The translations under genes were made by a program, and so were the position numbers. From positions 248,001 to 312,000 of the forward strand of contig JAIOQX010000006.1 in assembly GCA_021108415.1 (NCBI GenBank): a DNA stretch of 64,000 nucleotides. Reading direction: 5' to 3'. Origin of the DNA: Acholeplasmataceae bacterium (GTDB taxonomy: Bacteria; Bacillota_I; Bacilli_A; Acholeplasmatales; Acholeplasmataceae). Below the pieces are notes generated by a model, which saw only the letters and a program-made list of their open reading frames with translations, did not search any database and had not been told where the DNA came from. Shown here in pieces: positions 1 to 64,000 of the stretch; position 1 is the stretch's first letter; each line of letters begins with the position of its first letter.

Positions 1-2479
<2,479 letters not shown>

Positions 2480-2491
2480 GAGGAAATGAAC

Positions 2492-5098
2492 ATGGAAGAA
2501 ACTAAAAAAGTAACAGAAGGCAAAGTTAAAGAGATTAACATATCATCTGAAATGAAATCATCATTCCTAAATTATGCGATGAGCGTTATTGTTTCAAGAG
2601 CTCTACCTGATATTAGAGATGGACTTAAACCAGTGCAAAGACGTATTTTATATGCGATGAACGATTTAAATATGACAGCTTCTAGTGCTTATAAAAAGTC
2701 AGCTAGAATTGTCGGTGAAGTAATTGGTAAGTATCACCCACATGGGGATTCAAGTATATATGAAGCGATGGTTCGTATGGCTCAACCATTTAGTTATAGA
2801 ATGCCATTAATTGATGGACATGGTAACTTTGGTTCTGTCGATGGAGATGGTGCTGCAGCAATGCGTTACACCGAAGCTAGAATGAGTAAATTAGCTGGAG
2901 AATTAGTCGCAGATATCGATAAAAACACAGTTGATTTTATTGATAACTATGATGGTTCAGAACAAGAACCAAGTGTCCTACCGGCTAAATATCCTAACCT
3001 TTTAGTCAATGGATCTACAGGGATTGCTGTAGGGATGGCAACTAATATTCCACCTCACAATTTAGGTGAAGTCATTGATGGTATATTTGCTTATATGGAA
3101 AACCAAAAAATTACAAATACCGAACTTATGGATTATGTAAAAGGTCCTGATTTCCCTACAGGAGGCCAAATCCTAGGATTAACTGGATTAAGACAAGCCT
3201 ATGAAACTGGAAAAGGAATCATTGCGATTAGAGCAAATACAGAAATCATCACACACAAGAATAAAAACTCAATTGTAGTAACTGAAATTCCTTATCAAGT
3301 CAATAAAACAACATTAATTGAAAAGATAGCAGATATTGCTAAAAATAAAATTGTAGATGGTATCACAGATCTACGTGATGAATCAAATAGAAAAGGTATG
3401 CGTATTGTTATTGAATTAAGACGTGATGTAAATCCACATGTCATGTTAAATAATTTATTTAAGCATACACAACTACAATCTTCATTTGGGATTAATATGA
3501 TTGCATTAGTCAAAGGACAACCAATGATGGTTACCTTAAAAGATGTAATCGTTAATTACTTAGAACATCAAGTTGAAGTTGTTCAAAGACGTACAATTTA
3601 TGATCTAGATAAAGCAGAAGCAAGAGCACATATCCTAGAGGGTTTATTAAAAGCACTTCATGATATTGATCATGCCATTGAAATCATTAAAAAAGCAAAT
3701 ACAGGTGATGAAGCTAAAGAAGCTTTAAGCGCTGCATACGACTTAACAGATATTCAAGCTAAAGCTATATTAGATATGAGATTACAAAGATTAACTGGCT
3801 TAGAAATTGGTAAGATTGAAAGTGAAGCAGCAGATCTTATGATTAAGATTGCAGACTTTAAAGATATCATTGGATCTCATGATCGCAAGACAAGAATCAT
3901 TCAAGAAGAATTATTAATTGTCAAAGAAAAATATGCAAATCCAAGAATGTCAGAAATCAATCTTCATGAAGATTTAAGTATTGAAAATGAAGATTTAATT
4001 CCTGTCGAAGACGTGATCATTACCGTTACAAATAACGGATATATTAAACGTATGAAAGTCGATCAATATAAGACTCAAAATCGTGGTGGCGTTGGTATGT
4101 CAGGTATTAAAGTACATGAAGATGATTATGTTGAACACATCTTAATGACTTCAACTCATGATTATCATCTATTCTTTACCAACAAAGGTAGAGTTTATAA
4201 GATCAAAGGATATCAAATACCAGAAGGATCTAGAACATCTAAAGGTCTTCCAATCGTCAATCTTTTAGAATTCGATAAAGATGAAACACTTGCGAACTTT
4301 ACAAGTGTTAAAGATTTTGAAGACGAAAATTCATTCTTAACGTTCGTGACTAAAAATGGTATAGTGAAAAGAACTCAAATTTCAGAATATCAAAACATTA
4401 GAACAAACGGTATCATTGCACTTACCTTAAGAGAAAATGATGAATTATTAAGTGTTAAATTAACCGATGGTCAAAAAGATATTATTCTTGGCGCATCAAA
4501 TGGTAAAGCAATCAGATTTAACGAACAAGATGTTCGTTCAATGGGTCGTACAGCTTCTGGTGTACGTGGCATGAATATTAGTGACGCTGATCAAATCGTT
4601 GGTGCTGCAATCATTGAATCTGATGAACAAGAAATCTTAGTTGTTACTGAAAAAGGATATGGTAAACGTACAAACGTTGATGAATATAGATGTCAAATGC
4701 GTGGTGGTAAAGGTGTTAAAACACTTAATGTCACAGATAAAAATGGACGTCTATGTACTTTAAAAGCAGTGAGTGATGAAGATGACTTAATCGTGGTATC
4801 TGATAAAGGCGTCGTCATTAGAACACACGTTGATCAAATATCTAAAACTAAACGTGCAACACAAGGCGTTAGAGTCATTAAATTAAGAACAGATCATCAT
4901 GTAGCAACCATCGCGCTTGTTCCAAAACAAGAGGATGAGGAAGAAGTTGTTGCAGAGCAAGAACAGTTTGAACAAGTTTCAATCCCTGTTGAAGAACAAA
5001 AGAAAACTTTAGAATCAAAAGGGCTAGAACCTGATGAAGTTGAAGAAGTTAAGGAAGAAGTTGTTTCAACAGATAGCTTGTTTGATGAAGAAAAATAA
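2492..5098 (+). CDS. gyrA: DNA gyrase subunit A
   Basis: Breakage-reunion subunit of gyrase. The active-site tyrosine is in [15 protein letters not shown] (about Tyr126), and the quinolone-resistance region reads [17 protein letters not shown] with Ser87 and Glu91 at the usual positions. Six-bladed GyrA C-terminal repeats follow, for example RGGVGMSG, the GyrA-box-like TASGVRG and RGGKGVKTL. The last 50 residues are a Glu/Asp-rich tail. An ATG at 2486 is in frame, but AGGAGG at 2478-2483 is only 2 nt from it and 8 nt from the ATG at 2492, so the latter was chosen (868 residues). A hairpin terminator follows directly. Confidence 0.97.
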
Positions 5099-5113
5099 AG
5101 AACTTTAGGATAT

Positions 5114-5139
5114 AAAGAACTCATATGAGTTCTTTTTTC
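5114..5139 (+). terminator. Intrinsic terminator after gyrA
   Basis: A palindromic stem AGAACTCATATGAGTTCT at 5116-5133 is followed by a run of T. It begins about 15 nt after the gyrA stop and ends the recF-gyrB-gyrA operon. Confidence 0.85.
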
Positions 5140-5200
5140 TTACAAAATCTTTTTTTTCGTTTTATCTATTGTATTGTGTAATCTCATATGTTACAATAAC

Positions 5201-5360
5201 TATAATTTAATAATTAAAACTATCAAGAAGATGGGAGAGATATAGCTCTATGATCGTCTACCAACCAGTTGTAAAACAAGGTGGTAATGCTATAAACGAT
5301 GGGAAAACTTAGTGCATGATCTATACAAGTTTCTATCGTTGAGATAGGAACTTTTTTTAT
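5201..5360 (+). promoter_or_regulatory. Candidate S-box (SAM-I-like) riboswitch with terminator, upstream of metN
   Basis: A TATAAT -10 box lies at 5201-5206. The leader contains an S-box-like arrangement: ATCAAGA near 5222, a GAGATATAGCTC hairpin enclosed by TGG/CCA pairs, CCAACC, a P3-like TTGT-AAA-ACAA stem, then GGTGGTAATGC, which resembles the SAM-I core GGTGCTAATTCC. It ends in a terminator hairpin, stem 5329-5338/5343-5352 with one G-T pair, then seven T. The position in front of a methionine-type ABC importer fits SAM sensing. Several conserved SAM-I bases differ, so this is either a divergent S-box or a related leader; a covariance search was not possible here. Confidence 0.6.
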
Positions 5361-5379
5361 TAGAAAAAGGAGAAATCAG

Positions 5380-6363
5380 ATGATTACACTGTTAAACATT
5401 TCAAAAACATATACTTTAAAAAATGAATCATTTCAGGCACTTAATGATGTATCTCTTCATATAGATGAACAAGAAATCATAGGCATTGTAGGATTAAGCG
5501 GTGCAGGTAAATCAACACTTGTAAGATGTATGAATGGTTTAATTAAACCGACCAGTGGACAAGTGATTATTGATGGTATAAATATCCACGATTTAAAACA
5601 AGAGGATTTGAATCGAATGCGCCATGATATCTCGATGATTTTTCAACACTTTAATCTTGTCTCAAACTTAACAGTTTTTCAAAATATTAAGCTTGCGTTA
5701 AACATCAAAAACTCTCCTAAAAACTTAAGAGATCAAAAAGTTATGGAAGCACTAGATTTAGTGGGATTATCAGATAAGAAAAACAGATATCCAAAAGAAC
5801 TTTCTGGTGGTGAAAAACAACGTGTTGGTATCGCAAGAGCAATCGTTAACCAACCTAAGTATTTACTATGTGATGAAGCAACTTCAGGTCTTGATCAAAA
5901 GACAGCTTATGATATTGTAAGTCTATTAAAAGAGATTCACCAGAAAACTAAAATTACGATTGTATTTATAACACACCAAATAGAAATCATTAAAGATTTA
6001 TGTAATCGAGTTGTAGTTATGGATCAAGGAAAAATCATCGAAGATAGATCAACAAAAGACTTGTTTATCAATCCTTTTTCAGATATTACAAAATCATTGA
6101 TCAAACAAGTGATTGATGAACCCACACATTTAAAGGATAAACACTATTTAGAACTGATATATCATCATGAGCATGTTAATGATACAATCTTAAGCCAAAT
6201 GATTAAAACATACGATATAGATGTTAATATTCACTTTGCTAAGACATTAACCATAGGTAGTCAAACGATAGGATATCTATATTTAGAGATGATTGGCAAC
6301 CATAAAACAAAAGCCATTGAGTACTTAAGATCAAATGATATAGAGGTAAAAGAATATGCTTAA
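5380..6363 (+). CDS. metN: Methionine ABC transporter ATP-binding protein MetN
   Basis: ATPase of the D/L-methionine importer. Walker A GLSGAGKST lies at about residues 38-46, the signature LSGGEKQRVG near 140 and Walker B LLCDEATSGLD near 165, with an H-loop in FITHQ. After the ATPase core (about 1-240) there is an extension of some 80 residues that fits the NIL ligand-sensing domain of MetN proteins, which causes trans-inhibition by methionine. SD AAAAGGAG precedes the ATG. It overlaps metI by 8 nt. The S-box-like leader supports methionine over other substrates. Confidence 0.92.
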   Translation: MITLLNISKTYTLKNESFQALNDVSLHIDEQEIIGIVGLSGAGKSTLVRCMNGLIKPTSGQVIIDGINIHDLKQEDLNRMRHDISMIFQHFNLVSNLTVFQNIKLALNIKNSPKNLRDQKVMEALDLVGLSDKKNRYPKELSGGEKQRVGIARAIVNQPKYLLCDEATSGLDQKTAYDIVSLLKEIHQKTKITIVFITHQIEIIKDLCNRVVVMDQGKIIEDRSTKDLFINPFSDITKSLIKQVIDEPTHLKDKHYLELIYHHEHVNDTILSQMIKTYDIDVNIHFAKTLTIGSQTIGYLYLEMIGNHKTKAIEYLRSNDIEVKEYA

Positions 6364-7021
6364 TAAAGAAGCACTTAGATTATATATAGATGCGTTTTAT
6401 GAAACGCTATATATTGTTGGGATTACAGGACTATTTGTACTGTTATTTGGCTTTATTATAGGATTTACATTATATATGACACAAAATTCTTACTTAATGA
6501 AACAAACGAAAACAATTAAAGCTACACATAGAGTGATTGCGACCATAAATGATATCTTTAGATCCATACCGTTTATAATTCTACTCATTATGATGATTCC
6601 AGTAACTAGGTTTTTAGTCGGTACAATGTTAGGACCAAAAGCAGCAATTCCTGCTCTCATTATTAGTGCAACTCCGTTTTTTGCAAGAGTTGTTCACATG
6701 AGTTTATTTGAAGTTTCAAATGATACAATTGAAGCAGTTAGATCGATGGGTGGATCATTTAAATATTTATTATATGTCATTTTTAAAGAAGCATTACCTT
6801 CACTCATTTCAGGGTTTACATTAACACTTGTGACCCTAATTGGATTTATGTCTGCAGCTGCAGTTATTGGGGCAGGTGGACTGGCATTTTTAGCATATGA
6901 ATATGGTAAGTTTGGAAGCAATTATCCTTTAATGTATTTATCTATATTTACCATATTAGCATTAGTCTTTATCATACAAATTATAGGAGATAAAATCTCC
7001 AGAAAATTAGACCATAAATAG
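6356..7021 (+). CDS. metI: Methionine ABC transporter permease MetI
   Basis: Integral membrane permease of 221 residues with about five hydrophobic segments, the usual size for MetI. The coupling loop reads EAVRSMGGSFKYLLYVIFKEALPS, matching the EAA motif that contacts MetN. It starts inside the metN stop region (ATGCTTAATAAAG) and is followed 11 nt later by the binding protein, so the three genes form one operon. Confidence 0.92.
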   Translation: MLNKEALRLYIDAFYETLYIVGITGLFVLLFGFIIGFTLYMTQNSYLMKQTKTIKATHRVIATINDIFRSIPFIILLIMMIPVTRFLVGTMLGPKAAIPALIISATPFFARVVHMSLFEVSNDTIEAVRSMGGSFKYLLYVIFKEALPSLISGFTLTLVTLIGFMSAAAVIGAGGLAFLAYEYGKFGSNYPLMYLSIFTILALVFIIQIIGDKISRKLDHK

Positions 7022-7032
7022 GAGAAAAACAA

Positions 7033-7848
7033 ATGAAAAAATTATATTTATTAACGACCATATTATTAGCAATTTTAGGACTTAGTTCTTGTGGACAATC
7101 AGATGAAAATGTCATCGAAGTGATTGCAACCCAAATCCCACATGCTGAAATATTAAATCAAGCGAAACCAATCTTAGAAGAACAAGGCTACACTTTAAAA
7201 ATCATCACAACATCAGACTATTATTTTCCAAACCCAGCAGTCTACGCAAAAGATGCTGATGCAAACTTCTTTCAACATGTACCATTCTTAGATGCATACA
7301 ATTTAGATCATCCAAATCAACAATTAGTTATAGGTGCATATGTTCATATTGAGCCGATTGGATTATATGCTAATTCATATAGTTCTCTATCTGATATAGA
7401 AGATGGAGCAACCATTTTATTAAGTAATTCAATTTCAGATCATGGTAGAGCATTAAACCTTATTGCTGCAGCAGGACTGATTACCTTAAAAGAGGGAATT
7501 GATATCACAGCATCTGATTTTGATATCCAAGCATCTATACTTACAAATCCAAAACAACTAGTTTTCAAAACTGATGTAGCACCTGATTTTTTAATATCAG
7601 CTTACAACAACAGAGAAGCAGATTTATATATTATTAACTCAAATTATGTGTTAGAAGGTGGACTAAATCCACTTACGGATTCAATATTTATAGAAACAAC
7701 TGATAATAACCCATATGTGAATGTTCTAGCTATTAGAGCATCAGACAGTAATGAACCTAAAATTCAAGCTTTAATAGAAGTTTTAGAGTCACAAGCAATT
7801 AAAGATTTTATCTTAACACAATACAATGGTTCAGTTATTCCTGCATAA
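7033..7848 (+). CDS. metQ: Methionine-binding lipoprotein MetQ (NlpA family)
   Basis: Substrate-binding lipoprotein of the importer. The N-terminus is a type II signal peptide with lipobox LSSC, so the mature protein would be lipid-anchored at the membrane by the Lgt enzyme encoded at the right end of the window. The rest matches the NlpA/MetQ fold: IPHAEIL, FPNPAVYAKDADANFFQHVPFLDAYN and ISDHGRALNLIAAAGLITL. Length 271 is typical. SD AGGAG and spacing are good. A strong terminator follows immediately. Confidence 0.93.
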   Translation: MKKLYLLTTILLAILGLSSCGQSDENVIEVIATQIPHAEILNQAKPILEEQGYTLKIITTSDYYFPNPAVYAKDADANFFQHVPFLDAYNLDHPNQQLVIGAYVHIEPIGLYANSYSSLSDIEDGATILLSNSISDHGRALNLIAAAGLITLKEGIDITASDFDIQASILTNPKQLVFKTDVAPDFLISAYNNREADLYIINSNYVLEGGLNPLTDSIFIETTDNNPYVNVLAIRASDSNEPKIQALIEVLESQAIKDFILTQYNGSVIPA

Positions 7849-7870
7849 GCCCCTTAGGGGCTTTTCTTTT
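7847..7870 (+). terminator. Intrinsic terminator after metQ
   Basis: Stem AAGCCCC-TTA-GGGGCTT followed by TTCTTTT. It overlaps the metQ stop codon and closes the metNIQ operon. Confidence 0.9.
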
Positions 7871-7942
7871 ATCTTATATATGAAATGTCAAAAAATATAG
7901 TGTATAATATAATTACTAGATTAAAAGATGGGGACTATATAT

Positions 7943-10072
7943 ATGAAAAAGTTAAACTCAAAAAATACATATCTATTGTTTATCACTTTATTTATTGGGT
8001 TAAACATAATCAATACTTACTTTTTAACGATTAAACATCTAAATCGTTATATTGAACCATTTCTACATACATTTTTTGGTGAAATAAATCAGATATTAGG
8101 GAATTTTGTTATTCTTTTTTTACTCGTCTTAATTTTTTCTTTAATTTTCAAAAAAGCAAAATCTAGAATAAAAGCAATGATTTTGACGACATTATTTTTA
8201 AATGTATTAGTTTACGCACTGGGACTTTTTAATTTATTTTATGGAACGGCATTTTCTAGAAAAGGTCTCGCATTATTTAGAAATCCAGCAGATGGGTTTG
8301 CGTTTGGTGTTGTATTAGAAATCTTACTTGAACTTATTACATATTATAGAATTGTTGTATTTTTTCCTGTAATCACACTCACTGTATTATACATATTATC
8401 TGATAAAGTGGCATTATCTCTATTTAAACCACAACTCCAACTAAAAAGAGTACTCATTTCACTACTTGCTTTAGGATCAATATTCTTTTTTTCTTTAAAT
8501 AATTATTCAAGACTCTATCAAAATAATGCACCTGTTCAATCAATGTATTCAACATTTGCAGTTCAAAACTTAGGTGTATATCCTTATTATCTTGGACAAC
8601 TCTTTGGTATTAATTTTACCCTTGATTATGAAGAAATCCTTGATATTGATAATGATGAAGAGTTGATTTCTCTTGTTCAAAGCTACAATAAAAATCAAGA
8701 AAGCTACATTAATTTTTTTGATGGACAAACTTATAGTAATAGATTGATGGTTGATGAAGCTGTAGATTCGCTATATGTTGATCCAGCATTATCGACTTCA
8801 AATGATCTTACAGGTATCTTAAAAGATAAAAATTTAGTGTTGATTCACTTAGAATCATTAAACCAGTTTTTACTTGATCATCCCGACATTGGAGAAAACT
8901 TTGCATTTTTAAAAGACTTATTTAAAGAAAGTTTTGTTTTAAACAATGTATATACAAACGTAGGGATGGGTGTAAGCTCAGATGGTGAGTTATCTATACT
9001 ATCTGGATTAAATCCAGTTGGAGATGAGACACTTTACTGGGAATATAACGAAATGAATTATGATTTAACCTCATTAGTTAAATATTTTAATGAATTAAAT
9101 TACTATACAGAAGCAATCCATGGAGATAAAGAGACTTTTTATAATAGAGATGTAGTTTATCCTGATATGTATACATTTGATGATTTTTACTCTATCGAAG
9201 ATTTTATAGAAGATGGATATATCATAGAAGATGGCTATTTATTTAATCAAATAGATAACCTAGTCCATGATTCACCTTGGGTGAGCGATTTTTATCTTGC
9301 AGATTATGTAAGCGAATATGGATCTACATTAGCTTCTACAGTAGGACAATACTTCTTATTTCCAATTACAATGATGGGACATACTCCCTTTGATTTTGAT
9401 CCTTATGGAAGTCTAAGAGAATCAGACTTTCCTCAATACGTGGATCTTATTCAAAATATAACCTTAAGATATATCAATTATTCCAAATATTATAATGACA
9501 CAATCCAAAGATTTTTTATGGATGAATTTGGAAATGATCAAACATTAGATGATTCAGTATATGTCTTTTATAGTGATCACGGATCAGGTATTAAAAATGG
9601 AGATTTATCTATTTTATTTGATGAACCAATATCTTCTTTGGAAGAACGACGCATGTTACAACAAATCTCAGTCTTTTTATATGTACCAAGCAATGATGAA
9701 TATGTAGATTATGGAGATTATCAAATTAGAAAAGGCATGCTTACAGGTGAACAAGATCTTGTTAGATCTCAAGTAGATGTGTATAGAACTATTATTGAAT
9801 TATTTGACCTACCTGTTGAAGATGATATGTATTTTGGCGTACACGCGATGAGTAAAGAACCTACATTTGCACTTGATAACAGAATTACTGATGTCATCTT
9901 AGATGATTATATCTATTCGATGAGAAATAGATACGCAATCTATCCTGAAAATGAAACAGTAAGCATAGAGTTTTATGATTATATTTTAAGGTATAAGATT
10001 TTAAGTGACTATATTTTATCTGAAGCAGATCTTCAAACTAGAATTAACGAGCTGATTAAAGATGAAGATTAA
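7943..10072 (+). CDS. LTA synthase-like membrane phosphoglycerol transferase (sulfatase superfamily)
   Basis: Polytopic membrane enzyme of the LtaS type, which moves glycerophosphate from phosphatidylglycerol to a lipid acceptor on the outer face. The first 200 residues contain about five membrane spans; the rest is an extracellular sulfatase-fold domain. Metal/catalytic positions are visible: Glu304 in IHLESLNQF, a serine (Ser345, in GVSSDGE) where LtaS has its nucleophilic threonine, HGDKETFYNRDVVYPDM for the substrate His/Arg region, and Asp545-His546 in FYSDHGSG. The ATG at 7943 was preferred to 7928 because GATGGGGA lies at proper distance. In a wall-less cell the product could be a glycerophosphoglycolipid rather than classical LTA; that is inference. 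Confidence 0.82.
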   Translation: MKKLNSKNTYLLFITLFIGLNIINTYFLTIKHLNRYIEPFLHTFFGEINQILGNFVILFLLVLIFSLIFKKAKSRIKAMILTTLFLNVLVYALGLFNLFYGTAFSRKGLALFRNPADGFAFGVVLEILLELITYYRIVVFFPVITLTVLYILSDKVALSLFKPQLQLKRVLISLLALGSIFFFSLNNYSRLYQNNAPVQSMYSTFAVQNLGVYPYYLGQLFGINFTLDYEEILDIDNDEELISLVQSYNKNQESYINFFDGQTYSNRLMVDEAVDSLYVDPALSTSNDLTGILKDKNLVLIHLESLNQFLLDHPDIGENFAFLKDLFKESFVLNNVYTNVGMGVSSDGELSILSGLNPVGDETLYWEYNEMNYDLTSLVKYFNELNYYTEAIHGDKETFYNRDVVYPDMYTFDDFYSIEDFIEDGYIIEDGYLFNQIDNLVHDSPWVSDFYLADYVSEYGSTLASTVGQYFLFPITMMGHTPFDFDPYGSLRESDFPQYVDLIQNITLRYINYSKYYNDTIQRFFMDEFGNDQTLDDSVYVFYSDHGSGIKNGDLSILFDEPISSLEERRMLQQISVFLYVPSNDEYVDYGDYQIRKGMLTGEQDLVRSQVDVYRTIIELFDLPVEDDMYFGVHAMSKEPTFALDNRITDVILDDYIYSMRNRYAIYPENETVSIEFYDYILRYKILSDYILSEADLQTRINELIKDED

Positions 10073-10715
10073 AGAGTTAAAAACATTCATCACACCTACA
10101 TTTATATTGGCTTGTCTATTTGTCCCTATGAGTTTTATTTTAGGTGCGAGCTTATCTAATGGATTAATTGTATTTCTTTCGTGGAATATGGTGTTAGCCA
10201 TATGTGTATATGTCTTAAGTGCGATCATTGTCATTTTACATAAAAAAAAGATCCATATGATATGGATTATATTAACTATATTTTTATATATCATATTTTT
10301 CCCAAACAGTTTTTACATACTAACAGACTTCATTCATTTTGAACATTACGACTTTTTTAATATTTATCCTAACATCTACGAACTAGATATCTATGATTGG
10401 TATATTTTCTTTGATATTGTCATTGGAGCACTCATAGGATTAAAATTAGGGATTTTGTCTATCGCTCATATAAAATCAATCATTTCAGAGCACTTAAAGG
10501 ATTATGAGTATATAGGTGTTACCATGCTATTTATTTTATCATCTATAGGTATTTATTTAGGACGATTTATTCGCTTAAATTCTTGGAACATATTTGATTT
10601 ATCATATATATTTAACTCTATATTTGAACATGCTAGATTTTTCTTGATGTTTGTCATATTATTTACAATCATCCAAATGATTGCCTATATTTTGTTTAAA
10701 GAAAAAGGTGAATAA
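10062..10715 (+). CDS. DUF1361 integral membrane protein
   Basis: Membrane protein of 217 residues with about seven hydrophobic segments. The motif FFPNSFYILTDFIHF matches the PNxxYxxTDxxH hallmark of the DUF1361 family, whose function is not known. The start overlaps the end of the LTA-synthase-like gene by 11 nt, so the two are probably co-expressed and may act on the same envelope polymer or lipid. Confidence 0.75.
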   Translation: MKIKELKTFITPTFILACLFVPMSFILGASLSNGLIVFLSWNMVLAICVYVLSAIIVILHKKKIHMIWIILTIFLYIIFFPNSFYILTDFIHFEHYDFFNIYPNIYELDIYDWYIFFDIVIGALIGLKLGILSIAHIKSIISEHLKDYEYIGVTMLFILSSIGIYLGRFIRLNSWNIFDLSYIFNSIFEHARFFLMFVILFTIIQMIAYILFKEKGE

Positions 10716-10725
10716 TCACCTTTTT
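10702..10725. terminator. Bidirectional terminator between DUF1361 gene and uppP
   Basis: AAAAAGGTGA-ATAA-TCACCTTTTT is symmetrical, giving a T-run on both strands. It serves the convergent genes on either side. Confidence 0.85.
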
Positions 10726-10730
10726 ATGTT

Positions 10731-11534
10731 TTATAAGATAAAATATAATAGGATTGATACCATACCAGCGAACAAACAATATATTGAAAAGTAAATTAAG
10801 TTTTTAACTTTTACATATCTATATAAAATACGAACTGATATATAAGAGAAGACAAAACTCATCACAAATGCCAAACTATATCCGATGACATGAATAGATT
10901 CACTTACATTTAAAGCTTCATAAAATCCTAAGATCATCACTGGAACTGATACAATGATATAACTTAAGAATGAAAATTTCAATACTTTTTTCAACTCAAT
11001 TTTTTGGACTAAACCACCGGTCATTGTAATCCCACTTCTTGAGATACCAGGAAAGATTGCAAATATTTGAAAAGTTCCCATGATGAGTGCATTTTTGAAT
11101 GAGACATGATTTTTCCATTGAATGTCTTTGACTTTATAGACATAAAACAATAATATCCCAGTTAAGATAAGTGCAAAACCAACAGACATTAAATCATTTG
11201 GAAGTAAATCTTTAAAGATAAGACCAAATATTCCTATTGGAATGACTGCGATTAACAACTTTAAAACATATTGAAAGTCTTCTTTAAAAGCATCTTCTCT
11301 TTTAAAGACAAATTTGTAACTTCCCACAATTAACTCTTTAATGTCTGTTCTAAAGAAAAGCAATAGAGCTAAAAAAGAACCCGTATTGGTTATCATCAGA
11401 AAAACGGTTAAATTTGTTAAATCTACACCAAACAAATTGCTAAAAATTGTTAAGTGGCCGCTACTAGAAACCGGAAAGATTTCAGTAATGCCTTGTATGA
11501 TGCCTAATATAATGTATTTAATAATTTCTATCAT
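10731..11534 (-). CDS. uppP: Undecaprenyl-diphosphatase UppP (BacA family)
   Basis: Membrane phosphatase that converts undecaprenyl diphosphate to the monophosphate carrier. The two family signatures are visible: GITEIFPVSSSGHL near the N-terminus and GISRSGITMTGGL in the middle, within a protein of about eight spans. The longer frame begins at 11549, but the -10 box TATAAT on this strand is at 11555-11550, so transcription would start downstream of that ATG; the ATG at 11534 with GGTGA in front was chosen (267 residues). It is divergent to the DUF368/PopT gene, which acts on the same lipid. Confidence 0.93.
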   Translation of the reverse strand: MIEIIKYIILGIIQGITEIFPVSSSGHLTIFSNLFGVDLTNLTVFLMITNTGSFLALLLFFRTDIKELIVGSYKFVFKREDAFKEDFQYVLKLLIAVIPIGIFGLIFKDLLPNDLMSVGFALILTGILLFYVYKVKDIQWKNHVSFKNALIMGTFQIFAIFPGISRSGITMTGGLVQKIELKKVLKFSFLSYIIVSVPVMILGFYEALNVSESIHVIGYSLAFVMSFVFSYISVRILYRYVKVKNLIYFSIYCLFAGMVSILLYFIL

Positions 11535-11549
11535 CTTATCACCAAACAT

Positions 11550-11606
11550 ATTATAGCATATTCATAAGTTAAAAAGTATGTTAAAATAGGTACAATCACA
11601 TATAAT
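11550..11606. promoter_or_regulatory. Divergent promoter region uppP / popT
   Basis: Two perfect -10 hexamers face outward: TATAAT on the minus strand at 11555-11550 for uppP and TATAAT on the plus strand at 11601-11606 for the DUF368 gene. -35 boxes are weak. The shared control region fits joint expression of two undecaprenyl-phosphate genes. Confidence 0.55.
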
Positions 11607-11640
11607 AGAAATACACAAGAGAATTTAAGTAGAGGACCAT

Positions 11641-12525
11641 ATGAAAAACATTATAAAAATAATCAAAGGTAGTTTTGTAGGCATGGGATCCATATTACCC
11701 GGTATTTCAGGGTCTATGGTTGCGGCTATCTTAAAAATATATCAAGATTTAATAGATGCGCTAAACGATTTTTTAAAAGCACCTATACAATCAATCAAAA
11801 GTGTTTGGCAATATATCGTTGGGGTATTGTTAGGATTTATTATAGGATTTGTATTCATTAATTTCTTTTATGAACTTGCGCCAATACCAATCACATTTTT
11901 ATTTATCGGTTTTATCTTAGGGGCAATCCCCTCACTCATTAAAGAAGTTAAATCTAAGACATATAAATGGCATCATTTCTTTGTAATGATCATTGCAATT
12001 CTATTTATGGTTGGATTTATTTTTGTAACAGAAACTCAAAGCACTCAAACTGGATTTATATATTATATATCTGTATTTTTAGTTGGTGTGATTTATGCAG
12101 TTGCATTAATCATTCCAGGATTAAGTGGATCGACGATGTTAATGGCTTTTGGATATTTTCAAATTCTATTAACATTAGTAGATGAGATCGTTATAGCAAT
12201 AGTCAATCTAGATTTTTCAACCATTGTTTCTCAACTTCCAATGTTAGCCCTATTAATCCTTGGCGCACTTATTGGCTTGATACTTGTAGGCAAACTCATG
12301 CATTATCTACTTCATCACTATAAGACTCATTTCTACTTTGCAGTTTTGGGAATTGTCTTTATATCGCCATTTAATGTATTATTTACCTTACAAGATAACA
12401 CATCATCTAATGTGTTTCAAAGTGCATGGTATATGTATGTTATTGGTGGTATCTTATTTATACTAGGTGTTTATTTGACATATAAAATTTCACATTTAAA
12501 GAAAAATAAAGGAGAGATACAATGA
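11641..12525 (+). CDS. DUF368 family undecaprenyl-phosphate translocase (PopT-like)
   Basis: Polytopic membrane protein of 294 residues built from two inverted halves, each with the DUF368 signature: GMGSILPGISGSMVAAILKIYQ near the start and ALIIPGLSGSTMLMAFGYFQ in the middle. DUF368 members (PopT) were shown in other bacteria to flip undecaprenyl phosphate back to the inner leaflet. SD AGTAGAGG is acceptable. It stands opposite uppP and overlaps galU by 4 nt, so it belongs with lipid-carrier recycling and sugar-nucleotide supply. Confidence 0.83.
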   Translation: MKNIIKIIKGSFVGMGSILPGISGSMVAAILKIYQDLIDALNDFLKAPIQSIKSVWQYIVGVLLGFIIGFVFINFFYELAPIPITFLFIGFILGAIPSLIKEVKSKTYKWHHFFVMIIAILFMVGFIFVTETQSTQTGFIYYISVFLVGVIYAVALIIPGLSGSTMLMAFGYFQILLTLVDEIVIAIVNLDFSTIVSQLPMLALLILGALIGLILVGKLMHYLLHHYKTHFYFAVLGIVFISPFNVLFTLQDNTSSNVFQSAWYMYVIGGILFILGVYLTYKISHLKKNKGEIQ

Positions 12526-13394
12526 TTAAAAAAGCAGTTATTCCAGCAGCAGGATATGGGACAAGATTCCTTCCAATTACTAAAGCTCTGCCTAAAGAAC
12601 TATTACCTATTATTGATAGACCAACAATAGAATATATAGTCAATGAGGCAATTGCAAGTGGGATTACAGATATCTTATTAATTGTTAGTAATAATAAAAA
12701 TGCCATCATTGATTATTTTGATTACAACATAGAATTAGAAACAATACTATTAAACAAAGGAAAAGATGAAGAATTCAAAATGCTAAGAGAAATTGGTAAA
12801 GGCGCAAACCTTCATTTCATTAGACAAAAAGAACAACTAGGCCTAGGTCATGCTGTCCTACAAGCTGAAGCTTTTGTCGGCAATGATCCATTTGTTGTTT
12901 TACTTGGTGATGACATGTATGTGACTAAAGAAGTACCTGCTATTAAACAAATGATGGATGTCTTTGAAAAAACACAAGCATCAATTCTAGGTACCATGGA
13001 AGTTGCTTATGAAGATACTTATAAATATGGTATATGTACACCAAAGCATGAGAAAAAAGATAGACTCGTTGAATTAAGTGATGTCGTTGAAAAACCAGAC
13101 ATCGAAGTAGCACCTTCAAGATCTGCGATTGGCGGAAGATATGTATTAACACCAACAATATTCAAATATCTTAAGAATCAACAAAGAGGAAAAGGGAACG
13201 AGATCCAATTGACAGATGCAATCTTGAGATTAATGAAAGAAGAAAAAGTTTATGCATATGATATTGATGCTAAAAGATATGATGTTGGAAATAAACTTGA
13301 CTATATAGAAGCAATCCTAGACTTTGGTTTAGAAAATAAAGAGTTAAATAAAGGGCTAAAGGCTTTACTTAAAGAAAAAGCTAAAATTAAATAA
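12522..13394 (+). CDS. galU: UTP-glucose-1-phosphate uridylyltransferase
   Basis: Makes UDP-glucose, the donor for glycolipids and surface glycans. The nucleotidyl-transferase signature PAAGYGTRFLPITKALPKE lies at residues 8-26, followed by DRPTIEYIVNEA and GLGHAVLQAE, and VLLGDDMY for metal/nucleotide binding. Length 290 is typical. It starts in the stop region of the DUF368 gene with SD AAAGGAG. UDP-glucose is the natural precursor of the glucolipids typical of Acholeplasma membranes. Confidence 0.95.
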   Translation: MIKKAVIPAAGYGTRFLPITKALPKELLPIIDRPTIEYIVNEAIASGITDILLIVSNNKNAIIDYFDYNIELETILLNKGKDEEFKMLREIGKGANLHFIRQKEQLGLGHAVLQAEAFVGNDPFVVLLGDDMYVTKEVPAIKQMMDVFEKTQASILGTMEVAYEDTYKYGICTPKHEKKDRLVELSDVVEKPDIEVAPSRSAIGGRYVLTPTIFKYLKNQQRGKGNEIQLTDAILRLMKEEKVYAYDIDAKRYDVGNKLDYIEAILDFGLENKELNKGLKALLKEKAKIK

Positions 13395-13398
13395 GGGC

Positions 13399-13427
13399 TT
13401 TACATTTAATGGATATGCCTTTATAAT
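13399..13427 (+). promoter_or_regulatory. Promoter of the serS T-box transcript
   Basis: TTTACA at 13399-13404, a 17-nt spacer, and TATAAT at 13422-13427. It lies just after the galU stop and starts the T-box leader. Confidence 0.8.
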
Positions 13428-13433
13428 ATAAAT

Positions 13434-13655
13434 AACTCGTATGAGAGAATAGTAATATCAAAATATCTACTTAATTAGAGAAAACACGGTTGGTGAAAGT
13501 GTTTAAGTGATTATGATATGAATCTACTCTTTAGAGGTGCTAATCACACCCGCAGATCTGCGTTATAGATAATTTAGAGGGCTAGATGAAAATCTAGAAC
13601 TAAGGTGGTACCGCGAAACTTCGTCCTTAGACAATTTGTCTAAGGACTTTTTTAT
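13434..13655 (+). promoter_or_regulatory. T-box leader (tRNA-Ser sensing) upstream of serS
   Basis: The T-box sequence AAGGTGGTACCGCG is at 13602-13615. Upstream is a stem I region with the GGTTGGTG-type element; the probable specifier triplet is TCT (Ser) at 13523-13525, in the context GAATCTACT. The terminator stem at 13623-13647 (GTCCTTAGAC / GTCTAAGGAC) is followed by six T. Uncharged tRNA-Ser should pair with specifier and T-box and stabilise the antiterminator, raising serS expression. Confidence 0.93.
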
Positions 13656-13676
13656 ATCCAAAAGGAGGATACAATC

Positions 13677-14954
13677 ATGTTAGATTTAAAACTTGTCACA
13701 GAAAATATTGATCAAGTGGTAAAAAGATTATCACAAAGAAACGATGACTTTTCATATTTATATGAACTTGTCACATTACAAGATAGTAGAAAAGATTTAA
13801 TCAGTTTAGTTGAATCAAAAAAAGCGATTAGAAATGAAGCTTCTAAAACAATAGGCGAACTTAAAAGAAATAAGCAAGATGCATCACATATTCTAGATCA
13901 AGTTAAAGATATAGGTGATGAAATTAAAGCATATGATGAAAAACTCAATGATATAGAAGCGAAAATATTTGATATACTTGCAAACACACCAAATCTATGC
14001 CATCAATCAATTCCAGTTGGAAAAGATGAAAATGATAATCTGGAAATAAAAAAAGTAGGAAGTCCAAGAACATTTGACTTTGAACCTTTAGATCATGTTG
14101 ATCTTGGTGAAAAACTAGACATTCTAGATTTTTCAAGAGCTGCAAAAATCACAGGAACAAGATTTGTCGTTGATAAAGGACTTGGAGCTAGATTAGAACG
14201 TTCTTTAATACAGTTTATGATGGACTTGCATAGTAAGCATAATGATTATATAGAAATCATCCCACCATTTATAGTCAATGAACAAAGTATGTTCGCAACC
14301 GGACAATTTCCTAAATTTAGAGAAGATAGTTTTAAACTTGAGTTAAAAGACCAAAACTATTATCTTAATCCTACCGCTGAAGTTCCTACCATCAACTTAT
14401 ATAGAGATGAAATACTTGATGGATCAAAACTACCATTAAAATATTGTAGTTTCACAACAGCGTTTAGATCTGAAGCCGGATCTGCTGGTAGAGATACTAG
14501 AGGTATTTTAAGACAACATCAATTTAATAAAGTAGAACTCATTAAATTTAGTACACCAGAAGATTCTTATAAAGCACTAGAAGATATGCTGTTAGACTCA
14601 GAAGAAGTATTAAAACAATTAGGTCTTCCTTATCGAGTTGTATCTTTATGTACCGGAGATATCGGATTTGGAATGGCTAAGACTTATGATATTGAAGTTT
14701 GGATTCCATCTCAAAACAAATATAGAGAAATCGGATCAATTTCTAATGCTGAAGATTTCCAAGCAAGACGTGCAAATATTAGATTTAAAAGAACAAAAGA
14801 AAGTAAAACAGAATATGTCCATACCTTAAATGGATCTGGTCTTGCTATAGGTAGAACAATGATTGCAGTCATAGAAAACTATCAAAATAAAGATGGCAGT
14901 ATAACCATACCAGATGTCTTAGTTCCGTATATGGGAGTTAAAGTGATCAATTAA
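13677..14954 (+). CDS. serS: Seryl-tRNA synthetase
   Basis: Class II synthetase of 425 residues. The N-terminal 110 residues form the long antiparallel coiled coil that grips the tRNA-Ser variable arm. Motif 2 is visible as FRSEAGSAGRDTRGILRQHQFNKVEL and motif 3 as NGSGLAIGRTMIAVIENYQ. SD AAAGGAGG lies 8 nt before the ATG. The specifier in the T-box leader independently supports serine specificity. Confidence 0.98.
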   Translation: MLDLKLVTENIDQVVKRLSQRNDDFSYLYELVTLQDSRKDLISLVESKKAIRNEASKTIGELKRNKQDASHILDQVKDIGDEIKAYDEKLNDIEAKIFDILANTPNLCHQSIPVGKDENDNLEIKKVGSPRTFDFEPLDHVDLGEKLDILDFSRAAKITGTRFVVDKGLGARLERSLIQFMMDLHSKHNDYIEIIPPFIVNEQSMFATGQFPKFREDSFKLELKDQNYYLNPTAEVPTINLYRDEILDGSKLPLKYCSFTTAFRSEAGSAGRDTRGILRQHQFNKVELIKFSTPEDSYKALEDMLLDSEEVLKQLGLPYRVVSLCTGDIGFGMAKTYDIEVWIPSQNKYREIGSISNAEDFQARRANIRFKRTKESKTEYVHTLNGSGLAIGRTMIAVIENYQNKDGSITIPDVLVPYMGVKVIN

Positions 14955-15048
14955 CACAATTTCACATGAAAAAAACATAGACTTCACATAGTGTTTTGCT
15001 ATACTATAAGTACTTCATTTTTCTCTCTATTTATATACTCTATGTTAT

Positions 15049-15074
15049 AATAAGTGTGCGCAAGCACACTTATT
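15049..15074 (+). terminator. 11-bp GCAA-tetraloop hairpin before the two-component operon
   Basis: AATAAGTGTGC-GCAA-GCACACTTATT is a perfect 11-bp stem with a GNRA loop, followed by TTACTTTT. A TATAAT at 15046-15051 overlaps its left foot. It may be a terminator/attenuator between serS and the response regulator or an operator; the short distance (24 nt) to the next start codon leaves no room for another promoter. Confidence 0.5.
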
Positions 15075-15097
15075 TTACTTTTAAGGAGAAGTGCAAT

Positions 15098-15754
15098 ATG
15101 AAAATTTATTATGTTGAAGACGAAAAAGATTTATCAGAAATTATACGAAAATACTTGATGCGAGAAGGATTTGATGTCACTGTTTTTTATGATGGAGAAA
15201 CAGCAATCAAGCATATCGAAGATCAAGTAGATTTATGGATACTTGATATTATGTTAACAGGTGAGTTGAGTGGTTATGACCTTATTAAAGCCATAAAAGA
15301 AGTTAATTCTACTTCAGCTATCATTTTTACATCTGCTAGAGATCAAGATCTTGATAAGATCATGGGACTTGAATTAGGTAGCGATGACTATCTTGCTAAA
15401 CCATATTCTCCAAGAGAATTGATCTTAAGAGTAAAAGCTGTTTTAAAGAGACAACAACAATACTCGTCATCTGAGATTGCTCAATATGATCATTATGTAA
15501 TTAATCTTACAAAACGTGAGATTAAATCAAATTTAGGGATGATTGATTTGACTAACAAAGAATTTGAACTTTTATTATTTTTTATTAAGCATACAAACAA
15601 AGCATTTTCTAGAGATGATATTTTAAAGCATGTCTGGGGAGAAAACTACTATGGTAGTGATCGAGTTGTAGATGACTTATTGAGAAGATTAAGACATAAA
15701 ATGCCAGATTTAAAAATTGAAACTATTTATGGATATGGTTATAGATTATTATGA
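15098..15754 (+). CDS. OmpR-family response regulator
   Basis: DNA-binding response regulator of 218 residues. The receiver domain (1-120) has the acidic pocket YYVEDEKD, phospho-acceptor Asp in WILDIM and the conserved Lys in LAKPYSPREL. The C-terminal winged-helix domain ends with VWGENYYGSDRVVDDLLRRLRHKM and ETIYGYGYRLL. The frame extends upstream to 14996, but AAGGAG at 15083-15088 selects the ATG at 15098. Its TGA stop overlaps the kinase start (ATGA). The signal sensed is unknown. Confidence 0.93.
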   Translation: MKIYYVEDEKDLSEIIRKYLMREGFDVTVFYDGETAIKHIEDQVDLWILDIMLTGELSGYDLIKAIKEVNSTSAIIFTSARDQDLDKIMGLELGSDDYLAKPYSPRELILRVKAVLKRQQQYSSSEIAQYDHYVINLTKREIKSNLGMIDLTNKEFELLLFFIKHTNKAFSRDDILKHVWGENYYGSDRVVDDLLRRLRHKMPDLKIETIYGYGYRLL

Positions 15755-17025
15755 GACGATTTAAAAAAATGAAATTATCAAAACAAATTAATCTGATTTT
15801 TACGGTTGTGACTTTGTTTACAAGTTTCATTTTTTTATTTGCTGTAAGTCAAATCATTAAAGATTCACGAACACAACAAAATAAAGATCAACTAAATGCA
15901 TACTTTAACGAAGTTATTCAAGACCCTGCTTTATCTAAACCAGATGAAAATCGTTATAATGGATATGTTGTCTATCAAGATGGTAGATTATTATATAGTT
16001 CTAATTTTGAGATATTAGATGGTAATTATACAGGTACACGTTTATTTCAAATCTTTAGCATTAGACCAGGCTTTGAAGCTGAAGATACAAAAGGTGGTCA
16101 GACATATTACTTTAGATTTCAAAGAAGATCAGAAACTGATTTTACAATCGTATTTACAGCTGATGATTATTTATCTGTTACAAACACTAGATATTCAGCA
16201 TTTGTATTTGTATCATTGATTGCGATTATTCTTTTAGGTAATATAACAATTTTATTATGGTCAAGAATCACAGTTGATCGCGTTAAACGTTTACAAAATG
16301 AAGTTTCTCTTTTAACAAAAAATAATTATCGCGTGCCTATTCGCATGGATGGTGCAGATGAAATCACAGATCTTGCTCATACTATAGAAAAAATGAGAAG
16401 AGAAATCGAATCAAGTGATAATATCAAACAAGAGATGCTACAAAATGTTTCTCATGATTTTAAAACACCAATTGCGGTTATTAGATCGTACGCAGAAGCC
16501 ATCACAGATGGTATATCTGAGCCAAATGAAGCAGAGATTATCATTAAACAGGCAGATATACTAAATCAAAAAGTTAAACAATTACTAGAACTTAACAAAC
16601 TTGAGTATTTAAAAGATCCATCTCAATTTGAGATGGTAAGTATTAAAGAAATTATTAAAAACATTGTTGATCAACAAAAATATAGAACACATCTAAATAT
16701 TAAAACAAATTTAGATGATTCTAAATATTTTGCGACAAAAGAAAACTTGTTTACAGTGTTTGGCAATATTTTAGATAATGCGCTTAGATATGCTAAAAAA
16801 GAGATAATTATTACATTGGAAAATAAAAAACTCACCTTCTTTAACGATGGTGAGCCAATTAGCGATAAATTTATTGAACAACTTTTTAAACCGTATGAAA
16901 AAGGTGACAAAGGTCAATTTGGCCTTGGCATGAGTATAGTTCAAAAAACATGTCAACATTTTAATTTAATTTTAAAAGTAGAAAATGTTAAAAACGGTGT
17001 AACATTTACAATAGAGCCTCTTTAA
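15751..17025 (+). CDS. Sensor histidine kinase
   Basis: Membrane kinase of 424 residues paired with the preceding regulator. A first span lies at about residues 12-32, an extracytoplasmic sensor region follows (about 33-148), then a second span and a HAMP linker. The H-box is NVSHDFKTPIAVIRSYAEA, the N-box NILDNALRYAKK, and the G-box QFGLGMSIVQK. The F-box/G1 region is short. The sensory domain has no motif I recognise. The last 20 nt overlap the convergent HIT gene. Confidence 0.92.
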   Translation: MRRFKKMKLSKQINLIFTVVTLFTSFIFLFAVSQIIKDSRTQQNKDQLNAYFNEVIQDPALSKPDENRYNGYVVYQDGRLLYSSNFEILDGNYTGTRLFQIFSIRPGFEAEDTKGGQTYYFRFQRRSETDFTIVFTADDYLSVTNTRYSAFVFVSLIAIILLGNITILLWSRITVDRVKRLQNEVSLLTKNNYRVPIRMDGADEITDLAHTIEKMRREIESSDNIKQEMLQNVSHDFKTPIAVIRSYAEAITDGISEPNEAEIIIKQADILNQKVKQLLELNKLEYLKDPSQFEMVSIKEIIKNIVDQQKYRTHLNIKTNLDDSKYFATKENLFTVFGNILDNALRYAKKEIIITLENKKLTFFNDGEPISDKFIEQLFKPYEKGDKGQFGLGMSIVQKTCQHFNLILKVENVKNGVTFTIEPL

Positions 17026-17422
17026 TCATAAGGGCTCTTTTTTTATATTCTGCAATTGTCATATCATTCATATGATTAGGAAATTTCATAGATACCCCAT
17101 CATCTATAAAACGAGGGAGTACATGAAAATGAAAATGATAAACTGTTTGTCCAGCATATGCTCCATTGTTACTAAGTATGTTTAGCCCTTCAATTTCAAA
17201 TACTTCTTTGCAAGCTTTGCTGACTTTACTAACAATTTTCATCGTATGGCCTAATATATTTTCAGGCATTTCATAAATATCTTTATATGGTTCTTTAGGG
17301 ACTACCAATGTATGTCCTTGTGTTACTTGTGAAATATCTAAAAAAGATATGACCAAGTCATCTTCATAAACAATATAAGCTGGTATTTCTCTATTAATTA
17401 TTTTTTCAAAAATTGTCGCCAT
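17006..17422 (-). CDS. HIT-family nucleotide hydrolase
   Basis: Histidine-triad protein of 138 residues. The catalytic motif QTVYHFHFHVLPRF carries the HxHxH triad, and the N-terminus FEKIINREIPAYIVYEDD is typical of the Hint/HinT branch, which hydrolyses aminoacyl- or lysyl-adenylates and nucleoside phosphoramidates. The ATG at 17422 is preferred to 17431 because AGAGGTG lies at proper distance from it. It converges on the kinase gene; a shared hairpin (17013-17018 with 17033-17038) probably terminates the kinase transcript. Confidence 0.9.
   Translation of the reverse strand: MATIFEKIINREIPAYIVYEDDLVISFLDISQVTQGHTLVVPKEPYKDIYEMPENILGHTMKIVSKVSKACKEVFEIEGLNILSNNGAYAGQTVYHFHFHVLPRFIDDGVSMKFPNHMNDMTIAEYKKRALMIKEALL
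17013..17045 (+). terminator. Terminator of the two-component operon
   Basis: AGAGCC (17013-17018) pairs with GGCTCT (17033-17038), followed by seven or more T. It lies inside the tail-to-tail overlap with the HIT gene. Confidence 0.7.
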
Positions 17423-17463
17423 ATCATACACCTCTTTCTTGGCTTTATTCTATCATAGATTGA

Positions 17464-17492
17464 TTGAAAATAGCATTAAAAAATGATATAAT
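17464..17492 (+). promoter_or_regulatory. Promoter of the pduL-type gene
   Basis: TTGAAA at 17464-17469, a 17-nt spacer and a perfect TATAAT at 17487-17492. The start codon is 27 nt downstream. Confidence 0.8.
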
Positions 17493-17518
17493 CATTTCGT
17501 ATGTAGGAGGAATTATAT

Positions 17519-18109
17519 ATGAAAAAAATACCAGTAGGAATTTCAGGCCGTCATCTCCATGTAACACAAGAACATTTAGAAACACTTTTTGGAAAAGGTT
17601 ACGAGTTAACGCCAATGAAAGATTTGAGTCAACCAGGACAATACGCTGCAAACGAAAAAGTAGACGTTATGAGTCCAAATGGTAAACTTTTATCAGGTGT
17701 ACGTATTCTAGGACCGGTTCGTCCGGCTTCACAAGTTGAGATCTCTAGATCAGATGCACTAAGATTTAAGTTTATCGCACCTGTAAGATCTTCAGGTGAC
17801 GTTAAAGGTTCAGGAGCAGCTACACTTGTTGGTCCAAAAGGACAAGTCGAACTTAGCGAAGGTGTAATTATTGCAGATCGTCATATTCATTTTTCTGACG
17901 AAGAAGCAAAAACATTTGATGTAGTCGATGGACAAATTGTAAGTCTTAAGATTAATGGCATTAAAGCAGGTATCATTGATAATGTTTTATGTAGAGTAAG
18001 TCCTAAGTATTTACTTGACTGTCATCTAGATACTGATGATGGTAGTGCATTTATGTTAAATACAGGTGATCAAGTAGAACTTGTTAAATCATACACTATT
18101 AATGAATAA
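17519..18109 (+). CDS. PduL-type phosphate acyltransferase (phosphotransacetylase)
   Basis: Enzyme of the PduL family, which exchanges CoA and phosphate between acyl-CoA and acyl-phosphate; with acetate kinase it would give ATP from acetyl-CoA. The tandem beta-barrel signatures are visible: PVGISGRHLHVTQEHLE at the N-terminus, GPVRPASQVEISRSDALR in the middle, and ADRHIHFSDEEA with the zinc-binding histidines. There is no microcompartment-targeting peptide and no shell genes nearby, so it is likely the housekeeping version that replaces Pta. SD GTAGGAGG is strong. Confidence 0.9.
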   Translation: MKKIPVGISGRHLHVTQEHLETLFGKGYELTPMKDLSQPGQYAANEKVDVMSPNGKLLSGVRILGPVRPASQVEISRSDALRFKFIAPVRSSGDVKGSGAATLVGPKGQVELSEGVIIADRHIHFSDEEAKTFDVVDGQIVSLKINGIKAGIIDNVLCRVSPKYLLDCHLDTDDGSAFMLNTGDQVELVKSYTINE

Positions 18110-18128
18110 GCACCTATAGGTGCTTTTT
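18108..18128 (+). terminator. Terminator after pduL-type gene
   Basis: AAGCACC-TAT-AGGTGCTT followed by TTTT, overlapping the stop codon. Confidence 0.88.
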
Positions 18129-18150
18129 TACAATAAAGGAGTTGTTTTAT

Positions 18151-19356
18151 TTGGAAATGTTAGATAGACAGCAAGTCCTAAAAGATCCTTTATATGGGTA
18201 TATCCATATAGATGATTTAGTTATAAAAAAATTAATTGATACGAACTTATTTCAAAGATTGAGACGTATCAGACAGTTAAGTGGTGTTCAGATGGTTTTT
18301 CATGGAGCTGAACATTCTAGATTTTCACATGCTTTAGGTGTATATGAATTAGCCTATCGTTTTTTAAGTGTAAAAGAATTATCTGCTTCACTTGATCAAA
18401 GAAGCCAATTGCTTTTTAAGTGTTCAGCACTTTTACATGATATTGGACATGGAGCATACTCACATGCATTTGAAGATGTTTTTAAAGTTAACCATGAACA
18501 TATTGGAGCGAGAATGATTACAAACCGATATGAAATTAGAGATATACTAACGACTATCGATAAAGACTTTGCTAAAGATGTAGCAAGCATTCTTTTAAAA
18601 GAAGGTAGATTTAAATTGATAGAAAGTCTTATATCATCACAAATAGATATTGATCGTCTAGATTATCTAGAAAGAGATGCATATTTCACAGGGACGGCTT
18701 ATGGTCATATTGATCTTGATCGATTGATGAGAGTTATGCATATCAAAGATGGAAAAATAATGTATAGTTTATCAGGTATACATGCTATAGAAAATTACTT
18801 AATTAGTAGATATCACATGTACTGGCAAGTTTATTATCATCCAGTTGCTCGAGCACATGAGGTTATTTTAGAGAAGATATATTTGAGAGTTAAAGATTTA
18901 TGTCTTAATGATTTTGAATTTATTGCAGATATTAATCCGTTAAAACGATTGATTGTAAATCCTAATGATTTGGATAGTTTTATCCAAATAGATGATTTTT
19001 TCATCAATGGATTAATCTCTAGTTTCACAAAATCTAAAGATGATATTTTAAGAACTTTATCAGATGATTTTTTAAACAGACATATATGGAAATATGTAGA
19101 TGATAACGAACAAAATCAAGCGTTCATTAATAAAATTAAATCTACTTATGATCCAAAACAACTGAAATATTTTACTGCACATAAAACCGTATCTAATAGA
19201 GCATATCAAAATGATAAAGCCGATATAGGAGATCAAATTGATATCTTATTAAAAGATGGATCGATTTCTACTCTAGAAGCAGAGTCAGACATAATGAATG
19301 GTTTAATGTTGTCGGGAATCAAAGAAGATAAAAAATTCTTCTATAGAGTTCTATGA
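18151..19356 (+). CDS. HD-domain phosphohydrolase (YwfO-like)
   Basis: Metal-dependent HD phosphohydrolase of about 401 residues. The N-terminus has the RLRRIRQLSGVQMVFHGAEHSRFSHALGVY block and the HD motif in LLHDIGHGAYSHAFE, followed by SSQIDIDRLDYLERDAYFTG, as in the dGTPase-related YwfO group. The substrate in this family is not firmly known. No ATG has a proper SD: AAAGGAG at 18135-18141 is 9 nt from TTG 18151 but 15 nt from ATG 18157, so TTG was chosen. It overlaps the RNase M5 gene by 4 nt. Confidence 0.85.
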   Translation: MEMLDRQQVLKDPLYGYIHIDDLVIKKLIDTNLFQRLRRIRQLSGVQMVFHGAEHSRFSHALGVYELAYRFLSVKELSASLDQRSQLLFKCSALLHDIGHGAYSHAFEDVFKVNHEHIGARMITNRYEIRDILTTIDKDFAKDVASILLKEGRFKLIESLISSQIDIDRLDYLERDAYFTGTAYGHIDLDRLMRVMHIKDGKIMYSLSGIHAIENYLISRYHMYWQVYYHPVARAHEVILEKIYLRVKDLCLNDFEFIADINPLKRLIVNPNDLDSFIQIDDFFINGLISSFTKSKDDILRTLSDDFLNRHIWKYVDDNEQNQAFINKIKSTYDPKQLKYFTAHKTVSNRAYQNDKADIGDQIDILLKDGSISTLEAESDIMNGLMLSGIKEDKKFFYRVL

Positions 19357-19925
19357 GACCAAAAGTATTTGTAGTAGAAGGTAGAAATGATTTTTCTAGA
19401 TTAAAACAACTTTATCCAGACATATTCATTTTAACGACTAACGGAAGTGCAATTTTAGATTCAACGCTAGATGCTTTAATAGAATTGGATAAAACACATG
19501 ATATTATTTTGTTTTTAGATCCTGATTATGCAGGTGAGAGAATAAGAAAAATATTATCCAAAAAACTAAAAAATATATTTCATGCGTTTATTGAACAAGA
19601 TAAAGCATATAGCAAAAATCGTAAGAAAATAGGCGTTGAACACGCTAAAAAAGAAGATATAGAGTTAGCATTGAATCATATAAAAATGACACATGAAATA
19701 TCACATAGTGATATCGATATGCATTTCTTATATGAATCAAAACTTATTGGGCAAAAAGATAGCAAAAAGCTTAGAGTATATTTATCTAATGAACTTCATT
19801 TAGGACATGTAAATGGAAAAACTTTATTAGATAGATTGATTCAGTTTAACATCAATAAAAAACAAGTTTTAGAGGTGCTTAAATGCAACATCAAGCAAAA
19901 AAAAGATTTGGACAAAACTTTTTAA
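19353..19925 (+). CDS. rnmV: Ribonuclease M5 (5S rRNA maturase)
   Basis: TOPRIM nuclease that trims 5S rRNA precursors. The TOPRIM glutamate is in VFVVEGRNDFSRL at the N-terminus and the acidic pair in ILFLDPDYAGERIR. The following EQDKAY and KKIGVEHA segments are typical of RNase M5. Length 190 is normal. It overlaps rsmA by 43 nt, the common rnmV-rsmA pairing of Firmicutes. Confidence 0.93.
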   Translation: MRPKVFVVEGRNDFSRLKQLYPDIFILTTNGSAILDSTLDALIELDKTHDIILFLDPDYAGERIRKILSKKLKNIFHAFIEQDKAYSKNRKKIGVEHAKKEDIELALNHIKMTHEISHSDIDMHFLYESKLIGQKDSKKLRVYLSNELHLGHVNGKTLLDRLIQFNINKKQVLEVLKCNIKQKKDLDKTF

Positions 19926-20671
19926 GAGATAAAAATCTATTAAAAAAAATTGTCAATGAATCAAATATCTTAAATAAAGATGTCATAGAAGTTGGGCCAG
20001 GTCAAGGGGCACTTACTTCATTTTTAGCACAACAAGCTCATAAACTGATATGTTTTGAAATAGACACATCTTTAAAACCTATCCTAGATCCAATTGAACA
20101 AGCATATGAAAACACTCAAATTATCTATCAAGATTTTATGACCTCTGACATTTCTATTTATGGAAATGAACTTCATGTGGTTGCAAATGTCCCTTATTAT
20201 ATTACAACTCCAATTATCTTTAAGTTAGTTGAAACCAAACAAATAAAAACAGCATCTTTAATGATACAAAAAGAGGTTTGTGAGCGTTTGATTGCAAAGC
20301 CTGGAAGTAAAACTTATAATAATCTATCAGTAGTTATGTCTTATTATGGCAACGTTTATAAAATGATGGATGTCAAAAGACATATGTTCGTACCACAGCC
20401 TAATGTAGATAGTGCAGTCATTAGAATAGAAAAAAGAGATAAGCCGTTGCTTGAACCAAATGCAGAAAAAGTTTTTTTAAGTATTGTTAGATCAGCATTT
20501 AAACAAAAAAGAAAAACGTTAGTTAATAATTGGTTCGAAGCATATCAAATAGATAAAACAGAAATTCAGAGTTTTTTAGAATCATTTAATATTGATCCAA
20601 ACATTAGAGCTGAAAAAGTAACCATCAATCAATTTATGGATATGGCAGGAGCGTGGTCATATGATTTATGA
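19883..20671 (+). CDS. rsmA: 16S rRNA adenine dimethyltransferase RsmA (KsgA)
   Basis: SAM-dependent enzyme that dimethylates two adjacent adenines in helix 45 of 16S rRNA. SAM-binding motif VIEVGPGQGALTSFL and catalytic motif IV VANVPYYITTPIIF are clear, preceded by KKRFGQNFLRDKN. Length 262 is typical. It starts inside rnmV and overlaps ispE by 11 nt, so the three are translated from one message. Confidence 0.96.
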   Translation: MQHQAKKRFGQNFLRDKNLLKKIVNESNILNKDVIEVGPGQGALTSFLAQQAHKLICFEIDTSLKPILDPIEQAYENTQIIYQDFMTSDISIYGNELHVVANVPYYITTPIIFKLVETKQIKTASLMIQKEVCERLIAKPGSKTYNNLSVVMSYYGNVYKMMDVKRHMFVPQPNVDSAVIRIEKRDKPLLEPNAEKVFLSIVRSAFKQKRKTLVNNWFEAYQIDKTEIQSFLESFNIDPNIRAEKVTINQFMDMAGAWSYDL

Positions 20672-21482
20672 AAAAGCCCATGCAAAGATTAATTTAGCAT
20701 TAGATGTAATAAAAAAAAGAGATGATGGCTATCATGATCTTAAAATGATTATGGTTCCATTAGAACTACATGATGATTTATCATTTGAGTTATCAAATGA
20801 TATTAAACTTTCAAGTAATATAGAGATTTTAAATAATCAAGTTTTAAAAACTGCATATTTAATCAAAGAAAAATATCATATAAATTATGGTGTACACATC
20901 ACACTTAATAAAAAGATACCTATCGGAGCAGGACTTGCAGGTGGATCTTCTGATATTGCAGCAACCATCAGAGGGTTAAATAGATTATGGAATCTAAACT
21001 TAAATCAAACAGACTTAGAAGAACTTGCGTTATCGCTTGGATCAGACACATTATTTTGCCTATATCAAAAAGCTGCATATGTTTCAGGTAGAGGTGAGTA
21101 TATAGAATTTTTAGATAATCCAGAAGCTGAAGACATATTTTTATATTATCCGGATATGATAAGTTCTACACCATTTGTATTTCAAAATCATAAAATTACT
21201 AAACAAAATCAATCATTTGAAGAAATCATAGAAACATACAAGCATAAACAATGGGATTTATTCTATCAAATAACCTATAATGCCTTAATGCCAACAGCAT
21301 TAAAATGCTATCCAAAATTAAAAACTGCGTATGAAAAGATGAAAAATATCGATGATAACGTATTCATGAGCGGAAGTGGCTCAACTTTCTTTATGATTAA
21401 TTTTACTCAAAAAGAAGACGAAATTATAAAAAAAGCTAATAAAAACCATATAAAATTACTTAAAACTAGATTAAAAACATAA
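20661..21482 (+). CDS. ispE: 4-diphosphocytidyl-2-C-methyl-D-erythritol kinase
   Basis: GHMP kinase of the MEP isoprenoid pathway. KAHAKINLALDV at the N-terminus binds substrate, PIGAGLAGGSSDIAATIRGL is the ATP-binding glycine loop and FMSGSGSTFFMI the third motif. Length 273 is slightly short but complete. The fused ispDF gene at 31377 shows that the MEP route, not the mevalonate route, is used, presumably to make polyprenyl carriers and carotenoids. Confidence 0.95.
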   Translation: MIYEKAHAKINLALDVIKKRDDGYHDLKMIMVPLELHDDLSFELSNDIKLSSNIEILNNQVLKTAYLIKEKYHINYGVHITLNKKIPIGAGLAGGSSDIAATIRGLNRLWNLNLNQTDLEELALSLGSDTLFCLYQKAAYVSGRGEYIEFLDNPEAEDIFLYYPDMISSTPFVFQNHKITKQNQSFEEIIETYKHKQWDLFYQITYNALMPTALKCYPKLKTAYEKMKNIDDNVFMSGSGSTFFMINFTQKEDEIIKKANKNHIKLLKTRLKT

Positions 21483-21511
21483 AAAAACTTTATATCATCA
21501 AGTGATTGTGC

Positions 21512-21517
21512 TATAAT
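21512..21517 (+). promoter_or_regulatory. -10 box for spoVG
   Basis: A perfect TATAAT preceded by a GTGC-type extension. The -35 box is not obvious. Confidence 0.45.
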
Positions 21518-21551
21518 TTAGGTAGAAAATGAAACCGTCTTGGAGGGCATA

Positions 21552-21827
21552 ATGAAGATAACAGATGTCAGAGTTAAAACAGTTCAAAGCGAAAGCAGAT
21601 TAAGAGGCGTTGCAACCATTACTTTTGATGAAAGTTTTGTTGTACACGATATTAGAATTATTGAGGGAGAAAATGGCTTGTTTGTTGCAATGCCAAGTAA
21701 GAAGACTCCAAATGGAACTTTTAGAGATATTGCACACCCTATCCATGGAGATATGAGAAAGCTTATCGAAGAAGCTATAATTACAGCTTACACTGAAATT
21801 TTAGAACAAGGTAGCGAAGAAGCATAA
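21552..21827 (+). CDS. spoVG: SpoVG family regulator
   Basis: Small nucleic-acid-binding protein of 91 residues. [11 protein letters not shown] at the start and [21 protein letters not shown] in the middle are the family signatures. In Firmicutes SpoVG binds DNA/RNA and affects cell division and virulence genes; in a wall-less non-sporulating cell its targets are unknown. The frame opens with a TTG at 21540, but that overlaps the SD GGAGGG; the ATG at 21552 is the proper start. Monocistronic, with promoter and terminator on either side. Confidence 0.93.
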
Positions 21828-21842
21828 TATTATATTTGTATA

Positions 21843-21874
21843 AATACACTTTGTAGACCAAGGTGTATTTTTTT
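21843..21874 (+). terminator. Terminator after spoVG
   Basis: AATACACTTTG pairs with CAAGGTGTATT (one G-T pair), followed by seven T. Confidence 0.85.
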
Positions 21875-21996
21875 TGAAATAAAGCTATATTATAATCAAT
21901 ATGAATTGACAAATCCTTTAAGAATTGATATTTAAAATTCAGAAAAATTTTATTTATTTTATTTTAAAATAACTAAAAATATGAGTCGAAATCATG

Positions 21997-22002
21997 TATA
22001 AT
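21997..22002 (+). promoter_or_regulatory. -10 box for prs
   Basis: TATAAT directly preceded by TG, 32 nt before the prs ATG. The 120 nt upstream are very AT-rich and hold no gene. Confidence 0.5.
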
Positions 22003-22034
22003 AGAAGTGAGAAAAATAAAGAGGTGTAAAATAT

Positions 22035-23015
22035 ATGTCTATTGTTTATGGAAAGAAAATCAAATTATTTGCTTTAAGTTCTAACAAGAAACTTGCTGAA
22101 GAAATTTCAGCTTCATCTGGTATAGAGTTATCTAAAGTTGAAGTGTTGAAGTTTGCTGATGGTGAAATATCAGTAAACATTGAAGAAAGTGTTAGAGGAC
22201 ACCATGTATTTGTTGTTCAATCAACATCTGCTCCAGCGAATGAACATTTAATGGAACTATTAATTTTTGCAGATGCATTAAAAAGAGCATCAGCTAAATC
22301 AGTTACAGTTCTTATGCCTTATTATGGTTATTCTAGACAAGATAGAAAATCAAAATCTAGACAACCTATTACAGCTAAACTAGTTGCAGACATGTTACAA
22401 GTTGCAGGTGTTTCAAGAGTGATCTCAATAGATTTACATGCAGCTCAGATTCAAGGATTCTTTGATAAACCAATTGATAACTTTCCAGCCGCACCATTAT
22501 TAGCAGATTATTTCTTACATGAAAAAGATTTAAACAATGTTGTTGTGGTATCACCAGATCATGGTGGTGTAACAAGAGCTAGAATGTTTGCGAAAATGTT
22601 TAATTCACCTTTAGCTATTATTGATAAGAGAAGACCGGAAGCTAATAAAGCAGTAGTTCAACATATTATTGGTGATGTGAAAGGTAAAATCGCAATTATG
22701 GTTGATGACATCATTGATACAGCAGGCACGCTAATTGCCGGTGCAGAAGCTTTAATTGAAGCGGGTGCTTTAGAAGTATATGCAGCAGCAACTCACCCTG
22801 TATTTTCTGATGATGCATTATGCAGAATCAATAAATCTTTAATTAAACAAGTCGTTGTTACAGATACTATTCAATTAACTGATAATTGCAATACTGATAA
22901 AATCGTTCAATTGTCTATTGGACCACTTTTAGGACAATCAATCCTACATATTGTAAACGATGAACCTATCAGCCAAATTTTTGATAAAATTACTCACGGA
23001 AATCATAAAGTTTGA
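22035..23015 (+). CDS. prs: Ribose-phosphate pyrophosphokinase
   Basis: Makes PRPP for nucleotide synthesis. The [16 protein letters not shown] segment, [21 protein letters not shown] (flexible ATP loop region), and the PRPP-binding loop [13 protein letters not shown] are all present. The 326-residue length is typical of class I. SD AAAGAGGTG is near the ATG. Its TGA stop overlaps the TTG start of pth, giving a translationally coupled pair. Confidence 0.97.
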
Positions 23016-23581
23016 AATTAGTTATTGGATTAGGTAATCCTGGTAGTAAATACCATCACACGAGACACAACGTCGGATTTATGGTTGTTGATCAATATGT
23101 AGGTGATATTCAACAATCTTTTAAATTTGATAACAAATTTAATGCTGAAACTTGTTTAACAAATATAAAAAATGAAAAAGTAATGTTTATCAAACCATCA
23201 ACATATATGAATCTCTCAGGAGAAGCAATCTATAAAATCATGAAGTATTATGATGTTTTAATTGAAGACATTATTGTATTTGTAGATGACATTAATTTAG
23301 ATACCGCAAAACTAAGATTAAGATTATCTGGTGGTCATGGTGGACATAATGGATTAAAAAACATGATAGGATTACTACACACTAATGAATTTAAAAGAGT
23401 AAGAATTGGTGTAGGAAACAATCCTAACTTACAATTAGATCATTACGTATTAAGCCAATTTGGAAAAGAAGAAATGATCGATATATCCATTGCAATTAAA
23501 CATTCACAAGATATCATCAATCAATTTATTGATGACATACCATTTTCAGATATCATGACAAGATTTAACACCCAAACATAA
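23012..23581 (+). CDS. pth: Peptidyl-tRNA hydrolase
   Basis: Recycles peptidyl-tRNA released from stalled ribosomes. [19 protein letters not shown] holds the catalytic Asn and His, [10 protein letters not shown] and FVDDINL follow, then [16 protein letters not shown]. 189 residues is normal. The start is TTG at 23012, overlapping the prs stop; no other start keeps the conserved N-terminus. Followed by a terminator. Confidence 0.96.
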
Positions 23582-23595
23582 GTTTGGGGTTTTTG
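23569..23595 (+). terminator. Terminator after pth
   Basis: ACCCAAAC-ATAA-GTTTGGGGT followed by TTTTG; overlaps the pth stop. Confidence 0.8.
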
Positions 23596-23610
23596 TTCAA
23601 AGGAGTGTAG

Positions 23611-26600
23611 ATGATGCTTGATGTCATTCATATAAATAGTGACCTTGAAAAAAAATTAAATCAACACAAAGATACAGTTTACTTAAAATCTTCTACAGAC
23701 AGCTATAATTGCTATTTAATCACAAAACGATTTAAGCAGATGAAGCAAACTGTTTTTGTTGTTACAGCAAATCTATATGAAGCACAAAAATATTATGATA
23801 CGTTGTCACTTTTAAATGATGAAGATGATGTGCTCTTTTATCCTGCTGATGAAACACTAACATCAATCATGGCACTTGGTTCTCCAGAATTTAAAAGTGA
23901 GAGATTATATACATTAAAGCAATTGATGACACATATGCCATTTATTGTTGTAACAACGATGCAAGGCATTAGTCAAAGACAGTTAACACCAGAAGATTAT
24001 AAGCACAGCGTAAAAAGACTTTTTAAAAATGAAACATACAATATAAATGAGTTAACTACTTTTCTAGTCTATAGTGGTTATCAAAGAACATTTACTGTTG
24101 AAAAACCTGGTGAATTCTCATTAAGAGGCCATATTCTTGACATATATACATTAAATCATGAACATCCATATCGATTGGATTTCTTTGATGATATGCTAGA
24201 GCAAGTTAAAATGTTTAGTGTTGAGACACAAAGAAGTTTTGCAGAAATTGACACGATAGAAATTGCACCTATGCATGAATTATTTTATACAGATCAAATG
24301 AAAGATAAAGCGATTAAAAGCATTCAAAAACATTTTGAGGCTTTTAACTTATCAGAAAGAGAAAACGAAAAATTCTTATCTGATATAGAATCTATTGAAC
24401 TTAGACAAAAGCTTGACACACTAGGTTTATACATTCCATTTTTTAATAAAAAAGAAACAACAGTTCTAGATTTTTCTGATCAAAAAGAAATATACATGAT
24501 TGATGTTCATAAGATGAAAATCAATGAAGAACATATTCAAGATGATTTAAAAACCTATCAAACTACGATGAACGGCAATGCTTTTTTATCCATTAAATAT
24601 AGACTACCTTTAGATATTAATTTAGCAAAACATCATATAGAAATTGATAATTTTGGTATCTCAAATCCAGAGGCTTTATCTCTTAATGTTTTATCCTCTA
24701 TTCAATACCAATCTAACTTAGAATTGTTTTATACGGATATGATAGATTATATCGGCAAATATAAAATCTATTTATGCATTAAAACAAATCATTATTTTGA
24801 AGAGATGAAAATGTTTTTGAAATCCAAAAACATAACATATGAAAGAAGTATAAAAGATGAAACTGGTGTATATCTATTAGACATATCAAGTCACGGATCA
24901 TTTATTTCTACGATTGATAAAGTCATTGTCTTAGATGAATCAGAATTGTTTGCATATAAAGTTAGAAAAGCAATTCGTTACCGAAGTGTTTTAAATCAAT
25001 CTACAAAAATTAGAAAAGTAGAAGATTTAACGATTGGTGATTATGTAGTTCATTACGATTATGGTGTTGGGCAATATGTCGGATTAAAGACAATGGAACT
25101 AAGTTCAGAAAAAAGAGATTATTTGCATATTATATATGCAAATGAAGAAGCTCTATATGTTCCAATGGATCAAATTGATATGGTTTTAAAGTATAGTTCA
25201 CATGAAGGTCAAAAACCTAAATTATCTAAATTAGGTGGTAAAGCTTGGACAAAAACTAAAGCTAGCGTAAGAATGCGGATTAAAGACTTAAGTGATAGAC
25301 TCATTAAATTATATGCAATTAGAGATCAGGCTAAAGGGTTTGCTTTTTCAAAAGATAATGACATGATGGAAGCTTTCGAAAGAGATTTTAAATATGAAGC
25401 AACAAAAGATCAACAAAAAGCAATCATAGAAGCCAAACACGACATGCAACAAGAAAAACCAATGGATCGTCTTATCTGTGGAGATGTAGGTTTTGGAAAA
25501 ACTGAAGTAGCACTTCGTGCAGCATTTAAAGCTGTTCTTAATCAAAAACAAGTTTTATATTTAGTGCCAACTACCGTTTTAGCAAGACAACACTATTACA
25601 CATTTAAAGAGAGATTTGATAAATATGGTGCAAATGTAGCTTTAATGTCAAGATTTGTTACACCGAAACAACAAAAACAAACGATCGAAAAATTAGCAAA
25701 AGGATATGTTGATGTTGTCATTGGAACCCATCGATTATTATCTCCAGATATAAAATATAAAGATCTTGGACTTTTAATCATTGATGAAGAACAAAGATTT
25801 GGTGTCGAACATAAAGAAAAAATCAGAGAAATCAAACATAATGTAGATACACTTACCTTATCAGCGACACCTATTCCTAGAACATTACAGATGTCATTAA
25901 TGGGATTAAAAGATTTATCGATGATTGAAACACCACCGATGAATAGATATCCCGTCCAAACTTATGTTGTAGAAAGACAAGATGCTCTAATCAAAGAAGC
26001 AATCACTAGAGAAATATCTCGTGGAGGCCAAATATTTTATCTATTTAATAGAGTCACCGGTATGGAGGGCATGGTAAAGAGATTGCAAAAATTAGTACCA
26101 AATGCAAGAATCTCATTTGCTCATGGCAAAATGAATAGAGAATCATTAGAATCTGTTATCTCAGATTTTATAGATCATCAATTTGACATTTTAGTATCGA
26201 CCACAATTATAGAAACTGGTGTAGATATTCCAAACACAAATACTTTAATTATCCATGAGGCTGATAAATTAGGATTATCACAACTCTATCAAATAAGAGG
26301 TAGAGTAGGTAGATCTGATCGTATCGCATATGCCTATCTATTATATGATCAATTTAAAAACATAAATGATGAAGCAAAAAAACGCTTATCCGTTATTCAA
26401 GATTTTACAGCTTTAGGCAGTGGATACAAAATAGCAACCAGAGATTTATCGATTAGAGGTGCCGGTGATATTCTAGGTGCTGAACAATCTGGATTTATTG
26501 ACAGTGTTGGTATTGAACTTTACATGAAATTATTAGAAGAAGCCATTACTGGTGAATCTTTAGAAAAAGAAAAATCTACAAAAATTGATCAAATATATGC

Positions 26601-27030
26601 ACAACGACATGTTGATCCACAATATGTTGCACAAGATAGCGCAAGAATAGAAATACATAAACGCATTAGTGAACTTAATAACTTAGCGGATGTTGAAGAC
26701 TTAAAAAATGAGTTAACCGATAGATTTGGTCAACTTGATGCAGACCTACTATTATACATGTATGAGAAATTATACAAAAAATTATCTTCAATAATTGGGG
26801 CTCATCAAACTATTGTAGATTTAAACCAAACGACATTAATACTTTCTATGGAAGTATCATCAAAAATGGATGGTAAAAAACTATTTGAAAAAGCAGAAAA
26901 CTTTAAACCAGCTAAAATAAGGTTGAGTTATGTAAGGGGTCATATACATATTCAACTGATCACAAAGCATATCAAACAGCATTGGCTTTATTTATTTGAC
27001 CTATTTTTGGAAGATTTCATATATAATTAG
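23611..27030 (+). CDS. mfd: Transcription-repair coupling factor Mfd
   Basis: Removes RNA polymerase stalled at lesions and recruits UvrA. The 1,139 residues cover the UvrB-like N-terminal module (LRGHILDIYTL), the RNAP-interacting domain (GDYVVHYDYGVGQYVGL, about residues 478-495) and the RecG-like helicase: Walker A CGDVGFGKTEVALRAA, DEEQRFG, LSATPIPRTLQMSLMG and the motif VI QIRGRVGRS. A TRG segment and a C-terminal D7 domain complete it. SD AAAGGAGTG. UvrA lies at 58967. Confidence 0.97.
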   Translation: MMLDVIHINSDLEKKLNQHKDTVYLKSSTDSYNCYLITKRFKQMKQTVFVVTANLYEAQKYYDTLSLLNDEDDVLFYPADETLTSIMALGSPEFKSERLYTLKQLMTHMPFIVVTTMQGISQRQLTPEDYKHSVKRLFKNETYNINELTTFLVYSGYQRTFTVEKPGEFSLRGHILDIYTLNHEHPYRLDFFDDMLEQVKMFSVETQRSFAEIDTIEIAPMHELFYTDQMKDKAIKSIQKHFEAFNLSERENEKFLSDIESIELRQKLDTLGLYIPFFNKKETTVLDFSDQKEIYMIDVHKMKINEEHIQDDLKTYQTTMNGNAFLSIKYRLPLDINLAKHHIEIDNFGISNPEALSLNVLSSIQYQSNLELFYTDMIDYIGKYKIYLCIKTNHYFEEMKMFLKSKNITYERSIKDETGVYLLDISSHGSFISTIDKVIVLDESELFAYKVRKAIRYRSVLNQSTKIRKVEDLTIGDYVVHYDYGVGQYVGLKTMELSSEKRDYLHIIYANEEALYVPMDQIDMVLKYSSHEGQKPKLSKLGGKAWTKTKASVRMRIKDLSDRLIKLYAIRDQAKGFAFSKDNDMMEAFERDFKYEATKDQQKAIIEAKHDMQQEKPMDRLICGDVGFGKTEVALRAAFKAVLNQKQVLYLVPTTVLARQHYYTFKERFDKYGANVALMSRFVTPKQQKQTIEKLAKGYVDVVIGTHRLLSPDIKYKDLGLLIIDEEQRFGVEHKEKIREIKHNVDTLTLSATPIPRTLQMSLMGLKDLSMIETPPMNRYPVQTYVVERQDALIKEAITREISRGGQIFYLFNRVTGMEGMVKRLQKLVPNARISFAHGKMNRESLESVISDFIDHQFDILVSTTIIETGVDIPNTNTLIIHEADKLGLSQLYQIRGRVGRSDRIAYAYLLYDQFKNINDEAKKRLSVIQDFTALGSGYKIATRDLSIRGAGDILGAEQSGFIDSVGIELYMKLLEEAITGESLEKEKSTKIDQIYAQRHVDPQYVAQDSARIEIHKRISELNNLADVEDLKNELTDRFGQLDADLLLYMYEKLYKKLSSIIGAHQTIVDLNQTTLILSMEVSSKMDGKKLFEKAENFKPAKIRLSYVRGHIHIQLITKHIKQHWLYLFDLFLEDFIYN

Positions 27031-27048
27031 AATAAGAGGTGAGTATCG

Positions 27049-28227
27049 ATGGCTATAGATATACTACAAATTTCAAAAACAGCATTAGAGGAACAAAAAA
27101 CAAATCCTAATGTCATTAATGCATCTATTGGAATGTTTTTTGATGAAGAAAGACATATTGGAGGCATGCCTTCAGTATCAAAAGCGCTAAGAGCGCTACC
27201 TGATATGAGCATATTGCCATATCCAGCAGTTGATGGGGGAAAAGCATTTAAAGATCATGTGATTTCTTGGACTTTTGGTCCTTATGAAGAACAAATCAGA
27301 AAAGAAATGTTTGTGGATGCATGTGCAACACCGGGTGGCAGTGGTGCAATCGCATCAACATTTTCAGTTTACACAAAACCCAATGATTACATTTTTGTTT
27401 CAAATGTTAGATGGCAGTATGATCGATTTGCAGATCGTGCAAAAATCAAATTGTTTGAACACAACATGTTTGATGGAGATGGATTTGATTTAAAGAGTTT
27501 TGATCAACAACTTGGAAAACTATGCGAAACACAAAAACAAGTTGTGGTAATTGTTAATGACCCATGTCATAATCCAACAGGATATACCTTAAGTCTTGAT
27601 GAGTTTAAATCAATTATAGATATCTTGAATAAGTATCAAAATAACGACATTGTCTTTTTATATGATATAGCATACTTAGAATATACGAGTGAAAAAGATA
27701 AACGTATCAAAATGTTAGAATTATTAAGACTAGAAGAACATGTTATGACTATTCTTGCGTTTAGTGGATCTAAAACATTTGGTGTTTATGGATTAAGATT
27801 AGGTGCAGCAATAGGCTTAACAAAATCAAAAGGTAAAATAGATCATTTCAGACCTAGCTTTGTGAATGAAGCAAGAGGTTCGTGGTCAGCAACACCAACA
27901 ATTTCTATTGAATTGTTAAATCATTTCTCAAAGAAAGAAAACTTAGAAAAGTTTAATGTTGAATTAAGTCAAATTAAATCAATTGTACAAAAAAGAAGCG
28001 AACTATTTATTTCTCAAGCAAATGAAATTGGTTTAAAAACATATCCATTTAGATCAGGCTTCTATGTGATTGTTTTAACAGATAAACCGATGGATATTTT
28101 TGAAAAACTTGTTAAACAAAGCATCTATGTGGTCCCAATGGAAAATGGGATTAGAATCGCTTTATGTTCAATATCATTAAAAGAAATTGATGGGCTGCCA
28201 CAAAAAATTAAATCGCTTTTAATATAA
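27049..28227 (+). CDS. PLP-dependent class I/II aminotransferase
   Basis: Fold-type I aminotransferase of 392 residues. NDPCHNPTGY is the PLP/Asp-binding motif, and the Schiff-base lysine is in FSGSKTFGVYGLRLG. The closest overall pattern is the aromatic/aspartate type (ASIGMFFDEE, LPYPAVDGGKAFKDHV, ACATPGGSGAIAS), but the amino acid substrate cannot be read from sequence. It follows mfd by 18 nt with SD AGAGGTGAG and is closed by a terminator. Confidence 0.85.
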   Translation: MAIDILQISKTALEEQKTNPNVINASIGMFFDEERHIGGMPSVSKALRALPDMSILPYPAVDGGKAFKDHVISWTFGPYEEQIRKEMFVDACATPGGSGAIASTFSVYTKPNDYIFVSNVRWQYDRFADRAKIKLFEHNMFDGDGFDLKSFDQQLGKLCETQKQVVVIVNDPCHNPTGYTLSLDEFKSIIDILNKYQNNDIVFLYDIAYLEYTSEKDKRIKMLELLRLEEHVMTILAFSGSKTFGVYGLRLGAAIGLTKSKGKIDHFRPSFVNEARGSWSATPTISIELLNHFSKKENLEKFNVELSQIKSIVQKRSELFISQANEIGLKTYPFRSGFYVIVLTDKPMDIFEKLVKQSIYVVPMENGIRIALCSISLKEIDGLPQKIKSLLI

Positions 28228-28233
28228 TTACAA

Positions 28234-28264
28234 ATAGAGAATCTTTTTAAAGGTTCTCTATTAT
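28234..28264 (+). terminator. Terminator after aminotransferase gene
   Basis: ATAGAGAATC pairs with GGTTCTCTAT (one G-T pair), followed by TATTT. Confidence 0.75.
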
Positions 28265-28285
28265 TTCGTTTTCAACATTTATAAG

Positions 28286-28314
28286 TTTAATAGGTAAGTC
28301 TATTATGTTATAAT
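28286..28314 (+). promoter_or_regulatory. Promoter of the cdaA operon
   Basis: TTTAAT at 28286-28291, a 17-nt spacer and TATAAT at 28309-28314. Confidence 0.55.
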
Positions 28315-28341
28315 TGAATTAGCAAAAGGAGTGGATATCAT

Positions 28342-29088
28342 ATGATCTTCGGTCAACCAATATGGAAAGTCTTACTTGATTTTTATATCATTTGGATTTT
28401 AGTATTTTTTCTTCTAAAATTTTTAATTGTAAACAAGAGAATGTTAAGTGTCGTTTTCTCTTTTGTCTTTATCTATGTGATTTATTATATTGGCAACGCG
28501 ACAGATATCCTAGCTACCTCAAAGATTTTAGGATATGTTGTTTCTTGGCTGCCGATTGTTTTGATTATTATTATGGCTCCTGATTTGAGACGCTCTTTAG
28601 AAATAGTTTGGAAACAAGATAAAACTAAAGAAGATTTTGAAATGGGGTCAGAACGAACAAAACAACAAATTGTTGATGCAGTTATGTATCTTGCTTCACA
28701 AAGTATCGGTGCTTTAATAACCATTGAAAAACATAATACCCTTGATCAATATGCAGATCGAGCAATCATGTTAAATAGTGATGTTTCAAAAGAGATATTA
28801 ATTAATATTTTTACACCAAATACACCACTTCATGATGGAGCTGTCATTATTAGAGGTGATCATATTTTATGTGCAGGATCATATTTTGTTTTATCAGATA
28901 ATCAAAATTATGATAAAACAATGGGGTCTCGTCACCGTGCTGGTTTAGGTATCAGTGAAATCACTGATAGTTTAACTATATTAGTTTCTGAAGAAACAGG
29001 TAATGTTTCAGTTGCGATAGAAGGTATTCTACTTAAGATGAATGACAAAGAAAAATTATTAGAATACTTAAATATGTTTATGAAATAG
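28342..29088 (+). CDS. cdaA: Membrane diadenylate cyclase CdaA
   Basis: Makes the second messenger c-di-AMP from two ATP. Three N-terminal spans (about residues 10-80) precede the DAC domain, whose catalytic motifs are seen as PLHDGAVIIRG (DGA) and GSRHRAGLG (RHR), followed by VSEETGNVSVA. Length 248 is typical of CdaA. The usual partner genes ybbR/cdaR and glmM do not follow; instead there is a 58-residue membrane protein and a PAS/degenerate-GGDEF protein. SD AAAGGAG. Confidence 0.95.
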   Translation: MIFGQPIWKVLLDFYIIWILVFFLLKFLIVNKRMLSVVFSFVFIYVIYYIGNATDILATSKILGYVVSWLPIVLIIIMAPDLRRSLEIVWKQDKTKEDFEMGSERTKQQIVDAVMYLASQSIGALITIEKHNTLDQYADRAIMLNSDVSKEILINIFTPNTPLHDGAVIIRGDHILCAGSYFVLSDNQNYDKTMGSRHRAGLGISEITDSLTILVSEETGNVSVAIEGILLKMNDKEKLLEYLNMFMK

Positions 29089-29097
29089 GAGGTTCAC

Positions 29098-29274
29098 ATG
29101 AAGAAATTCTTATCATTTTTTATTGAACCATTTAAAGTTATATCAAATAGAAATATATCAGAGAAAATAGCAAGTGTTTTTACCAAACATAAATTTTTAT
29201 ACGTGATTGCATCACTCATCATCACCGCAATCATCATATTCTTTATTTACGCAAAACCGCATTTTGGTTGGTAA
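29098..29274 (+). CDS. Small single-span membrane protein after cdaA
   Basis: A short reading frame of 58 codons that begins 9 nt after the cdaA stop with a strong SD (AGGAGG, spacing 6). The N-terminal half is basic (MKKFLSFFIEPFKVISN), and residues about 33-52 form one hydrophobic helix, ending in AKPHFGW. It occupies the place where CdaA operons normally encode the regulator CdaR, but it has no YbbR repeats. I do not recognise the family. Tight spacing on both sides indicates that it is translated with cdaA. Confidence 0.7.
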   Translation: MKKFLSFFIEPFKVISNRNISEKIASVFTKHKFLYVIASLIITAIIIFFIYAKPHFGW

Positions 29275-29281
29275 TATATAA

Positions 29282-30859
29282 ATGTTACAACATCCGATTT
29301 ATCCTCTGATTATTTCCATATTCACTTTAGTATTAGTTGTTATGCAAAGTATTCAAAGTGAAAAACTTTTAAAAAATAGATTAGTTATCGCATTTTTCAA
29401 CATAGCCATCGCTGTGATGGTTTTTGTCATTTATAATAACTACATCTTAGATAATGAATTATATACATTGTTATATATTATATTTAATTTTGTTGTCTAT
29501 TTCATTTTTATCATGGTTTTATATTTCGCATTTAAAACCTCTGTGCTTAAAGCAAATCATTATCAACTATTTGTTAAATCCATAAAAAATAGTCGATGGA
29601 ATGCATATTACGTCGTCGATAAAAAAGAGAAAGTAAAAGATATCTCTCTAAGTTTATTACAAGAATTAGGTATAGAAAAAGATGAAATCATTGGCAAAAA
29701 ACTGTTTAACATGTTAAACAAAACAGTTAGATTTACCAAGTTAAACGGGCTAGATATTAACAACAAACAATTAGAAAACTATTACAAGAACTATAAAGAA
29801 AACGCAAAACCAAATGATTCAGAAGTTCAAGAATTACAGTTTTTAAATGATACAGGAAATCCAGTAATCTTAAGACTTGTGATGCAACCTGTATTTGCGT
29901 TAGGCAAATATAAGGGTAGAATTTGTGTTGGTGAAAAGAAAACTGACTTTAACTTACTTGCAGTAGAAAAAGAACTTAATGATCGTAATAGTGAGTTAGA
30001 AAGTATTAGACATAAGTTTATCGCAACTCTAGAATTAAGTGAAGAAGGATTGTTCTATATTGATTTAGATGAGAGAACGATTTGGGCATCAGATAGCCTA
30101 GTTGGTATGCTTGGTCTTCCAAGTAACCTTTTAGATTTAACAGATTTTAGAAGATTAATAGAACCTGAAGACTTAAAGAAGTATTTAGCATTATTGGGCG
30201 ATTTAACCATAAATAAAACACAATATCAAACCTCATATAGAATTAAGGTTAAAGGTGGATATACTTGGTTTAAGGAAAAGGGTAAAAGATTATTTGAAGA
30301 TACCAATGCTGCAATCATTATGGGCACATTAAACCCAATGAAGACAAAGCATTTCCAAGCAAGCCAAATAGATATCTTAGATCAATTAAAAGATAGAAAT
30401 GAGTTTATGGCGCACATGCATAAACTATTTAATGATAATAGATATTTTCAACTAGTTGTCTTTAGATTACAAAACATTCCTAAAGTAAATGAAGATCATG
30501 GTAGAGAAGTCGGTAATATGTTTATTGCTGAATATATCAAAAAGATGAGTTCATCTTTCGTTTCAGAATCAGGAGATATCTTTAGAATTACTGGTATTGA
30601 GTTTGCGATCACAATTACTGATCCTAGAAAGATGGAAGTTTTATCTAATGGTGTTAAATCTAATCCAACCTTCTTAAATCTAAATATGCAATATGGATCA
30701 ATTTCTGAATCATTAGAAGTCTTTGCAGGTATTGCAATAGGCGGATCTGATGCACACGAGGAACATCAATTATATCAAGCTGCATATCAAGCATTAAAGA
30801 TATCACTTAATCCACAATTTTCATCTCATGGATGTTATTATAAAGATATCGTCTCATGA
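29282..30859 (+). CDS. Membrane PAS / degenerate GGDEF signalling protein
   Basis: A 525-residue protein with three to four N-terminal spans (about 1-100), a PAS-like domain (about 105-220), a short coiled stretch and a second PAS (about 250-350), then a GGDEF-like fold (about 360-525). The signature loop reads ITGIEFAI instead of GGDEF, so cyclase activity is unlikely. Its place in the cdaA operon recalls GdpP, a c-di-AMP phosphodiesterase with PAS and degenerate GGDEF domains, but the DHH/DHHA1 catalytic domains are absent. Start ATG 29282 lies 7 nt after the small membrane gene. Confidence 0.7.
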   Translation: MLQHPIYPLIISIFTLVLVVMQSIQSEKLLKNRLVIAFFNIAIAVMVFVIYNNYILDNELYTLLYIIFNFVVYFIFIMVLYFAFKTSVLKANHYQLFVKSIKNSRWNAYYVVDKKEKVKDISLSLLQELGIEKDEIIGKKLFNMLNKTVRFTKLNGLDINNKQLENYYKNYKENAKPNDSEVQELQFLNDTGNPVILRLVMQPVFALGKYKGRICVGEKKTDFNLLAVEKELNDRNSELESIRHKFIATLELSEEGLFYIDLDERTIWASDSLVGMLGLPSNLLDLTDFRRLIEPEDLKKYLALLGDLTINKTQYQTSYRIKVKGGYTWFKEKGKRLFEDTNAAIIMGTLNPMKTKHFQASQIDILDQLKDRNEFMAHMHKLFNDNRYFQLVVFRLQNIPKVNEDHGREVGNMFIAEYIKKMSSSFVSESGDIFRITGIEFAITITDPRKMEVLSNGVKSNPTFLNLNMQYGSISESLEVFAGIAIGGSDAHEEHQLYQAAYQALKISLNPQFSSHGCYYKDIVS

Positions 30860-31380
30860 CAAAAAAAGAGATTAGAGATTTAATGATTGAAAAAAGAAAA
30901 AATCAAAATTCAGAAGAAAAGATGATTAGAGATCAACATATTATTGATCAGATTATCTCTTATCAAAAGTTTATTCAAGCAAAAACTGTTGCACTATTTT
31001 ATCCTATGGGAAAAGAGATAAATCTTTTAAAATTATTAAAACAAGATAAAATATTTTTGTTTCCAAGGGTAAATGGAAAAAACTTAGATTTTTACATATA
31101 CACTAAAGATATGGTGTTTGAAAAAAGTAGATTTGGAGTTTTAGAACCAAAAGCAGATCAAGTCTATACAGATAAAATAGATTTTATGGTTGTACCTGCG
31201 CTTTGCATATCTAAAGCGTGTCATAGAGTAGGATATGGTGGCGGATATTATGATCGATATATCCAAAATCATAAAATAGATTTTACACTTGGAGTTATTT
31301 ACGATTTTCAAGAATTAAATCATTTTGAAATCTCTTCATTTGATCAAAAACTAAACCACTACATTAAGGGGTCATTATGA
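30856..31380 (+). CDS. 5-formyltetrahydrofolate cyclo-ligase
   Basis: ATP-dependent enzyme that converts 5-formyl- to 5,10-methenyl-tetrahydrofolate. MTKKEIRDLMIEKRKNQN at the N-terminus and VVPALCISKACHRVGYGGGYYDRY near the C-terminus are the family signatures (nucleotide and folate binding). 174 residues is normal. Start and stop overlap both neighbours by 4 nt. Confidence 0.92.
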   Translation: MTKKEIRDLMIEKRKNQNSEEKMIRDQHIIDQIISYQKFIQAKTVALFYPMGKEINLLKLLKQDKIFLFPRVNGKNLDFYIYTKDMVFEKSRFGVLEPKADQVYTDKIDFMVVPALCISKACHRVGYGGGYYDRYIQNHKIDFTLGVIYDFQELNHFEISSFDQKLNHYIKGSL

Positions 31381-32507
31381 ACACAGCACTGATAGTTGCG
31401 GCCGGAACAGGATCAAGGTCACAATTAAAGATATCTAAAATTTTATATAAGATTAATGATAAACCTATATTTATGTATAGCGTCGATGTTTTTAAATCAC
31501 TTGGATTTGATATATGTTTAGTCATATCCAAAAATGACTTAAAAGATATTACAGAGCATATTGATCCATCCATCAAAATAGTGATTGGTGGTAAGACCAG
31601 AAGTGAAAGTGTTCAAAGAGGATTAAAAGAAGTTACAACACCTTACGTATACATTCACGATGCAGCAAGACCATTAATTTCTAAAAAAGCAATCTTAAAT
31701 ATTGAAAAAGCTTTAGAACAACACGATGCAGTTATGTTAGCTGAACCTGTTACACAAGCTCTAAAGCATGATAAAAACCAAAAAATCACATCCCTAAATA
31801 GAGATGAATATATTTTAGCTCAAACACCACAAGCATTCTTAACTGAAAAGATCAGATATGCTTCATTAAGAAATAATGATAATTTCGATGATGATATTAG
31901 TTTATATCAAAACTTTTACAAGGATGCATCTATCCATGTCATTCATAACGAAGAGCCAAATCCTAAATTAACTTATTTACAAGATTTTACTAATTTAAAA
32001 TATCAATTAGAAGGTGATTCAAATATGCGTATCGGCCATAGTTTTGATATCCATCAATTAAAAGAAGAAAGAAAACTAATATTAGGTGGATTATTGATAG
32101 AACATCATAAAGGACTTGTTGGTCATAGTGATGCAGATGTGCTAACACATGCAATATCTGAATCCCTACTAGGCGCGCTAGCTTTAGGAGATTTAGGTAC
32201 TCATTTTCCAGACACAGATTCTAAATACAAAGATATTTCATCTATCGAGCTATTAAAAGAAGTAAATCAAAAAATAAAAGCATTGGATTATGAAATTGTA
32301 AACTTAGATTCAACAATATATGCAGAACTTCCTAAGCTTAATCCATATATTGAACAAATGAGAACAAAAATCGCACAAGTTTTAAATATAGATATTGAAA
32401 AGATAAGTATTAAAGCAACTACTTATGAAAAATTAGACGCAATAGGAAATCAAGAAGCAATCGCTGCAGAAGCAGTTGTTCTACTAAAGAAGGTGAAAGT
32501 ATGCTAA
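31377..32507 (+). CDS. ispDF: Bifunctional IspD-IspF (MEP cytidylyltransferase / MECDP synthase)
   Basis: Fusion of two MEP-pathway enzymes. Residues 1-215 are IspD, with the glycine-rich AAGTGSRSQLKISK loop, HDAARPLI and AQTPQAF. Residues about 218-376 are IspF, beginning MRIGHSFDIHQL with the metal Asp/His, then GGLLIEHHKGLVGHSDADVLTHA and GDLGTHFPD. IspE (20661) catalyses the step between the two. IspDF fusions are well known in other bacteria. It overlaps the next gene by 7 nt. Confidence 0.94.
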   Translation: MNTALIVAAGTGSRSQLKISKILYKINDKPIFMYSVDVFKSLGFDICLVISKNDLKDITEHIDPSIKIVIGGKTRSESVQRGLKEVTTPYVYIHDAARPLISKKAILNIEKALEQHDAVMLAEPVTQALKHDKNQKITSLNRDEYILAQTPQAFLTEKIRYASLRNNDNFDDDISLYQNFYKDASIHVIHNEEPNPKLTYLQDFTNLKYQLEGDSNMRIGHSFDIHQLKEERKLILGGLLIEHHKGLVGHSDADVLTHAISESLLGALALGDLGTHFPDTDSKYKDISSIELLKEVNQKIKALDYEIVNLDSTIYAELPKLNPYIEQMRTKIAQVLNIDIEKISIKATTYEKLDAIGNQEAIAAEAVVLLKKVKVC

Positions 32508-32785
32508 TAGAAACAGAATTTGGAAATTTTGAATTATTAAAAGACTATAGAGAAACATTTGATCTTTTAAAGTTTACAGAGCGTTATGTAGATGTCGCAT
32601 TTGATAGATATACATATCTTGTTGGAGATATGTCATCTGAAAAATTAAGAATCAAAGGATTTAATTCAGATCCTAAAAGTAGTAATGGTTATAAACGTAT
32701 TCCAGACTACTTAAATGAGTCATGTAATTTTAATTGTGGATACTATATTTTAAAACGATTAAAAAATCAAAAATCTAAAGACTAA
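32501..32785 (+). CDS. YutD-like protein (DUF1027)
   Basis: Small cytosolic protein of 94 residues. RYVDVAFDRYTYLVGDMSSEKLRIKGF matches the central YutD pattern; function is unknown. SD GAAGGTG precedes the ATG, which lies inside the end of ispDF. The next gene is the NifU-like yutI homologue; yutD and yutI are also neighbours in Bacillus, which supports the assignment. Confidence 0.75.
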   Translation: MLIETEFGNFELLKDYRETFDLLKFTERYVDVAFDRYTYLVGDMSSEKLRIKGFNSDPKSSNGYKRIPDYLNESCNFNCGYYILKRLKNQKSKD

Positions 32786-32845
32786 AATGATTGCAACTTC
32801 TTTACATATGTTATATACTTATATTGTTAAAAGAGGTGAATAAAA

Positions 32846-33076
32846 ATGGATGAAACAACAAAACAAGTTCATGTATTAATAGATAAAGTAAGACCTTATC
32901 TTCAAAGAGATGGTGGAGACATTGAAATCGTTAATGTTGAAGATGGGATTGTTTATGTCAAAATGATGGGTGCATGTGATGGATGCGTCGCTATAGATGT
33001 CACATTAAAACAAGGTATAGAGACAATGTTATTGGAAAATGTACCTGGTATTATTGCAGTCGTTAACCTAGATTAA
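32846..33076 (+). CDS. NifU-like Fe-S scaffold/carrier
   Basis: A 76-residue stand-alone NifU C-terminal domain (Nfu type) with the cluster-binding CDGC in MGACDGCVAIDVTL. RPYLQRDGGDIEIVNVEDG is the typical N-terminal part. It probably carries Fe-S clusters to target proteins. SD AGAGGTGAA; a strong terminator follows. Confidence 0.92.
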   Translation: MDETTKQVHVLIDKVRPYLQRDGGDIEIVNVEDGIVYVKMMGACDGCVAIDVTLKQGIETMLLENVPGIIAVVNLD

Positions 33077-33081
33077 ACAAT

Positions 33082-33108
33082 AGACGGTCTTTTTGACCGT
33101 CTTTTTTA
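33082..33108 (+). terminator. Terminator after nifU-like gene
   Basis: AGACGGTC-TTTTT-GACCGTCT followed by TTTTT. Confidence 0.92.
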
Positions 33109-33132
33109 AATGATAAATTTGGAGGAAGTTAT

Positions 33133-33978
33133 ATGGGAAAAACAGTAGGATTGGTAGTTGATTCAACTTTCGGATTGGATAAAGAATTTATAAAAAAAGA
33201 AAATATCATCGTTGTACCTTTAAAAGTTATTATCGGTGATGCAGAATATGTAGATGGAAGTATCAATCCAGATGTAGTAGTAAAAGCATTACAAGATAAA
33301 GTTCATGTGAAAACATCACAACCAGCACCAGAACTATTTAAAAAAGCTTTTGAAAAACAACTTGAAACCTATGATGAAGTTATTTGCCTAACTTTATCAA
33401 AAACTCTAAGCGGTACTGTAAATAGTGCAAACCTAGCAAAAACAATTATGGATAATGATAATGTTTTAGTTATTGATACAGAATCAACAATCAATGGGTC
33501 TGGCTATATAGCTGAAAAAGTATCTGAATTTTTAAATGAAGGACATAGTGCTAGTCAAACAATGGGATATATTAATGATTTAAAAGAACAAGGATCTTTA
33601 GTATTTACTGTTGATAATCTTCAAACGCTTTATTTAAATGGTAGGCTTAGCAAAGTATCTGCGTTTATTGGTAACATGCTAAAGATAAAACCTATTTTAA
33701 GATTTAGAAGAGGTGTTTTAGATGTTGAACATAAAGCTAGAAGCTTTAATAATGTAATATTATATCTGATTAAGCAAGTAGAGACACTTTTGGAATACGG
33801 AAAAGATGTTGTGGTTAGAATTGCTTATGTTGATCGTTCTACAGAAGCAAAACAATTAGAGCATGAGATTTATCAATTAGGTGATAGAGTAAAAGTTAAG
33901 ATAACTGGTGTTATCTCACCTGTCATCTCTGCACATGTAGGACTTGGTGGATTAGGTATATATCTTGCATATGAATAA
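33133..33978 (+). CDS. DegV-family fatty-acid-binding protein
   Basis: DegV/FakB-type protein of 281 residues. LVVDSTFGLDKEFIKKENI at the start, KTSQPAP, LSKTLSGTVNSA (phosphate-binding Ser) and TVDNLQTLYLNGRLSK are family hallmarks. Members bind a fatty acid and present it to the kinase FakA; an exogenous-fatty-acid route would suit a lipid-scavenging mollicute. The kinase is not in this window. SD TTGGAGG. Confidence 0.88.
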   Translation: MGKTVGLVVDSTFGLDKEFIKKENIIVVPLKVIIGDAEYVDGSINPDVVVKALQDKVHVKTSQPAPELFKKAFEKQLETYDEVICLTLSKTLSGTVNSANLAKTIMDNDNVLVIDTESTINGSGYIAEKVSEFLNEGHSASQTMGYINDLKEQGSLVFTVDNLQTLYLNGRLSKVSAFIGNMLKIKPILRFRRGVLDVEHKARSFNNVILYLIKQVETLLEYGKDVVVRIAYVDRSTEAKQLEHEIYQLGDRVKVKITGVISPVISAHVGLGGLGIYLAYE

Positions 33979-34003
33979 AAAGCGTTTTTAAAATGAGGAT
34001 AAA

Positions 34004-34492
34004 ATGAAAAAAGCAATTATTTTATGTTATTCATTTGAAGGATATACACTTCAAATGGCAACATTTATAAAAGAAAACTTAAATATTGACCTTCATGAAA
34101 TCAAACCTTTAGATGAATTAAAATCTAAAGGTTTTTATAAATATATATGGGGTGGTAGACAAGTCGTCTTTAAGAAAAAACCTGAATTAAAACCATTTGA
34201 TATTGATTTTGATGCATATGACCTTATATTTTTAGGATCACCTATATGGGCTGGAACATTTGCACCTGCGATTAGAACTATATTAGAAGATGGTATCTTT
34301 AAAGATAAAGAAGTAGCTTATTTTTACACACATGAAGGTGGAGCAGGTAAGGCTTTAGTCAGAGGAGAAAAAGCAATTAACATGTTTAATAGTTATATAG
34401 GATCCTTATCGTTATTAAATCATGTTAAAAATCTAGAAAGCAATAAAAATCTAATCATTTCATGGGCTCATGAAATGATTGAAAGTAAGTAA
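34004..34492 (+). CDS. Flavodoxin-like protein
   Basis: A 162-residue flavodoxin-fold protein. The FMN phosphate loop is at the N-terminus (LCYSFEGYTLQMA) and the ring-binding segment reads LIFLGSPIWAGTFAPAIRTIL; FYTHEGGAGKAL follows. It is likely an electron carrier or NADPH-quinone type reductase partner. Its stop is 4 nt before the chosen start of the alpha/beta hydrolase gene. Confidence 0.85.
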   Translation: MKKAIILCYSFEGYTLQMATFIKENLNIDLHEIKPLDELKSKGFYKYIWGGRQVVFKKKPELKPFDIDFDAYDLIFLGSPIWAGTFAPAIRTILEDGIFKDKEVAYFYTHEGGAGKALVRGEKAINMFNSYIGSLSLLNHVKNLESNKNLIISWAHEMIESK

Positions 34493-34496
34493 GCCT

Positions 34497-35216
34497 ATGA
34501 GAAGTATAAAAAAAATATTTAAAATTACATTAATTACTATTTTATCCTTATCTATTTTATTGATATTTGGACTTTTTGTTTATACGAGAGGATCTTATAA
34601 AGCATTAGACCAAATGTATCAAGAAGTTGAACTATTAGATACACAAGAGATTGCGTATATTAATGATTTTGATCAAATCAGCTATTTAGTAGAAAATCCT
34701 ATTAAAAATATAGTGATTGTTCCTGGTGGAAAAGTTAAACCAGAAAGTTATATGTATCTAGCCATTAGTCTTGCAGCACAAGGATATGACGTCACTATTG
34801 TTAAAACAGTATTTAACCTAGCGATTTTAACTCCAAATTACGGAGCAAGATTCTTAAAAGAGGATATGGATAATGTTGTTATCGGTCATTCTTTGGGTGG
34901 TACAGTAGCAAGTCTTTTTAGTAGTGGAATAGATTATGTAAGTGATATTGTTTTTCTTGCTAGCTATCCTATTTCAGATGTCACGGATAAGAATGTCTTA
35001 ATCATTACTGCAGAGTTTGATGAGGTTTTGGATCTAGAGGGTATCGAAAGTAGTAGAGCTCTATTACCAGAAGATGTGCAAGAATTTGAAATTCTTGGAG
35101 GAAACCATGCCCAATTTGGATGGTATGGAATGCAAAAAGATGATGGAGATGCAAGAATTACAACTAAAGAGCAACAGGATATTATTATAGATCAAATTAT
35201 AGATTTTATTCAATAA
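34497..35216 (+). CDS. Membrane-anchored alpha/beta hydrolase
   Basis: A 239-residue protein with one N-terminal membrane anchor (about residues 8-30) and an extracytoplasmic alpha/beta-hydrolase domain. The nucleophile elbow is VVIGHSLGGTVAS; Asp in ITAEFDEVLD and His in GGNHAQFGWYG complete the triad. It fits the Abhydrolase_5 group; the substrate is unknown. The frame opens at TTG 34479 inside the flavodoxin gene, but the ATG at 34497 gives a normal signal-anchor; SD is weak in both cases. Confidence 0.8.
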   Translation: MRSIKKIFKITLITILSLSILLIFGLFVYTRGSYKALDQMYQEVELLDTQEIAYINDFDQISYLVENPIKNIVIVPGGKVKPESYMYLAISLAAQGYDVTIVKTVFNLAILTPNYGARFLKEDMDNVVIGHSLGGTVASLFSSGIDYVSDIVFLASYPISDVTDKNVLIITAEFDEVLDLEGIESSRALLPEDVQEFEILGGNHAQFGWYGMQKDDGDARITTKEQQDIIIDQIIDFIQ

Positions 35217-35295
35217 ACTATTTATAAAAACAAGTGCTTTGAACTATTGAACGTCAAGTAAACACTATAATAAAATTTTATATTATCTTAAATTG

Positions 35296-35334
35296 AGGCT
35301 TGATTCCTATATTGCAGGGGTTTCAAGCTTTTTA
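35296..35334 (+). terminator. Terminator after the hydrolase gene
   Basis: AGGCTTGA pairs with TCAAGCTT, extended by CC/GG across a small internal loop, followed by TTTTTAT. It marks the left boundary of the accessory island. Confidence 0.65.
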
Positions 35335-35392
35335 TAAAACCGAATTTTCTTTAATGAAATTATTTTTATGTCTTGCTGCCTATAAAAGAAAA

Positions 35393-35419
35393 AGTTCATT
35401 TCAATATATGAAATGAACT
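35393..35419 (-). terminator. Minus-strand terminator of the EndoU tip cassette
   Basis: On the minus strand AGTTCATTTC and GAAATGAACT form a 10-bp stem followed by TTTTCTTTT. It closely resembles the plus-strand terminator at 44834-44862 beyond the other tip cassette, in stem, loop length and T-tract. The IS3 remnant lies between it and the immunity gene. Confidence 0.7.
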
Positions 35420-35495
35420 CAAATAATTATTGTTTCAAACATGCTTATTTACCAATGTAGTGCTAAACTCTGTTCTAGATTGAGGTATTTAAAAT

Positions 35496-35551
35496 ATTAA
35501 GTGGTTTTAGGCGACCTATAAAAAATGGGTTGGTCTACCACTTAATTTTTT
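35496..35551 (+). other. Long hairpin with T-tract in gene-free DNA
   Basis: ATTAAGTGGT (35496-35505) and ACCACTTAAT (35537-35546) are exact complements, with an inner CGACC/GGTTG stem, and TTTTT follows. It lies just left of the IS3 remnant. It could be a terminator of lost DNA, part of the IS end or a small RNA; no gene for it to terminate remains. Confidence 0.45.
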
Positions 35552-35570
35552 ATAATTGAACCTAAGGTAA

Positions 35571-35885
35571 GATATGGTATTCCAATCCATCCTGCATAGT
35601 GACCAAGGCAATATTTATGCATGAAGTAAGTTTGAGAAAGCAAATAAGAACTATCCGATTACAAGAAGCATGTCAAGGGTAGCTACTCCAACTGATAACG
35701 CAGTAATCGAATCGCTTAATGGATGGATTAAAGCAGACATTAAAAAGAACTTAAAAATTGATGATTTTCAAGATCCATGGAAAGCTATTGAAACCTATGT
35801 GAATTACTTCAATAACAAAAGACCGTCTTGGAAATTGAATTACTTAAGTCCTGTAGAATATAGAGTGATGAATGGAATAAAATAA
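35571..35885 (+). pseudogene. IS3-family transposase (OrfB) C-terminal remnant
   Basis: The reading frame carries LHSDQGNIYA, then an in-frame TGA at about 35622, then SKFEKANKNYPITRSMSR, TPTDNAVIESLNGWIKADI and KRPSWKLNYLSPVEYR. These are the last two catalytic blocks (D and E of DDE) of an IS3/IS150-type integrase-like transposase. The N-terminal two thirds, OrfA and recognisable terminal repeats are missing, so this is a decayed insertion. The stretch 35217-36083 holds no other convincing gene apart from the hairpins and the fragment listed separately. Confidence 0.85.
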
Positions 35886-35995
35886 ATATCAATGAGTCTA
35901 TATAAATCAAGTTAAACATTTGATATAATATATTTAAGATTATCAATTATATCCTCTTTTTTAAACAATAGAGGGGGGATACGTGTCCTGTTTTT

Positions 35996-36130
35996 TCATA
36001 GCAGAGCACAAAAATGATATGCAATTTCCCCTTCAAGTTGATTCCTACTTACTGGCATTGACAAATCATCATCTTTGTAATAATTATGATATGTTACCTT
36101 CAACAAATAACCAGTTGATCCCATTTTCAT
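35996..36130 (-). other. Possible coding remnant overlapping the end of the left immunity gene
   Basis: On the minus strand a 44-codon frame runs from ATG 36130 to TGA 35996 and contains KVTYHNYYKDDDLSMPVSRN and QLEGEIAYHFCALL. Its composition is protein-like, and it overlaps the immunity gene in another frame without a good SD. It may be the tail of a displaced gene or the out-of-frame end of a longer immunity protein. Not recognised. Confidence 0.3.
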
Positions 36131-36401
36131 CTACCAATAGACTGAGTTCACCTAAATAATCATAATGACTATTCCAACCAGAACATTGTTCAGTAAAATA
36201 ATTTTCCATAATTTCAAATTCTTTCTTATTAATCTTTAGTTTAGATTCAATAATAGTATATACTCCGTACTCAAATGATAGGCAATACTCATGTTGAAGA
36301 ATTTCATAGTTGAATTCTTCAACAATTTTTGAGTTATTTAACCTTCTTCCTATATTTTGATTCATTCTAAAAAGCAACTCGCGAACTTGTATTTCTTTCA
36401 T
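36084..36401 (-). CDS. Putative immunity protein for the EndoU tip
   Basis: A 105-residue cytosolic protein without signal peptide, rich in Glu, Asn and aromatic residues (YCLSFEYGVYTIIESK, CSGWNSHYDYLGELSLL). I do not recognise the family. It starts 18 nt after the stop of the EndoU tip, on the same strand, with a strong SD (GGAGG). In polymorphic toxin systems the gene directly after the toxin tip encodes the specific immunity protein, so this is the inferred role. Whether it is expressed in the present orientation is unclear because the cassette has no evident promoter. Confidence 0.6.
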   Translation of the reverse strand: MKEIQVRELLFRMNQNIGRRLNNSKIVEEFNYEILQHEYCLSFEYGVYTIIESKLKINKKEFEIMENYFTEQCSGWNSHYDYLGELSLLVDENGINWLFVEGNIS

Positions 36402-36419
36402 GGTTATATTTCCTCCAAC

Positions 36420-37739
36420 CTAATTAGAAGCGGGACCATAAGGTAATGGATAAGCAGTCTTAACTCCCCCACTTTTATATGTAACTACCCTCATGTATAC
36501 ACCATCATACCAACCTTCATATCTAACATAAGGACCTTGACTAACTCGATATGAAGTGGGTGAATCTATTACACTATTTATTACCCTGTAAATATTATTT
36601 TCATTCCAATTTCTTGGAAAATATGTTTTTCCCGGATTGAGTGGTTGCCCAAAATCCATATGACCTCCACCTCCAAATTCATCCTCATATAATACATGAT
36701 TCATATCACCTATCATCATTGGGCTACCATGAATATATGTTCCTGTCATCCAATAATATGTTGGTCCATAAGTGAAGATCATATTGCCCATACCTGAATT
36801 AATATCTGTATTGTACACATCATTATAAGGTATAGTTCCTGTGAATCTAGAACCTCCACCTCCAAGGATTCCTCCACCACCAACTGGTGTACCTACTCCA
36901 CCTCCAGATGCACAACCATATAAACTTTCTGAAGTGTTTCCATCATCATCCGTGTACAAATAGCAATATCCACTAGGGTCAACATTCATCACAGGATTAT
37001 TTTCTGTATAGGTAAACATATTATATCCTAATACTGTATTACTTGCTTTTAACATCCCATCTGCATTAATAAATCTTCCAGTTACAGGATTGTAATATCT
37101 TGATTGCAAATAGTATAGTCCGCTTTCTTGATCATAACGATATCCTCTATAACGATAAGGATTTGCGTTTGCTAAAGCTGAAGATGTTTGAGCAGTAATA
37201 TTACCGTATGCATCATATCTATAATATACCACAGTATAACCAGCGGAATCAATGAGATAAGACACATTTCCAAGCGCATCAAACATATAAAAATATTCAG
37301 ATCCATTATATCTCATAGAGATTAAAGATCCATCTACATCATATGTATAATAGATTTCATTGGTTCCATCTGTTTCATATAAGACTAAAGATCCATTTAA
37401 GTAATAAGTTGTTGTGACTGAACCTACAGTTTTTGAATCTCTGATTCCATCTTGATTGTATGTATATGTTGAAGTCATAGATCCAATTGTTTGAGATATT
37501 AAACTACGTTCTTCCCATGTGAATGACTTGTCATAAGATGTACCTCTGGTATCATCTATTTCAATAACATTACCAGAATTGTCATAAGTAAAAGTTAAAG
37601 TATAACTCAAAGATGAATTAACAGTATCTGTATATACCATGCTACTAATCTTATCTTTCCAAGTAGAATGATAAGTACATACTTCAGCTTGTAATACTGA
37701 GCCTAAAGTATTGTTGCCTTGAACAAAATCATAATAAGT
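36420..37739 (-). CDS. Displaced RHS core fragment with EndoU nuclease tip (orphan toxin cassette)
   Basis: Headless 3' part of an RHS toxin gene. The first 260 codons repeat the RHS core of the large gene at 37824-44165, ending RFINADG...NNPVMNVDPSGYC. After a Gly-rich linker comes a different tip of about 170 residues that fits the bacterial EndoU endoribonuclease: NHVLYEDEFGGGGHMDFG with the two catalytic histidines, GKTYFPRNWNENN, and GVKTAYPL at the end. The frame is open back to a TAG at 37742-37740 and has no good start; the first internal ATG is at 37640. It is probably silent until joined to an RHS body. Confidence 0.82.
   Translation of the reverse strand, partial: TYYDFVQGNNTLGSVLQAEVCTYHSTWKDKISSMVYTDTVNSSLSYTLTFTYDNSGNVIEIDDTRGTSYDKSFTWEERSLISQTIGSMTSTYTYNQDGIRDSKTVGSVTTTYYLNGSLVLYETDGTNEIYYTYDVDGSLISMRYNGSEYFYMFDALGNVSYLIDSAGYTVVYYRYDAYGNITAQTSSALANANPYRYRGYRYDQESGLYYLQSRYYNPVTGRFINADGMLKASNTVLGYNMFTYTENNPVMNVDPSGYCYLYTDDDGNTSESLYGCASGGGVGTPVGGGGILGGGGSRFTGTIPYNDVYNTDINSGMGNMIFTYGPTYYWMTGTYIHGSPMMIGDMNHVLYEDEFGGGGHMDFGQPLNPGKTYFPRNWNENNIYRVINSVIDSPTSYRVSQGPYVRYEGWYDGVYMRVVTYKSGGVKTAYPLPYGPASN
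36964..37574 (-). repeat. Left arm of 611-bp inverted repeat (RHS core)
   Basis: Reverse complement of 43038-43648; I compared all 611 positions line by line and found no difference. Outside this block, 37575-37739 is still homologous to 42872-43037 but with many substitutions. Identity stops at the codon for Tyr-Cys after DPSG, the usual toxin-tip junction. Confidence 0.95.
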
Positions 37740-37783
37740 CTAAACAATATTTACTTTATTTATTTTTTATGATAATATGTGAT

Positions 37784-37789
37784 TATAAT
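37784..37789 (+). promoter_or_regulatory. -10 box of the RHS toxin gene
   Basis: TATAAT, 35 nt before the ATG at 37824. No clear -35 box. It lies between the two inverted-repeat arms and would turn with an inversion. Confidence 0.5.
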
Positions 37790-37823
37790 AGTTTCACAAA
37801 CTAAAATGGGGAGATAATTGAAT

Positions 37824-39959
37824 ATGTTTAAGAAAAAATCATTAAAAGATCAACAGATTTTGGTTTTGGTTAGATTACTAAATGCGAGTAAAAAGGTGCT
37901 TATTTTTTTAGCTTTGTTTGGTCAATTGTGGAGTATGGTACCATGGAGTGCTTTTCAAGTACAAGCATCAACTATACCTGAACAGGATCTCATTTCTGAT
38001 CAGAATCTTATGGAAAAGTATCCCACAACAACGGATGCTAATTTTGATCAAAGTCAAGTAGCAATTGAATCAGAAATGATTGATGAGAGAACAGCAAACA
38101 CAAAGACTTTTCGAAAAGTCGATGGCACATATGAAGTAGCTATGTATAACGATATTATTCATTATCAAGAAGATGGAAAGTGGAAACAAATCAACAATAG
38201 TTTAAATGATACTGGAAGTGAGTTGGAAAACAAGGATAATAAATTTAAAGTGAAATTCCCGAAAAAAATTGATGATAATAAATCGATTAAATTAACATTA
38301 GATAAGTATAGTATTGATTGGAATATTCTTGATATTAATCAATCAACAGTGAGCTATGATGAATCTAAAACAGAAACAAATGATATCAAAGAATTGATAA
38401 ATATAAATCAATCAGTTTTATACAGTCAAGCTCTTCAAGATGTAGATATTGAGTATATATTAACGGGCAGTAAAATTAAAGAAAATATTATTCTCAACAA
38501 CTATATTGAAGATTTCAGATTAACGTTTGAATATAAGTTAAAAGATTTATCTCTTATTCAAGATGAAAATGGAAGTATTTTGTTTTTAAACCAAGATGAA
38601 GAGGTTGTTTTTTCCTTTGATGAACTATATATGATTGATGATGAATTAAATACATCATTTGATGTTTTATATGAACTTAATCATATAGGTAATAAAGTGT
38701 ATCAAATTACAATCATTCCAAATGATGAATGGTTACAAATTGCATCATATCCAGTGAAGATTGATCCAAGTTTAGTGATTAATGGATCTGATAGTCCTGG
38801 CATACGAGATAAATATGTCACATCTACAAAAGCATTTGAATATAGTAGTTTTCTTTTGGTGGGGAAAAACAGCATAGATAGTTATAAAAGCTATATCGAA
38901 ATTTCAACTGTAGAGATTCCAGAAGATGCGATTGTAAGTTATGCACATCTGCAATTAAGAACATATTATGGAACAACTTACAATCATTGTGATTTTTTAA
39001 GTTGTCAAATTAACTTAAAAAAAGTCAATTATACGTCATCTTGGACCAATATTAATAGAAACACATTTGCCGATGTAGACACATTTATTGAAGATTATGA
39101 TTATGTGTATCCTGGAGATATAGGCATTGAGTATTATCGCTGGGATATGACAAAAGTAATGAACGATTGGTTAGAAGATAATCGCTCAGTTGGTATTGTT
39201 GAATTAAGCAAACAGACACTAGTAACTAACGATCATATGTATTTTGCATCAGAAGAATATGGAGATACAATTGGACCTAACGTTATCGTAGGTTATCAAT
39301 ACACAACAGGATTATATAACTTTTGGACTTATCACAGTGCTCCGGTTGGTGATGCAGGAACAGCTATGATTAATGATTTTACTGGCGAGCTCAATCTTGT
39401 TAGAAATGATTATTTTGGAAAACATGAAGGTCTTGTTATTGATATAGGCATGTATTATAGTGAAAATCTTAAAGATATTAATATAGGATATGGGCTAGGA
39501 TGGAGAACGAATTTTGATAGTTATGCATCGGTAAATGCAACAACTGGTGAACGAATAGTTACAAATTCAAATGGAAGTAAGACTTATTTTGAGTATGTTC
39601 CTGCAGATTTTTCAACTGATGAACCACTTATTAGAGACAATAATCTAACGACGTACTTAGCAGATGATGGAAGCCGAAACATTCTTGTAGTTGATGATTA
39701 TAATAATGATCAAAATCTAGATATTATTGTGTATACTCCTGATCGGATTAGAAGTATCTATAATAATGGAAGACTTGTTCGAATCGAAGATCTCAAGACA
39801 GGACAGTTTCTAAGTATTCATCATGATGCTAACAATAGAATAGACAAAGTGTCTGATTTTTATGGTAATTTTATATCTTTTGAATATGATTCAACAACTC
39901 ATAATTTAGAATACCAATTAATTCAACTTGCTCAAACATGGGATGTAGACGGAAATTGA
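37824..39959 (+). CDS. RHS/YD-repeat polymorphic toxin, N-terminal part (ends at in-frame TGA)
   Basis: WapA-like secreted giant protein. A basic start (MFKKKSLKDQQ) and a hydrophobic stretch (about residues 24-45) ending in QVQAS form a signal peptide. Residues about 50-300 carry a propeptide-like region; about 310-500 resemble a DNRLRE/CBM96 domain (LLVGKNSIDSYKSYIEI, EIPEDAIVSYAHLQLRT). APVGDAGTAMINDFTGEL begins the YD/beta-cocoon part. SD GGGGAG supports ATG 37824 over TTG 37818. The frame stops at TGA 39957-39959 and simply continues after it to 44165 in the same frame, so this is one gene broken by one codon: a nonsense mutation, a readthrough site or a sequencing error. Confidence 0.85.
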   Translation: MFKKKSLKDQQILVLVRLLNASKKVLIFLALFGQLWSMVPWSAFQVQASTIPEQDLISDQNLMEKYPTTTDANFDQSQVAIESEMIDERTANTKTFRKVDGTYEVAMYNDIIHYQEDGKWKQINNSLNDTGSELENKDNKFKVKFPKKIDDNKSIKLTLDKYSIDWNILDINQSTVSYDESKTETNDIKELININQSVLYSQALQDVDIEYILTGSKIKENIILNNYIEDFRLTFEYKLKDLSLIQDENGSILFLNQDEEVVFSFDELYMIDDELNTSFDVLYELNHIGNKVYQITIIPNDEWLQIASYPVKIDPSLVINGSDSPGIRDKYVTSTKAFEYSSFLLVGKNSIDSYKSYIEISTVEIPEDAIVSYAHLQLRTYYGTTYNHCDFLSCQINLKKVNYTSSWTNINRNTFADVDTFIEDYDYVYPGDIGIEYYRWDMTKVMNDWLEDNRSVGIVELSKQTLVTNDHMYFASEEYGDTIGPNVIVGYQYTTGLYNFWTYHSAPVGDAGTAMINDFTGELNLVRNDYFGKHEGLVIDIGMYYSENLKDINIGYGLGWRTNFDSYASVNATTGERIVTNSNGSKTYFEYVPADFSTDEPLIRDNNLTTYLADDGSRNILVVDDYNNDQNLDIIVYTPDRIRSIYNNGRLVRIEDLKTGQFLSIHHDANNRIDKVSDFYGNFISFEYDSTTHNLEYQLIQLAQTWDVDGN

Positions 39960-40037
39960 ACTTCATATAATTTAGTTGAAGTTATAGAATATGGTTATTC
40001 TCGAAATGCACTGGATAATAACGATAACCTATCTAGT

Positions 40038-43000
40038 GTGTCATATCATAAGGATTATAGAGGACAAGTAAGTTGTTTAGATATTGTGAATTCTACATAT
40101 CAAGGGTTTTCAACATTTATGGCAAATGCATCTTCAGATACAGTAATTTATGATTATTATGATTCACTAGGCGGAGATGATAGACTAGATTCGATAACTT
40201 CAAGTGAAGGACTGAATCTTGAAATCCAATATGACACATTAAATAAAGTTGATCAATATATCTATACCATGGATAATGATAATCTAGGATTCATTGATAT
40301 TGAATATGCGTTATATCAAACAACATTTGAAGATCATCTAGGAAATTCAGTGATGTATACATTTGATAGTTATGGACATACAGTAAATATATTAGATGAT
40401 TTTGGAAATGCTACATATTATAGATACTTGAATCCTTGGACTGGAACATTTGAAAGTAAAAATTTATTTTTAAATCATAAACTCGTTGAATCATCACTTC
40501 CTCAAAAAACTCAATTAAATCCAATTGGAAACCATAGCTTTGAGTATAATACACCTAGTACTGATACAAATTGGGATTTTGTAATAGATTGGACAGCAGG
40601 ATTTCCTAAAAATCCTACAGCTGGTTATTCAAATATAAATAGCTTATTTGGAGAAAATTCAGCAAGAATTTATGTATATAGTGATCAAGTAGCACATTTA
40701 GAACAAGATGTAATTCTTGATCAAGGTAGCGGATATAGACTTGGTGGGTATATATATGGAGATACTTCAGATGATGCATATCTAGCTGTCAAGATAGGCA
40801 GTACGACTTATACTTCATCATCTATCACTCAGATGGGAGCATGGCAATATGTATATGTGGATTTTGATATTTCTTCAAACAATTCAGTGGTTGAAGTTAA
40901 GTTATACAATAACAATTCTGGAGCAGCTTATTTTGATAATATTCAAATTACGAATGCCTTTCAAGATACTAGAGTAAACATACTTGATAATCCATCATTT
41001 GAGATGAACACAACTGGATGGACATTGAGTAATGCAACTCGAGTTTATGATGGTATTGAAAATCAACAAGGCGATTTATATGATAGTATTCTAGGTGATT
41101 ATTACATTCTAATCATTGGTGATGCTGACTTAGGTAAATATGTTGAAACCACTCTAACAAGTTCAGAATTTGAAGCAGGAAGTAATTATATTATTTCTGC
41201 ATGGGCTAAAGGCGATGTAACACCAAATAAACATTATGATCAAAATCCAGATGGTAGAGCCTTTGGAATTTACGTGACACTTTCTGATGGAACAAATTCA
41301 GATGAGTATTACTACGAATTTGACTCAGATATCGAATCATGGCAATATCAAGCCTCAAAAATATATGTAGATACTACGATTACATCAATCAATGTAAAGG
41401 TATATTATAGAGGTGAAGGTACTGTATATTTTGATGGTATACAAATGTATAATGAATCTTTTGGAACCGAATATAGCTATGATACATATGGAAATACAGA
41501 ATATATTAGCACGCCTGAATCAAGTGGTTTGATCCAATACGAATATGATGTAGATAACAGATTTTTACTTGATAAAAGTACAGATCAAAATAATAAAATT
41601 ACATATTTTGGGGCCTATAGTTCAGGTTTATTTAAAGATGTTTCACAAAACAATGTCGCTACATCAATAACTTATAATGAATATAATAAGGTCTATAGAG
41701 TTGAAATTGGAGAAGATGCAAATAATGATGGTGTAGTTGATGGATCATACTATCAGAATTATTTATATTATACTACCCAAGGTCAGTATATTTCTAAAAC
41801 AAAAGATGAATTTGGAAGTGAAATAGAATATACAATGGGACTTCTTAATGGACTTTTAACATCCTTTGATAATGAAATAGACATCGCAACAAATTATACA
41901 TATGATGAAAAAGGCAGAATAGAAACTATATCCAAAGATAATTCAACAATCACCTATCATTACACTGGTGATGTACTTGATGAAATTCAAATGAACGGTA
42001 TGACTTACAAACTCGAATATGACGATTTATATCGATTGGAATATGTTTACATTGGAACTGGAACTGAAGGGAATTTTACTGGTTCTGTGTTAAAAGAATA
42101 TACTTATGATACTGATATCGCTAGCAATATAACGTATGAAACAAATAGAGTATCTGAAGAAATATTTGGTAATGGGGATAAAATAAAAATAACTTATAAT
42201 GATGAAAATCAAATTGAGGGTTTATGGTTTTATGAAACTAATCAATATGTAAAAAGATATTCATATGAGTATAACCAATCAGGTAATCTTACAGTATTGA
42301 AAGATATAAGAGATAATCAAGAATACTATTATAATTATGATCTTGTAGGACGCATTAAAAAAGTAATAAATCAAGATGGTGATGTAGTTTCATATGATTA
42401 TGATAATGCAGGAAATCTTCACATCTATACATTTGATATTGCAGGATTTAGCCGAGATACAGCGTTTAATTATGATTTGACATCTGGAATCTATGATAAA
42501 ACAGAGTTTGATGATGTAACTAAAAACTATACATTTGAAACAGATGACTTAAGAAGATTAGTTGGTATATCCACAACACTGAATTCCACAACAATTAATA
42601 CAATCTTCTTTAATTATTCTGAGGGTATTGATGTTGTTTATGGAGATGTATCCAGAAGAATAAAAACGATCACTCAAACCAATAGTCATCACAATATTAT
42701 GCAAACAATGGAATATAATGAGCAAGGCTATATTACAAAGATAACTGATTTTTCTTCCGATATTCTTGAATACTATTATGATGCAAAGAATCAACTTGTT
42801 AGAGAAAACAACGAAATAGACAATTATACGTTTACCTATGTCTATGATGATTATGGCAATCTAGAGACTCAATCATATTATAGTTTTGTTCAAGGCAACA
42901 ATACAGTAGGCTCAGTATTACAAACTGAAGTATGTACTTATCATTCAACTTGGAAAGATAAAATCAGTAGTATGGTATATACAGATGTACTTAATTCATC

Positions 43001-44165
43001 ATTAAGTTATACACTAACTTTCGAATATGACAATTCAGGTAATGTTATTGAAATAGATGATACCAGAGGTACATCTTATGACAAGTCATTCACATGGGAA
43101 GAACGTAGTTTAATATCTCAAACAATTGGATCTATGACTTCAACATATACATACAATCAAGATGGAATCAGAGATTCAAAAACTGTAGGTTCAGTCACAA
43201 CAACTTATTACTTAAATGGATCTTTAGTCTTATATGAAACAGATGGAACCAATGAAATCTATTATACATATGATGTAGATGGATCTTTAATCTCTATGAG
43301 ATATAATGGATCTGAATATTTTTATATGTTTGATGCGCTTGGAAATGTGTCTTATCTCATTGATTCCGCTGGTTATACTGTGGTATATTATAGATATGAT
43401 GCATACGGTAATATTACTGCTCAAACATCTTCAGCTTTAGCAAACGCAAATCCTTATCGTTATAGAGGATATCGTTATGATCAAGAAAGCGGACTATACT
43501 ATTTGCAATCAAGATATTACAATCCTGTAACTGGAAGATTTATTAATGCAGATGGGATGTTAAAAGCAAGTAATACAGTATTAGGATATAATATGTTTAC
43601 CTATACAGAAAATAATCCTGTGATGAATGTTGACCCTAGTGGATATTGTTCATTTGCATCACAAAATGACCCGATGACATATATGGATATTAGAAATTGT
43701 AATGGCTCTGATCACACAGGAAGAATAAAACTATATTTTGGTTTATATAAAACTGAGTATTTCAACTCTATTGAAGAAGCAGTAATAAGATGGGGACAAA
43801 TCAATGGTAAGTTGACATCAATAGATCATTTGGAAAGAGGAGCTATTATACTATCAAAAGTTATAAATGGACGAACAAGATATTTTATAAATATGACAAT
43901 CAAAGGGAGTAATACAACAAATTGGTTAGGATTCGTGATTGGATATACTCTTGCAATTCCAACTAGCAGTGTTATAGGCTTTATCCATTCTCATACTGCT
44001 TATCCTAATACAGATGGAACTTGGAATCAAAAAGATTACGGACCTTCATCTGCTGATTTGTTTTTGTTTAATCTTCCAGGTATTAACCGTCAATTCATTG
44101 TTAATGAATTACAAAGATTATATGAGTTTGATAAAGGAGGAATTGAAACTGATGTCTACAACTAG
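40038..44165 (+). CDS. RHS/YD-repeat polymorphic toxin, C-terminal part with JAMM/DUF4329-like tip
   Basis: Same frame as the preceding part; the open frame begins at 39960 right after the TGA, and the GTG at 40038 has no SD, so independent translation is doubtful. Two CBM4/9-like modules (NHSFEYNT..., NPSFEMNTTGW...) span about 40500-41465. YD repeats follow to 42900, then the RHS core (YRYRGYRYDQESGLYYLQSR, ending NNPVMNVDPSGYC). The tip (43649-44165) has the JAMM pattern: Glu at 43833-43835 (HLERGAII), HSH at 43986-43994 (GFIHSHTAYP) and SSAD at 44046-44057. This matches DUF4329, a JAB-like domain common in RHS tips, perhaps a peptidase. The stop overlaps the following lipoprotein gene by 14 nt. 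Confidence 0.85.
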   Translation: MSYHKDYRGQVSCLDIVNSTYQGFSTFMANASSDTVIYDYYDSLGGDDRLDSITSSEGLNLEIQYDTLNKVDQYIYTMDNDNLGFIDIEYALYQTTFEDHLGNSVMYTFDSYGHTVNILDDFGNATYYRYLNPWTGTFESKNLFLNHKLVESSLPQKTQLNPIGNHSFEYNTPSTDTNWDFVIDWTAGFPKNPTAGYSNINSLFGENSARIYVYSDQVAHLEQDVILDQGSGYRLGGYIYGDTSDDAYLAVKIGSTTYTSSSITQMGAWQYVYVDFDISSNNSVVEVKLYNNNSGAAYFDNIQITNAFQDTRVNILDNPSFEMNTTGWTLSNATRVYDGIENQQGDLYDSILGDYYILIIGDADLGKYVETTLTSSEFEAGSNYIISAWAKGDVTPNKHYDQNPDGRAFGIYVTLSDGTNSDEYYYEFDSDIESWQYQASKIYVDTTITSINVKVYYRGEGTVYFDGIQMYNESFGTEYSYDTYGNTEYISTPESSGLIQYEYDVDNRFLLDKSTDQNNKITYFGAYSSGLFKDVSQNNVATSITYNEYNKVYRVEIGEDANNDGVVDGSYYQNYLYYTTQGQYISKTKDEFGSEIEYTMGLLNGLLTSFDNEIDIATNYTYDEKGRIETISKDNSTITYHYTGDVLDEIQMNGMTYKLEYDDLYRLEYVYIGTGTEGNFTGSVLKEYTYDTDIASNITYETNRVSEEIFGNGDKIKITYNDENQIEGLWFYETNQYVKRYSYEYNQSGNLTVLKDIRDNQEYYYNYDLVGRIKKVINQDGDVVSYDYDNAGNLHIYTFDIAGFSRDTAFNYDLTSGIYDKTEFDDVTKNYTFETDDLRRLVGISTTLNSTTINTIFFNYSEGIDVVYGDVSRRIKTITQTNSHHNIMQTMEYNEQGYITKITDFSSDILEYYYDAKNQLVRENNEIDNYTFTYVYDDYGNLETQSYYSFVQGNNTVGSVLQTEVCTYHSTWKDKISSMVYTDVLNSSLSYTLTFEYDNSGNVIEIDDTRGTSYDKSFTWEERSLISQTIGSMTSTYTYNQDGIRDSKTVGSVTTTYYLNGSLVLYETDGTNEIYYTYDVDGSLISMRYNGSEYFYMFDALGNVSYLIDSAGYTVVYYRYDAYGNITAQTSSALANANPYRYRGYRYDQESGLYYLQSRYYNPVTGRFINADGMLKASNTVLGYNMFTYTENNPVMNVDPSGYCSFASQNDPMTYMDIRNCNGSDHTGRIKLYFGLYKTEYFNSIEEAVIRWGQINGKLTSIDHLERGAIILSKVINGRTRYFINMTIKGSNTTNWLGFVIGYTLAIPTSSVIGFIHSHTAYPNTDGTWNQKDYGPSSADLFLFNLPGINRQFIVNELQRLYEFDKGGIETDVYN
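43038..43648 (+). repeat. Right arm of 611-bp inverted repeat (RHS core)
   Basis: Exact reverse complement of 36964-37574 by eye. It ends at the toxin-tip junction after DPSGY. Arms are separated by 5,463 nt that hold the RHS promoter and nearly the whole RHS body. Confidence 0.95.
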
Positions 44166-44691
44166 AATTTTTAAGAATCTAGCAATAAGTCTGATATTTC
44201 TTTTATTTATCTACGGTTTAGTTGCTTGTGATTCTAGAAGAAAATTAAATATAAATGAACAAACTGAATTAATTGATAAGGCTGAAACAGTTATATTGGC
44301 TGAAACAAGTTGGAATAACAATATTCTTTTGCTTACTCAGGAGGGGATACTCCTCCTTAGTGATGAAAATAATGAAGAAAATTTCAATGCGATACTTCAG
44401 AATGATTTAAATCAATTTCAAATTCTGTTAACTCAACTATTTAGCAATACTAATGAGTTAACAATCAATGGAGGATTTTATGTAAATCATTCATTTTATC
44501 TACTATCGGTTCTTATTGATGATAACTCAATTGAAATTGTAGAGTTGCATATAAGGTTTTTCTCTGATAGCAACATTATTATTGAACCAGTATACAAAAA
44601 TGAAGCTGAAGGTCAAATACTTGGTGTCATATTCAATATAGAATTAGACATGTTGCATAGCAACAAATATGGTTTCGAATATAATAATTAA
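44152..44691 (+). CDS. Putative immunity lipoprotein for the JAMM-type tip
   Basis: A 179-residue protein with a type II signal peptide: hydrophobic LAISLIFLLFIYGL and lipobox LVAC at about residues 23-26, then a Ser/Arg/Lys start of the mature part. The rest is acidic and not recognised. The ATG lies inside the toxin gene and AAAGGAGG precedes it, so it is translated with the toxin. A lipid-anchored immunity protein would meet the toxin outside the membrane, which would fit a tip that acts on the cell surface or during entry. Immunity function is inferred from position. Confidence 0.65.
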   Translation: MSTTRIFKNLAISLIFLLFIYGLVACDSRRKLNINEQTELIDKAETVILAETSWNNNILLLTQEGILLLSDENNEENFNAILQNDLNQFQILLTQLFSNTNELTINGGFYVNHSFYLLSVLIDDNSIEIVELHIRFFSDSNIIIEPVYKNEAEGQILGVIFNIELDMLHSNKYGFEYNN

Positions 44692-44833
44692 TATTTAGAG
44701 TTGAGAACAAGTCGAAAGAATTCAATCATTAATAAATTTAGGCACATTTCAAACTAAAAATTAACCAATGTTGATGAAATCAACGATTACAGACTATTTA
44801 TTTGAACTAGTTCACAAAAAATTTCATAGAACT

Positions 44834-44866
44834 AAGTTTATTTCTGATATTGAAATAAACTTTTTC
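44834..44866 (+). terminator. Terminator of the RHS toxin operon
   Basis: AAGTTTATTTC (44834-44844) and GAAATAAACTT (44852-44862) form an 11-bp stem with a 7-nt loop and a TTTCTTTT tail. It resembles the minus-strand terminator at 35393-35419. The 270 nt between 44692 and 44961 hold no convincing gene. Confidence 0.85.
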
Positions 44867-44937
44867 TTTTATTTTCAATCACAAATGAAAAAACGGTTTA
44901 ATAATTGCGATATCATAGATAATTATATGAAATATGA

Positions 44938-44943
44938 TATAAT
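44938..44943 (+). promoter_or_regulatory. -10 box for the S1-domain gene
   Basis: TATAAT 18 nt before the start codon; first promoter element after the island. Confidence 0.45.
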
Positions 44944-44961
44944 AACAACGAGGTTTTTGAT

Positions 44962-45285
44962 ATGAAACTAAATGACAATATTGTATGTAAAATTACAGGT
45001 ATTCAGCCATACGGTGTTTTTGTATCATATGACGATTATGTAGGCTTGATTCACATATCCGAGGTATCTGATCAATATGTAGCATCTATTGAGGATATAT
45101 TATGTGTAGGAGATGAAGTAGAAGCCACCATTTTAGAAATTGATGAAGCACAAAAAAGACTTAAATTAAGTTTTAAAAAGGCGAATCCCGTCCATCCAAG
45201 AATTAAAAAGATGGTAAAAATTAAAATTGGATTTCAATCATTATACAAAGCGTTACCGTTTTGGATAGAAAAAACAAAGAAATAG
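44962..45285 (+). CDS. S1-domain RNA-binding protein (YugI/CvfD-like)
   Basis: A 107-residue protein with one S1 domain at residues 1-72 ([42 protein letters not shown]) and a basic C-terminal tail. It matches the small YugI/GSP13/CvfD group that associates with ribosomes or mRNA and regulates expression post-transcriptionally. It is 11 nt upstream of pgi, probably co-transcribed. Confidence 0.85.
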
Positions 45286-45296
45286 AGGTGTTACAT

Positions 45297-46601
45297 ATGG
45301 CACATATCAATTTAGTGCTTGACGACGCACGCTCATTTTTGAGCGAGCAACCAGAAAAATTGCAAGAAAAAGTAAATGAAGTACATGAAATGATTCACAA
45401 CAAAACAGGAAAAGGTAGTGATTTTTTAGGTTGGCTAGACCTACCAGAAAATTATCCTAAAGATGAATTTGAACGCGTCTTAAAATCTGCTAAAAAGATT
45501 AATAGCGATAGTGATGTCTTAGTCGTCATCGGTATCGGTGGATCTTATCTAGGTGCTAAAGCAGGATTAGAATTCATGAAAGTCCCTTTTGAAAACAAAA
45601 AATTAGAAGTCGTTTTTGCAGGACATCAAATGTCAGGTAGTTACCTAAATCACTTAGTTAACTATCTTCAAGACAAAAGATTTAGCATTAACGTTATTTC
45701 TAAATCAGGAACTACAACTGAACCAGCTGTCGCATTTAGAGTTTTAAAAAAACTATTAGAAGACAAAGTGGGCATACCTGAAGCTAGACAAAGAATTTAT
45801 GCTACTACTGATAAACAACGAGGAGCGCTTTATAGCCTAAGCACAGAAGAAGGATATGAAAAGTTTATCATTCCTGATGATGTCGGTGGTAGATATAGTG
45901 TCTTAACACCTGTTGGACTATTGCCACTAGCTGCAGATGGACTAGATGTTAAAGAAATGCTTAAGGGTGCATATGATGCACAAGTGCGCTTTTCAAATCC
46001 TAATTTAGAAGAAAACGAAGCATATTTATATGCTGCGACAAGATATCTTTTATATAAAAAAGGATATAAGATTGAAATGCTTGTTGGCTATGAACCTAAT
46101 TTATTATATTTAAATGAATGGTGGAAACAACTCTTTGGTGAATCAGAAGGTAAAGATCATAAAGGATTATTTGTCGCAAGTGCAGGATTCTCAACAGATC
46201 TTCACTCACTAGGCCAATACATTCAAGAAGGTGAACGTCACCTATTTGAAACAGTCATCAAAGTAGAAAACACAACACCAGACACAATCATTCCAAGTGT
46301 CAAAAATGATTTAGATGAATTAAATTATCTAGCAGGAAAAACTTTATCTTATGTAAATGCTCAAGCATTAAAAGGAACGATGATGGCACATAAAGATGGA
46401 CTTGTTCCTAACATGTTATTATCTATTCCATCATTTGATAGTTATACATTTGGATATATGGTCTATTTCTTTGAAAAAGCATGTGCGATGAGTGCATACT
46501 TAATCGGAGTTAATCCATTTAATCAACCAGGTGTAGAAGCTTATAAGAAAAATATGTTCGCGCTTTTAGGTAAAAAAGGATATGAACACGTATTAAAGTA
46601 G
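45297..46601 (+). CDS. pgi: Glucose-6-phosphate isomerase
   Basis: Glycolytic enzyme of 434 residues, the short Gram-positive type. [17 protein letters not shown] and [14 protein letters not shown] bind the sugar phosphate, [14 protein letters not shown] is the first PROSITE-type signature and the catalytic glutamate is in [11 protein letters not shown]. The frame begins at ATG 45261 inside the S1 gene, but AGAGGTG selects ATG 45297 ([11 protein letters not shown]), which matches the family N-terminus. Confidence 0.96.
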
Positions 46602-46608
46602 GAGTTTT

Positions 46609-47067
46609 ATGAAGACAAAAATAACACATAATGCAGATGAAACCAAAAACTTAGGTTTTGAAATAGGATTATTATTAAAAGAAGAACCACATGTAGTTAT
46701 CTTACTAGATGGTGATTTAGGAGCAGGCAAAACCACATTAACTCAAGGGATTGCTAAAGGATTAGGTATTGAACAAATCGTTAATAGTCCAACATATACT
46801 ATATTAAAAAAATATGACAGTAAAGATAGAAGAAGAACTCTATTTCACTTAGATTTATATAGATTATCTGAAGAAGGTTCAGATTTTGACCTTGAAGAAT
46901 ACATTGATGGATCAGGTATGATCGTTGTAGAATGGCCATATCAAGTTGATGCTTTTCTGCCAGATGATTATCTACTTATTAAAATAAATAAACTTTCTGA
47001 AAATAAAAGAGAGTTTGTTTTAGATTGCATTGGATATCCTTGTAAGAGAGCGGTGGATTACGTATGA
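46609..47067 (+). CDS. tsaE: tRNA t6A synthesis ATPase TsaE
   Basis: P-loop ATPase of 152 residues that drives cycles of the TsaB-TsaD complex. Walker A is LLDGDLGAGKTTLTQGIAKGL, then NSPTYTILKKY and LFHLDLYRL; VVEWP is the switch/Trp motif. It overlaps tsaB by 4 nt, the first of four tightly packed genes for t6A and ribosomal modification. Confidence 0.95.
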   Translation: MKTKITHNADETKNLGFEIGLLLKEEPHVVILLDGDLGAGKTTLTQGIAKGLGIEQIVNSPTYTILKKYDSKDRRRTLFHLDLYRLSEEGSDFDLEEYIDGSGMIVVEWPYQVDAFLPDDYLLIKINKLSENKREFVLDCIGYPCKRAVDYV

Positions 47068-47666
47068 TAAAAAGATTATTATTTGATGTTTCAACAAGTG
47101 TGATGTTTGTTGGATATGCTAAAGATGATGTCCTAGCAGATTTTAGTATCAGAATAGCTAAAAGAGATCATGCAAAGTATTTAGTTGATCGTATTGATCA
47201 AGTCATTGATAGAAACCGATTAACTTTAGATGATATTGATGAGATCATTATCGGCATTGGACCAGGTAGTTATACAGGCTTAAGAATTGCTGTCATGGTT
47301 GGCAAAATGTTAGCTTATACAAAAAATATAAAATTAAGAGCAGTAAGTTCTCTATATTTCATGACAAGTGGATATGAAGAGAAAGTTGCAGCTCTAATAG
47401 ACGCAAGAAGAGGATTTGTTTTCTCTCAAGTTCATGATAAAGGTAGCATCTTATTAGAAGACGGATATAGATACTTAGATGACTTAACTGCTATTGATGC
47501 ATATAAAGGATCTAAAGTTATATTTATAGATGATAGAAATTTTTTAATTTCACCTAAAAATATTTATGAAAAGAGTGTAGAAGTAAAAAACGTACACGAT
47601 TTAGTCCCAAACTATTTAAGAAAGACTGAAGCTGAGAACAATCATGATCAGAAAAGCGGAAACTAA
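47064..47666 (+). CDS. tsaB: tRNA t6A synthesis protein TsaB
   Basis: ASKHA-fold partner of TsaD, 200 residues. LLFDVSTSVMFVGYAKDD at the start and IGIGPGSYTGLRIAVMVGKMLAY are diagnostic. The metal-binding residues of TsaD are absent, as expected for TsaB. It overlaps rimI by 23 nt. Confidence 0.94.
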   Translation: MIKRLLFDVSTSVMFVGYAKDDVLADFSIRIAKRDHAKYLVDRIDQVIDRNRLTLDDIDEIIIGIGPGSYTGLRIAVMVGKMLAYTKNIKLRAVSSLYFMTSGYEEKVAALIDARRGFVFSQVHDKGSILLEDGYRYLDDLTAIDAYKGSKVIFIDDRNFLISPKNIYEKSVEVKNVHDLVPNYLRKTEAENNHDQKSGN

Positions 47667-48078
47667 GGATATATTTTATATCTCTAAATTAGAAAAAAAA
47701 GTATTTAAACAATCTCTTGGAGAAAAGTTTATATTACAAGAATTAACAGATAATCCTTTTAGTCATTATTTTGTCTATGTGATGGGATCTGAAGTTGTCG
47801 GATATATCGGCTTTAGAGTTTATGATGCTCAAGCAGAGATGATGAATTTTGCAATTCTTCCAGATTATCAAGATCAAGGATTAGGAACTGAATTATTAAC
47901 TTATACAACAGAGTATTTAGAAAAACTCAATGTAAAAACAATGAGCTTAGAGGTCAGAAAAAGCAACAAAAGAGCTCAGCATATATATGAAAAATTAGGA
48001 TTTAAAGTATCACATATCAGAAAGAAATATTACGAAACAGAAGATGGATATGTGCTTATAAAAGAGGTGAATTCGTGA
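47644..48078 (+). CDS. rimI: Ribosomal-protein-alanine N-acetyltransferase RimI
   Basis: GNAT acetyltransferase of 144 residues. Motif A for acetyl-CoA is [36 protein letters not shown] forms the C-terminal part. RimI acetylates the N-terminal Ala of ribosomal protein S18. The tsaB-rimI-tsaD order is the common one and supports this over other GNATs. Confidence 0.88.
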
Positions 48079-49085
48079 ACATTTTAGCAGTAGAAAGTAG
48101 TTGTGATGAAACAAGTGTTGCCATTGTATCTGATGGTAAAAAAGTTTTATCTCATATTGTATTATCACAAATTGATATTCATAAAGTCTTTGGTGGTGTA
48201 GTCCCAGAAATCGCATCACGAAACCATGTTATCCATATGACAAGAGTTTTTGAACAAGCAATTAAAGAATCAAAACTATCTATTGATGAGATTGATTTAG
48301 TTGCGGTAACTCAAGGACCAGGGCTTATAGGATCCCTACTTGTAGGTATCAATGCAGCAACTGCATTTGCATTTGCCAACAATAAAAAAATAGTTGGTGT
48401 CAATCATTTAATCGGGCACATTTATGCAGCCAATATTGACAATGAAATTAAGTTTCCAGCCGTTGCACTTTTAGTTAGTGGAGGACACACTGAATTATTG
48501 TATTTAGAAGATCATATGAACTTTAAAATGTTAGGTACAACACTAGATGATGCAGTTGGAGAAGCATATGATAAAGTAGCAAGAACACTAGGACTTTCTT
48601 ATCCAGGAGGACCAATAGTTGATAAGCTAGCTGCACAAGGCAGTGAGACATATAAATTACCTAGAGCATATCTAGATAATGATTCACTTAATTTTAGTTT
48701 CTCAGGATTAAAAAGTGCAGTGATTAATTTAGTTCATAACGCAAATCAAAAAAATGAAGAGATTAGAGTTAATGATATGTGTAAATCTTTTCAAGAAAGT
48801 GTCTTAGATGTTTTAGTTGATAAAACAAAACTTGCAGCTGAAAGACTAAATGTTAATCAAGTGATTATTGCTGGTGGAGTTGCAGCAAACAAAGGATTAC
48901 GCGCAAGAATAGCTGAAAAAATCAAAGATAAAGAAATTTTAATTCCAGCGATGAAATATTGTACAGATAATGCAGCCATGATCGGTGCTGCAGCATATTA
49001 TCAATATCAAAAGCAAGGTGCACACCCTAATTATTTAATAGGTGGGCTATCTACAATCCCATTTGAAATGATGGAAATCGAATAA
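48075..49085 (+). CDS. tsaD: tRNA N6-threonylcarbamoyltransferase TsaD
   Basis: Catalytic subunit that transfers the threonylcarbamoyl group to A37 of ANN-decoding tRNAs. [15 protein letters not shown] at the start, the metal-binding HMTRVFEQA and [12 protein letters not shown] histidines, VSGGHTELL and [11 protein letters not shown] are all present. 336 residues is typical. The start is GTG at 48075 after AGAGGTG, overlapping the rimI stop. Confidence 0.97.
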
Positions 49086-49095
49086 ATTATAATTT

Positions 49096-49138
49096 TAGCC
49101 TTAAGGAGGAACATTTCATGTTAAATCCCTTAAGGCTA
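49096..49138 (+). terminator. Hairpin after tsaD whose loop holds an SD and a start codon
   Basis: TAGCCTTAAGG (49096-49106) and CCTTAAGGCTA (49128-49138) form an 11-bp stem followed by CTGTTTTATA. It could end the tsa operon. The 21-nt loop and stem edge contain AAGGAGG and an ATG at 49118. Confidence 0.6.
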
Positions 49139-49186
49139 CTGTTTTATACTATTTACCCTTATAAAGCAAAAAAAGATATATTATAA
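49118..49186 (+). CDS. Possible 22-residue small ORF with perfect SD
   Basis: AAGGAGG lies 8 nt before ATG 49118. The frame encodes a 22-residue basic, partly hydrophobic peptide (LRLLFYTIYPYKAKK in the middle) and stops at 49184-49186. Start region and SD lie in the loop and stem of a hairpin. Too short to recognise; it may be fortuitous. Confidence 0.3.
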   Translation: MLNPLRLLFYTIYPYKAKKDIL

Positions 49187-49250
49187 TGCGTTGATATTGT
49201 GTTTTTAAGATAAATGTTATAATATATACTCAAATAAAGAGGTGATTTAA

Positions 49251-50918
49251 ATGAAGTTTTTATTTAAAATAATAGTTATACCAATTTTGTCGATTGTTGC
49301 TATACCGCTTATTATGGCAGCATTGTTATATAAGAGCGTAGATATTCCTGTTGATGATTTTACATCTGATGGATCTACAGTATTAATTGCAGATATGATA
49401 GATGAAGAAGTCAACACTTTCTTAGAAAGTAATGATGCTGAATCAGTCATTGCATTAGGTATTTCTCAAAAAGAAGCAAACCTAATTTTAAAAGAAACAT
49501 TTTTAGGCATAAATCCTAACTATCTAGTAGATGGTGCGGATGCTGATGATAAAAATTATGTAATGAAAGAACCTATGTTTGGATATCAAGGTAGTTGGGT
49601 TACCTTTAAAGAAAGTAAAGTTGAAATTGAATCTGGATTACATTTATTTACAGCAGGGATTACATTTAAAACTAGACTTTTAATTACATTTGAACTTGAA
49701 GCAAGCACAGATGAAATAGTTTTAACCCTAGATAAATTAACCATTGGTAATCTACCACTTGCTTGGGCTTTTGGTGCAGCTGATTGGGCAATCTCAACAA
49801 TTACGGGTAATGACCTTGAAGCGATGATCAATGACCAACTTAATGGTATGGCTACATTTGATCCTGTAAAAAGAGAAATTAGACTGGATGTACAAACTTT
49901 AGTTGATTCTCAAATAGAGGATACACAACAAGCAGCCTTATTAAATTCATTAATGGCGTTTGTAGATGAAAATGAGTTATTAACTATAGGATTTGAAGAA
50001 GGCACATTTGATGCGTCTCTTGCTTTAGGTAAAACTAAAGATGCAACACCAAGATTTGAATTAACTCCAGCTCAACAAATTACAACAGATCAAGAGCTAC
50101 AAGATCTTTTAGAATCAAAAGCAACTTCAATTGTTCTATCTGCTTTAACGACAGATAGTGATCCTTATATTGAATTCCGTGAATTGACTTTAAATAGAGT
50201 TCTAGACTATATGTTAAAAGATCAACAACAATCACCTGGTGTTTTAATAGAATCACCATTACTTGAAGATTATCAAATGTCTGCATATGTTCCATATGTA
50301 ACCATGATTGATAATACGTTTGTTGTTAACATTCCTTTAAAAATAATATCTATTTTAGAGCCTACACATAGTTTCCAAACTATAATTAAAATAGATGCAC
50401 TTCCAACAATTGATGGATCTGACTTAGTCATCGTTCTTAATGAATTGACTGCAGGTGATGTTACTTTAACAGAGGAACACGTAGGAAATATATTAACCAT
50501 ATTAGGTGATACAGATTTGATTAATGAAGACGGAAATCTCGTCATTAGAGATTTTGATCAACAAATGAGTCAAGCTGGTATGACGATTAACGGTGTAGAA
50601 ATGATTGATAATAAACTTAGAATGTATGTTGGTCTTGGTGATTCAATCGTCTTAGGTGACCTTCAAGATACTCTAGAAGATGTCTTAGATGGATTAAGTG
50701 GAGATACAAATCTTCCACCAGAAATTATTGACTCAGTTGATGATATCATTGCTAGTCTTAATGATCCAAATGGTGATCCAGAACAAGCAGTTGAAGATTT
50801 CATGGATACATTAGAAGGATTAGATGATGCTGAGCAACAAGAAGTCTTTGATTCTCTATTAGAAGAGTTAGAAGACAGTTCACTTACATTAGAAGATCTC
50901 TTAGGCTTAACGCCTTAA
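49251..50918 (+). CDS. Membrane-anchored extracytoplasmic protein of unknown function
   Basis: A 555-residue protein with one N-terminal hydrophobic segment (about residues 5-27, IIVIPILSIVAIPLIMAALL) and a long acidic exterior part. Two regions look alike (about 30-240 and 250-460), with alternating beta-type segments such as LTLDKLTIGNLPLAWAFGA and LVIVLNELTAGDVTL, which distantly recalls DUF2140/YpmS proteins. The last 85 residues are very rich in Asp, Glu and Leu (LEGLDDAEQQEVFDSLLEEL). No catalytic motif seen. Own promoter region and terminator; SD AGAGGTG. Confidence 0.7.
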   Translation: MKFLFKIIVIPILSIVAIPLIMAALLYKSVDIPVDDFTSDGSTVLIADMIDEEVNTFLESNDAESVIALGISQKEANLILKETFLGINPNYLVDGADADDKNYVMKEPMFGYQGSWVTFKESKVEIESGLHLFTAGITFKTRLLITFELEASTDEIVLTLDKLTIGNLPLAWAFGAADWAISTITGNDLEAMINDQLNGMATFDPVKREIRLDVQTLVDSQIEDTQQAALLNSLMAFVDENELLTIGFEEGTFDASLALGKTKDATPRFELTPAQQITTDQELQDLLESKATSIVLSALTTDSDPYIEFRELTLNRVLDYMLKDQQQSPGVLIESPLLEDYQMSAYVPYVTMIDNTFVVNIPLKIISILEPTHSFQTIIKIDALPTIDGSDLVIVLNELTAGDVTLTEEHVGNILTILGDTDLINEDGNLVIRDFDQQMSQAGMTINGVEMIDNKLRMYVGLGDSIVLGDLQDTLEDVLDGLSGDTNLPPEIIDSVDDIIASLNDPNGDPEQAVEDFMDTLEGLDDAEQQEVFDSLLEELEDSSLTLEDLLGLTP

Positions 50919-50931
50919 TAAAATGAAAAAG

Positions 50932-50966
50932 AAGCTTGACTAAAATATTTAGTTAAGCTTTTTCTT
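50932..50966 (+). terminator. Terminator after the 555-residue protein gene
   Basis: AAGCTTGACTAAA pairs with TTTAGTTAAGCTT (one G-T pair), followed by TTTCTTT. Confidence 0.85.
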
Positions 50967-51004
50967 TATATCAAATACATGTTAAAATAAATAGAGGTGG
51001 ATAT

Positions 51005-51760
51005 ATGAAAATAGATTTTGTAAAAATAAATGAAGAAACGATGAATAGATGGAATAAAGAAGGATGGGAATGGGGAAAACCAATTGACCATCAAACTTAT
51101 ATAAACGCAACCAAAGGTATTTGGGATGTTGTATTAACACCAAATATTTCAGTACCTAAAGATTGGTTCCTACCTTTTAAGAACTTAAAAATTTTAGGAC
51201 TTGCTAGTGGTGGCGGGCAACAAATGCCTATTTTTGCAGCTCTTGGAGCTGATGTTACGGTATTTGATTTATCAGAAGAACAATTAAACAGTGAAAGACT
51301 TGTTCAACAAAGAGAAGGATATGATATTAAAATAGTCAAAGGAGATATGACCAAAAGATTACCTTTTGAAGATGAATCATTTGATTTAATATTTCATCCA
51401 GTATCTAATGTCTATGTTAAAGATGTTAAACATGTATTTAGAGAATGTGCACGCATCTTAAGAAAAGATGGCATTTTATTATCAGGTCTAGATATCGGGA
51501 CAAACTTTATTGTTGATGAAACAGAGACGATGATTGTAAACAAATTACCATTTGATCCACTTACCAATAAAGCACAATATGATTTTATGATAAAAAACGA
51601 TTATGGCATCCAATTTTCACATACAACAGAAGAACAAATCAAAGGACAGTTAGATGCTGGATTTGAACTACTTGATATCTTTGAAGATACGAATAATGCT
51701 GGTAGACTTTATGAATTAAATATCGGTTGTTATATTGCAACAAAATCACGAAAAAAATAA
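51005..51760 (+). CDS. Class I SAM-dependent methyltransferase
   Basis: A 251-residue methyltransferase of the Methyltransf_11 type. Motif I LKILGLASGGGQQMPIFAALGA binds SAM, VTVFDLSEEQL holds the acidic ribose ligand and FDLIFHPVSNVYVKD follows. The Trp-rich N-terminus (RWNKEGWEWGKPI) is seen in uncharacterised Firmicutes members. Substrate unknown. SD AGAGGTG. Confidence 0.85.
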   Translation: MKIDFVKINEETMNRWNKEGWEWGKPIDHQTYINATKGIWDVVLTPNISVPKDWFLPFKNLKILGLASGGGQQMPIFAALGADVTVFDLSEEQLNSERLVQQREGYDIKIVKGDMTKRLPFEDESFDLIFHPVSNVYVKDVKHVFRECARILRKDGILLSGLDIGTNFIVDETETMIVNKLPFDPLTNKAQYDFMIKNDYGIQFSHTTEEQIKGQLDAGFELLDIFEDTNNAGRLYELNIGCYIATKSRKK

Positions 51761-51781
51761 ATATTTTTATACTTCTTTAAC

Positions 51782-51810
51782 TTGAGGTTTAACCCTTTTT
51801 AGCATATAAT
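51782..51810 (+). promoter_or_regulatory. Promoter of glnS
   Basis: TTGAGG at 51782-51787, a 17-nt spacer and TATAAT at 51805-51810, 26 nt before the glnS ATG. Confidence 0.75.
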
Positions 51811-51835
51811 AAAATAGACTTGAGGTGAGTTATAT

Positions 51836-53467
51836 ATGGAAAACCATTCAAATTTTATAAAAACAATTATAGAAACTGATTTAGAAAACAAAAAACACGA
51901 TCAAATCATTACTAGATTTCCACCAGAACCAAATGGACATCTACATATTGGACATGCGCGTGCAATTATTATAGACTTTGAGAGTGCTGCAGCTTATGGT
52001 GGCTATACAAACTTGAGATTTGATGATACAAATCCTGTAAAAGAAGACGAAAGTTATGTACAAGCAATCATCAAAGATATTAGATGGTTAGGCTATGAGC
52101 CTGCTCAGATTTTATATGCATCTAATTATTTTGACCAAATGTATGAGAGAGCTATTATATTAATCAAAAAAGGTCTAGCATATGTTGATCATCAAACCAT
52201 AGAACAAATACAAAACACAAGAGGTAACATCAATACACCAGGAACTCATTCACCATATAGAGATAGAAGTGTGAGTGAAAACCTTTCTCTTTTTGAAGAT
52301 ATGAAAAATGGTAAATTTGAAGAAGGAACTTGTGTCCTAAGAGCTAAGATCGATATGGCTAGTCCAAACATGAACTTAAGAGACCCAGTCATTTATCGAA
52401 TAAGCTTTGCATATCATCATAATACAAAAGATAAATGGTGCATTTATCCAATGTATGATTATGCACATCCTATCGAAGATGCGATTGAAGGGATTACACA
52501 TTCTTTATGTTCGCTAGAATTTGAAGATCATAGACCTTTATACGATTGGGTAGTTAAAGAAACAGAAATGCCTAAGATTCCAAGACAAATTGAATTTGGT
52601 CGCTTAAACATAGAAAATACTGTTTTATCAAAAAGGTTTTTAAGAGCAATTGTAGAAGATGGAAAAGTTATTGGTTGGGATGATCCAAGAATGCCTACTC
52701 TAGCTGGTATGAGAAGACGTGGATATACTGCAAGTGCAATTAAACATTTTATATTATCTACTGGATTGTCTAAAATCAATTCTACAGTCTCTATGAACAT
52801 GTTAGAAGCATCTGTTAGAGATGACCTATCAGATATCGCATATCGTGCGATGGCTGTCTTAGATCCTTTAAAAGTAACGATCACAAATTATCCAAATGAT
52901 CAAATAGAATATCTTGAATCTGATTATCATCCTGATAAGCCAGAGATGGGTTCAAGAAAGATTCCATTTGGTAAGACTATCTATATTGAAAAAGAGGATT
53001 TTGTCTTAACTAAGCCAAATAAGAAATATAAGAGATTAGCTCTAGATATTGAAGTTAGGTTATTTCATGCTTATTTTATTAAAGCAAATGAAGTTAAATA
53101 TAATGATGCTGGAGATATCATTGAAGTGCTTGCGACTTATGATCCTGAGACTAAGTCTGGTTCAGGATTTGATGAAAGAAAACCTAATGGAACGATTCAT
53201 TTTGTTGAAGCAACTACTGCAAACAAAGCAAAATTTAATTTCTTTGATGCAATGATCATAGGAGATGATTCTATGGAGTTGTTAGATCGTTTTAATGTAG
53301 ACTCATGGCACGTCAAACATGGCTATGTAGAACAAGATTTAATTAACTTTAAACCACAAGATAAATTCCAATTCATAAGAAATGGATATTTCAATGTGGA
53401 TGATGATTCTACAAAAGAGGATTTAATATTTAACGAAATCGTACCTTTAAGAAGCAGTTACAAATAG
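51836..53467 (+). CDS. glnS: Glutaminyl-tRNA synthetase
   Basis: Class I synthetase of 543 residues. FPPEPNGHLHIGHARA holds the HIGH motif and FDDTNPVKEDESYV the GlnRS-type active-site loop; the second motif is VLSKR. GITHSLCSLEFEDHRPLYDW distinguishes GlnRS from GluRS. The C-terminal two-barrel anticodon-binding domain is complete. Most Firmicutes and Mycoplasma make Gln-tRNA by GatCAB instead, so a direct GlnRS is a lineage marker and probably an old acquisition. Confidence 0.95.
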   Translation: MENHSNFIKTIIETDLENKKHDQIITRFPPEPNGHLHIGHARAIIIDFESAAAYGGYTNLRFDDTNPVKEDESYVQAIIKDIRWLGYEPAQILYASNYFDQMYERAIILIKKGLAYVDHQTIEQIQNTRGNINTPGTHSPYRDRSVSENLSLFEDMKNGKFEEGTCVLRAKIDMASPNMNLRDPVIYRISFAYHHNTKDKWCIYPMYDYAHPIEDAIEGITHSLCSLEFEDHRPLYDWVVKETEMPKIPRQIEFGRLNIENTVLSKRFLRAIVEDGKVIGWDDPRMPTLAGMRRRGYTASAIKHFILSTGLSKINSTVSMNMLEASVRDDLSDIAYRAMAVLDPLKVTITNYPNDQIEYLESDYHPDKPEMGSRKIPFGKTIYIEKEDFVLTKPNKKYKRLALDIEVRLFHAYFIKANEVKYNDAGDIIEVLATYDPETKSGSGFDERKPNGTIHFVEATTANKAKFNFFDAMIIGDDSMELLDRFNVDSWHVKHGYVEQDLINFKPQDKFQFIRNGYFNVDDDSTKEDLIFNEIVPLRSSYK

Positions 53468-53481
53468 AAAGTTGGTGAGCC

Positions 53482-55560
53482 ATGAATTGGCTAGCAACCT
53501 TAAATGAATCACAATTAAAAGCGGTAATCCATCCAGGCGGACCGCTTTTTGTTGTCGCTGGAGCAGGTACTGGTAAAACCAGAACTCTAACTGCTAAAAT
53601 TGCATATTTGATTATGCAAGGTATCAAACCAAACCGTATATTAGCTGTAACTTTTACAAATAAAGCAGCTCGAGAAATGAAAGAGAGAGTCATTGATATG
53701 ACTGGACCTCATGCGATGGATGTATGGCTTTATACATTCCATGCGTTTGGCCTTCAAATTCTAAGAAGACACATCTCTGAATTACCTTATGGATATAGAT
53801 CTTCATTTACAGTAATTGATGAAGATGATGGAAAAAAAATAGTATCAGATGTGATTAAAGATCTAGGATTTGACTCAAAAATGTTTTCAGTTAAAGCATT
53901 AAAGAATTTGATTTCATTGTTTAAATCAAATCGGATGGAAGAGTTTGAAAGATCAGATGAAGAAAAAATCTATAAGGGATATCAGACTTATTTAAGAGAA
54001 AATCAATTAATTGATTTTGATGACCTACTCATCTATCCTTTAGAACTTTTTACTGACAACAAAGAAGTTAGAGAACTTTATCAAAATAGATTTGATCACG
54101 TTTTAGTTGATGAATTTCAAGATACTGATGTGATTCAATATAAAATATTAAGAATCTTAGGATTAAAACATAAAAATTTATTTGTAGTAGGAGATCCTGA
54201 CCAATCTATTTATGGTTTTAGAGGAGCTAATTATAATAATTCAAATCAATTTATTAAAGATTTTAATGCAGAAGAAGTTATCTTAGATAAAAACTATAGA
54301 TCAACTAATTTAATCTTAAATGCCGCCAACAAACTCATCGCAAATAACTTTAATAGACCTAGCGAAAAAAATCTTGAAAGTGATTTAGGGCAAGGTATGC
54401 CTATTATTTATAATAAAGAACAAAGCGATTATCAAGAAACGTTTTATGTCATCAATCAAATTAACCAATTGATAAGAGACAATTATCAATATGATGATAT
54501 CGCAATTCTAATTAGAAATAATGCGTTATCAAGATTATTTGAAGATGCTTTAATCAAAGAAGGTATTCCATATGTGATTTATGGAGGTATTTCTTTTTAT
54601 CAAAGAAAAGAAATTAAAGATGCACTCGCATATATTAGAGTTGTTAATGACACCTCTCAAGATTTTTATTTAAAAAGAATAATTAATGTACCTAAAAGAT
54701 CTTTGGGACTTGTTAGTATACAAAAATTAGAAGATAAAGCAAGAGAGTTAGGTATTTCTATGTTTGAAGCAATTGACTATGTAGATCTTCGCACACAAGC
54801 GAAACAATCACTTTTAACCTTTAAACAAATTATCTTTGATTTAAGAGAAGCATTTGACGAAATGGAAGATCTATATCAAATGATGCCTATTTTAATGAGT
54901 AAAACAGGTTATATGGATATGCTTAAACTAGAAGATAGTGAAAGTGCAGAAGATAGAATGAATAACTTGAAAGAACTTCAATCTGTTTTCACTAGAGGCG
55001 ATGTTTATTATGAAGGTAGTTTTTATGAAAAACTAAATCAACAATTAGACCAAATTGCTCTATATTCTGATCTTGATCAAGAAACAACTGAAGAAAGTAG
55101 AGTCAAGCTTGCGACCTACCATCAAGTCAAAGGGTTAGAATTTAAGATTGTCTTTATGGTTGTTTTAGAAGAAGGTATTTTCCCTAACGATCGTGCGTTA
55201 ATGAGCACTTATGAACTTGAAGAAGAACGAAGAGTAGCATATGTTGGGATCACAAGAGCAAAAGAGCGATTATATATGACTTATGCTGAAAAACGTATGG
55301 TTTATGGACAAATGAAGATGGGATATCCATCAAGATTTTTGAAAGAATCAAGATTAATATCAGAACTTCCAAGTCAAAAAGTAACTTATGTAAAAGAGAG
55401 CCACATTTTAAATACAGGCGATCATGTTGATCATCAAGTTTTTGGTAGAGGTGTAGTTGTTTCAGTTGATAAAGAGATAGCAACCATCGCATTTGCGATG
55501 CCACATGGTATTAAAAACCTTTTAGAAAGTCATCCATCCATAAAAAAAGTTAAGAAGTAA
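53482..55560 (+). CDS. pcrA: UvrD/PcrA-type 3'-5' DNA helicase
   Basis: Superfamily 1A helicase of 692 residues with all domains. Motif I GAGTGKTRTLT, motif II DEFQDTD, GDPDQSIYGFRGA (III), NYRST (IV), YHQVKGLEF (V) and EERRVAYVGITRAKERL (VI). The 2B domain lies between IYGGISFYQRKEIKDALAY and motif V (about 175 residues). The C-terminal tail has HVDHQVFGRGVVVSV, the Tudor-like RNA polymerase-binding element of PcrA. It is 14 nt after glnS and upstream of a shorter paralogue. Confidence 0.94.
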   Translation: MNWLATLNESQLKAVIHPGGPLFVVAGAGTGKTRTLTAKIAYLIMQGIKPNRILAVTFTNKAAREMKERVIDMTGPHAMDVWLYTFHAFGLQILRRHISELPYGYRSSFTVIDEDDGKKIVSDVIKDLGFDSKMFSVKALKNLISLFKSNRMEEFERSDEEKIYKGYQTYLRENQLIDFDDLLIYPLELFTDNKEVRELYQNRFDHVLVDEFQDTDVIQYKILRILGLKHKNLFVVGDPDQSIYGFRGANYNNSNQFIKDFNAEEVILDKNYRSTNLILNAANKLIANNFNRPSEKNLESDLGQGMPIIYNKEQSDYQETFYVINQINQLIRDNYQYDDIAILIRNNALSRLFEDALIKEGIPYVIYGGISFYQRKEIKDALAYIRVVNDTSQDFYLKRIINVPKRSLGLVSIQKLEDKARELGISMFEAIDYVDLRTQAKQSLLTFKQIIFDLREAFDEMEDLYQMMPILMSKTGYMDMLKLEDSESAEDRMNNLKELQSVFTRGDVYYEGSFYEKLNQQLDQIALYSDLDQETTEESRVKLATYHQVKGLEFKIVFMVVLEEGIFPNDRALMSTYELEEERRVAYVGITRAKERLYMTYAEKRMVYGQMKMGYPSRFLKESRLISELPSQKVTYVKESHILNTGDHVDHQVFGRGVVVSVDKEIATIAFAMPHGIKNLLESHPSIKKVKK

Positions 55561-55600
55561 TAAAGATAAAAACTAAATACTATCATATGAGGTGATTCAT

Positions 55601-56866
55601 ATGGAGTTAAACGAATATCAAAAGAAAGTGGTCTACACAAAAGAGTGCTTTCTTTTTTTATTAGCTGGTGCAGGTAGCGGTAAGACTAGAGTTGTTATTG
55701 AAAGAATTAAGCATTTAATCAATCAAGGCGTTGATCAAAAAGATATGCTTGCTTTAACATTTACCCATAAAGCTTCTAAAGAGATGCAATCAAGAATAGG
55801 TGATGAAACCCTTGCTATTCATACCTTTCATCAGTTTTGTCTACAATCATTAAAAAAAGAGAATTCATACAACTATCAAATATTTATTGAAGAAGAACAT
55901 CCATATAGTAAGACAGAACTTTTAGATATACAGGTTTATAAAAATTCTTTGTTCAAATTAAAGAAACCTAAAATATATGAATCATATCAAAGATATTTAA
56001 AAAGTTATCATCTAAAAGATTTTGATGATATTTTAATTGATTTTTATAAGATGATGAATCAAAAGAAAAAGAAACCTAAATATAAATATATATTTGTAGA
56101 TGAATTCCAAGATACCAACCACCTACAATACATAATTTTAAAATCTCTAATCACTAAAGACACACAAGTTCTGTGTGTTGGAGATCCCGATCAAAGCATT
56201 TATAAATTTAGAGGAGCTGAACCTAAAATCATTAATGCATTTATTAAGGACTATAACGCGAAAGTAGAAATGCTCACGATAAATTATAGATCAAATGCAA
56301 CCATTATAAAACACGCAAATCGCTTGATAAAGAGAAATTACAGAACTTTAAAAAAAGATTTAAATGCATACAATCAAGAGACTAAACATATATCTAGTTA
56401 TATCTTTATGCAAGTTGATCAAGAATCAGAAACGATAAAAAATATCATTCATGAACATATAAAAAAAGGTATTAAACCAAAAGAAATTGCGGTTTTATAT
56501 CGCAATCATTATCGGAGTTATCATCTTAAAAACTATCTCAAAGAAATTGATTTTTCTTATTATGATGAATATCATCCATTTGCACAAAATCAAAACATTC
56601 ACATGTTAACCATTCATCAGGCAAAAGGCTTAGAGTTTGAAGTTGTTATTATTTTGGGACTAGAATCTAATATTTTTCCTTCATGCAAAATAAATCAAAA
56701 ACAATATCTTGAAGAGGAGAGAAGATTAATGTTTGTCGCAATGACCAGAGCAAAATCACATCTTATTTTTACACATACCAGATATAATCAATACCTTCAA
56801 AGGCAAAGTCCATCACTATTTATTAGAGAAAGTGGGATTAAATCCAAGGTTTATAAAATAGAATAA
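55601..56866 (+). CDS. Compact UvrD-like helicase lacking the 2B domain
   Basis: A 421-residue paralogue of PcrA. Motifs I (LLAGAGSGKTR), Ia (TFTHKASKEM), II (DEFQDTN), III (GDPDQSIYKFRGAEP), IV (NYRSN), V (TIHQAKGLEFE) and VI (EEERRLMFVAMTRAKSHL) are intact, so ATPase activity is expected. Between AVLYRNHYRSYHLKNYLKE and motif V there are only about 25 residues where PcrA has its whole 2B domain, and the C-terminal polymerase-binding element is also missing. A GTG at 55592 is in frame, but GAGGTG selects ATG 55601. Confidence 0.88.
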   Translation: MELNEYQKKVVYTKECFLFLLAGAGSGKTRVVIERIKHLINQGVDQKDMLALTFTHKASKEMQSRIGDETLAIHTFHQFCLQSLKKENSYNYQIFIEEEHPYSKTELLDIQVYKNSLFKLKKPKIYESYQRYLKSYHLKDFDDILIDFYKMMNQKKKKPKYKYIFVDEFQDTNHLQYIILKSLITKDTQVLCVGDPDQSIYKFRGAEPKIINAFIKDYNAKVEMLTINYRSNATIIKHANRLIKRNYRTLKKDLNAYNQETKHISSYIFMQVDQESETIKNIIHEHIKKGIKPKEIAVLYRNHYRSYHLKNYLKEIDFSYYDEYHPFAQNQNIHMLTIHQAKGLEFEVVIILGLESNIFPSCKINQKQYLEEERRLMFVAMTRAKSHLIFTHTRYNQYLQRQSPSLFIRESGIKSKVYKIE

Positions 56867-56898
56867 ATATAATCCGCCTTAATTGACAAATTCATTAG

Positions 56899-56926
56899 CC
56901 TATAGAAGATATATCTTCTAGGAGGC
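56899..56926. repeat. 18-bp perfect palindrome with SD-like flank
   Basis: TAGAAGATATATCTTCTA at 56903-56920 is a perfect palindrome; outer GCCT/AGGC bases can extend it. AGGAGG follows at its right edge without a start codon. It lies between the compact helicase and ligA and could be an operator or a transcript hairpin. Confidence 0.5.
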
Positions 56927-56970
56927 AAATAAAACAAGTCGTAACCCACTATAAATAAGATATTTAATGT

Positions 56971-56976
56971 TATAAT
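56971..56976 (+). promoter_or_regulatory. -10 box for ligA-uvrA
   Basis: TATAAT 19 nt before the ligA start codon; no clear -35. Confidence 0.45.
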
Positions 56977-56988
56977 ATGTATGGGTGA

Positions 56989-61780
<4,792 letters not shown>

Positions 61781-61826
61781 CAAAATAATCAATATTTGTT
61801 ATAATAAATGATGTTAAGGGGGCACT

Positions 61827-62348
61827 ATGAACGAAAAAGATCCTAAAAAACCAACCGATGAAGAAATTCAGAGATTGATTGAACAATTAAAGAAAAATAG
61901 AAGCGGTAAAAATACCGCAATTAGCTTTGGATTTTTACTGCATAGAAACTATGTAGTTCATATGACGTTTTCATTGATCATCAACTTTTTAATTAGTGCT
62001 GTTGTCATTGGACTTGCGATAGGAGTCAAAGCACCTTTAATTGAGATGGATATCATCGGATACATATTAGCAATCATCTTATTAACACTAATTGAAAACT
62101 TTGTAAAAATATTATTATTCAAATATTTTATGAGAATACTAATTTTATCCATGGGATTGTTATCTGTTTTAACACAAATCATTATTTTATATTTAATTGA
62201 TGTAATCGTTACGACAGGGTTTCATTTTCCAGGGGTTGAACAACTTATCATCTTCTCATTTATATTTAGCGGATTAAGATTTGTGTTATCGGTATATTTA
62301 AGAAGATGGTTATATACAAAAAAAATAAAGTTTTTAGAAGGTAGGTAA
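61827..62348 (+). CDS. Small polytopic membrane protein
   Basis: A 173-residue protein with a charged, Lys-rich N-terminus (about 1-35) followed by four hydrophobic helices and a basic end (LRRWLYTKKIKFLEGR). It resembles the phage-holin-like group 4 of Firmicutes only in size and topology; no firm family recognised. A TATAAT at 61800-61805 and SD AAGGGGG precede it, and hprK starts 3 nt after its stop, so it leads the hprK-lgt operon. Confidence 0.75.
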   Translation: MNEKDPKKPTDEEIQRLIEQLKKNRSGKNTAISFGFLLHRNYVVHMTFSLIINFLISAVVIGLAIGVKAPLIEMDIIGYILAIILLTLIENFVKILLFKYFMRILILSMGLLSVLTQIIILYLIDVIVTTGFHFPGVEQLIIFSFIFSGLRFVLSVYLRRWLYTKKIKFLEGR

Positions 62349-62351
62349 ATC

Positions 62352-63293
62352 ATGAAATTAAAAGTTAAACATTTAATGAATGACCTAGGATTAAAAATTA
62401 TTGCAGGTAAAAAAGGTTTAGAAAATGAAATTAAAGCAGAAATGTTATCAAGACCAGGTGTTGAACTTGCTGGTTTTCTTGATTTTTTTGATAATGAACG
62501 CTTAATCCTAATCGGATCAAAAGAAGATCATTTTATGAATTTATTACCAGAAGATGTTAAAAGATCAAGAATTGAAGATATCATGATGCAAAAACCACCA
62601 GCAATCATATTTTCAGTCAACGTAGAGATTAGTGATTTATTTATAGAACTCGGTGAAAAATATGAAGTTGGTATCATTAAAAGTGATACAAGAACAACTG
62701 CTTTAAGTTCTGTTTTGTATGCTTACCTGCATTCAAAACTAGCACCTAGAACAAGTGTTCATGGTGTCTTAATTGATATTGACGGCATGGGAACTTTAAT
62801 TACTGGTAAATCAGGCATTGGTAAATCAGAAACTGCTTTAGAACTCATTAAACGTGGTCATATCTTAGTCAGTGATGACCGTGTAGATATATTCGAAGCA
62901 GCTCAAGGTGTTTTAATCGGTAGTGCGCCTAAAATATTAGAAAAATATATTGAAGTCCGAGGTATTGGGATTGTCGATGTTGTTTCTATGTTTGGAGCAG
63001 GTGCATATCGAGAAACTAAAAAAATTAGAATCGTTGTTGAATTAGAACATTGGGAACAAGGGAAATTCTATGATCGCTTGGGTATAGAAACACAAACGGT
63101 TAAATTCTTTAATACTGAAATCGCAAAAATTACGATTCCAGTTCTACCTGGTCGAAATGTAGCAACATTAGTTGAAAGTGCTGCAATGAATCAAAAATTA
63201 AAGTTTTTAGGATATAATGCTGCAAAAGATTTAACAGAAGCTGTATCTAAAAAAGCAAGAAGAGAAAGAAAGGACGAAGAAGACGATGATTGA
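62352..63293 (+). CDS. hprK: HPr kinase/phosphorylase
   Basis: Bifunctional enzyme that phosphorylates or dephosphorylates HPr at Ser46 and so controls PTS sugar uptake. Walker A GKSGIGKSETALELIKRGH with LVSDDRVDI, and the C-terminal signature EVRGIGIVDVVSMFG, are clear; 313 residues is the normal length. The N-terminal domain (about 1-130) is also complete. The C-terminus is highly charged. Its TGA overlaps the lgt start, typical of the hprK-lgt operon in Firmicutes. Confidence 0.96.
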   Translation: MKLKVKHLMNDLGLKIIAGKKGLENEIKAEMLSRPGVELAGFLDFFDNERLILIGSKEDHFMNLLPEDVKRSRIEDIMMQKPPAIIFSVNVEISDLFIELGEKYEVGIIKSDTRTTALSSVLYAYLHSKLAPRTSVHGVLIDIDGMGTLITGKSGIGKSETALELIKRGHILVSDDRVDIFEAAQGVLIGSAPKILEKYIEVRGIGIVDVVSMFGAGAYRETKKIRIVVELEHWEQGKFYDRLGIETQTVKFFNTEIAKITIPVLPGRNVATLVESAAMNQKLKFLGYNAAKDLTEAVSKKARRERKDEEDDD

Positions 63294-64000
63294 TTACTTG
63301 AAGAAAAACAAACAAGGTGTTTATTTATATGGAGGTATATTTTTAGGTGTTGTTTTATTAATTACACTAGCAGTATCTTCTTTAAATGGATCCCCTTTAG
63401 ATTCATCTTTATCACATGATATGGTTTTAAGAAATGAAACTGCAATTAATCTAGGGTTTGCGTCTATTGCATGGTATGCAGTATTTATCTTAACTGGAAT
63501 TATAGTTGCAGGGACACTTGCTTACTTTGAATTTAAAAAACTAGGATGGGATCCTGATGCATTATTTGATGGATTTTTATTTGCTGTACCACTGTCTATC
63601 ATAGGATCTAGATTATATTATGTTATTTTTGATCCATCACCTAATTATGAAAATTTCATTGATGTTATTAACATCACTCAAGGCGGACTAGCTATCCATG
63701 GAGCTGTAATCACAGCAATAGTTTTTCTTATTTTCTTTGCTAGAAAGAAAAAACTTAATTTTTGGGTATTAGCAGATATGATGGCTATTGGATTTTTAGC
63801 AGGTCAAATCATTGGTCGCTGGGGAAATTTCATGAATGGTGAAGCTCATGGTCCAGTGATTCAAAGTCAATTTATTTTAAATGTATTACCTAACTTTATT
63901 AAGGTCAATATGACAACTGCCGCAGGAACAATCATCCATCCAACATTCTTCTACGAAGGATTATGGAACTTTACAGGGCTTGTGTTCTTATTAATTACAA
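63286..64000 (+). CDS. lgt: Prolipoprotein diacylglyceryl transferase Lgt (cut by window edge)
   Basis: Membrane enzyme that attaches diacylglycerol to lipobox cysteines, needed for MetQ and the island lipoprotein. The frame runs from ATG 63286 open to the last base, so the C-terminus is missing. LSIIGSRLYYVIF, GGLAIHGAVITA and the Lgt signature GRWGNFMNGEAHGP are visible. Several membrane spans. It starts 8 nt before the end of hprK. Confidence 0.95.
   Translation, partial: MIDYLKKNKQGVYLYGGIFLGVVLLITLAVSSLNGSPLDSSLSHDMVLRNETAINLGFASIAWYAVFILTGIIVAGTLAYFEFKKLGWDPDALFDGFLFAVPLSIIGSRLYYVIFDPSPNYENFIDVINITQGGLAIHGAVITAIVFLIFFARKKKLNFWVLADMMAIGFLAGQIIGRWGNFMNGEAHGPVIQSQFILNVLPNFIKVNMTTAAGTIIHPTFFYEGLWNFTGLVFLLIT

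What the first reader, a model, noticed from the sequence alone, without database searches (positions are those of the whole stretch)
39957..39959. Single in-frame TGA splits a 2,113-residue toxin
Seen: 37824-39956 and 39960-44165 are one continuous frame broken only by TGA, in the context GAC GGA AAT TGA ACT TCA. The window otherwise uses TGA as stop and TGG for Trp. The downstream GTG at 40038 has no SD. A Trp, Arg or Gly codon could have become TGA by one change. Inference: nonsense mutation that silences a costly toxin, programmed or leaky readthrough, or sequencing error.
Basis: partly seen in the sequence, partly recalled or inferred. Interest (0 to 1): 0.6.

Follow-up and report, generated by a model that had tools for sequence, protein, structure and literature searches.

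The report
Recent nonsense mutation in Rhs toxin
A bacterium related to Acholeplasma carries a giant secreted Rhs-type toxin gene that one stop codon has very recently cut in two, while a same-genus relative has the gene unbroken; this is most likely ordinary gene inactivation and not a special way of reading the genetic code.

Summary
In detail: one in-frame TGA (39957-39959) splits an otherwise open 2,113-codon frame. The gene is a secreted DNRLRE/YD-repeat (Rhs) polymorphic toxin, with a variable tip followed by a candidate lipoprotein immunity gene. The genome lies near Acholeplasmataceae. A same-genus genome (G004) has a collinear, unbroken 2,109-aa copy with a sense codon at the place and no gap across the shared 711+~1,250 codons. 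Both halves still look selected (dN/dS 0.17 before, 0.25 after), and changes on this genome's own branch after the stop are no looser than on the relative's. Only one lesion is present, so the stop is very young. Recoding is unlikely: TGA ends 55 of 279 long genes, RF2 is present, all 33 tRNAs lack a UCA anticodon, and neither SelB nor tRNA-Sec passes its cut-off. No usable restart site follows the stop. Relatives carry different breaks in this gene family (including a single TAA). Best reading: a recent loss-of-function nonsense mutation. A base-call error cannot be excluded without reads; slight UGA leakage is possible. Noticed in passing: a silent EndoU tip faces the main gene across a 773-bp inverted repeat, 611 bp of it identical, so the locus could in principle flip between two tips.

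The parts
37739..37823 (+). upstream region of the main gene (AT-rich, with a Shine-Dalgarno-like GGGGAG at 37808-37813); only about 90 bp separates it from the inverted orphan core
   Evidence: homology to G004 begins at 37731
37824..39956 (+). N-terminal half of the broken Rhs gene: hydrophobic export-signal-like start, DNRLRE-like domain, start of the YD/Rhs part (711 codons)
39957..39959 (+). in-frame TGA that interrupts the gene
39960..43648 (+). remaining YD-repeat/Rhs shell and Rhs_assc_core, collinear with the intact G004 gene
43649..44165 (+). variable C-terminal tip with an HSH...S..D motif (JAMM/JAB-like by eye only; no Pfam match); shared with one distant Rhs fragment, not with G004
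44152..44691 (+). candidate immunity gene: lipoprotein-like, 179 aa, overlaps the toxin's end, strong Shine-Dalgarno (-11.7 kcal/mol)
36420..37640 (-). promoterless orphan Rhs tip: core piece plus EndoU nuclease domain (frame open for 439 codons)
36084..36401 (-). candidate immunity gene of the EndoU tip (105 aa)
   Evidence: position and size only
36964..37736 (-). orphan copy of the Rhs core, inverted against 42876-43648 of the main gene; 611 of 773 bp without a mismatch
35670..35885 (+). transposase (integrase core) fragment near the locus

Best explanation
A very recent single-base nonsense mutation has inactivated a full-length secreted Rhs/YD-repeat polymorphic toxin. Translation ends at UGA after 711 codons, giving an exported-looking N-terminal stub without the Rhs shell and tip. 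The downstream 1,401 codons are not translated, or only at trace level by ordinary UGA leakage. The immunity gene keeps its own Shine-Dalgarno and could still be made. Shown: the stop, the intact collinear relative, standard use of TGA, absence of a restart site, absence of further decay. Inferred: that the base is real, that the product is lost, and that loss is tolerated or favoured because the toxin is dispensable.
For: G004 has an unbroken 2,109-aa ortholog, 92% and 87% identical over the two pieces, without a gap over 711 and ~1,250 codons and with a sense codon at the place. TGA is a regular stop (55/279 genes) with RF2 present over its cut-off. All 33 tRNA genes were read: tRNA-Trp is CCA and none is UCA. 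No SelB or tRNA-Sec over cut-off. Starts after the TGA lack a good Shine-Dalgarno (best within 400 nt -4.2 kcal/mol, against -7.8 at the gene's ATG). Age: long decay would give about 36 stops at 13% neutral change and about 1.5 at 0.5%; one is seen. Sister genes are broken elsewhere and differently: single TAA in G006, frameshift plus TGA in G030, frameshift plus TAG in G029, apparent frameshifts in G067.
Against: No raw reads, so an error is not excluded. The absence of any decay after the stop is also what an error or functional leakage would give. Loss of expression was not measured. tRNA-Trp has A24-U11 (read from its sequence); G24A is named in PMC13092985 as a UGA-reading variant, so some leakage is plausible.
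Confidence: 0.74

Rival explanations
1. Base-call or assembly error: the organism's gene is intact and the TGA is not there.
For: One substitution only, no other lesion, and selection signatures intact on both sides. G004 is intact.
Against: The assembly is good (6 contigs, 99.85% complete); in 464 kb I recognised no other case of this sort; relatives carry real-looking, different breaks in sister genes.
Confidence: 0.13
2. Leaky UGA: tRNA-Trp misreads UGA in a few per cent of passages, so a low dose of full-length toxin is still made and maintains selection.
For: PMC7918605 cites 6% readthrough of a TGA in a prfB+ Bacillus subtilis strain and notes that interrupted genes often keep dN/dS below 1. 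No relaxation on the own branch after the stop (28 synonymous/13 nonsynonymous against 24/13). tRNA-Trp has A24-U11.
Against: The branch is mostly older than the stop, so the selection test cannot separate this from a young null. TGA is used as a stop by a fifth of long genes. tRNA-Trp has a paired 5-bp anticodon stem, with G27-U43 at the top.
Confidence: 0.08
3. Programmed recoding (selenocysteine, or a structure-driven readthrough element).
For: The 84 nt from the TGA fold better than shuffles (z -3.3) and better than any of 105 windows sampled along the gene.
Against: The fold was picked after the fact; without the stop codon z is -2.6, and G004, with a sense codon, forms nearly the same hairpins (z -1.65). 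No SelB or tRNA-Sec over cut-off. No relative found has a stop here.
Confidence: 0.02
4. Natural gene fission: two proteins, the second started internally.
For: Both pieces are open.
Against: The next start is 78 nt on, a GTG with no Shine-Dalgarno; the second piece would lack an export signal; G004 has one gene.
Confidence: 0.02

Closest known systems
Rhs/WapA-type YD-repeat polymorphic toxins of Gram-positive bacteria (e.g. Streptococcus suis WapA, PMC12704120)
   Same: Long exported-looking protein with YD/Rhs repeats, Rhs_assc_core, DPxG-type boundary, exchangeable C-terminal tip and a neighbouring candidate immunity gene.
   Different: DNRLRE-like N-terminal part; found in an Acholeplasmataceae-like genome; this copy is broken by a stop.
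rhs main/orphan loci of Salmonella (PMC3967940) and tip displacement in Enterobacteriaceae (PMC2935791)
   Same: A promoterless orphan tip with a stretch of near-identical core next to the main gene, which lets homologous recombination change the tip.
   Different: There the orphan lies downstream of the main gene; here it lies upstream, head to head, so a crossover would invert the main gene's front part instead of deleting or duplicating it.
In-frame stop codons inside bacterial genes (PMC7918605)
   Same: Single nonsense codon, dN/dS below 1 around it.
   Different: Here an intact relative, release factor, tRNA set and internal starts were checked as well.

Membership tests
Rhs/YD-repeat polymorphic toxin | YD/Rhs repeats and Rhs-associated core | tested here: met
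   PF05593 36 bits (cut-off 22), TIGR03696 71 bits (cut-off 32.5); solved Rhs proteins matched
Rhs/YD-repeat polymorphic toxin | conserved core followed by an exchangeable tip at a DPxG-type boundary | tested here: met
   VDPSGYC boundary; alignment with G004 breaks up just after it; the EndoU orphan shares the core only
Rhs/YD-repeat polymorphic toxin | cognate immunity gene downstream | tested here: inconclusive
   overlapping lipoprotein-like gene 44152-44691; no family over cut-off
Rhs/YD-repeat polymorphic toxin | antibacterial activity of the tip | not testable with these tools
   needs an assay
UGA = Trp genetic code | RF2 lost | tested here: not met
   prfB 524 bits, cut-off 370; Mollicutes with UGA=Trp lack RF2 (PMC4014445)
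UGA = Trp genetic code | tRNA-Trp with UCA anticodon | tested here: not met
   33 tRNA genes read, none UCA; tRNA-Trp is CCA
UGA = Trp genetic code | TGA not used to end genes | tested here: not met
   55 of 279 long genes end in TGA
selenoprotein | SelB and tRNA-Sec in the genome | tested here: not met
   no match over the cut-off for either
pseudogene by nonsense mutation | frame interrupted where an ortholog is intact | tested here: met
   G004
pseudogene by nonsense mutation | relaxed selection or further lesions after the stop | tested here: not met
   no further lesion; own-branch changes 28 syn/13 nonsyn against 24/13; so it is young, or not a true pseudogene

The most novel reading that the evidence does not exclude
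The locus is an invertible two-tip toxin: recombination between the inverted cores (36964-37736 and 42876-43648) would turn the shared front of the gene to face either the EndoU tip or the HSH-motif tip, and the UGA in that shared front acts as a leaky brake on both states.
Probability: 0.06. Interest if true: 0.6.

Novelty: new member of a known kind. Interest (0 to 1): 0.17.

Why it matters
It indicates that this stop is most likely a recent null in a standard-code genome, so it should not be taken as recoding in a lineage close to the mycoplasmas that did reassign UGA. It also documents repeated, independent breakage of large Rhs toxins in this family. The inverted main/orphan layout could make tip switching by inversion directly testable.

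Tried and rejected
Genome-collection scan with the N-terminal half found no relative. Exact pattern over the site (with N at the stop) in viral contigs: none. Pfam, NCBIfam and solved structures gave no reliable name for the tip; the JAMM/JAB-like label rests on the motif seen by eye. The stem-loop after the stop looked special at first but is shared by the relative with a sense codon. The best match to the SelB profile, 199 bits below the cut-off of 242, lies about 2 kb from a GTPase frame of EF-G size and is most likely EF-Tu (inference). Inverted main/orphan repeats like the window's were not seen in the other loci inspected; G094 has an inverted pair of two orphan tips and G117 a short inverted pair of repeats. 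Paper searches found no described Rhs locus that switches tips by inversion, within an open-access library only.

Full report
Observation. The TGA at 39957-39959 exists in the stated context. From ATG 37824 the frame is open for 711 codons, and after the TGA for 1,401 codons up to the stop at 44163-44165.

What the gene is. The first piece has a hydrophobic export-signal-like start and a DNRLRE-like domain (31 bits, just under the NCBIfam cut-off of 34). The second has an RHS repeat and an Rhs-associated core over their cut-offs and matches solved Rhs proteins. After the VDPSGYC boundary comes a 171-aa tip with an HSH...S..D motif. It has no Pfam match, but it recurs at 42% identity on an Rhs fragment of one distant genome. 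A lipoprotein-like gene with a strong Shine-Dalgarno overlaps the end (44152-44691) and is the candidate immunity gene. This is the anatomy of a Rhs/WapA-type polymorphic toxin; activity is untested. The genome (1.78 Mb in 6 contigs; 31% GC in the sampled 464 kb) lies near Acholeplasmataceae: its TsaD is 83% identical to that of an uncultured Acholeplasmataceae bacterium.

The intact relative. A same-genus genome, G004, encodes the same protein as one uninterrupted 2,109-aa frame, 92% identical to the first piece and 87% to the second. There is no gap over 711 codons before and ~1,250 after the site, and G004 has a sense codon there. Intact copies therefore exist; which base would mend this one is deliberately not stated.

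Age. Pairwise dN/dS is 0.168 before and 0.245 after the stop. With a third sequence (G063), changes private to this genome after the stop are 28 synonymous and 13 nonsynonymous, against 24 and 13 in G004: no relaxation. Simulated neutral decay gives about 36 stops at 13% change and 1.5 at 0.5%; one is seen and no frameshift. So the stop is very young, or an error, or does not abolish the product.

Recoding tests. In 464 kb, 55 of 279 long genes end in TGA and TGG is used 947 times. RF2 is present over its cut-off. All 33 tRNA genes were read for anticodon: tRNA-Trp is CCA and none is UCA. SelB and tRNA-Sec do not reach their cut-offs. That agrees with published work in which Acholeplasma laidlawii and phytoplasmas keep RF2 while other Mollicutes lost it (PMC4014445). 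The RNA after the stop folds well, but the relative with a sense codon shares the hairpins. Restart is unlikely: the first start is a GTG 78 nt on with no Shine-Dalgarno, and none within 400 nt exceeds -4.2 kcal/mol, against -7.8 at the gene's ATG and -11.7 at the immunity gene.

Recurrence. Sister genes are broken differently in relatives: one TAA in a same-frame gene of G006, frameshift plus TGA in G030, frameshift plus TAG in G029, apparent frameshifts in G067. Many others are intact. Breakage of this class is ordinary and not tied to TGA.

Context. The orphan EndoU tip (36420-37640, minus strand) faces the main gene. Its core (36964-37736) is an inverted copy of 42876-43648: 22 mismatches in the first 162 bp, then 611 bp without any, although main genes of the two species differ by about 9%. 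Recent exchange between the two cores is the simplest reading of that identity; inversion is possible, not shown. In G004 the EndoU orphan lies downstream in direct orientation, the layout known from Salmonella, where recombination moves orphan tips onto the main gene (PMC3967940). The TGA lies in the part that both tips would share.

Verdict. Most likely an ordinary, very recent nonsense mutation in a dispensable toxin gene (0.74). Error 0.13, functional leakage 0.08, programmed recoding 0.02, fission 0.02. Interest is low; the inverted-tip layout is the more interesting lead.

Noticed in passing
36964-37736 (-) and 42876-43648 (+): Head-to-head inverted Rhs cores, 97% identical with 611 bp free of mismatches up to the tip boundary; inversion would swap the EndoU and HSH-motif tips on the main gene.
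   Followed up: partly
L065 (G004 C1:1577000-1596000, reverse complement 11669-13578): The relative's main gene carries a different tip, and its EndoU orphan is downstream in direct orientation; no flanking DNA outside the Rhs block is shared within the 19 kb inspected, so the block has moved or been rearranged.
   Followed up: partly
L140 (G006:C38), around 8325 on its minus strand: A second Rhs gene split by a single in-frame stop, here TAA (1,266 + 981 open codons).
   Followed up: partly
35670-35885: Fragment of a transposase (integrase core domain) next to the orphan tip.
   Followed up: no
L131 5349-5423 (tRNA-Trp): tRNA-Trp(CCA) has A24-U11 and a G27-U43 top pair in the anticodon stem, features that may favour some UGA misreading.
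   Followed up: partly
5217-5305 and 13431-13631: SAM riboswitch and T-box leader, both over their Rfam gathering scores.
   Followed up: no
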